Made by a program: the position numbers and the translations under genes. From a bacterium (GTDB lineage: Bacteria > Armatimonadota > Chthonomonadetes > Chthonomonadales > JAMCWF01), in the NCBI GenBank assembly GCA_021842405.1, contig JAKBZR010000032.1, forward strand, positions 1 to 33,817: a DNA stretch of 33,817 nt, read 5' to 3'. The notes beneath the pieces were generated by a model. It worked only from the letters and a program-made list of their open reading frames with translations. It had not been told where the DNA came from and ran no database searches. Below, one piece after another: positions 1 through 33,817 of the stretch (position 1 is its first letter; each line of letters begins with the position of its first letter).

Positions 1-46
1 GGCGATCGTCTTCCGACATCTTAATAACGGTAGCTTGGCGTGACAT
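1..46 (-). CDS. 5' fragment of an unidentified gene, possibly IS630-like transposase
   Basis: An open frame starts at ATG 46 and runs off the left edge after 15 codons, reading MSRQATVIKMSEDDR. A good sigma70-type promoter lies immediately upstream (53-81), which is the main reason to treat it as real. Short N-termini of the form 'xATVIxLSxxxR' are familiar to me from IS630-type transposases and related helix-turn-helix proteins, but 15 residues cannot prove this. The predicted transcription start is at or next to the ATG, so the message may be leaderless. A second in-frame ATG at 19 is the alternative start. Confidence 0.35.
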   Translation of the reverse strand, partial: MSRQATVIKMSEDDR

Positions 47-52
47 ACTAAT

Positions 53-81
53 AGTATAACATATATGACGAACTTATGCAA
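53..81 (-). promoter_or_regulatory. sigma70-type promoter for the left-edge gene
   Basis: On the minus strand a -35 box TTGCAT (76-81) is followed after exactly 17 bp by a -10 box TATACT (53-58). The expected start point is near 46, where the ATG of the edge gene also lies. Confidence 0.55.
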
Positions 82-117
82 CTTAGTACTAGCAGCATTG
101 TTCGCCCCCCACCCCAA

Positions 118-140
118 CCCTCCCCCACGAGGGGGGAGGG
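118..140. repeat. GC-rich palindrome in the intergenic region
   Basis: CCCTCCCCC (118-126) and GGGGGGAGGG (131-140) form a hairpin with loop ACGA. Similar C-run/G-run hairpins occur at 1009-1034, 1063-1086 and 9251-9276, so this is one member of a dispersed REP-like family. Confidence 0.55.
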
Positions 141-183
141 AGTTGATAATTGCGGTGAGGGTAAGAGCCTGCTACCTAAATTA

Positions 184-202
184 CCCAGAGAACTGAACTG
201 TT
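184..202 (+). promoter_or_regulatory. copy 1 of a shared upstream motif (core GAACTGAAC)
   Basis: CCCAGAGAACTGAACTGTT matches the copy before the VWA operon (30683-30701) at 16 of 19 positions and lies 39 bp before the deacetylase start. A weak promoter, TTACAA (201-206), 17 bp, ATTAAA (224-229), follows directly. The function of the motif is unknown. Confidence 0.4.
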
Positions 203-240
203 ACAATTCTGATTAATTAAATGATTAAAGCGAGCTTAAA

Positions 241-948
241 TTGAGCATGGACAAATCTTTTTTTCCAGACGATAAGCGGATTGCGTTAGTATCGGGATGG
301 GATGACGGCCGGGTTTGGGACCGCCGATTGGCGGAGGAGTTAGCCGATTTCGGCTGGAAGGGTACCTTCTTCCTTTGCCCGGAACAGATTGGTCACTCCG
401 ACTATATCAATGTGACTGAAATCACCGAGATTGACCAACTCGGGCATGAGATCGGCTCTCACAGTCTGAACCATCCCCGCTTGGAAACACTGACGGCCGT
501 GGAGCGGAGGCGGCAGGCGGTTGAAAGCCGGAATCAATTGGAGGCGATGGTAGGCAAGCCGGTGTGCTCTTTCGCCTACCCTTACGGTTTCGGGCATCGT
601 GAGATGGATGTAGCGACCGCCGTGGGTGAGGCGGGTTATCGGAGCGCGCGTACAACCGATTCAACGGTTCTAAGGGCATCCACCATCGAGGATTGGCTTA
701 GGCTACCGGTGACCGCCCACATTTTATCCCCCTTGGATAGCTTGCGGGAAAAGTGGGAGCAGGTGGAGGCGCTCGGCGATGGGATTTTTTATTTGTGGGG
801 ACATTCCTACGAGATGGGCGATGATTCGGAAAAGTGGGCTGATCTGGAGTGCACGCTATCATGGTTCGGCGGCCATTCTGATGTATGGTACTGCACTCAG
901 GGGGAGCTATGTGATTGGTGTTTGGATAGGGGCCGCCCCTGCAATTAA
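241..948 (+). CDS. NodB-type polysaccharide deacetylase family protein
   Basis: This 235-aa protein has the order of motifs expected of a carbohydrate esterase 4 (NodB) domain: an Asp pair in GWDDGR (residues 19-24), the metal-binding H-x3-H in SHSLNHPR (His74 and His78), and FAYPYG (111-116). Members remove acetyl groups from N-acetylglucosamine polymers or act on related amide substrates; the exact substrate cannot be told. No signal peptide is visible, so it is probably cytoplasmic, which is less usual for cell-wall deacetylases. The open frame begins with TTG at 241; ATG at 247, two codons later, is an equally likely start because neither has a good ribosome binding site. It stands alone between repeat-rich intergenic stretches. 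Confidence 0.8.
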   Translation: MSMDKSFFPDDKRIALVSGWDDGRVWDRRLAEELADFGWKGTFFLCPEQIGHSDYINVTEITEIDQLGHEIGSHSLNHPRLETLTAVERRRQAVESRNQLEAMVGKPVCSFAYPYGFGHREMDVATAVGEAGYRSARTTDSTVLRASTIEDWLRLPVTAHILSPLDSLREKWEQVEALGDGIFYLWGHSYEMGDDSEKWADLECTLSWFGGHSDVWYCTQGELCDWCLDRGRPCN

Positions 949-952
949 CGAA

Positions 953-1129
953 TGAATTCAGTTTTGCGGAAAATAAAAAGTGAACAGGTAAATCACCTCA
1001 CCCCCTAACCCCCTCTCCGAACTCGGAGAGGGGGGATCGGAAGCGGGAGGAAATGGGTGGCACCCTCCTCCGTTGACGGGGGAGGGACGGGGTGGGGCGA
1101 GCGAAAATCACTCCAACAAAACTGAACGG
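953..1129. repeat. small MITE-like element with inverted ends
   Basis: TTCAGTTTTG at 955-964 recurs as its reverse complement at 1117-1126. Between these ends are two hairpins (1009-1034 and 1063-1086). There is no coding potential. The right end is also copy 2 of the shared GAACTGAAC-like motif, 17 bp before the -35 box of the next operon. The element fills most of the gap between the deacetylase and methyltransferase genes. Confidence 0.4.
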
Positions 1130-1143
1130 GGTGGTGTATCAGT

Positions 1144-1172
1144 TTGAATTGTATGGCATATGTGGCTATAAT
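1144..1172 (+). promoter_or_regulatory. promoter of the restriction-modification operon
   Basis: TTGAAT (1144-1149) and a consensus TATAAT (1167-1172) are separated by 17 bp. The start point should be near 1179, leaving a leader of about 90 nt before the methyltransferase ATG. Confidence 0.7.
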
Positions 1173-1205
1173 ATCCTAAATTCAGGGGCAAACTTAGGAT
1201 ATTAT
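1168..1205. promoter_or_regulatory. 12-bp perfect inverted repeat over the -10 box, possible operator
   Basis: ATAATATCCTAA (1168-1179) and TTAGGATATTAT (1194-1205) are perfect inverted copies 14 bp apart. The left arm includes most of the -10 box and reaches the expected start point. It could be an operator for a dimeric repressor, for example autoregulation by the methyltransferase, or an RNA hairpin at the 5' end of the message. No separate C-protein gene is visible. Confidence 0.5.
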
Positions 1206-1269
1206 CGTACCCTGTTTGGCTGTTTTGGGATAGAATACATTAAGAGAAGTGTTCTGAATTTGCAAAAAC

Positions 1270-2202
1270 ATGATAACCAAATTCAAGCCAATTATTCAGC
1301 CAAGATTGTTCTACAAAACGCCGTTAGGGGAAGCATACCTCGGCGACAGCCTTGCATTTCTGCCTCAAATCGGAAATGAATCGGTTGATTTAATTCTTAC
1401 CTCTCCCCCCTTCGCGCTAAAACGCAAAAAGGAATATGGGAATGAAGATGAGGACAAGTACGTTGATTGGTTCATGAGCTTTGCAGGCCAATTGCACCGT
1501 ATTCTAAAGCCGGAAGGTTCATTCGTGCTTGATCTTGGGGGAGCCTACCTGCCAGGCTTTCCGGTACGTAGCATTTACACGTTTGAACTATTAGTGCGAT
1601 TGGTTAAAGAAACGGGGTTCTATCTGGCTCAGGAATTTTATCACTATAACCCTTCTCGTCTTCCTGCTCCTGCTGAATGGGTTAACGTTCGACGCATTCG
1701 TGTCAAAGACAGCGTAAATGTAGTGTGGTGGTTGTCGAAGTCACAGAACCCCAAGGCTGACAATCGTAAGGTGCTAAAACCCTACAGTGATAGCATGAAA
1801 ACCTTGTTAAAGAACGGTTATACGGCAAAGTTACGCCCAAGTGGGCATGATATTTCGGACAAATTTAACCGCAATAATGGAGGGGCTATCCCGCCTAATC
1901 TGCTTGAGTTGGCAAACACAGATAGCAATAGTGCTTATCAGCAAATGTGTCGCTCAGCTAGGCTGAAGGTTCACCCTGCCCGCTTTCCAGCAGGTTTTGC
2001 GGAATTTTTCATCAAGTTTCTGACTGATAAAGGCGATCTGGTATTTGATCCGTTCGCGGGATCAAATACTACAGGCATTGTGGCTGAAACCCTCGAACGG
2101 CGATGGCTTGCTTCTGAACTATCTCAGGAGTATTTGGAAGGCAGCATTTTTCGATTTGACTCCATCTGGCTTGAACGAATGTTCCCGGCAATGATTAAAT
2201 AA
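1270..2202 (+). CDS. site-specific DNA methyltransferase, beta class, probably N4-cytosine
   Basis: The 310-aa protein has the catalytic motif IV first, TSPPF (residues 44-48), and the AdoMet-binding motif I near the C-terminus, FDPFAGSNT (259-267). This order defines the beta class of amino-methyltransferases, and SPPF rather than DPPY favours N4-cytosine over N6-adenine as the product. It would protect host DNA at the site cut by the HNH enzyme encoded 6 bp downstream. Both genes are served by the promoter at 1144-1172. ATG 1270 is used because the conserved body follows closely (GEAYLGDSL at residues 20-28). The recognition sequence cannot be read from the protein. Confidence 0.85.
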   Translation: MITKFKPIIQPRLFYKTPLGEAYLGDSLAFLPQIGNESVDLILTSPPFALKRKKEYGNEDEDKYVDWFMSFAGQLHRILKPEGSFVLDLGGAYLPGFPVRSIYTFELLVRLVKETGFYLAQEFYHYNPSRLPAPAEWVNVRRIRVKDSVNVVWWLSKSQNPKADNRKVLKPYSDSMKTLLKNGYTAKLRPSGHDISDKFNRNNGGAIPPNLLELANTDSNSAYQQMCRSARLKVHPARFPAGFAEFFIKFLTDKGDLVFDPFAGSNTTGIVAETLERRWLASELSQEYLEGSIFRFDSIWLERMFPAMIK

Positions 2203-2208
2203 CCGCTC

Positions 2209-3195
2209 ATGATACTACTCACCGGCCCCCAATTACTTGATCGGATTTTAGAAGCTGTTGATGAAAGCGGTTGGCAAGCGCTGATTCTCGATTCTCAAAA
2301 ACCTTATTGGCTTCGCTTGTATCGCAGTGATGATAAAGGATTCGATGTTCGCATTTACATCTGGAATTGTACTCATGGCGGAGGAGATGCGCGTTCCGAG
2401 GATGAGTACAGAGTACAAATTACTGGTGTAGTTCCTCGTGCTGAAAGTGGAATAACCACGCTGTTGTTAGGCTGGCATTCTGGATATGAAGTGTTCGTAG
2501 GCTTTGATATTCGTAAGCATGAAGGACAAAAGACTTCCTCGCCTTCGATTCAAGTGAAAGAGGAAACTCTGCAAAATGCTCATCAAAATGCCTTTGCAAT
2601 CTATCATCGTCAGAGTAGAGAAATAGCCGTCGCATTTCGGCCAGAGTTTCTGGTAGAGTACGCACTGAATGCAGCAGCACTTCATCTTACTGGACAAGCC
2701 GCTACTGATATGTCACTGTTGAATAATCTCAGCGACTTAACTCACGATCAGATTGCCGCCGTGAAAAGCAAGGATCGTCAGATCATCCTTTCTCAGATTT
2801 TTCGCAAATATCGTGCTGCTGACTTCCAAAAACGTGTGCTTGGAGCCTATAGGCATCGTTGTGCAATCTGCGGCGTTCAGTTAGAGCTTATTGATGCCGC
2901 TCATATTATCCCGGTTGCCGCTCATGGAAGCACTGATGAGACAAAAAACGGGATTGCACTTTGCAAGCTGCATCATACCGCTTTTGACCGAAACCTGCTT
3001 TCCTTTGATGAGCGGTATAAGGTTGAGGTGAGTGATAGCGAGGTAGCAAGACTAACCGCAGTGAATCACAGTGCGGGTCTGAAGGAATTTAAGGAAACGC
3101 TCCGTACTACTATTATCCTCCCTAGTGATCGGCGGGATTACCCTCTTCCTCAATACATCACCGAATCTAGAAAAATTCGTAATTGGTTGGCATAA
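2209..3195 (+). CDS. HNH-family restriction endonuclease
   Basis: The C-terminal part of this 328-aa protein is a clear HNH nuclease: Cys218 and Cys221 (CAIC), His232 in DAAHIIP, Asn247 in NGIAL, then Cys252, His255 and His256 in CKLHHTAFD. The Cys and His pairs should bind structural zinc and the HNH residues a catalytic metal. The first 160 residues are an uncharacterised domain with RIYIWNC and DEYRVQITGV and presumably give DNA specificity. The gene starts 6 bp after the methyltransferase stop, so the pair is read as a type II restriction-modification operon. The cutting activity is inferred from the domain and its neighbour. A strong terminator follows. Confidence 0.8.
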   Translation: MILLTGPQLLDRILEAVDESGWQALILDSQKPYWLRLYRSDDKGFDVRIYIWNCTHGGGDARSEDEYRVQITGVVPRAESGITTLLLGWHSGYEVFVGFDIRKHEGQKTSSPSIQVKEETLQNAHQNAFAIYHRQSREIAVAFRPEFLVEYALNAAALHLTGQAATDMSLLNNLSDLTHDQIAAVKSKDRQIILSQIFRKYRAADFQKRVLGAYRHRCAICGVQLELIDAAHIIPVAAHGSTDETKNGIALCKLHHTAFDRNLLSFDERYKVEVSDSEVARLTAVNHSAGLKEFKETLRTTIILPSDRRDYPLPQYITESRKIRNWLA

Positions 3196-3213
3196 TGGCA
3201 GCGGCTAAAATCA

Positions 3214-3289
3214 GCGCAACCTTTGGATTGAGTAAAGCCTTACCATATTGCCTCAAATAAGAATCCACACAAGGGTTGCGTTGTTTTTT
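3214..3289 (+). terminator. rho-independent terminator after the restriction-modification operon
   Basis: GCGCAACC (3214-3221) pairs with GGTTGCG (3274-3280), with inner pairing GGATT/AATCC, and is followed by TTGTTTTTT (3281-3289). A second inverted pair, ATTGCCTCA and TGAGGCAAT (3292-3300), overlaps it. Confidence 0.6.
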
Positions 3290-3308
3290 GATGAGGCAAT
3301 TCGGTCAA

Positions 3309-3337
3309 TTGACTTTATTGATCCTAACGGTTATAAT
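3309..3337 (+). promoter_or_regulatory. strong promoter for the dehydrogenase-squalene operon
   Basis: TTGACT (3309-3314), a 17-bp spacer and a perfect TATAAT (3332-3337). The start point should be near 3344. It is the best promoter in the window by consensus. Confidence 0.75.
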
Positions 3338-3415
3338 GAGTTCGCTTCCCTGTTTCTTCTATACGGTTGATTTAGCCGACTTGCTGGTGTGAGGAGCGAA
3401 TTGGCAAGCGGATCC

Positions 3416-4459
3416 ATGTGGGCGGCTGTTTACCGCGGCGAAAATAAAATCGCCATTGAATCGGTTCCTATTCCTCAAATCGGTCCGGGCGAGGCTCTTA
3501 TCCGTGTTCTTGCCTGCGGAGTTTGCGGCACCGACCTGAAAAAAATCCATTACGGATTGGTACCTCCCCCACGCATCTTCGGCCATGAGATTTGTGGGCG
3601 AATCAAGGCGCTTGGAGCCGGAGTCACCGGATTTCAGGTCGGCGAGCGTGTCAGCGTCACCCATCATGTGCCCTGCCTTAATTGCCACTACTGCCGTTAC
3701 CAATCCAGCGCGCAGTGCCCCAAGTATCGCGAGACCGGCACCACGGCCGGATTTACACCGGCCGGTGGAGGGTTTGCGGAGTATGTGAGGGTGATGGATT
3801 GGGTGGTGAAGAGGGGGATGGTTCTCGTGCCCGAAGCGGTGAGCGACGATGCGGCCACCTTCATCGAACCGCTGAATACCTGCCTGAAGGCCGTATATCG
3901 CGCCGAAGCTAAGGAGGGTGAATCCGCGCTCGTCATCGGGCAGGGGCCGATCGGCTTGCTTTTTACTCAGTTGCTTGCGGTGCGTGGGATAACGGTGATC
4001 GCGGCCGATCCTCTAAAGGCACGCCGCGAGCAGTCTCTTCGATTTAAGGCGGCGGCAGCTTGCGATGGTGATCCTACAAGCTGGATGACGGCAGCCATGC
4101 GCTGGACCGATGAACGCGGTTTCGATCTGGTAATACTGACCGCGCCAAACGCCGAACTGATATCCAGCGCGATGCAAGCAGCTCGTGCCGGAGGCCGGCT
4201 GCTGCTGTTTGGGCAGACCAAAAAAGATGATCCCTTCACGGTGGATGCCGGCACAATCTGTTCGGCGGAGAAGAGCCTGATCGGCAGTTACAGCTCCGAC
4301 ATTAGCCTGCAAGCTGAAGTTGCCGATTTAATATTTTCGCACCGTGTGGATGTGGATTCGCTGGTGACCCATCGTTTCCAGCTCTCGGAGATTGAGCGGG
4401 CGATCGAGGTAGCCTCCACACCCCGTGACGGCGTGTTGAAGGTAATGGTCAATCCGTGA
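3416..4459 (+). CDS. zinc-dependent medium-chain alcohol dehydrogenase 1
   Basis: The protein (347 aa from ATG 3416) is a complete medium-chain dehydrogenase. Catalytic zinc ligands are Cys37 (CGVCGTD) and His57-Glu58 (GHE). Structural zinc ligands are Cys87, Cys90, Cys93 and Cys101 (PCLNCHYC...C). The nucleotide-binding glycine motif is IGQGPIGLL. It resembles the threonine/sorbitol dehydrogenase group; the alcohol oxidised is not identifiable. An upstream in-frame GTG (3389) is possible, but MWAAVYRGE is the usual N-terminus of the family. It is the first gene after the strong promoter and is followed by a second, different dehydrogenase, which suggests two steps on related polyol or sugar substrates. 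Confidence 0.8.
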   Translation: MWAAVYRGENKIAIESVPIPQIGPGEALIRVLACGVCGTDLKKIHYGLVPPPRIFGHEICGRIKALGAGVTGFQVGERVSVTHHVPCLNCHYCRYQSSAQCPKYRETGTTAGFTPAGGGFAEYVRVMDWVVKRGMVLVPEAVSDDAATFIEPLNTCLKAVYRAEAKEGESALVIGQGPIGLLFTQLLAVRGITVIAADPLKARREQSLRFKAAAACDGDPTSWMTAAMRWTDERGFDLVILTAPNAELISSAMQAARAGGRLLLFGQTKKDDPFTVDAGTICSAEKSLIGSYSSDISLQAEVADLIFSHRVDVDSLVTHRFQLSEIERAIEVASTPRDGVLKVMVNP

Positions 4460-4685
4460 TTGATCGGTCCGTTCAAGGTGAGGCGTTTTCAATAAGCCCA
4501 TACGGAGATGATGCCGGTAGGGGTATAACGTATATGACTGGCAGCAGGATTCATTCGGTTTCAGAGTGGATGGCAGTCCCTGATATCACAAATCGGTGCA
4601 CATGGGATGCGGATCGGAGGATATGCGGTATGAGACGCGAGGAGGAGGATTGGGCCGAGAGCAACCCGTTAGAGAGGAGCCGCCC

Positions 4686-5756
4686 GTGAGCGATGCCAAA
4701 ATGGAAGCGGCGGTGCTCTACGGCAAAGAGAATGTGGTTGTCGAGGCGGTGCCGCTGCCACCGGTTGGCCCCGGTGAGGTAAGGGTGCGCATCCGTGCCG
4801 CTCTGACGTGTGGCACCGATTTGAAGGTCTATCGTCGGGGTTATCATGCCCGTATGATCGTGCCGCCCGCCCTGTTCGGCCATGAGTTTGCGGGTGAAAT
4901 TGAGGCGATTGGTGAGGGGGTCACCGGATGGCATATCGGGCAGCGGGTGGTTGCCGCCAATTCCGCCGCCTGTGAGAAATGCTTTTACTGTCGAAAAGGC
5001 CTACCGGAGCTTTGTGAGGACCTTCTTTTCGTAAACGGCGCCTATGCGGAGTACATCACGCTACCGAAACGACTGGTAAAGGCGAATTTGCTCACCCTGC
5101 CGGAAAAGCTCAGCTACGAGGAGGCGGCGTTGGTGGAACCCCTTGCATGTGTGGTTCGCGGAATGCTGGAGACCGATGTTCAACCCGGCGATACGGTGGC
5201 GGTGCTGGGAGCGGGTCAAATCGGTTTGATGTTTACCCGGCTTTGCACGGCGGCGGGTGCGCGGGTAATCTGTGTGGGCCGCCGTCCCCAGCGATTGCGG
5301 CTTGCGCAAAAAATGGGCGCTGATGCCATAATTCCAATCGGACAGGTTGAGGATGTGGTACAGTCGGTTCGAGATCAAACCGAAGAGGGACGAGGGCCCG
5401 ATCGGGTAATCGAAGCGGTCGGACTTCCGGAAGTATGGGAGCAGGCCATCGCGATGGCGAGAAAAGGGGCTGTCATCAACTTGTTCGGCGGTTGTCCGGC
5501 CAACACCACCGCCCGAGTGGACACCTCGCGGATTCACTACGATGAGGTTACCATTAAAGGAACTTTCCATCATACACCGCAAACGGTGCGTGCCGCATTG
5601 GATCTCATCGCCGATGGCACCGTTCCGGCCGGAGAGTTTATTGAGCAGCGCGCATCGCTGGCTGACCTACCCGCCGTATTTCGTTCACTGCTCAATGGGA
5701 ATTGTGCGGTAAAGGTTGCCATAGATCCACAAGCCGATCCGACCGGCAAATGGTGA
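4686..5756 (+). CDS. zinc-dependent medium-chain alcohol dehydrogenase 2
   Basis: This 356-aa paralogue of the preceding gene keeps the catalytic zinc site (Cys42 in TCGTDLK, His66-Glu67 in GHE), the four structural cysteines (Cys96, Cys99, Cys102, Cys110) and the cofactor motif LGAGQIGLM. GTG 4686 is chosen as the start because GAGGAG (4674-4679) lies 6 bp upstream; ATG 4701 gives the more typical family N-terminus and is the alternative. The 226-bp gap after the first dehydrogenase holds no convincing gene. It runs into the squalene genes with only 46 bp between, so co-transcription is likely, but a role in squalene metabolism is not shown by the sequence. Confidence 0.8.
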   Translation: MSDAKMEAAVLYGKENVVVEAVPLPPVGPGEVRVRIRAALTCGTDLKVYRRGYHARMIVPPALFGHEFAGEIEAIGEGVTGWHIGQRVVAANSAACEKCFYCRKGLPELCEDLLFVNGAYAEYITLPKRLVKANLLTLPEKLSYEEAALVEPLACVVRGMLETDVQPGDTVAVLGAGQIGLMFTRLCTAAGARVICVGRRPQRLRLAQKMGADAIIPIGQVEDVVQSVRDQTEEGRGPDRVIEAVGLPEVWEQAIAMARKGAVINLFGGCPANTTARVDTSRIHYDEVTIKGTFHHTPQTVRAALDLIADGTVPAGEFIEQRASLADLPAVFRSLLNGNCAVKVAIDPQADPTGKW

Positions 5757-5802
5757 AGTAAGTCCGTTTAGTAGATGAGTTTCGAGCAGGGAGTTTAAAT
5801 GG

Positions 5803-6708
5803 ATGACGGTTCGAGCACAAATGCCGGTTTATCCTTACTTAGCTCCATCCACGACTGATAAGGAACAGGCAAAAACCTATTGCGCCACCCTGGCCAAGCG
5901 TCACTACGAAAATTTCGTGGTGGCCTCGCTGCTCATCCCACCAAAGTTGCGCCAGCATTTTTATAATGTTTACGCCTACTGCCGGATTGCAGATGATCTG
6001 GGCGATGAGGCGGTTGGGGCGGAGGAGGCGCTGGGTCATCTGAATCGTTGGGAATCGGAGCTTCGCGCCGCTTATGCGGGAAGCCCAAAACATCCGGTGT
6101 TTATTGCGCTATCGGAAACCAATCGGCAGTTCAATATACCGATTGAGCCTTACCTCGATCTGCTGACGGCATTCCGGCAGGATCAAATGGTAAAACGCTA
6201 TGAGACCTATGGTCAGTTGCTGGGTTACTGCCGCTATTCCGCTAATCCGGTTGGGCGATTGGTATTGATCTTAGCCGGCTATCGGGATGAAGAGCGATTT
6301 AAGCTGTCCGATGCCACCTGCACCGCCTTGCAACTGGCAAACTTCTGGCAAGATGTGGTTCGCGATTATGAGATCGGCCGGATATACCTGCCCTTGGAAG
6401 ATTTGAATAAGTTCAATGTCACCGAAGATCAGATTCGGGAGCGCCGATTTACGGCCGAGTTTCGAAGGTTGATGGCTTTTGAGTGCAACCGCACCGAAAT
6501 GCTTCTTCGAGAGGGCGAAGCATTATGCCCTATGGTGGAAAAGCCGATTTGCTGGGATATCGAGCTTTTCGGCAAAGGGGGCATGGAGGTTATCCGGCGG
6601 ATCAGGCGGCAAAATTACGATGTGCTGGCTTCGCGTCCGGTGGTGCCAAAAAGCTGTCAGTTGAAGCTGCTGGCCGGCCGGATTTTAAAAGGTCTGTTCG
6701 TTCGTTAA
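5803..6708 (+). CDS. hpnC: squalene synthase-like HpnC (hydroxysqualene synthase)
   Basis: The 301-aa protein is an all-alpha trans-isoprenyl diphosphate synthase of the squalene/phytoene synthase superfamily. The first Asp-rich motif is ADDLGDE (Asp64, Asp65, Asp68) and the second is FWQDVVRDYE (Asp184, Asp188), followed by GRIYLP. In the three-gene pathway, HpnC converts presqualene diphosphate made by HpnD to hydroxysqualene. The order hpnC-hpnD-hpnE here is the typical one and is the main ground for naming this paralogue HpnC. GGGAG lies 10 bp upstream of ATG 5803; MPVYPYLAP at 5821 is a second possible start. Confidence 0.87.
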   Translation: MTVRAQMPVYPYLAPSTTDKEQAKTYCATLAKRHYENFVVASLLIPPKLRQHFYNVYAYCRIADDLGDEAVGAEEALGHLNRWESELRAAYAGSPKHPVFIALSETNRQFNIPIEPYLDLLTAFRQDQMVKRYETYGQLLGYCRYSANPVGRLVLILAGYRDEERFKLSDATCTALQLANFWQDVVRDYEIGRIYLPLEDLNKFNVTEDQIRERRFTAEFRRLMAFECNRTEMLLREGEALCPMVEKPICWDIELFGKGGMEVIRRIRRQNYDVLASRPVVPKSCQLKLLAGRILKGLFVR

Positions 6709-6729
6709 GGGTGTAAGTGGAACAAATAT

Positions 6730-7611
6730 ATGGTCAGCCTTGAAGAATCCTACCAACACTGCCGAAACGTCGCACGCAACGAGGCGAGGAACTTTTACTA
6801 CTCCTTCACCGTGCTGCCGCCGGAGCGTCGGGCCGCCATGTGCGCAATCTACGCCTTTATGCGCCACAGTGATGACCTATCCGACGAACAGGGGTTCGAT
6901 AACCGCCGGGAGCGGGTGGCCGAGTGGCGCCGTGAATTGAATCTTGCCTTGAGCGGCGAATATGGCAATAGCCCCATACTTCCGGCCTTTCATGATACGG
7001 TGATCCGTTACCGGATCCCCTCCCGGTACCTCCACGAGCTGATAGATGGTATTGAAATGGACTTGACGACCACCCGCTACCCGCGCTTCGAAGATGCCCG
7101 GCTCTACTGTTACCGGGTGGCCAGCACGGTCGGATTTATCTGCCTGTACATCTGGGGCTTTCACGATGAGGAGCGCGCAATTCGATGCGCCGAACACTGC
7201 GGCGTTGCATTCCAGTGGACCAATATCTTGCGCGATTTGCGTGAAGATGCGGAGCGAGGCCGAATCTACTTGCCGATAGAGGATCTGGAGCGCTTTCATT
7301 ACTCGGAGCAAGAACTATTGAATGGGGTCATCAATTCCGCCTTCCGCAACTTGATGCGCTTCGAGGTGGAACGAGCCAAGCTGGAGTATCGCGCTGCGAT
7401 GCCGCTGCTGAAGTTGGTGGATCAAGCTGGATTACCCACCCTTCGCATCATGATGCGCATCTACCAGGGCATCCTCGAACAAATTGAGCAGCTCGACTAT
7501 GATGTATTCAGCCAGCGCGCCCGCGTCAGCACGCCGCGGAAGATCACCATCGTGGCCGAAGAGTGGCTGGGGAGTCGGCTGCCGGGAGTAAACTTATTAA
7601 GAGCGTCGTGA
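6730..7611 (+). CDS. hpnD: presqualene diphosphate synthase HpnD
   Basis: The 293-aa protein belongs to the same superfamily as HpnC, with Asp-rich motifs HSDDLSDE (Asp48, Asp49, Asp52) and NILRDLREDAERGR (Asp169, Asp173). HpnD joins two farnesyl diphosphates to presqualene diphosphate. It begins 21 bp after hpnC and overlaps hpnE. ARNFYYSF near the N-terminus (residues 19-26) is typical of this branch and separates it from HpnC, which has YENFVVAS at the same place. Confidence 0.88.
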   Translation: MVSLEESYQHCRNVARNEARNFYYSFTVLPPERRAAMCAIYAFMRHSDDLSDEQGFDNRRERVAEWRRELNLALSGEYGNSPILPAFHDTVIRYRIPSRYLHELIDGIEMDLTTTRYPRFEDARLYCYRVASTVGFICLYIWGFHDEERAIRCAEHCGVAFQWTNILRDLREDAERGRIYLPIEDLERFHYSEQELLNGVINSAFRNLMRFEVERAKLEYRAAMPLLKLVDQAGLPTLRIMMRIYQGILEQIEQLDYDVFSQRARVSTPRKITIVAEEWLGSRLPGVNLLRAS

Positions 7612-9002
7612 TTATCGGCGGCGGGGTGGCGGGACTGGCGGCCGCCGTCTCGCTGGCGGAGCACCGTTTCTCGGTTCAGTTGTTTGAAAAGCGGCAGTTA
7701 CTGGGTGGCCGCGCCTCCTCCTTCATTGATAACGAAACCTCAGAGCGAATTGACAACTGCCAACACGTCACGATGCGGTGTTGCACCAATTTGGAGGCGT
7801 TTTACCGCAAGATCGGCGTGCTGGATTCGATTCGGTATTTCGATACCATTCAATTCCTGGCTCCCGATGGCTCCATCTCGATATTAAAGGGCTGCCGGCT
7901 GCCCGCCCCCTTTCACGTGCTGCCCTCTTTCCTGCGATTTCGAGCGCTTGGCTGGCGAGATAAAATTGCGATCGCGAAAGCGCTCATTCGTATCTTGCTG
8001 ACCCCGCGCACGTCGGATATGGATCGGATATCCATGCTGGAGTGGCTGACTCAACAACGGCAGACCCCACGAGCGATCAGCCGGTTTTGGCGAACGATAC
8101 TGGTTAGCGCTTGCAACGAAGAGCTGGATCAGATATCGGCGTTGAACGGTTTCAAGGTGTTTCGGGATGGATTTTTAATTAACGGCACCGGCTATCAGAT
8201 GGGATTGCCGACCGTGAAGCTGGCCGACCTCTATACCGAGCCCAGCATCCGTTACCTGGAGGATCTGGGGGCCGCCGTTAAACTGCGCACCAATGTGGAA
8301 GCGATAGTGCTTAAAGAGGGTCGAGCGGCCGGCATTCAGTTGAGCGATGGATCGGAAATCGCCGCCGATTATGTGCTTTCTGCCATACCCTTCGATCTTT
8401 TGCTGAAGTTGTTGCCGGAGGAGGTGATTAGAGAGCATGCCGACCTGGTCATGCTGGCGGGGCTCGAGTATTCGCCCATCACGGGGGTGCATATCTGGCT
8501 GGATCGAAAAGTGGAGGCGCCGGAGGCCATTGCGTGGTTGGATCGAGAGATGCAGTGGGCGTTCAACAAAACCCGAACCTACCGAGAGGAAAACAGCTCT
8601 GCCGAAACCTATCTGGGGCTGGTGGTCAGCTCGGCCCGAAAGCTGTCTGAAATGTCACGCGAGGAGATCATCTCTCTAGCATTGAATGACATTCGCAGCG
8701 CCATCCCATCCGCCCGAGACGCCATCCTGGTAAAAGCCAGAGTCATCAAAGAGAAGAAGGCCACCTTTTCCCCGCAACCCGGTTCGGAGCGGTTACGCCC
8801 AACTCAGCGATCCTCCTTGTCGGGACTCTATTTGGCCGGTGATTGGACCGCCACCGGCTGGCCGGCCACCATGGAAAGCGCCGCCCGCAGCGGTTTTCTG
8901 GCCGCCGGGGCGATATTAAAAGATGAGGGACGGACAGGTGACCTGCTCGCCCCCGATCTACCGCCAACCGGTTTTTGCCGGCTGTTGCTCCCGAAACGAT
9001 AA
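7563..9002 (+). CDS. hpnE: hydroxysqualene dehydroxylase HpnE
   Basis: This 479-aa FAD-dependent amine oxidase-type protein has the dinucleotide-binding motif IIGGGVAGLAAAVSL near the N-terminus, GGRASSF soon after, and the C-terminal FAD motif YLAGDWTATGWPATMESA. HpnE reduces hydroxysqualene to squalene, the last step of the route begun by HpnD and HpnC. The start is uncertain: GTG 7563 overlaps hpnD by 49 bp and gives a 15-residue lead before the FAD motif, while GTG 7608 overlaps only as GTGA but leaves just one residue before it. No squalene-hopene cyclase is in the window, so the end product (hopanoid, carotenoid-like or free squalene) is open. Confidence 0.87.
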   Translation: MAGESAAGSKLIKSVVIIGGGVAGLAAAVSLAEHRFSVQLFEKRQLLGGRASSFIDNETSERIDNCQHVTMRCCTNLEAFYRKIGVLDSIRYFDTIQFLAPDGSISILKGCRLPAPFHVLPSFLRFRALGWRDKIAIAKALIRILLTPRTSDMDRISMLEWLTQQRQTPRAISRFWRTILVSACNEELDQISALNGFKVFRDGFLINGTGYQMGLPTVKLADLYTEPSIRYLEDLGAAVKLRTNVEAIVLKEGRAAGIQLSDGSEIAADYVLSAIPFDLLLKLLPEEVIREHADLVMLAGLEYSPITGVHIWLDRKVEAPEAIAWLDREMQWAFNKTRTYREENSSAETYLGLVVSSARKLSEMSREEIISLALNDIRSAIPSARDAILVKARVIKEKKATFSPQPGSERLRPTQRSSLSGLYLAGDWTATGWPATMESAARSGFLAAGAILKDEGRTGDLLAPDLPPTGFCRLLLPKR

Positions 9003-9024
9003 TTAAGCTGAAACCGGATGAAAG

Positions 9025-9132
9025 CTAGCGTTTACGAATATGCGGCGCCGATTTAGCCGATTGATTTTTTTCTTTCAAACGATCTTCTTCTCGTTTCCTC
9101 GATCGGCGGATCTCTTTTAATCTCAATCGCAT
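9025..9132 (-). CDS. 35-aa highly basic peptide, unknown
   Basis: A short frame starting MRLRLKEIRRSRKREE and ending HIRKR contains 15 Arg/Lys among 35 residues. Support for a real gene is contextual: AGGTG lies 5 bp before ATG 9132, and a promoter with a perfect TATAAT lies 32 bp further upstream. The composition is that of a nucleic-acid-binding or ribosome-associated peptide, but nothing assigns a function. It converges on hpnE, whose stop lies 22 bp beyond the peptide's stop. Confidence 0.5.
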   Translation of the reverse strand: MRLRLKEIRRSRKREEDRLKEKNQSAKSAPHIRKR

Positions 9133-9163
9133 TGAATCACCTGCCCTTTCCTGATCTAGCAGC

Positions 9164-9193
9164 ATTATATCCGTTCCACCGCTATTAAGTCTA
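9164..9193 (-). promoter_or_regulatory. promoter of the 35-aa peptide gene
   Basis: On the minus strand TAGACT (9188-9193), an 18-bp spacer and a perfect TATAAT (9164-9169). The shared GAACTGAAC motif ends 4 bp before the -35 box. Confidence 0.5.
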
Positions 9194-9196
9194 GTA

Positions 9197-9279
9197 GAAA
9201 GAGTTCAGTTCTACGGGAATAATTTACGACCGTATTGGATGCACCCTCCCGCTCCCCCCCCGTAAACGGGGGGAGCCCG
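9197..9279. repeat. copy 3 of the shared motif joined to a GC-rich hairpin
   Basis: Bases 9197-9218 are the exact reverse complement of 30682-30703 (22 of 22). They are followed by a hairpin with arms GCTCCCCCC and GGGGGGAGC (9251-9276). The unit ends directly against the outermost CRISPR repeat, so it may mark where the old end of the array was cut off. Confidence 0.5.
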
Positions 9280-9309
9280 GTTTCAATTCCACCCTGGTTC
9301 GATTAAAAG
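9280..9309 (-). CRISPR. isolated degenerate CRISPR repeat, outermost remnant
   Basis: This 30-bp copy differs from the array consensus at one position (C for G in CCACGCTGG). It lies 4.5 kb from the intact array and has no second repeat within spacer distance. It marks the far, presumably oldest end of the array. Confidence 0.8.
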
Positions 9310-9416
9310 CACCAAATTGTATGGCCAGAGCAGTTGGATTCCAATTTAGGTTAAACACGTTTGATCCTTTTATGGTTGTTGATCGCTGCTTCAGTATCGT
9401 GCGCCATTCTATCCCG

Positions 9417-10949
9417 TTATTCGCACAGCCGACGCACACCCAGGTCTTTTATCTCAACACTACCGCGATCAATGAACAGCGCCACCGACGGGGCGGTCTG
9501 GGTCGCGCTTTCCACGGGTACGGTGAGGGTCAGGATGTCATCGAGGTACACCTCGCAGCGGGGACGACGGATGACCACCCGCATCCGGTATGGCACGCCG
9601 TAACCGATCGTCACATTGCGCTTGGCCATCGGTTGAAACCCGGGCAATGAGGAGGCAAGTGCACATTGTTCTGCGGCATCCAGCGCAAACACTTCGTCGT
9701 TTTCAGCGTGCAGCCGTTCTCCATTCGCGGTTACCGCGAGGCCGGCTGCTACGCCGGAATGCAGCGTAATCGTTGCGTTGATCTCCATGTTGCGCGAGCC
9801 GATGCCCAGATACGCCAGTTGCCAGCCCGACCGGGCTTCACCCCGGTAAATCCCCTCGTTTAACCTCCAGCGACCGCAAGAGAGTCCACCACTGCTGTGG
9901 GTCGCGGGCAGGGAATGAATGGCGGGCGCATCGTTCTTCACCAACGGCGGTCCCTGATACCAAGCTTGGTTCTTGTCGCTGTATTTCAACCGCAACCTGC
10001 CGCCGGATATTGTCGTGGGTTCCATCGGCGGGGAAAGCGTGACGCTTTGAGTGAAAAACACGTAACGCTTTCCTCGAAACACCACACTTCGGCAACTCAA
10101 CCCACAAGACCAGTCGGGACCACAAAACAGGGTGTTGTCGCCTTCAAGCATCCGATAAGGCCCCTCCAGCTTGTCGGACACGGCGTACAACGTACCGCAA
10201 GCGGCATGTTTGTCTGAATACACCCCGCGCCCGCCATGCTGGTTGGATGTCAGGCAGGTCAGATACCACCGGCCATCGAGGAAATACACGTCCGGCAGCT
10301 CCACCTCGCCGCCGCCCCCCGGTACAAACGCAGGAGGAAGTTGCCGCCAGTGCACCAAATCCTCGGACTGCGCGACGCCGATGACGTTGGACTCGGATTC
10401 TTCTTCCGCCGTGATGCACGTTGCGAAAAAACCCGTCCACCCTTTGCCGGCCGGATTGCGCACGACGATCAGGTCCCGGCAATCCACCTTGTTCCGCGGC
10501 ATGGGATTGGCGTACCCGCGATAGAAAGTATCGTCCGGTACGATGACTGGATTGCCGGGATATCGCCGCCAGGTGATCAAGTCATCGCTCAGGGCCAGTC
10601 CGATGCGTTGACTGCGCCCGTTATCCCGGCTGGAGCGCATGGTGTAATACAGGTAGTATTGCCCCTCGTGTTCCACCGCACAACCGGTCCAGGAATGTAG
10701 ATCGTCGAGAGTGCCCGGCTCGTTGGGGCCGAGCAGGATCGGAAGTTCACGCCAGCGGACCAGATCATCGGTGACCGCGTGCCCGAGGAAATCTTCCTCG
10801 GGTTGCGAACGGTGTGAACCTGCCGCCCACCGTTGCAGGTGAAACATATGCACTTGCTCATTGCGCGCTAGGTACCAGGTATCCCACATGTTCATTCCGT
10901 CGGGCCGGTAGCCCGGCACCATCAAGGGCACAGAGGAATCACTGCGCAT
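9417..10949 (-). CDS. GH32-like beta-propeller glycoside hydrolase family protein
   Basis: The 510-aa protein looks like a clan GH-J type enzyme: an N-terminal five-bladed propeller followed by a beta-sandwich (about residues 370-510). Candidate acidic residues are Asp23 in MWDTWYLA (place of the nucleophile), Arg158-Asp159 in DCRDLIV (transition-state stabiliser) and Glu217 in EVELPDVYF (acid/base). Repeated SDDL-x-W/W-R motifs are typical of these propellers. Sucrose- or fructan-like substrates are usual for GH32, but the classical NDPNG motif is missing, so the substrate is open. No signal peptide is visible. AGGAG lies 8 bp upstream of the ATG. The gene sits between two CRISPR repeat remnants (9280-9309 and 11049-11078) and looks complete, so it entered or was joined to an old part of the array. 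Confidence 0.65.
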   Translation of the reverse strand: MRSDSSVPLMVPGYRPDGMNMWDTWYLARNEQVHMFHLQRWAAGSHRSQPEEDFLGHAVTDDLVRWRELPILLGPNEPGTLDDLHSWTGCAVEHEGQYYLYYTMRSSRDNGRSQRIGLALSDDLITWRRYPGNPVIVPDDTFYRGYANPMPRNKVDCRDLIVVRNPAGKGWTGFFATCITAEEESESNVIGVAQSEDLVHWRQLPPAFVPGGGGEVELPDVYFLDGRWYLTCLTSNQHGGRGVYSDKHAACGTLYAVSDKLEGPYRMLEGDNTLFCGPDWSCGLSCRSVVFRGKRYVFFTQSVTLSPPMEPTTISGGRLRLKYSDKNQAWYQGPPLVKNDAPAIHSLPATHSSGGLSCGRWRLNEGIYRGEARSGWQLAYLGIGSRNMEINATITLHSGVAAGLAVTANGERLHAENDEVFALDAAEQCALASSLPGFQPMAKRNVTIGYGVPYRMRVVIRRPRCEVYLDDILTLTVPVESATQTAPSVALFIDRGSVEIKDLGVRRLCE

Positions 10950-11048
10950 TTCAGTTTCTCCTGTTTCTCAGCGCATCGCGGGACGCCGTAATTCGATCGT
11001 TTCCGTTTTCCATTCGCAACGCTAATCACCCGCATCCGCGCCAACCTC

Positions 11049-11149
11049 GTTTCAATTCCACGCTGGTTCGATTAAAAGTGGGAAAGAAGCTCCTCGCCGT
11101 GCTCTTTATCCATGCCTGAGTTTCAATTCCACGCTGGTTCGATTAAAAG
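11049..11149 (-). CRISPR. two CRISPR repeats with one spacer, detached from the array
   Basis: Perfect repeats at 11049-11078 and 11120-11149 enclose a normal 41-nt spacer (11079-11119). On the left the glycosidase insert begins, on the right a long insert with a membrane protein gene. Confidence 0.9.
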
Positions 11150-11161
11150 CAGGTGCGTCCC

Positions 11162-11190
11162 TTGTTGAGCGGAGACCATTCGCTCAACAA
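11162..11190. repeat. perfect 10-bp inverted repeat at the cassette end
   Basis: TTGTTGAGCG (11162-11171) and CGCTCAACAA (11181-11190) form a stem with a 9-nt loop. No T-run follows on either strand at the right place, so it is not a standard terminator. Its position beside the 12-bp direct repeat suggests an element end or recombination site. Confidence 0.5.
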
Positions 11191-11192
11191 TC

Positions 11193-11226
11193 AAAAAATT
11201 AGGTGGTTGGGATCGAACGCCCACCT
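11193..11226 (-). terminator. terminator of the 202-aa membrane protein gene
   Basis: In minus orientation AGGTGG pairs with CCACCT (outer arms 11221-11226 and 11201-11206), followed by AATTTTTT. The hairpin overlaps the stop codon region of the gene by less than a base and ends its transcription unit. Confidence 0.5.
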
Positions 11227-11835
11227 TTACTCCCCGTGTCCAAGAAGGTGTGGGTTGTCGTGTACGATCTGCCTCCACGCTTCATCCCACCTATTGTTGG
11301 TAGCATGAAGTAAAAATACGTTATCTCCTATTGCTAACCATGTTGCATGATGTAATCTCGTAAAAGTAAATTCATCAAATTTAGATTCCTTAAACTTATA
11401 AATACTAAAAAATAAATAATTCTCTCGCGTTAGTTGACCATCTCCAAACTTCTCTCCAACTATTTCTAGACAGTAATGATCTAAATCTTGAGCTTGATAT
11501 GATAGATGAAGAAGTTTATTTAATGCTTGCATGCTTACCCCATCTTTTTCGTTCCCACTATTATCAGGACCGTACTTACATTCATCACTTTGTAATGCTT
11601 TATCTCTTATATTCCTAAATTGCCCTCTGGATGGATTAGTTTGAATTAGAATCATTCCTACTAATATCAGAATGAAAAAAAACCAATGCCACCCTCGATT
11701 TTTTTTATCGGCCATCTTCTGAATTGTGGCCGATAAATTCTGAATTGTCGCCGATACTTTTCGCTTACCCTCTCGAAACTTAGCTATATTTTCAGCTAAA
11801 TCATCGAGTATTTTATCTTTTTCCTTGTCGTCCAT
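11227..11835 (-). CDS. 202-aa single-pass membrane protein, unknown
   Basis: I do not recognise this protein. It has a charged, probably helical N-terminus (residues 1-48) with a tandem heptad SATIQNL/SATIQKM (28-41), one transmembrane segment (about 50-65, WFFFILILVGMILI), and a soluble C-terminal domain of about 135 residues rich in aromatic residues and His (FTRLHHATWLAIGD, LLHATNNRW). Lys/Arg before the segment suggests that the N-terminus is in the cytoplasm. GGAG lies 8 bp before ATG 11835. Base composition is far more AT-rich than the cas or hpn genes. It lies alone inside a spacer-like interval of the array and has a coiled N-terminal part plus membrane anchor in common with the operon to its right. 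Confidence 0.65.
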   Translation of the reverse strand: MDDKEKDKILDDLAENIAKFREGKRKVSATIQNLSATIQKMADKKNRGWHWFFFILILVGMILIQTNPSRGQFRNIRDKALQSDECKYGPDNSGNEKDGVSMQALNKLLHLSYQAQDLDHYCLEIVGEKFGDGQLTRENYLFFSIYKFKESKFDEFTFTRLHHATWLAIGDNVFLLHATNNRWDEAWRQIVHDNPHLLGHGE

Positions 11836-11930
11836 TTTTAGTCTCCTCTAAAAATTATTTTAGCTCACATTGTCCAAATTCGTGGACTAATGCTACCTAT
11901 CCCATTCCAAAATCAAAAATTTAATTTGGG

Positions 11931-11961
11931 GGTTGGGATCGTTCTGCGTTCGATTCCAACC
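11931..11961 (-). terminator. possible terminator hairpin between the small-protein operon and the 202-aa gene
   Basis: In minus orientation GGTTGG pairs with CCAACC and ATCG with CGAT, with one mismatch between. An AT-rich stretch with TTTTT follows about 12 nt later, which is further than ideal. It would end transcripts entering from the array or membrane operon. Confidence 0.3.
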
Positions 11962-11987
11962 TGACACCCGGCAATCAGGTGCGTCCC

Positions 11988-12083
11988 GTTTCAATTCCAC
12001 GCTGGTTCGATTAAAAGCGAGAATGCCAGACAAACCAAACATTTTGCCCTCCAGTTTCAATTCCACGCTGGTTCGATTAAAAC
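11988..12083 (-). CRISPR. detached repeat-spacer-repeat unit with a spacer also found in the main array
   Basis: Repeats lie at 11988-12017 (perfect) and 12054-12083 (last base C instead of G). The 36-nt spacer between them (12018-12053) is identical to the spacer at 15477-15512 in the intact array. The neighbours differ, so it is a copied unit, not an assembly of the same place twice. Confidence 0.9.
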
Positions 12084-12085
12084 AT

Positions 12086-12322
12086 CTAGAAAGGGGGTCG
12101 TTGAATGCGATAGAAATATTTAATCCTTGCAGCGTCATTTGGATATTTGAGCTCCAACTTCTTTACGGCTGGCCCTTCGCGACGCCAATCCCGCATGTCT
12201 GGACTATATGCGGCTAAAAAGCTCCAAAAACAAAATTCAAAGAGCTTTAATGCTATAAATAATACTATCACAAGACCTATCACGCAGCCACAACCCCTCA
12301 AAGCAAAAGATTTTATTTTCAT
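12086..12322 (-). CDS. 78-aa membrane protein, last gene of the array-embedded operon
   Basis: The N-terminus MKIKSFALRGCGCVIGLVIV and following residues form one long hydrophobic segment (about residues 9-38) that could be a transmembrane helix or uncleaved signal. The remaining 40 residues are charged (SPDMRDWRREG, KKLELKYPND). No family is recognised. ATG 12322 is preceded by GGAG 10 bp upstream; a TTG one codon earlier is less likely. The stop codon lies only 2 bp from the CRISPR repeat at 12054-12083, so the 3' end may have been trimmed when the gene block and array were joined. It starts 24 bp after the 53-aa gene. Confidence 0.5.
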   Translation of the reverse strand: MKIKSFALRGCGCVIGLVIVLFIALKLFEFCFWSFLAAYSPDMRDWRREGPAVKKLELKYPNDAARIKYFYRIQRPPF

Positions 12323-12346
12323 CAAAGATTATCTCCATCTGTTGCC

Positions 12347-12508
12347 TCAAGGCAAGAAATGCTGAAAAACTTTGATCGCCGAAACCCATGCTTGTCTTCG
12401 AACCGCATAGGTAATTAAATCGCCCCTAAAGAGCGCCTGCACCCATCCCAATTTACTGCCTATCTGATAGAGCGTCGCTCTTCCTATATAGATACTAAAC
12501 CAATCCAT
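12347..12508 (-). CDS. 53-aa small protein in the array-embedded operon
   Basis: The frame starts MDWFSIYIGRATLYQIG and ends with FLP, then TGA. It overlaps the preceding gene by 14 bp, and AAGGAG lies upstream of ATG 12508, inside the end of that gene. It has alternating hydrophobic and basic residues (GWVQALFRG, AVRRQAWVSAIKVF), suggesting an amphipathic, membrane-associated helix. No family is recognised. Tight packing within the operon is the main support. Confidence 0.5.
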   Translation of the reverse strand: MDWFSIYIGRATLYQIGSKLGWVQALFRGDLITYAVRRQAWVSAIKVFQHFLP

Positions 12509-12857
12509 TTCTTCGATTCTCCTTTATAATTGCTATCCGTTTTTCCGCTTCCGAAACTTGTTCATCCCAATCAAAATGATAATTTTCTTTGAAGCGACAC
12601 ATTCCATAAAAAAATCCAAGCACTGCTCCAACTGGAATTAGTGGCGGAATAATACAAGCTATAAGCCCAAAAAATATGATATTACAAGTGACACAATTTC
12701 CCCAATAATGGGCAATCATCGCTTGCTGAAAATATTCCAGCGCGCCTTCTGCCTTTTTGATTGCTCTATCGGCGTTTCGGTAGTTTAATTCAACCGCTTT
12801 TTCGGCGTAGTCAATTTTTTTAATGACTGAGTTAAAATGCGCTACTCCTATTAACAT
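12495..12857 (-). CDS. 120-aa membrane protein, third paralogue-like gene
   Basis: Layout: an N-terminal helical region (residues 10-50, including IDYAEKAVELNYRNADRAI), a hydrophobic double-span region (about 56-86, IIFFGLIACIIPP then VGAVLGFFYG), and a charged helical tail (98-115). This is the same order as in the two genes before it, so the three are probably old duplicates, though sequence identity is low. It overlaps the upstream gene by 7 bp, which implies translational coupling. Function unknown. Confidence 0.6.
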   Translation of the reverse strand: MLIGVAHFNSVIKKIDYAEKAVELNYRNADRAIKKAEGALEYFQQAMIAHYWGNCVTCNIIFFGLIACIIPPLIPVGAVLGFFYGMCRFKENYHFDWDEQVSEAEKRIAIIKENRRNGLV

Positions 12858-13321
12858 TGGCGTTTCTCATTTTCTTTTAGTGCATCTTCAAGTATGGAAT
12901 ATTGTCTTTCCAATTCCTCATACTGTTTACGCTCTGCTGGATTTTTACTTCTCCTCTTTTTATTGGGATCAGCATGGGCCCAACCAATGAAAGCTCCTGA
13001 AATTGCGCCAAACCAGGCAAAAAACTGGTCTTGAGGTTTCAGGGTAATTGTGCAGGAGAGTATGTGATCTGCCCATGTCCAACCACTGAAAGTGTCTGGA
13101 AGTGTGATAACAACGGCAAAAAAAAGGCCAATAAGACAACCTAATCCAGTACATCGCCATGTACGTTTCGACGGATCCTCATATGTCCCGGTCTGCTTAA
13201 AATTATCAAGAGCAGGGCCTACTTTAACCAAATTTCCCCAAGCTCTGCTTAACTGATTGGACTGTATGTTTCTATACGCTTCATCTAGCTCTAGCTTAAT
13301 TTCACGAGCATCCATCCTCAT
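12851..13321 (-). CDS. 156-aa membrane protein, second paralogue-like gene
   Basis: An N-terminal helical region (residues 1-42) precedes two hydrophobic spans (about 57-75 and 99-115) and a very basic linker (KKRRSKNPAERK, 121-132) that leads into a coiled-coil-like tail (ERQYSILEDALKE, 138-150). The tail resembles ERKYFQIENKL in the upstream gene. The basic linker should lie on the cytoplasmic side, which places both the N- and C-terminal helices inside the cell. ATGA overlap with the upstream gene and 7-bp overlap with the downstream gene show one operon. No family is recognised. Confidence 0.6.
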   Translation of the reverse strand: MRMDAREIKLELDEAYRNIQSNQLSRAWGNLVKVGPALDNFKQTGTYEDPSKRTWRCTGLGCLIGLFFAVVITLPDTFSGWTWADHILSCTITLKPQDQFFAWFGAISGAFIGWAHADPNKKRRSKNPAERKQYEELERQYSILEDALKENEKRQC

Positions 13322-13680
13322 CTCCTTAGCTTCTTTTGCTGCAGCTTATTTTCAATTTGGAAATATTTTCGCTCCAATACCTCGAAGCGATGGTCTATTT
13401 GATTGCCAGCCAGTGAGTTTCTAACTGACCCGGCAAACGTCCAGCCGATCGCTATTCCCGGAATTGCGCCAACCAAACCGACAAAAGCACCCAACAACCC
13501 GCCAACCAGCGCGCATCCGGCTTTCCATCCAACGAGATTCTGACTGATCTCGGCGTGCTTAAAATCGCTAAGGTAATGGCGGATCTCTTTCAAGCGGGCT
13601 TCCGCCCTCCCTAGATTTTCACTGTTGTCAATATCTTCTGAGATATAGTCCAACTGATTATCGATATCACGGTAGTTCAT
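13318..13680 (-). CDS. 120-aa membrane protein, first gene of the array-embedded operon
   Basis: The protein has a helical N-terminus (residues 4-48), a glycine-rich hydrophobic hairpin (about 52-86, with GALVGG-like spacing: CALVGGLLGAFVGLVGAIPG), and a basic coiled-coil tail (97-120, ERKYFQIENKLQQKK). Glycine-zipper hairpins of this kind are seen in pore-forming or membrane-remodelling proteins, but also in many harmless ones, so no function is claimed. AAGGAG precedes the ATG. A TATAAA (13719-13724 in minus orientation) may be its -10 box; no good -35 box is visible. The gene starts 121 bp from the first repeat of the intact array. Confidence 0.6.
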   Translation of the reverse strand: MNYRDIDNQLDYISEDIDNSENLGRAEARLKEIRHYLSDFKHAEISQNLVGWKAGCALVGGLLGAFVGLVGAIPGIAIGWTFAGSVRNSLAGNQIDHRFEVLERKYFQIENKLQQKKLRR

Positions 13681-13801
13681 TTTTACTCTCCTTAGAAAAA
13701 AATTTTTGAAACGATAGATTTATAGGCGCGAGAAATCGGCCAATAATCTAAACCGGTTATAGGTCATCGCGAGTGCCCAGCCGTCCTCCTCCACCGCCGC
13801 G

Positions 13802-16800
13802 GTTTCAATTCCACGCTGGTTCGATTAAAAGCAATTTACAAGAAACTGCTGTTTGGAACGCTCGCAAAGTTTCAATTCCACGCTGGTTCGATTAAAAGGG
13901 CGCGTTAAATTTTTTCTGGGGTCATTGACATTGTAATAGGTTTCAATTCCACGCTGGTTCGATTAAAAGTTCACTCTAGGTGTTCATGGTGTTTACCTCT
14001 ATCGCTAGTTTCAATTCCACGCTGGTTCGATTAAAAGTGGTAGTCAACGATTGGTGCAATGCGCGTGTGGCCGTTTCAATTCCACGCTGGTTCGATTAAA
14101 AGGGCTATATTCGCGCGGGTGATGACGTGCCCAAAGTGTTGAGTTTCAATTCCACGCTGGTTCGATTAAAAGCCTGATGGCGCTTGTGGTCGCTTGGTTG
14201 TTCCCGTTTTTGGTTTCAATTCCACGCTGGTTCGATTAAAAGTAGATAACTAAAATCACTAATAATACCACAACCGAACTGTTTCAATTCCACGCTGGTT
14301 CGATTAAAAGTGACTTGCAACAGCAAAATCGGAACGCCCAAACTGGGTTTCAATTCCACGCTGGTTCGATTAAAAGTCCCGGTAGTGAAAATAAGGCTGG
14401 TGCGGGACGGCTCGGTGTGTTTCAATTCCACGCTGGTTCGATTAAAAGGATTGACCCAACGAGGCAGAGTCGGAACGGCTTGATTTCGTTTCAATTCCAC
14501 GCTGGTTCGATTAAAAGGTTACGAAAAACCGGCTGGAAACCGAAGACTAAAAAATAAGTTTCAATTCCACGCTGGTTCGATTAAAAGTGGGTCCAGGATT
14601 GGGACCAGCATTCATGGCAGTATTTTGGGTTTCAATTCCACGCTGGTTCGATTAAAAGTATGTAGAATAGATGTATACCGAACGGCGCCGGGTAAATGTT
14701 TCAATTCCACGCTGGTTCGATTAAAAGCCTCGATGCAACCGTCACCGATGTATGGCGCAGGATGGTTTCAATTCCACGCTGGTTCGATTAAAAGACCTAC
14801 ATTCTCATTCCTTGCAGGAATTTGGATAAGTTTCAATTCCACGCTGGTTCGATTAAAAGGTCAATACCGGAAACTGACGAAGGAAAGGATGATGAAAGAG
14901 TTTCAATTCCACGCTGGTTCGATTAAAAGACCTAGAAAGGGAATAAAATGAACACTACGTTGTATCGGTTGTTTCAATTCCACGCTGGTTCGATTAAAAG
15001 CTGCTGCTCCCGTTTCGACGGGTAATGACAGTAGTGGAAAGTTTCAATTCCACGCTGGTTCGATTAAAAGGGGATCGGCGATGACGACACGTTTTCCACT
15101 ACAGGGGAGGGTTTCAATTCCACGCTGGTTCGATTAAAAGCGGTAGCTCGATTGCCGACACAATTGCAAGCATTTTCGTTTCAATTCCACGCTGGTTCGA
15201 TTAAAAGATAGTACTAACCGGATTATTTCCTGTAATCGGTTGACCGTTTCAATTCCACGCTGGTTCGATTAAAAGTTGATATGAAGACACGCTTGGAGCA
15301 AGAGCTGGGCGCTATGTTTCAATTCCACGCTGGTTCGATTAAAAGTGATTGCACCGCATTCGGTCAGTGGGTACGACTAAGTTTCAATTCCACGCTGGTT
15401 CGATTAAAAGGAAGGATGTGCTGGTGGGGTGGATTGTTTTGGTAGTGTTTCAATTCCACGCTGGTTCGATTAAAAGCGAGAATGCCAGACAAACCAAACA
15501 TTTTGCCCTCCAGTTTCAATTCCACGCTGGTTCGATTAAAAGTGAAAATGAACATCAGGGATGAAGCGTTGTCGGCGAGTTTCAATTCCACGCTGGTTCG
15601 ATTAAAAGCTGCCTGTTCCAAGGCAGCAGAGATCTCGAAAGAGATTGTCGGTTTCAATTCCACGCTGGTTCGATTAAAAGGGTGCGTGTGCAGTGCGAAA
15701 CTGGCGAGGAATTACAGGTTTCAATTCCACGCTGGTTCGATTAAAAGGTTTGATCCACCAAGTCATTACGTCGATCAATTTTTTAAAGTTTCAATTCCAC
15801 GCTGGTTCGATTAAAAGAGAAAAGTGAAAATCGAGAAAGTTATCGTCGCGTTCGTTGCGTTTCAATTCCACGCTGGTTCGATTAAAAGCGGCTGAAAAGG
15901 TATTGACAGAGTAGGAACTATTAGTTTCAATTCCACGCTGGTTCGATTAAAAGGCGTCTCAATTTCTGACGGATAATACGCAAAGAAATACTTGTTTCAA
16001 TTCCACGCTGGTTCGATTAAAAGGCGCTAGTGACTGGAACGTGGCAACAGGAGGTGCAGGATGAGTTTCAATTCCACGCTGGTTCGATTAAAAGGTTGAG
16101 GCTTTTTCAGCGATAGCAGTAATGGTCAGATTTGTTTCAATTCCACGCTGGTTCGATTAAAAGGAATTATCTTATTACACTATTTTCTACACTTCTCAAC
16201 AACGTTTCAATTCCACGCTGGTTCGATTAAAAGTCGAAAAGATTATCGTCGCATTCGCCGCCGGATTCTTGGCAGTTTCAATTCCACGCTGGTTCGATTA
16301 AAAGCGGAATTAGAAGGGATTAGTTATCTCGCTTCTGTCATAGTGAGGTTTCAATTCCACGCTGGTTCGATTAAAAGGTTGATGGAAATAACCTCAATGT
16401 CGGTGGATATCTGATCGAGTTTCAATTCCACGCTGGTTCGATTAAAAGCTGATGCTGCTTCCCTACTTTGATGGTCAGGGAAAGTTTCAATTCCACGCTG
16501 GTTCGATTAAAAGAACGTTTTATTTCAACCGTTTCTCTACAGCGGCGCGTAGAAGTTTCAATTCCACGCTGGTTCGATTAAAAGGGCACATTTTCAATCT
16601 CGGCTGACGTAGAGGAATGTTTCGGTTTCAATTCCACGCTGGTTCGATTAAAAGGGGTGGAATCGGCGCGGCTACTGGCCTCTCAATCGCGCAAAGTTTC
16701 AATTCCACGCTGGTTCGATTAAAAGTTCTGGATGATGTCGGCCAAAACATCCTTCTTACTTTACCGTTTCAATTCCACGCTGGTTCGATTAAAAGTAGGA

Positions 16801-17346
16801 ATATCAAATCGTTGCCTCTTCCTTTCGATTCACTCAAAGTTTCAATTCCACGCTGGTTCGATTAAAAGAGCCTGCGGCCGGTAACCGGCGGGGCAGAAGG
16901 GATAGTTTCAATTCCACGCTGGTTCGATTAAAAGGAGGAACAGCATGCTCTGATAACTCAGATTCTTGACCATCGTTTCAATTCCACGCTGGTTCGATTA
17001 AAAGTTGCGCAAGGACTGGTGGGATGTTGGCTGTTCAATGAATAGTTTCAATTCCACGCTGGTTCGATTAAAAGGCTGGGAATTTTTAGAGAAGGGTTAC
17101 GCACCGAAGCAGTGTTTCAATTCCACGCTGGTTCGATTAAAAGCAGCGGCATCGGGCGTCAAAGTGAAACCGACGTAGACTTGTTTCAATTCCACGCTGG
17201 TTCGATTAAAAGTTCGTAATGCCAATGCAGTGTTATTATAACTCAGCCTAGTTTCAATTCCACGCTGGTTCGATTAAAAGGACGGACAGAGTGATCATAG
17301 TAGGACGGACGGGAAGGTTTCAATTCCACGCTGGTTCGATTAAAAG
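13802..17346 (-). CRISPR. main CRISPR array, 52 repeats and 51 spacers
   Basis: The 30-bp repeat reads GTTTCAATTCC at its start and GATTAAAAG at its end on the plus strand. I count 52 copies starting every 65-73 bp and saw no variant copy; spacers are 35-43 nt. Read on the minus strand the repeat ends in ATTGAAAC, the usual 8-nt 5' handle of type I-B and III crRNAs, so transcription should run leftward. The leader and promoter next to cas2 agree. Spacers nearest 17346 are then the newest. Two spacers (15818-15858 and 16234-16274) are related to each other, and the one at 15477-15512 is identical to one in the detached unit. Confidence 0.97.
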
Positions 17347-17452
17347 CCCTAAATCTGGACGTCCCAACTGCTCCCCACTCTACCTGCTACAGCATATCAC
17401 AACCATCTAAAGAAATCAACCCCTGAATCGGGATTTTTTGTCCTTCGGGGGC
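17347..17452 (-). promoter_or_regulatory. CRISPR leader with promoter
   Basis: The minus strand has TTGATT (17414-17419), a 17-bp spacer and TATGCT (17391-17396), giving a start near 17384, about 38 nt before the first repeat. The stretch lies between array and cas2, on the side expected for a leader. A CCCC/GGGG hairpin with loop T-run (17420-17451) sits upstream of the promoter. Confidence 0.65.
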
Positions 17453-17506
17453 AAAAAGAGTCGTCACCCTCCCTCGTGGCGACCGGCTATCGGAGGTAGA
17501 CGACTC
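17453..17506 (-). terminator. terminator of the cas operon
   Basis: In minus orientation GAGTCGTC (17499-17506) pairs with GACGACTC (17458-17465), with further pairing of ACCTCC inside, and is followed by TTTTT (17453-17457). It lies 10 bp after the cas2 stop and separates the cas message from the array promoter. Confidence 0.8.
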
Positions 17507-17516
17507 GCGCGGAGGG

Positions 17517-17780
17517 CTAAATGATGTTGGTCGGCTCGCCCTTTTTAATGCCCAGAGTGCGCCGATCCAGCCACTTGTTGTCCCGCAAAACGTAGATCAG
17601 CACCGTGTCTTCCTCCTCAACCATCAGCTTCCTCATTCCATCCTCCACACGGCGTAACTGGCTCTCCTTCAGCTCACCCTCAAATACCGAGTTTTGTACC
17701 CAGGTCAAAAACCGGCGGCAAAACTTGCATGCCCTCCCCACGCGCTTCTCGCCCACATCATAAACCAGAATCACGTACAT
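17517..17780 (-). CDS. cas2: CRISPR adaptation protein Cas2
   Basis: The 87-aa protein has the normal Cas2 length and pattern: first strand MYVILVYDV with the conserved Asp8, then FLTWVQNSVFEGEL, and a C-terminal RRTLG strand. Cas2 dimers bridge two Cas1 dimers in the spacer-integration complex. It is the last gene of the operon, 30 bp after cas1, and is followed by the terminator. Confidence 0.96.
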   Translation of the reverse strand: MYVILVYDVGEKRVGRACKFCRRFLTWVQNSVFEGELKESQLRRVEDGMRKLMVEEEDTVLIYVLRDNKWLDRRTLGIKKGEPTNII

Positions 17781-17810
17781 CCTTCGTCCTTTCCTGGAAA
17801 AGTCGGCCGA

Positions 17811-18995
17811 CTACCACCAGGCCCGAAACGCACGGTACGGCTCATCATCGCTCAAATGCCGGATAAGCCGATAGCATTCCAACCGTATCAGCCGCTGGTA
17901 AGAGACGTGCCGCTTTAACCGGCGGTGATAGAGGGTCGTCTGCATCTTCTCTTCAAACGCTTTGACGAATATCCGGCGCCCCTCTTCCGCGAGGTAGCAA
18001 GCGCCGGGCGAATCTTCCGATGCGCCGACAATCCGGAAATGCTTCTCCTGCAACTGATTTGTGTTCAGCAGGGTAAAGATAACCCGATCCACGATGATCG
18101 GCTTGAATATCTCAGATAGGTCGAGCGCCAGCGAATAACGGCGGGCGCCCGGCTCATGCAGGTAGCTGATGGTGGGAGTAAGCTGGGTGCGGTATATCTC
18201 GGTAAGGCAGGCGGCGTAAATCATACCATTCCCAAATGAGATGAGCGAATTGACCATATTGTCGGGCGGGCGCCGCACCCTCTTCTCGAACTCGATGCCG
18301 GGTCCCTCGCGCAGGATGTATCGCCACCCCCCATAATAACTCTCCCGTATCTTTCCCTCGATGCCCCGCAGCTCATCCACCGCTTGAATATTTCCGATCT
18401 TAGCCGCCAGATCGGCGATATATTCTAAAGCGCCCCGCAATTCATCCGGCGCCGCCGATATTTCGGGAAGGGCATCCTCTTGAATTTCGTCCTCCGGCTT
18501 GGAGATGCGCTCCAAGCCGTCCGCTTCTTCTTCGATATCCGCCTCCAACCTGTCCGCCCCGCCCTCAATGTCGCCGGCGGTTCGCTCGCTCTCTTCCGCC
18601 TCCGCCCCCTTTCGGCGCTGATAATAGGCCAGCGTGCGCTCGATGCTGTGGGCCGCTCCACGAACCAGCTCACCGGCCAGAACCAGCCGTTTTGCCGGAT
18701 CGCTATAGTGCTCCACCTGCTTCACCAGTAGGAATCCGGAATTGAGGTATTCACGCGGGTAGTAGCTGCCGGCGTAGTAGCCGTAGTAGTTAAAGACGTG
18801 CAGCGGCACCTTGCGCCGGGTAAGGAAGTTGAGGAGCTTGGTATTGAGGTCGAGCTCACCCAGTGCGTAGAGGCCGTCCACATCCTCGATGGGCACCGGC
18901 CGGCGTCCTTCGGCGGTTTCGAGGTAGAGCGTGTTTTGCTCGCGCTTGATGCGGCCGTTGGAGAATATGTAATAGTTACGGGACATGGCGGACAC
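17811..18995 (-). CDS. cas1: CRISPR integrase Cas1 with an acidic insertion
   Basis: The 394-aa protein is longer than the roughly 330 residues usual for this family. Expected catalytic residues are Glu213 in GIEGKIRESYY, His280 in YLHEPG and Asp292/Glu295 in LDLSEIFKP. Between the N-terminal and C-terminal domains (about residues 129-186) there is an extra stretch dominated by Glu and Asp (EAEESER, EADIEEEADG, KPEDEIQED). It contains no frameshift and lies before the catalytic Glu. GTG 18995 is favoured as start because GAGG lies 5 bp upstream; ATG 18986 is possible. Cas1 inserts new spacers at the leader end; Cas4 in the same operon probably trims prespacers for it. Confidence 0.95.
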   Translation of the reverse strand: MSAMSRNYYIFSNGRIKREQNTLYLETAEGRRPVPIEDVDGLYALGELDLNTKLLNFLTRRKVPLHVFNYYGYYAGSYYPREYLNSGFLLVKQVEHYSDPAKRLVLAGELVRGAAHSIERTLAYYQRRKGAEAEESERTAGDIEGGADRLEADIEEEADGLERISKPEDEIQEDALPEISAAPDELRGALEYIADLAAKIGNIQAVDELRGIEGKIRESYYGGWRYILREGPGIEFEKRVRRPPDNMVNSLISFGNGMIYAACLTEIYRTQLTPTISYLHEPGARRYSLALDLSEIFKPIIVDRVIFTLLNTNQLQEKHFRIVGASEDSPGACYLAEEGRRIFVKAFEEKMQTTLYHRRLKRHVSYQRLIRLECYRLIRHLSDDEPYRAFRAWW

Positions 18996-19006
18996 CAGTA
19001 CCTCAT

Positions 19007-20110
19007 TTACGGATTGTTATTCACAACATCGTGCGCCCCACAATGACGCAGCCGTAGATTTGAGCCGTCCGGCTTGCAACTGATCCGGGGGCCATCATTG
19101 ACGCGAAAGTGACCGATACCTTTATTTTTGCCGGAATAATCCTCATACTGGAGTCCTCCATCAGCCCGAAGGGATTGGAGTCCATTCCGCGCCCATAAAA
19201 CGGCCGCTTTAGCCAGCGCTTCCTGAATCGCGATACGCAGATCGTTATTATTAATACTCTCGTAATTATGTTGGAAGGAGGATTCGTATACCAGCCTTGA
19301 ATGGCAGAGTAGTGCGCCTGTTAGTATCTCCCTCTTCACCTGGCTCCACGCGAGTTCCCCCCATAGGCTAAGCGCGGCATCGTCTCCGCTGATCTCAAAG
19401 TAGGCTTCCGGGAGGCCTTTGACCTCCTCAGCCGGCACACTATCCTTTGGTTTATCCATTCTGGCGAACATCGGGGCGTTTTTCTTCAAAGGGGCCTCAT
19501 CGAAGTGAATCGGCAGGCGAGGGATGCGAAGCAGTGGGCTACCCGCTCCCTCAAAGAGATAGACGATCTCATCCGCATAGATCATCCCCAGCGTGTGCGC
19601 GTATGCCTGCAGGCTTTTGAATCCGCCCACCAGATTGAATATGATGCGGTCACCCGCGCGGAGAGGTTGAAGCTGTTCATCACACCACTTCAGCAGATCA
19701 TCGATTCCCCGCCGAAAATCCTCCTCGTTTCCCGTATTCAGCTTTTCAAGTTTGACCGGGGTAGCATGCTGACATCCTTGATTCCGAAGCCATTCGGCGA
19801 TCATTTCAGCGGTCGCCTCTCCCTGAAAAGTATCGGTTGCGAGCAAGAAGTGGGAGCATTGAGGCCCGATCGCGTTAAGACCCAAGATGCCGTTGAGTTC
19901 TGCGCTCAACTTACGTATATCTGAGTGAGAGGCATTTTGCAGGCGGGCTTTTACCTCTTCGATGCGGCGGTCAACCCGTTGCTTTCTGTCGGCATCATAT
20001 TCGCTCTCGCGCCAGTTGGCGGTTTGAATCAGGATATTTCTCAACTCGGGACAGGTTTCATTGGTCAGCAGGCTGGTGCCGACCGTGGAGATAAGCACTC
20101 TGGGCTTCAA
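19007..20110 (-). CDS. CARF-domain effector with a RelE-like C-terminal domain
   Basis: The first 200 residues are a CARF domain of the APE2256 type: STVGTSLLTN (8-17) and the ligand-loop motif NLVGGFKSL (159-167), with ATDTF between. This domain should bind cyclic oligoadenylate made by Cas10. The last 95 residues (about 272-367) have the order strand, two helices, three strands of RelE toxins, with GHFRVNDG, PRISC and LRLRHCGAHD. That would make it like Cami1, a CARF-RelE ribosome-dependent RNase, but the RelE reading is from pattern only. Alternatives are another small RNase or a DNA-binding domain. The start is TTG 20110, overlapping csm4 as TTGA, with GAGGGGG 7 bp upstream. It occupies the place where csm5 normally lies. 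Confidence 0.8.
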   Translation of the reverse strand: MKPRVLISTVGTSLLTNETCPELRNILIQTANWRESEYDADRKQRVDRRIEEVKARLQNASHSDIRKLSAELNGILGLNAIGPQCSHFLLATDTFQGEATAEMIAEWLRNQGCQHATPVKLEKLNTGNEEDFRRGIDDLLKWCDEQLQPLRAGDRIIFNLVGGFKSLQAYAHTLGMIYADEIVYLFEGAGSPLLRIPRLPIHFDEAPLKKNAPMFARMDKPKDSVPAEEVKGLPEAYFEISGDDAALSLWGELAWSQVKREILTGALLCHSRLVYESSFQHNYESINNNDLRIAIQEALAKAAVLWARNGLQSLRADGGLQYEDYSGKNKGIGHFRVNDGPRISCKPDGSNLRLRHCGAHDVVNNNP

Positions 20111-21075
20111 TTTTTCACCCCCTCATTTAGAATAAAAGGAACCGCCAGCCCAAAGGCGTAATGGAGCATATTTATTTCCATCGCCTGAAGCTCATCGGTG
20201 ATCTCTTTGGGAAGGATTTCACTCATCGGGATCGCTCGACCAAGATAGGGGCGGAATGGCCGGCTGCGAAAGCATGCCCCCGGTTTCAGCATCACCAGCG
20301 GCTTCTTGAACACATTTTCGAGACCAAAATCGGCTCCCACCTTCCCATACTTCATGAGGAGCTCCCAATAGCCGTCGGTGGGGTCGTTTTGTGCCGGCTG
20401 AAAGGTGGAGAGGGTCATCAGCCCGTTTATTGAATCAGCCGGCACATCCAGCCAATCAACCGGTTCCAGCGTTGGGATGACCTCAAATCGTCCGTATCCC
20501 ACCGAAGCATCGGCCCCAAAGCCGTTCGCCTCCAGCAGCCGAAAGAGTTGAATGAGCCGTTCCTCAAAGCCTTCCCCCACTCTGACATACACCGAAAGGT
20601 AGGGGGTCTCTTTCGTCAGCGAAGAAGAGGTATCTAACACAAATTCCTGAGTGGGAAACAGCGACCCCTCATCGCCGGTGGTATCAGTAGTGCGGCTGAT
20701 GGTATTCCGTATTCGCTCAAGCGGCTGAATTAACTCCTCACCAAACAGTCCGTCTTTACGGGGAGGCTCCCCACGCTGCGCCAAATTGAACGCTTCCAGT
20801 GTGATCCAGCGCGCTCGTTTCACCTCCTTTCGCACGTCAGGCTCCCAATGGTGCAGTTTGACAGTTATTGGAATCGGCAGCAGATCGCCGGGAAAGGCAT
20901 CGGAAAGTACAAAAGGAGGCTCGCCTGCCAATGTCGGCTTGAGTATCTCCTCATTTAGCGCGTCGCTGCCCAGATGCCGGGCCGCCGCCCAGCAAAGCGA
21001 GCCGGAGAGCGTGTCCGCCTGCCAGGGCGTCATCCAGGAGGAGAGCGGGCGCAGCTTAAGGCGATAGAGTTTCAT
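20107..21075 (-). CDS. csm4: type III-A RAMP protein Csm4 (Cas5 group)
   Basis: The 322-aa protein begins with the Csm4 signature PLSSWMTPWQADTLSGSLCWA (split here as PLSSW then TPWQADTLSGSLCWA) and has the glycine-rich loop GADASVGYGRFEV near residue 190. Csm4 binds the crRNA 5' handle and holds Cas10 at the foot of the Csm complex. The start is ATG 21075, 5 bp after csm3. The length is normal. Confidence 0.92.
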   Translation of the reverse strand: MKLYRLKLRPLSSWMTPWQADTLSGSLCWAAARHLGSDALNEEILKPTLAGEPPFVLSDAFPGDLLPIPITVKLHHWEPDVRKEVKRARWITLEAFNLAQRGEPPRKDGLFGEELIQPLERIRNTISRTTDTTGDEGSLFPTQEFVLDTSSSLTKETPYLSVYVRVGEGFEERLIQLFRLLEANGFGADASVGYGRFEVIPTLEPVDWLDVPADSINGLMTLSTFQPAQNDPTDGYWELLMKYGKVGADFGLENVFKKPLVMLKPGACFRSRPFRPYLGRAIPMSEILPKEITDELQAMEINMLHYAFGLAVPFILNEGVKN

Positions 21076-21080
21076 CTAAG

Positions 21081-21746
21081 TTATTCCATCTCGTCGCGGA
21101 AATCGTCCGCCTTCAGACGCTCCACCTTCACATCTTCGAATACAATTTGCCCGAATCCCTTACTGGTTCCCGCGCCAATGCCCGTCTGCTCTACCAGCCG
21201 CATGCCGTGGCGGACGACCCGAAAGAGCGCGTGAGCTCCTTTCTTCCCCTGGTACTCGAATTCACTGTCGTCGTCGAATACTTGCAGCCCGATCTCAACC
21301 GCAAAGGTGGCTCCTGCCGCGACCCGCTCTTCCTGACGCAGCGATCCGCCCAGAGCCTTGCCTGTGCTCCTATCGATAGCGGTGCTCGCCTTTGTCTCAA
21401 TGACCGTCTCGCCGATCGCAGGCGCGTCTCGTACTAATATCCTGGTCGGACCGTGGCTGTTTGGCTTATTGCCATGGGGACCGAACACGCGGCAAATAAC
21501 GCAATCCGCACAGTCGCAAGGTTTTTGCCCATTCGCGCTGTACTTCTCATGGTATTTCTCGAGCTCAGATCGCAGCTTGCCCTTAAGCGACGTGCCAGGG
21601 ATATACGGCACACGAGTTTTAGGGTGCTTAATGCATGTAAGGTCCGCACCGCCTATCTGCAGGAGGTCATCGCTTCCTCCTATTCGCGTTCCGCTCAGGC
21701 AGCGCAAAGTTGCTGTAACGATGATGTGGTCTATCTTTCTCATCAT
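21081..21746 (-). CDS. csm3: type III-A backbone protein Csm3 (Cas7 group), target RNase
   Basis: The 221-aa protein has the Csm3 core: GTRIGGSDDLLQIGGAD with Asp35 at the place of the catalytic aspartate that cuts target RNA, then YIPGTSLKGKLRSEL. A Cys cluster (CDCADCVICRVFG, residues 77-89) is a usual zinc-binding insertion. The C-terminal GAGTSKGFGQI is the glycine-rich loop. Csm3 forms the filament along crRNA and cuts bound RNA every 6 nt. It overlaps csm2 by 4 bp with a strong AAAGGAGGAG site upstream. ATG 21743 follows ATG 21746 directly. Confidence 0.95.
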   Translation of the reverse strand: MMRKIDHIIVTATLRCLSGTRIGGSDDLLQIGGADLTCIKHPKTRVPYIPGTSLKGKLRSELEKYHEKYSANGQKPCDCADCVICRVFGPHGNKPNSHGPTRILVRDAPAIGETVIETKASTAIDRSTGKALGGSLRQEERVAAGATFAVEIGLQVFDDDSEFEYQGKKGAHALFRVVRHGMRLVEQTGIGAGTSKGFGQIVFEDVKVERLKADDFRDEME

Positions 21747-22246
21747 GCTCCTCCTTTCTTGAACTGACCCTCGCCAAATCCGATCAGAGCCTCGAAATGC
21801 GGCATAAAGCCATCCAGGAAGTCGCGCTCGGTCCTTACTGCCTCCACATTGCGGCGGATAAAATCGTGGAAGGCACAGGGGATCTTGGCTTGCTGCGTTT
21901 TGTTCAGGGAATACGCCGCAGCCGCATCAAGTCGCAGAAAATCTGCGCGGATGTCCTCCCATGTGGCTGCACCGGCGCGCAGTCTGGCCTCAAGTGCCCG
22001 ACAATGACTGAAGAACCGCCGTACCTGCGTTGACGTAAGCCCGTACTGCCCAAGTTTGTCAGCGAGATTTTTCATGCGATCACGGCGTACCAGATCAAGC
22101 CGTAGGTTTCCCGCCTCATCGAAATAGCCGTCCTTTAGGTAGCTCGGCCAGATTTGATCGAGCGACTTTTGCGGATCGTTGCCTGATCGAGACGGATTTC
22201 CACCCCGGCCTCCCTGTTGATTCTGGTAACCCCGATTATGTTCCAT
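21743..22246 (-). CDS. csm2: type III-A small subunit Csm2
   Basis: From ATG 22246 the protein has 167 aa; AAAAGGAGGAGAGG just upstream decides this start over a longer frame from 22348. A Gly/Gln/Asn-rich N-terminus (MEHNRGYQNQQGGRGG) precedes the helical Csm2 fold, with LTSTQVRRFF (start of the conserved helices) and KTQQAKIPCAFHDFI. Csm2 lines the inner filament of the Csm complex and contacts target RNA. It overlaps the end of cas10 by 11 bp. Confidence 0.88.
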   Translation of the reverse strand: MEHNRGYQNQQGGRGGNPSRSGNDPQKSLDQIWPSYLKDGYFDEAGNLRLDLVRRDRMKNLADKLGQYGLTSTQVRRFFSHCRALEARLRAGAATWEDIRADFLRLDAAAAYSLNKTQQAKIPCAFHDFIRRNVEAVRTERDFLDGFMPHFEALIGFGEGQFKKGGA

Positions 22247-23939
22247 CCTCTCCTCCTTTTTGTTCGCGAGTGGCCAGCAATGCGTAGCGCGCGATTGCCG
22301 ACAGGTAGATCGTTTCGATATTCCTCCCTTTCTCAAAATCGGCTGCAATTTGATTGGCCCAACGTCGTAACGCCTGCTTTTCAGGGCTTGGGTCGTTCTC
22401 TTTCGGATAGTTCCGGGTGATGTGGTAGGACAGGCGGGCGCTGCTCAGATGATTCGTTTCTCTTTGGAGTCCGTCAGGCAGGAATGAAGCAGAATAACAC
22501 GAACCGCTGCTCAGATGACTCGTTTCTCTTTGGAGGGTGAAACGCAGCAGGTCATGCAGCCAGCCGCGCTCGGCCGAGTTGTCTCTTACCCATTTGGTTA
22601 AGCATCGAGCGTGATGGGCAATGGCTTCATGATTCCGCCACTTCCATATCTGCCCGAAGGCGGCGAACTGATCCTTCGCTTCCGTTGCACCCGGCGCAGG
22701 TTTCGATTTCGCTTCTTGCTCTAGAAGCGCATCAGCCTGCATGACCGCTCGGCGGATCGGATGCTTTTTCTTTACCAACGCCATTCCGCCGCTGATCGTC
22801 AGCTCCAGGTCGCGAAATTCCGCTTGAAAAAGTTGCTGAACGTGAAAAGCAAAGTCAAAGACGATGTTCCACGGGCCAACCAACAGCAGGTCATCGCCGC
22901 CCGAAAACACGGTGTAGATAGAACTCCATTTGGGCTGACGCATCTCTTCATCTAATTTTACGGCGAAGAATTTATCGAGCCGCTGGCTGAATTGAATTAA
23001 CGGCTGCCAATCGCCGGCATCCTTTAGTATGTGGTCTACTGCTTTACCTAGGGAATCCACATCCATTTTTAAGACTCCGAGATAAGGCCCCCCCTCTGCC
23101 TGATCGGCAATATTATCGAAGTCTAGAGGATGGCCTTGATTGTCGGTGGGGATATGCCGTGTGATACGCCTTGAGACGATTTTGGCGCTGCCGTCCCAGC
23201 GGGGTGCTGAATCGGATAAATCAAAGACGTAGCGGGCGGTAGCGGTGTCCGGTTTGTTTGGGTGAAGTGATAATTTCAGCCCGGCGATCTCATACTCACT
23301 CATCCCGTCAGATGGGTCGTGTATCGTCATGAATCGCGATGCAGGCAATATCCTTCCCATTTCGTCGTCCTGCCGGCACATCCAGCAGACCGGAATTTCG
23401 GAGTCTTCATCAGGAATCCGGATGGACGCCGTTGCTAATTGCCGTCGGCAAATGGAGCAAGTTGGGTAAATGGGGTCTAGGTAAATGGGGTCTAAGACAA
23501 GCTTTTCGGGATTCCATTCACCGTTATGAACGGCGATGTTCGCCCAGGGGCGCAGCTTCTCTTTTTGGAGGGCAGTCAAGGCGCGGTTATAGCTTTCCCT
23601 TACGCTGGGAGATTCGGGAACCATACACAGCGCCAATCGGATGCGGGCGCCCACCGTGTCGCGCAGCCATTCTGCCACCACGCCACGCTCGCGCTCCACT
23701 GCTTCTCGATGAGAAGGCTCAAGATCGGGACCGCGCAGCAAAAATTTGCCGGCCGCACTAAAGAGCAGGCAATCATCACCCCACCCGGCGGCGGATAAAA
23801 TGCGGCGGGCCGCCAACTCGGAAAACGCCTGCAAGAAAAAAGAGCGGGCGCGCAGTCGACGGGACTGGCCTCCATGAGAACCGACAATGTCGAGCAGATA
23901 ATCTTGGATTCCGGATACATCTCCTACAATAATAAACAT
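22236..23939 (-). CDS. cas10: Cas10 (Csm1) without HD domain, cyclic oligoadenylate synthase
   Basis: At 567 aa this is much shorter than usual Csm1 (about 750-850). It begins at MFIIVGDVSGIQDYLLD, which in full-length Csm1 follows the HD nuclease domain, so the DNase domain is missing. The zinc ribbon is present (Cys161, Cys164, Cys185, Cys188), as is the catalytic palm motif FSGGDDLL (GGDD 347-350), so it should still make cyclic oligoadenylate when target RNA is bound. Residues 469-490 are partly repeated at 491-500 (LQRETSHLSS and LQRETNHLSS, a 66-bp step), and DPIYLDPIY at 150-158 is another short in-frame duplication. It starts 8 bp after cas4 with GGGGGTGA upstream. Confidence 0.93.
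   Translation of the reverse strand: MFIIVGDVSGIQDYLLDIVGSHGGQSRRLRARSFFLQAFSELAARRILSAAGWGDDCLLFSAAGKFLLRGPDLEPSHREAVERERGVVAEWLRDTVGARIRLALCMVPESPSVRESYNRALTALQKEKLRPWANIAVHNGEWNPEKLVLDPIYLDPIYPTCSICRRQLATASIRIPDEDSEIPVCWMCRQDDEMGRILPASRFMTIHDPSDGMSEYEIAGLKLSLHPNKPDTATARYVFDLSDSAPRWDGSAKIVSRRITRHIPTDNQGHPLDFDNIADQAEGGPYLGVLKMDVDSLGKAVDHILKDAGDWQPLIQFSQRLDKFFAVKLDEEMRQPKWSSIYTVFSGGDDLLLVGPWNIVFDFAFHVQQLFQAEFRDLELTISGGMALVKKKHPIRRAVMQADALLEQEAKSKPAPGATEAKDQFAAFGQIWKWRNHEAIAHHARCLTKWVRDNSAERGWLHDLLRFTLQRETSHLSSGSCYSASFLPDGLQRETNHLSSARLSYHITRNYPKENDPSPEKQALRRWANQIAADFEKGRNIETIYLSAIARYALLATREQKGGEDGT
22440..22540. repeat. in-frame 66-bp step duplication inside cas10
   Basis: CTGCTCAGATGATTCG at 22441 recurs with one change at 22507, and similarity extends through TTTCTCTTTGGAG in both. 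The step of 66 bp equals 22 codons, so the frame is kept. Confidence 0.75.
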
Positions 23940-23947
23940 CGTTCATT

Positions 23948-24508
23948 TCACCCCCAACACAGTTCTTGATAGGCGCACTTGCTGCAGATTCCCATCGGCT
24001 CGGCCACCTCCGGCGGCGAAGGCATATCGCGAACCTCATCAATGCGCCGCAGCAAGCCCTCAAGCTCGGCTTCGTCTTTTGGCGTCAGCACAATCTCCTC
24101 GCGACGCTTCAGCCGTGGGTACTCCATCAAGCCGCGCACATTGCGCACCCCAACGCGCTTGAGGAAATAGAGGTAGTAAAGCAGTTGAAACCGCTGGGCG
24201 CGGGTGGCTTTGCGGCTCAGCTTGGTTTCGTGAACGGTGATGACAGCCTCCGCCTCCTTGCCGCCGCTCTCTTCCAGGCCGTCCAGCCGCACCAACCCGC
24301 CCAACAGGATGTCCTTGTCACTCCGATCCGGATAGGCCTCCTCCTGCAGCTCCCGGCCCTCCGCCACCCGATCGGAGGCGTGTTCCTGCTCCATCTGATG
24401 GCAATGCCACCAGAGCTTGCGCTCACAGAGGGCGCAGTAGTGCACCTGGGTGCCGGTGGTGTGGAGGGAGGTGAGCGAGTCTCGGACAGTCATATCCTCA
24501 AGAGTCAT
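23948..24508 (-). CDS. cas4: Cas4 family nuclease for prespacer processing
   Basis: From ATG 24508 the protein has 186 aa. It has the Fe-S cysteines (Cys25 or Cys28 in CALCERK; Cys175, Cys178 and Cys184 in CSKCAYQELC) and the RecB-type nuclease residues Asp76 (VRLDG), Glu94 and Lys96 (HETKLS) and Gln108-x2-Tyr-Tyr. Cas4 trims prespacers and checks the PAM before Cas1-Cas2 integration. It overlaps cas7 by 11 bp; ATG 24493 is an alternative start 4 bp after that stop. Unusually, cas4 is separated from cas1 and cas2 by the whole type III-A block. Confidence 0.92.
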   Translation of the reverse strand: MTLEDMTVRDSLTSLHTTGTQVHYCALCERKLWWHCHQMEQEHASDRVAEGRELQEEAYPDRSDKDILLGGLVRLDGLEESGGKEAEAVITVHETKLSRKATRAQRFQLLYYLYFLKRVGVRNVRGLMEYPRLKRREEIVLTPKDEAELEGLLRRIDEVRDMPSPPEVAEPMGICSKCAYQELCWG

Positions 24509-25565
24509 AGTCGAACTGTTTGAGGCGCTCCGTGAGATCTGTTTCCGCCCTGTTGAGTGCGTCATCTGTTGCCGCGACATCGGCCACGTACCCCTTTGCA
24601 GGAAGGGCTACGTAGAGATTGACATCAGTCACGCTGCTATCAAGGATCGGGTTCGCCCGCTTGTATTCGCTCTCCTCTGTTAGATCCGCTCGTATCGCCG
24701 CCGCCAGCAAACTGGCGTCACCGCTTATCGCGATAGATAACGTGGTTTGAGGACTATATGTGCGCGACTGGTTACTCGTCACGCGCCAATGGATCAGGCT
24801 GTGTGCGAGCGCCGGGATAATCCGGTCGCGCCGAGTCTTGGGACAAATTAAACGTATCCCGTCCGGACTCTCCGCCCAGCCCTGATTCTTGAGGTTGGAG
24901 ATGGTTTCAATTCCTACTTCTGGCTCGAAGTTGTTCAGCGAAACGCTAAACAGAGTGCGCAAGTCGATGGCAACATCGTAAATAAAAAGTCCGCTGGCAC
25001 GGGCCCCCACGTTTTCCTTCGGTATCCAGTGTCGCATGGGCAGATTCCGATCCTCATCTCGTAGGTATTGGAATAATTCCTCCTGTGATATCTCCTTACC
25101 TTTGTCATCCACCACGCGAACTTTATGCTTCTCAGGAAGATCGCTTCGGTCAAAGGTGATATCCTCTTGCGCAAGGCTACTGAGGGTTGGGTGAAGGGGT
25201 CGCAGCGCCGAAATTGATAGCGGACTGCGGCGCTTGATCGGTGCCTTCTCCGATTCTGCGTGCATCCAGCCGCCGATGAGTTGGTCCGTATACATTGGGT
25301 CACAGGTGGACCACGGCTCTTTCTGGTTAAGGTCCTTTTTTTCGGATCCCTCTTTTTTTGTGAGGGTGAAGTTGAAGGTTACCGGCGATCTATCCTCGCC
25401 AAGTGCCTCTACTATTCCATCCAAAATAGATCGCTTGACTTGTTGACCACTTGAATAGGGTACGGGTCTATTGGTCAAAGGATCCCAATAAGTCTTCTGT
25501 CCATCGGCAACACAGAAGACTGTATGGTCAACCTGGCGCAGACCACGAATGTAAATGTATGGCAT
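24498..25565 (-). CDS. cas7: type I Cas7 backbone protein, Csp1-like
   Basis: The 355-aa protein shows Cas7-like features: an RNA-binding N-terminus (YIYIRGLRQVDHTVF), PYSSGQQVKRSILDG in the place of the crRNA-binding loop, and RRSPLSISALRPLHP. The stretches SSGQQVKRS, FDRSD-PE-HKV and LAHSLIHWRVTSNQ match what I remember of Csp1, the Cas7 of the 'PGING' branch found first in Porphyromonas. Cas7 subunits form the Cascade backbone on crRNA. The start ATG shares one base with the stop of the upstream gene. Confidence 0.82.
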   Translation of the reverse strand: MPYIYIRGLRQVDHTVFCVADGQKTYWDPLTNRPVPYSSGQQVKRSILDGIVEALGEDRSPVTFNFTLTKKEGSEKKDLNQKEPWSTCDPMYTDQLIGGWMHAESEKAPIKRRSPLSISALRPLHPTLSSLAQEDITFDRSDLPEKHKVRVVDDKGKEISQEELFQYLRDEDRNLPMRHWIPKENVGARASGLFIYDVAIDLRTLFSVSLNNFEPEVGIETISNLKNQGWAESPDGIRLICPKTRRDRIIPALAHSLIHWRVTSNQSRTYSPQTTLSIAISGDASLLAAAIRADLTEESEYKRANPILDSSVTDVNLYVALPAKGYVADVAATDDALNRAETDLTERLKQFDYDS

Positions 25566-27040
25566 TACGACGAAACCTCCTTTTGTTTTTCCGTGACGGC
25601 GTAGCTGAACCTAACAAGCGTTAGGAAGAGTGGAACCTTCTCGACTGGGAGAGCCAGGATATCTATAACGATCTGTTCGAACGTTGCGCGCTCTGAGTCG
25701 TCCTCGTTCACTATGCCCGTTAAGACATCGATAAAATCCCGCAGATTCTTCTTGTCGAGGATTTCCTGGACCATTTGTTTCCGGGTAGTCTTACCCCGTG
25801 TGCTTTGCTGCTGAAAACGCTGCAATGCTTTAGCAAGATCGTTAGCATGCTGATAAAGATCTTTATTGTTTAGCATTGCGATAATCCATGTTTGGTAAGT
25901 TTGGAATGCAAGTTTCTTTTTTGCATATGCGATATTCTCCTCTTTTGATGCAAGTTTCGTTTTTACGTTGGTTGGCGGTTTCGGCACCTTGTTATCGGCG
26001 TTAAAGATGTCCTTGGGCTTGATTGCGCGGAGTCCAATTTCGGTCATAAGACAAGCTTTTTCGAAGGCTGTTTCCGTCTGGTACAACTCCTCAAATGCGT
26101 AAGCTGGTAACCCATCTGGAACTGTAAACAACTTATTATAAAAGTCTACCGGGCGTCTGACAGATGGGAGATTTAGTTTCACGAATCCAATGGTCCTGTT
26201 CATCTTCCCTAACGAATAAACATAAGCCAATAAAGGATCCTGGCTTTCATTGAAATGAAAACTAAGAGCGAATAAAAGCTGAATCCAAGATTGTGTAACA
26301 AGCTTACTTACTCCTTTTTCTGTTTTAGCGTTAGGAGCGAACTTGTCCGATAACCCTCTCATTTTATATGTCACCCACTGTCCATTCCAAGTATTAATCT
26401 GGAGAGGTTTAAGCTGAGATGTTTGGTTTAAATAGTTACGATACTCCTTCCAACCTTCGAAAATAGCAAGTAGCACATCTTTTGAATCGATAAGGATAGT
26501 AAAACCTCCCTCCACTGTCATTCCACAAGCTGCGCCAAGCCAGCTTGCATAAATATCCTCTCTTGTAATCGGTATTTGCATGGAGGTGACTTGACCGGAG
26601 GTGGTGTTATCTATTCCAGCAGCGGGGCCGCCAAGGAAAAAACTTGCATCCGGCGCTGAATCATTTATTTTCTTATTAATCTCTTTCACACATAGCTTCG
26701 TAGCTTTGTAGAACCATTTCTGCGCTTCGGTCTTGTTACGACCTACACCCTCTCCTTCGTAATACAATAGACCTAACTTGTAGCGCGCCGCCGCATCTGT
26801 TTTTGCCTCCTTTTTAAGCTGAGTAACACTCATACCTTCATTCATTTTTCTAGTGTAATCGATTGTGCCTACGTTTAATCTTTGAAAAAATGGCGAATTG
26901 CCTACATGTTGTAATATTTTTGCGCTCCCGAAAAATAATGGCGCATATATTTCATTAAAGAACTCATATATAGTGTAGGTTCGCCCGAAATGCTCATTCA
27001 CACATTCAACTAACCGTTTTCCGATCACAGCATGATACAT
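25565..27040 (-). CDS. cas8: Cas8-position large subunit (Csp2-like) with a Sel1-like repeat
   Basis: Assigned mainly by position: 491 aa, between cas3 and cas7 in a type I operon that otherwise lacks a large subunit. Residues 1-60 (EFFNEIYAPLFFGS, GNSPFF) look like the start of a Cas8. Residues 81-117 match the Sel1/TPR-like repeat: AAARYKLGLLYYEGEGVG followed by KTEAQKWFYKA. Sel1 repeats mediate protein-protein contact and are not usual in Cas8. The rest is mostly helical, with long basic helices near residues 370-430. The gene is clearly more AT-rich than cas10 or cas6. Overlaps: 16 bp with cas3 and 1 bp with cas7. AAGGAGG precedes ATG 27040. Confidence 0.65.
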   Translation of the reverse strand: MYHAVIGKRLVECVNEHFGRTYTIYEFFNEIYAPLFFGSAKILQHVGNSPFFQRLNVGTIDYTRKMNEGMSVTQLKKEAKTDAAARYKLGLLYYEGEGVGRNKTEAQKWFYKATKLCVKEINKKINDSAPDASFFLGGPAAGIDNTTSGQVTSMQIPITREDIYASWLGAACGMTVEGGFTILIDSKDVLLAIFEGWKEYRNYLNQTSQLKPLQINTWNGQWVTYKMRGLSDKFAPNAKTEKGVSKLVTQSWIQLLFALSFHFNESQDPLLAYVYSLGKMNRTIGFVKLNLPSVRRPVDFYNKLFTVPDGLPAYAFEELYQTETAFEKACLMTEIGLRAIKPKDIFNADNKVPKPPTNVKTKLASKEENIAYAKKKLAFQTYQTWIIAMLNNKDLYQHANDLAKALQRFQQQSTRGKTTRKQMVQEILDKKNLRDFIDVLTGIVNEDDSERATFEQIVIDILALPVEKVPLFLTLVRFSYAVTEKQKEVSS

Positions 27041-29190
27041 GTTAGTTCCTCCTTAGATCCAAATGTTAATCCTATCGTAGAGTCATACGCACAATCCGGG
27101 CATACAAAAGGATTATTTCCGAAATGTAGCCGACGCCATTCTCTATTTCTTGAATATAATGATTTTACAGATACCGGTATCTCCAGCATTTGCCGTTCAT
27201 TTTTAATGTGCTGATAATCATATACGTCGTTTTCGCGGATTACCACAGCAGTTTCAATTTCTAGGTTCTCCAAGAGAAGGCTTTTTGGATAATTACAGAG
27301 TTCGGAGAGTTTAAACCCATCCTCTGTATCCACAAGATGAGTAGCAATCTGGCTCATATCCAGTTTGGGATAAACTGTATCAATGAGTTGTTGCAGCTCA
27401 GCTTCCTCGATTCGGCAGCCATTTTTGAGGATGTCCCAACTCTTTTTGAGTAAATCAAGAGTATATGGCTTTGCATCCCTGCTATTTTCAGGCGGTTTAA
27501 TAACGGCGATATTCGCGAGGCTGGATGTAGGTCGGCGTCTATTAACTCGTCCAAACCGCTGGATGAGGCTGTCAAGAGGTGCGCAATCGGTTACCATAGT
27601 ATCGAAGGAGATATCAAGACTAACCTCGATTACCTGAGTAGAACATACGACGCATGGACCATGCGAATTTTCAAGTCCCTCGATCTTGCTTTCCAAGCAT
27701 GCTCGATCTTTTCGCCGAAATCGGCTGTGAACAAGAACTTTAGGAATCTCCGGAACGCAGTCATGAAGCCACCTGAACCGATTTTGCGCATTTGCAACGC
27801 GGTTGGACACAAATAAAACCTTCTTGCCGTTACGCACGGCTGAATAAACGTACTCCCGCGCTGATTCCTCATCTTCTAGCTTGTAAATTACGTGCCTATC
27901 GTAGGTAGACAACTCTTGCTTGCTCAACTTAATCTCTTCTACCTTATCTTTTCCACCCAAGCAGCGCCGAATCTCATCGGATAGCGCGGTTGGGATCGTC
28001 GCGCTACCGATGTGAATCCTACACCCCAGGCGATTTAGAGATCGGATAAGAGCCATTACCATAGCTTGAGCCTGTTCATTGTAAACATGGACCTCATCGA
28101 GGATAACGTCTTGCCCAGCGATATCGAGTGCGACAGCTTCATGTCCAGCAAGCCCGAATATGATACTAGCAATCTGATAGGGCGTCATGACTTTGATGGC
28201 TGCGCCAGGATGCCTTTGCAATATTGTCTCCTCATCATCGTCTATTTCAATAATGGAAGAAGCGTGTACTCGACGAATGTCGGTTCGTTTATCAAGTGAT
28301 AAACGTTTGTCTCCTTCCCCGTTCATTGCCGCATCTAGACGTAAAAACATCGCGTTGATCGACGCTTGAAAAGGTAATAGATAAAAGACCCTGCAATGGC
28401 ACCGTCGAAGCAGAAAATCCGTTTTTCCAGAGCCTGTGGGCGCGATGACCATCGTGTGTGGTTTAGGCGAGGCTGCTGATTTCTTGGCGAGGGGATAGAG
28501 CTTCTCATCGGCGACTTTTGCGCGATCCTCAAATACTTTGAGATTAGGAAATTCGAAAAGTCGGCAAACATGCTGCTCAGTTTCTTCCTCAAGCGCGGAA
28601 GCCAGATGATCTGCAGACATCAATAGTCCGCGCCATCGATTTCGACCACATTGCTTCGATTCTACGTTGCATACAGATTGTTGGAACGCCTTTTTTATAT
28701 CATTGTAACTTAATCGTTTTGCTTGAACCCCGCATTCGTTGAGAATTTCAAAGGCGTAGGGGCTCCATTCATCCCATTGCTTATAATGCTGCTCGAAAAC
28801 CGCTTCTTCTTCATAGTTGTTTACCAGGTCGAGAAGCCCTTTTCCACGGTTGCCGTTTATCATTATCCGAACGGACTTGTGGTGACCGACTACCATTTCG
28901 ATTAATTGTGACCACTCCGCACAATCAAACGCAGGTAAAAACAAAAGTGAGGAGATCTCGTGTCGGTACGGTACTTGGTACTTGCTTGGATTAAAACCAT
29001 TGGTAAGACTTTCCTGAAAGTATGGGTGGGCTTTGCCCAGATCATGGAGGATCGCGCCGTGTCTTGCCGTGTTATATTCATCCTCCGTGATCGATGGGAG
29101 CAACGGTTTGATTATCGCCTCAATTGCTTTTACAACATGGCACGTATGGTCTCGTAGGCTCGTGCCGTCGCTTTTCGCAAGAATTATCAT
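27025..29190 (-). CDS. cas3: Cas3 helicase-nuclease, HD domain first
   Basis: The 721-aa protein has an N-terminal HD nuclease (His15 in RDHTCH, His49-Asp50 in LHDLGK, His77, and His103-His104 in VGHHK) followed by a superfamily 2 helicase: Walker A APTGSGKT (250-257), DEVH (365-368), SAT (396-398) and motif VI QRFGRVNRR (544-552). All key residues are present. It degrades target DNA after recruitment by Cascade. A Cys pair near the C-terminus (CPDC) may bind metal. It overlaps cas5 by 4 bp (ATGA). Confidence 0.95.
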   Translation of the reverse strand: MIILAKSDGTSLRDHTCHVVKAIEAIIKPLLPSITEDEYNTARHGAILHDLGKAHPYFQESLTNGFNPSKYQVPYRHEISSLLFLPAFDCAEWSQLIEMVVGHHKSVRIMINGNRGKGLLDLVNNYEEEAVFEQHYKQWDEWSPYAFEILNECGVQAKRLSYNDIKKAFQQSVCNVESKQCGRNRWRGLLMSADHLASALEEETEQHVCRLFEFPNLKVFEDRAKVADEKLYPLAKKSAASPKPHTMVIAPTGSGKTDFLLRRCHCRVFYLLPFQASINAMFLRLDAAMNGEGDKRLSLDKRTDIRRVHASSIIEIDDDEETILQRHPGAAIKVMTPYQIASIIFGLAGHEAVALDIAGQDVILDEVHVYNEQAQAMVMALIRSLNRLGCRIHIGSATIPTALSDEIRRCLGGKDKVEEIKLSKQELSTYDRHVIYKLEDEESAREYVYSAVRNGKKVLFVSNRVANAQNRFRWLHDCVPEIPKVLVHSRFRRKDRACLESKIEGLENSHGPCVVCSTQVIEVSLDISFDTMVTDCAPLDSLIQRFGRVNRRRPTSSLANIAVIKPPENSRDAKPYTLDLLKKSWDILKNGCRIEEAELQQLIDTVYPKLDMSQIATHLVDTEDGFKLSELCNYPKSLLLENLEIETAVVIRENDVYDYQHIKNERQMLEIPVSVKSLYSRNREWRRLHFGNNPFVCPDCAYDSTIGLTFGSKEELTCIML

Positions 29191-29747
29191 ACGGACTCCT
29201 CTTCATTATTATCCGGATCGACAATAGTCAGATAGCCGTACATAGGGGCGGCATCCTCGAACCTATTGAAGCCAACGAGGAATGAATTTGGTGTCCGTTC
29301 GAACCTTAGTTCGACACCCGGAAGCGATTCGAAGGAATCTGAGGAGATCGTACTAATATCGGTTGGTAGCAATAAGTCCTCATTGCGGCATAGACAGATG
29401 TGCTGCGTCGCAGCCTTTTGCGCGTCGGAAAGGGATTCGAAAGCCAAGGTCAACTCCGGCTGGACCATCACTCCGCGCGTAATGATAGATACTGGGCGGA
29501 TTGCTACGTTTTTATTAACCTTCCAGCCGACGATTTGCGTCCGCTCTTGTTGTAGGTCTATGCCCCCGTGTCTCAGCCGGTGTCGGAGGATGGCTGCCAC
29601 TTCGAGCTTCTGTCTTAGACCCTCGACAATGGATGGCGTGAGGAACGATTGGCTGTAAGTCCTCTCGTCGCGAACCGCAGTCCAGGGTTTAATGTAAGCA
29701 AATGGTCCCGTATACTTCACCACGTACAAGCTGAGTTCTTTACTCAT
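29187..29747 (-). CDS. cas5: type I Cas5 protein
   Basis: From ATG 29747 the protein has 186 aa. The ATG overlaps the cas6 stop as ATGA and GGAG lies 12 bp upstream; a longer frame from 29801 runs inside cas6 and is unlikely. The first residues (MSKELSLYVVKYTGPFAYIKP) and TYSQSFLTPSIVEGL match the N-terminal ferredoxin-like strand and following segment of Cas5 proteins. Cas5 caps the 5' handle of the crRNA in Cascade. It is short for the family. The identity rests partly on gene order. Confidence 0.78.
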   Translation of the reverse strand: MSKELSLYVVKYTGPFAYIKPWTAVRDERTYSQSFLTPSIVEGLRQKLEVAAILRHRLRHGGIDLQQERTQIVGWKVNKNVAIRPVSIITRGVMVQPELTLAFESLSDAQKAATQHICLCRNEDLLLPTDISTISSDSFESLPGVELRFERTPNSFLVGFNRFEDAAPMYGYLTIVDPDNNEEESV

Positions 29748-30505
29748 AGAAGTATCTCCACCATCCCGAACCCGGCCGCGTTTTTCTCGCCCAGGCCGCA
29801 TTCATATCCCACTCGTATCATCTCCGGCGAGCCGCGCAGCGTGAACGGCGCCAGCGCCCCCACCACTTGAATGCCCTTGAAATCAATCAGCTTGGTGCCC
29901 CGGTGATGCTCCAAATAATCCGTATCGAATTCTAAGGCTAGGCGGTCGTCCGCCGGAGGCTTGCCGTGGAGCGCCCGGTATTTGGCCATTAAATTGCAGC
30001 GCACCTGCTCGCTGAAACGCGGATCCCCCGGACGCAGGTATTCCGGTGTGGGGCGCTCGCCCGAAATCGAGGCCACGATGGGTGAGAGGCAGGTGAACCG
30101 GTTCACTTCGTCGAGGTGAGGCGCCGGCAGCGTCTCCACCTGCGCGATGGACAGCGCGAGCCGGCCGACCGGCAAAACGCCCTCGGAGAGCAATCCGGTG
30201 GCGAAGGCGGTCAGGAACGGCTCAACCGGCGATGAGACCAGCCACTCCACCGGTCCCGGCCCGATATGCAGCAGAACGTGATCCGCTCGGCGGCGCTTGG
30301 CGCGAAGGGGAGAGAAGACGAACAGCTTAAAGCGGTGGCGATCGCGCTCATCTTCGGTGGCGGCATAGCCCTCAGTGTGAAGAAACTGAGCGTAATCCGC
30401 ATCGGCGCGCTCCAGGAAGCGGTAGACCACGCCGGTCAACAAATGCTGGTGGTTGATCGGCAAGCAGACCTCGCAGTCCAGCATCATGGTTACGCGCAGG
30501 CGCAT
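29744..30505 (-). CDS. cas6: CRISPR RNA endonuclease Cas6
   Basis: The 253-aa protein has the Cas6 layout: MRLRVTMMLDCEVCLPINHQ at the N-terminus with a likely catalytic-loop His (NHQHLL, His18 or His20), and the C-terminal glycine-rich loop GLGEKNAAGFGMVEI. It cuts the array transcript within each repeat to leave an 8-nt handle. Being the only cas6 in the window, it presumably supplies crRNA to both the type I and type III complexes. It is the first gene of the 13-gene cas operon, with AAGGAGG before ATG 30505. I see no confident promoter just upstream. Confidence 0.9.
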   Translation of the reverse strand: MRLRVTMMLDCEVCLPINHQHLLTGVVYRFLERADADYAQFLHTEGYAATEDERDRHRFKLFVFSPLRAKRRRADHVLLHIGPGPVEWLVSSPVEPFLTAFATGLLSEGVLPVGRLALSIAQVETLPAPHLDEVNRFTCLSPIVASISGERPTPEYLRPGDPRFSEQVRCNLMAKYRALHGKPPADDRLALEFDTDYLEHHRGTKLIDFKGIQVVGALAPFTLRGSPEMIRVGYECGLGEKNAAGFGMVEILL

Positions 30506-30671
30506 AAATCCTCCTTATAGCTTTAATACGACGGTCTGACTTGTGCAGATAAAGAATCGGTGGGTATTAGTTGTAATATCAAACGCGCTGCCCAGCGATT
30601 CCTCTTTCATTTACCATCGGGGGCATGATTGATATGCTATCTCGCCCCCTTCTCATTTTCAATCTTTTCAA

Positions 30672-30703
30672 CGAAAATCACTCCCGTAGAACTGAACTCT
30701 TTC
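30672..30703 (+). promoter_or_regulatory. copy 4 of the shared upstream motif
   Basis: TCCCGTAGAACTGAAC with flanking CTCTTTC (30682-30703) is an exact inverted match to 9197-9218. It ends 15 bp before the -35 box of the VWA operon. Preceding bases CGAAAATCACTCC also match 1102-1114. Confidence 0.5.
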
Positions 30704-30718
30704 CTGTTAGGGCTGCGG

Positions 30719-30747
30719 TTGTCATTTGCTGAAAAATGCTGTAGAAT
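30719..30747 (+). promoter_or_regulatory. promoter of the VWA-PP2C-propeller operon
   Basis: TTGTCA (30719-30724), a 17-bp spacer and TAGAAT (30742-30747), each one base off consensus. The start near 30754 leaves a long leader of about 184 nt. Confidence 0.55.
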
Positions 30748-30937
30748 AGGAAATAATCGCCCGCCGCTTCGAGTGACTGCCGGTATTACGATGGCTTATA
30801 CTTCCTAAGCTTGAGGGTGGAAATCGGCTTGCAGATGTTTTTTATGGTATAGCTCGAAGTGAATCGCCGACCGCCTTTCCGCTTGTGCATTGATGCGTTT
30901 CTCAAATATTAAAACGATAAATTGAAGGAGGTTCACA

Positions 30938-31639
30938 ATGGCAGAGGATTTACAGCGACCGGGTGGTGCAATGTCTTCTCGACCGCTTCATTTCATTTTT
31001 ATCACCGACTGCTCCGGCTCGATGGCGGGCGATAAAATCCAGGCGCTCAACAACGCCATCCGAGAGGCCATTCCGCACATGCGGGAGGTCGCAAAGGACA
31101 ATCCCAACGCCGACGTGCTGGTAAGGTCCGTTAAATTTTCCAGCGGCGCCGGCTGGCATATTGATCAGCCAACCCCGGTTGACCAGTTCAACTGGGTCAA
31201 TCTGATTGCTAGCGGCGTCACCGATATGGGCAAGGCGCTTTCCTTGGTCGCCCAGCAGCTTCACATTCCGCCGATGAACGAGCGCGCCTTGCCGCCGGTG
31301 CTGGTTCTCATCTCCGATGGCCAGCCGACCGACGATTACGCCGCCGGCTTGAGCGCCCTGCTGAACGAGCCGTGGGGCAAGAAGGCGGTGCGGATGGCGA
31401 TCGCAATCGGCGATGACGCCGATCGCGACGTATTGAGCGAGTTTATCGCGAATCCCGAAATTCAACCGCTGGAGGCGAACAACCCGGAATCGCTGGTGCA
31501 GAATATCAAGTGGGTCTCCACCGCGGTACTCAAGGCCGCCTCCGCGCCCCCAAGCCAACTTACAAACTCCTCCAAATCCAACAACAACGTGCCGATCCCA
31601 CAGCTTCCACCCGCCGCTACCGGACCTGCGGTGTGGTAA
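30938..31639 (+). CDS. VWA-domain protein, TerY-like
   Basis: The 233-aa protein is almost entirely one von Willebrand factor A domain. The metal site is complete: DCSGSM (Asp24, Ser26, Ser28), Thr95-Asp96 in GVTDMG, and Asp127 in ISDGQPTDD. A Pro/Ser/Asn-rich tail follows residue 195. No signal peptide is seen, so it acts in the cytoplasm. VWA proteins of this size next to PP2C phosphatases are known from TerY-P signalling triads linked to Ter stress systems. GAAGGAGG lies 7 bp before the ATG. The phosphatase gene begins 11 bp downstream. Confidence 0.85.
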   Translation: MAEDLQRPGGAMSSRPLHFIFITDCSGSMAGDKIQALNNAIREAIPHMREVAKDNPNADVLVRSVKFSSGAGWHIDQPTPVDQFNWVNLIASGVTDMGKALSLVAQQLHIPPMNERALPPVLVLISDGQPTDDYAAGLSALLNEPWGKKAVRMAIAIGDDADRDVLSEFIANPEIQPLEANNPESLVQNIKWVSTAVLKAASAPPSQLTNSSKSNNNVPIPQLPPAATGPAVW

Positions 31640-31650
31640 GCGCCTGAGAA

Positions 31651-32502
31651 ATGGCTCAATCTGGGGTTCAAGTGAAATGGCGGACCGCTGAATGCAGGGT
31701 GCGGGGCGCCGCTCATAAGCTGAAGGATAAGCCGTGCCAGGATGCGGTTAAGGCCATCGAGACGCCGGATGGCGTGATCTTGGCGGTCGCCGATGGCCAT
31801 GGCAGCGAGCGCTCCCCCAACAGCGCGGAGGGCGCCGAGGCGGCGGTTGATGTTGCAATCGAACAATTACAACCGTTTTTCAAAAACTGTTGTAAGCCAC
31901 CAGCCAAGCCGAACTCCATCGAACGTTTTACCTTGCCGGACGGTCTTCCGCGGAAAATCACTCAAGAGTGGTGGAGTAGGATTCTTTTTAAGGAAACTTC
32001 CGGTGAGGATATACCGCTTAATGAAGATGAGAAAAATGAGATATTCAGAAAATACGGCGCCACGCTGCTGGCTGTCGTGGCATCGGCGGAATACCTCGTC
32101 ATTTTCCAATTGGGGGACGGCGACGTGCTGCTGGTTGATGAAGATGGATCGATAAATCGTCCGATTGAGCGGGATCCGCGCCTCTTCGCCGATGAAACGA
32201 CCTCGCTTTGCCTGCCCGAGGCGTGGCTGAGCATGGAGGTAAAGAGCATTCCCATCTCCAATAATCCCCCGGCGCTGATCCTGGTTTCGACCGACGGCTA
32301 CTCCAACTCTTTCGTCAGCACTGAGGATTTCGAGCAGACAGGGTCGGACTATCTGCAGGCGATCCGCCGGGACGGGTTGGAGGCGGTTTCGGCCAAGCTG
32401 GAGGGCTGGTTGAATGAGGCGTCCGAGCAGGGCAGCGGCGATGACATCACGCTGGGGATCATCTGTCGAGCGGATATGGCAAAAGGTGAAACGGAGCGAT
32501 AG
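31651..32502 (+). CDS. PP2C-family serine/threonine protein phosphatase
   Basis: The 283-aa protein has the metal-binding residues of PP2C: Asp31 (CQDAV), Asp48-Gly49 in VADGHGS, the Asp in STDGYSNSF and Asp264-Asp265 in GSGDDITLG. It should remove phosphate from Ser/Thr in proteins using two Mn or Mg ions. Between VADGHGS and GATLLAVVAS is an insert of about 70 residues (FFKNCCKPPAKPNS and following) that is longer than usual. The gene lies between a VWA gene and a propeller gene and abuts the latter without a spare base, so the three are one operon. No kinase is in the window; the partner kinase may lie beyond 33817. Confidence 0.87.
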   Translation: MAQSGVQVKWRTAECRVRGAAHKLKDKPCQDAVKAIETPDGVILAVADGHGSERSPNSAEGAEAAVDVAIEQLQPFFKNCCKPPAKPNSIERFTLPDGLPRKITQEWWSRILFKETSGEDIPLNEDEKNEIFRKYGATLLAVVASAEYLVIFQLGDGDVLLVDEDGSINRPIERDPRLFADETTSLCLPEAWLSMEVKSIPISNNPPALILVSTDGYSNSFVSTEDFEQTGSDYLQAIRRDGLEAVSAKLEGWLNEASEQGSGDDITLGIICRADMAKGETER

Positions 32503-33817
32503 ATGGACAATAGAGCGCGGGGTGCCCTAAAACGGATCATCTCACAAGACGGCAATATCCAAAGCGACCCGCGCCGCTTGAAGTCGCTGCTGAGAGACTA
32601 TTGCCCGCAGCTTCGCCTGGAGGTGAACGTACTGGTCGCCGCGGTGGAGGAGGGCGCGCCAGGCGAGCTCCTTTCGCCGTCGAACGGAGCATCGAAGTCA
32701 TTCACACTATCTCGATTGGTAAAGAAGCTGATTGAGGAGCGGGGGTTATCGGCCGAGGCCGCTCAATGGGCGATTGAGAGCTGGGCGCTGGCGCTGGACG
32801 TGGTTTCGGACGGCGAGATATCAAAGAGTGAAGTATCCCCGACCAAACCACCCGTTGCGCCGGTTCCCTCTGCACCGGCAGGGCAATCGAAGGTGGTAAA
32901 CGGCGATGGATTGCAGGCCGGCGCTCTCTGGCCGATGTTCCACGGTAATGTGCGCCACACCGGGTTAAGTCCTTATGTCGGCTCTCAGACCGGCAGTCTG
33001 AAGTGGAAGTTCCAAACGGGGGGTAATATCTACTACTCCTCACCGGCGATCGGCGCGGACGGCACCGTCTACGTTGGGTCACAGGACGGTTACCTTTACG
33101 CCCTCAACCCGGACGGCAGCCTGAAGTGGAAGTTCAAAACGAGGCATATGATCGCCTCCTCACCGGCGATCGGTTCGGACGGCGCCGTCTACGTCGGGTC
33201 ATGGGACGGTTACCTTTACGCCATCAACCCGGACGGCAGCCTGAAGTGGAAGTTCCCAACAGGGCGTTCTGTCTCCTCCTCACCGGCGATCGGTTCGGAT
33301 GGCGCCGTCTACGTTGGGTCATTTGACCATTACCTTTACGCCCTCAACCCGGACGGCAGCCTGAAGTGGAAGTTCAAAACGGGGAATGATATCCACCCCT
33401 CACCGGCGATCGGTTCGGACGGCACCGTCTACGTTGGGTCAAGGGACGGTTACCTTTACGATCGGAACCCGGACGGCAGCCTGAAAGGGGAATTCCAAAC
33501 GAGGGATTATATCGCCTCCTCCCCGGCGATCGGCGCGGACGGCGCCGTCTACGTTGGGTCAAGAGAGGGTTGCCTTTACGCCCTCAACCCGGACGGCAGC
33601 CTGAAGTGGAAGTTCAAAACGGGGGATGGGATCACCTCCTCACCGGCGATCGGCGCCGATGGCACCGTCTACGTTGGGTCAGATGACCATTGCCTTTACG
33701 CCCTCAACCCGAACGGCAGATTGAAGTGGAAGTTCAAAACGGGGAATGATATCCACTCCTCACCGGCGATCGGCGCCGACGGCGCCGTCTACGTGGGGTC
33801 AGTGGACGGTTACCTTT
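32503..33817 (+). CDS. PQQ-like beta-propeller repeat protein with helical N-terminal domain, incomplete
   Basis: The frame starts at ATG 32503, directly after the phosphatase stop, and is still open at the window end (438 codons seen). Residues 1-105 form a helical domain (ALKRIISQDG, LRLEVNVLVAAVEEG, SAEAAQWAIESWALAL). I recall similar domains in front of varied repeats in bacterial signalling proteins, but cannot name it. A Pro-rich linker (107-130) follows, then LWPMFHGNVRHTG, a usual entry into PQQ-type propellers. From there 40-aa blades repeat: SLKWKF, SSPAIG-DG-VYVGS, YLYALNPDG. No signal peptide is seen, so it is probably not a periplasmic quinoprotein; a sensor or scaffold role with the phosphatase is inferred. 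Confidence 0.8.
   Translation, partial: MDNRARGALKRIISQDGNIQSDPRRLKSLLRDYCPQLRLEVNVLVAAVEEGAPGELLSPSNGASKSFTLSRLVKKLIEERGLSAEAAQWAIESWALALDVVSDGEISKSEVSPTKPPVAPVPSAPAGQSKVVNGDGLQAGALWPMFHGNVRHTGLSPYVGSQTGSLKWKFQTGGNIYYSSPAIGADGTVYVGSQDGYLYALNPDGSLKWKFKTRHMIASSPAIGSDGAVYVGSWDGYLYAINPDGSLKWKFPTGRSVSSSPAIGSDGAVYVGSFDHYLYALNPDGSLKWKFKTGNDIHPSPAIGSDGTVYVGSRDGYLYDRNPDGSLKGEFQTRDYIASSPAIGADGAVYVGSREGCLYALNPDGSLKWKFKTGDGITSSPAIGADGTVYVGSDDHCLYALNPNGRLKWKFKTGNDIHSSPAIGADGAVYVGSVDGYL
33061..33817 (+). repeat. 120-bp tandem repeats, at least seven units
   Basis: The string CCGTCTACGT occurs at exact 120-bp steps (units starting 33061, 33181, 33301, 33421, 33541, 33661, 33781). Units are nearly identical even at silent sites, except at two small groups of codons, just after KT and in GSxDx. 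Confidence 0.95.

Follow-up and report, generated by a model that had tools for sequence, protein, structure and literature searches.

In CRISPR locus F of Sulfolobus solfataricus, two repeats enclose an 899-bp plasmid-like fragment that in part matches a conjugative plasmid, and insertion sequences or MITEs have also been noted to break up archaeal arrays (PMC4390879). Small genes adjoining CRISPR repeats are known from CreTA-type elements, which are described as guarded by ectopic repeats (PMC9458426). The window analyzed here, 33,817 bp in length, is the entire contig C51 of a draft genome (3.51 Mb in 174 contigs), and its CRISPR array holds, between two repeats, a segment with five open reading frames (ORFs) and the tail of a glyS gene. 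As in Sulfolobus locus F, ~1 kb of non-spacer DNA lies between two intact repeats; unlike in that locus, the intervening DNA bears the tail of glyS together with an orphan membrane-gene cluster, and the array contains another two such segments. The breaking of the array by foreign DNA is shared with arrays interrupted by insertion sequences or MITEs, but an insertion of that type was rejected because no transposase ORF, terminal inverted repeats, or target-site duplication was found at the ends of 12084-13801. CreTA elements resemble the present cluster in that small genes adjoin CRISPR repeats and differ in that the flanking repeats here belong to the array (PMC9458426). A CreTA-like module was also rejected, as the best internal repeat-like match (18/30) equaled that of shuffled sequences and neither a degenerate repeat nor a spacer complementary to the insert was detected. 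Type III accessory effectors include membrane proteins linked to CARF or SAVED domains, and small membrane proteins at a Cas10 locus are likewise found here; however, profile searches detected no CARF, SAVED or other sensor domain in ORFs 1-5, and the genes lie in the array and not among the cas genes. The kind of structure is one already known from Sulfolobus locus F; its new aspects are a cluster of orphan genes, a source locus that can be named and the occurrence of three segments in one array.

The CRISPR-Cas locus and the oversize intervals of its array

The array is built from a 30-bp repeat (GTTTCAATTCCACGCTGGTTCGATTAAAAG) present in 57 copies with at most two mismatches, and it is the sole array of that repeat in the genome; the same repeat family was found in 9 of 291 genomes of the phylum. 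Past the leader the genes follow in the order cas2, cas1, a ring-nuclease-like CARF protein, Csm4, Csm3, Csm2, Cas10/Csm1 and Cas4, and after Cas4 come a DevR-type Cas7, a large protein, Cas3, a small protein and Cas6, making this a combined type I and type III-A CRISPR-Cas locus. Reading of the array proceeds from the right, which makes the left end the old (leader-distal) one. The array comprises the following features:

9310..11048, minus strand: interval I1, with a GH32-like ORF at 9417-10949
11150..11987, minus strand: interval I2 (838 bp), with a 202-aa ORF at 11227-11835 that has a single membrane segment and a weak DUF4359 match
12054..12083, minus strand: leader-distal border repeat of I3, last base changed from G to C
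12084..13801, minus strand: interval I3 (1718 bp), five ORFs and the glyS tail between two repeats
13802-13831: other border repeat of I3, a perfect copy
13802..17346, minus strand: regular stretch of array with perfect 30-bp repeats and spacers of 35-43 bp
17347-17516: leader

All three oversize intervals are situated at the leader-distal end and have three unrelated gene contents, with every gene oriented as array transcription, and zero oversize gaps were observed in the newer 3.5 kb of the array on the right side. The repeats at 12054 and 13802 equal the consensus except for one terminal base, so that I3 is non-spacer DNA between recognizable repeats of one array, as is the fragment in Sulfolobus locus F. 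The spacer at 12018-12053 is duplicated exactly together with its flanking repeats (95 bp, 11988-12082 = 15447-15541, spacer copy at 15477-15512, 3.46 kb apart), as evidence that the old array end has been rearranged; this duplicate is also the sole place where the assembler could have been misled. In a comparison of the spacers with the insert, no match exceeded 11 bases without a mismatch or 14 with a single one. At its left edge (12084-12095), next to the repeat, the insert agrees with the start of spacer 14930 (14930-14941) at 11 of 12 positions, a degree of start match seen in 0 of 1377 pairs of different spacers.

Interval I2 begins and ends with a 12-bp direct repeat (CAGGTGCGTCCC, at 11150-11161 and 11976-11987) that abuts the CRISPR repeats on either side, an arrangement from which an original 'spacer' of 12 bp would follow. 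The hairpins at the I2 ends were inspected by eye as possible integron attC sites, a reading that was rejected because the motifs were absent; furthermore, folding of these ends was not clearly better than that of shuffled sequences. The AlphaFold2 model of the 202-aa protein had a pLDDT of 47. One of the nine phylum genomes that share the repeat family (G034) shows a gap of 495 bp at the old end of its array (L082 5854-6348), with an ORF of ~94 aa that contains one membrane segment and runs in the array direction; because several frames are open in this gap, the parallel to the insert is weak.

The five ORFs and searches for their relatives

The ORFs in I3 are, in the order of their transcription:

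13318..13680, minus strand: ORF1, 120 aa, paralogous to ORF2, with a glycine-rich membrane hairpin
12851..13321, minus strand: ORF2, 156 aa, probably 154 aa with an ATG at 13315
12495..12857, minus strand: ORF3, 120 aa, N-terminal helices, hydrophobic hairpin and charged tail
12347..12508, minus strand: ORF4, 53 aa, preceded by a strong AAAGGAG and lacking a membrane segment
12086..12322, minus strand: ORF5, 78 aa from an ATG (79 aa from a TTG at 12325), one predicted membrane segment

An earlier note on this DNA had described a minus-strand cluster encoding 120, 156, 120, 53 and 78 aa between CRISPR repeats, and both ORFs and repeats were located as claimed. The summed length of minus-strand ORFs of at least 50 aa was 641 aa as compared with a mean of 164 aa for first-order Markov sequences, 0 of 1000 of which reached 641 aa. 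The stop codon of ORF5 opens the insert 2 bp off the repeat, and ORF4 is the least certain coding gene of the five. The AT-richness reported for the cluster was borne out (GC of 42.5% in the ORF part versus about 53% in the flanks), as was its orientation in the direction of the array and cas genes, the five ORFs all being on the minus strand. The overlaps of 4, 7 and 14 bp are present as annotated, but since an AAGGAG abuts the first ATG of ORF2, the second ATG (13315), which has proper spacing, is probably the true start, in which case genes 1 and 2 would lie 2 bp apart. A plausible ribosome binding site had been assigned to every gene; on inspection of the upstream sequences those of genes 1, 2 and 4 were good and that of gene 5 acceptable, whereas that of gene 3 was weak. 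The suggestion that genes 1-3 are diverged duplicates was borne out only for the first two, which are 29% identical over 86 aa with a score that 0 of 2000 class-preserving shuffles reached; ORF1 and ORF2 were thus shown, at the level of sequence, to be diverged duplicates. ORF3 shares their plan but has no detectable sequence similarity to ORF1 or ORF2, as 140 and 257 of 2000 shuffles reached the scores (not significant against either). Modelled in AlphaFold2 together with its two companions, ORF2 gave a structure of low confidence (mean pLDDT 65, pTM 0.45), with high values only in the soluble helices; it placed a helical hairpin at residues 5-45, membrane helices at 50-72 and 96-116, and a C-terminal helix at 128-155. 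A Foldseek search of this model against the PDB returned nothing with an E-value below 2.

Consistent with the earlier statement that no family was recognizable, Pfam, NCBIfam, PADLOC and PHROGs gave no match above cut-off. In PADLOC-DB the only hit was LeoBC to ORF1 (E = 0.035), so that no known anti-phage system was significantly matched, although orphan proteins cannot be typed by homology. The best of the sub-threshold profile matches, DUF6861 to ORF1 (E = 5e-5; 23.2 bits against a cut-off of 28), fell over the glycine-rich hairpin and was treated as compositional. A phage holin was likewise rejected, the best PHROGs match being that of ORF2 to phrog_1350 at E = 0.78 and a further match, at E = 0.5, covering half of ORF3, with no endolysin gene in the insert. 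Homologues of the cluster proteins were found neither in the 291 phylum genomes or 397 relatives, nor near any CRISPR there, nor in IMG/VR, phage or plasmid records, nor in two scans of GTDB species genomes; such single-protein scans detect close relatives only, so distant homologues may exist. Weak matches in the phylum genomes, inspected where loci were given, look like coiled-coil or Gly/Ala-rich stretches of unrelated proteins. Recurrence of the gene set beside CRISPR or defence genes was not observed in the genomes searched, and protein searches of the glyS-downstream regions of order relatives found no trace of the cluster. By every search made, the orphan membrane proteins appear to constitute a new family.

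The glyS tail and explanations for the insert

When the insert was searched against its own genome, a single strong match was obtained (50 bp, 94% identity, E = 2e-14), and the right-hand part of I3 resolves into three features:

13712..13724 (approximate to a few bases), minus strand: 13-bp match (TATAAATCTATCG) to the C47 sequence downstream of glyS, longest common string
13724..13773, minus strand: 3' end of glyS (glycyl-tRNA synthetase beta), 94% identical to G000:C47:6885-6934
13774..13801, minus strand: the 28 bp that separate the glyS match from the repeat

The gene on C47 is one that we take to be glyS from its matches in order relatives and from the general character of the family. 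The tail in the insert is in frame on the minus strand, reading AMTYNRFRLLADFSRL followed by a stop as compared with AMTYNRFKLLADFSRLVAD on C47, and its last codons extend a few bases below 13724; all changes ahead of the stop are synonymous or conservative. The 13-bp match was reached in 0 of 2000 shuffles, and thus homology runs on beyond the end of glyS. The presence of this tail indicates that the cluster formerly lay directly downstream of a glyS gene, and because the tail has diverged from the C47 copy, a relative or an older copy probably served as the donor. The same genome contains the glyS 3' end, and no source locus was found for the cluster itself. The 28 bp at 13774..13801 could continue glyS, with 21 bp deleted in frame, or could be what is left of a truncated spacer.

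The cluster is probably a captured passenger at the old end of the array. The earlier note had weighed a defence cassette carried in the array against a passenger, and the latter is favored because of the glyS tail, the three unrelated old-end gaps and the lack of any homologue beside CRISPR or defence genes, while the defence reading gained no positive support. A ~1.7-kb AT-rich segment from directly downstream of glyS, in the same lineage or a close relative, would have lodged between two leader-distal repeats, bringing the last glyS codons and the small-gene cluster with it. Read-through from glyS may originally have transcribed the cluster, which would now be transcribed mainly as a stretch of the long pre-crRNA and freed when Cas6 cuts both flanking repeats. 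This route of expression is proposed because the genes run in the same direction as the array and no promoter above chance was detected; neither promoter-like nor terminator-like sites were in excess in the insert. Translation of ORFs 1-3 would be coupled through their adjoining or overlapping frames, and the sequences and a low-confidence model suggest that their products may make a small membrane complex, a hetero-oligomer built from a soluble helical hairpin, two membrane helices and a charged C-terminal helix. The cluster would have no part in CRISPR immunity. On the other hand, ORFs would not be expected to stay intact in a long-dead passenger unless under selection, the array direction is common to every gene in the three gaps (a chance of 1 in 8 if random), and this reading accounts for neither the right-hand 28 bp nor the insertion mechanism. 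If the cluster is indeed a passenger, it would be a well-documented case of array-lodged DNA with a nameable source locus (downstream of glyS), and it would caution against taking 'genes inside an array' to be defence genes.

The other explanations differ mainly in how the segment arrived or why it was kept. It is unlikely that the insert is a giant spacer, that is, an overlong fragment integrated by Cas1-Cas2 at the leader end and later pushed to the old end by newer spacers. Cas1-Cas2 measures prespacers of about 30-45 bp, and the regular spacers of this array are 35-43 bp long; also against this reading, the 28 bp next to the right-hand repeat could be a spacer stub, which would point to insertion into an existing spacer. 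The insert and the other two gaps are nevertheless flush with their repeats, with no target-site duplication at the insert, and the start match to spacer 14930 stands out against the other spacer pairs, although by eye it extends no further than the 12 bp. A precedent for a fragment of this type is available in Sulfolobus (PMC4390879). Were the adaptation machinery responsible, the assumed size limit of Cas1-Cas2 would become testable on three examples in one array. We regard as very unlikely the broader proposal that arrays of this repeat family capture whole gene cassettes between repeats, by Cas1-Cas2 or repeat recombination, in the array direction and expressed with the pre-crRNA, with Cas6 freeing each as a messenger. 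Viral contigs were searched for exact CRISPR repeats, through which repeat-mediated recombination could occur, and none was found. If the proposal were true, the array would serve as a gene-capture platform besides its spacer memory.

Retention of the cluster as a membrane-acting defence or accessory cassette, in which a complex of ORFs 1-3 would be expressed with the pre-crRNA and triggered by the type III system or by infection, seems quite unlikely. The small membrane proteins, the intact frames, the shared direction with array and cas genes, and the type III-A module with its Cas10 and CARF-type ring-nuclease-like protein are all consistent with such a role, yet PADLOC gave no significant match, no sensor domain was found in the five ORFs, the cluster was not found near other CRISPR loci searched, and the glyS tail identifies the former neighbor as a housekeeping gene. 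That same tail, in frame with its own stop and with only synonymous or conservative changes relative to the chromosomal copy, would fit the remnant of an integrative element that used the glyS 3' end as its attachment site and carried a copy of the target-gene 3' end, with the AT-rich, orphan cluster as the sort of cargo that elements often carry. This origin is improbable, however, since neither an integrase nor any other element gene is in the insert, a search of IMG/VR did not recover the glyS-tail pattern, and no phage or plasmid was matched. Finally, the joining of short reads across CRISPR repeats or across the 95-bp duplicate could have put unrelated DNA in the array, and both the coincidence of the insert's left edge with the end of that duplicate and the 174-contig state of the genome accord with this. 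We consider such an artefact extremely unlikely, because a linear chromosome needs both contig paths through the duplicate, the edge repeats at 9280 and 12054 bear changes typical of an old array end, and the glyS tail is a diverged version and not the C47 copy.

Further features of the window

The Cas10 of the type III-A module (22236-23939) matched the Csm1 profile only from position 230. In full-length members of the Csm1 family the N-terminal part is the HD region, and given where the match begins, this part seems to be missing from the predicted protein. Halves of a MITE-like repeat, which has dozens of copies in the genome and the terminal inverted repeat AAGAGTTCAGTTCTACGGGAAT, bracket the whole CRISPR-Cas locus at 9195-9272 and 30670-30702, the left half stopping at the terminal repeat at 9280 and the right half lying ~165 bp past the cas6 start. 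The bases flanking the two halves (tctagtag and cctgttag) form no clear target-site duplication, and the locus may have landed within a MITE or may be bounded by MITE ends. At 32991-33817, tandem units of 120 bp in ~7 copies reach the contig end and likely encode a 40-residue repeat protein.
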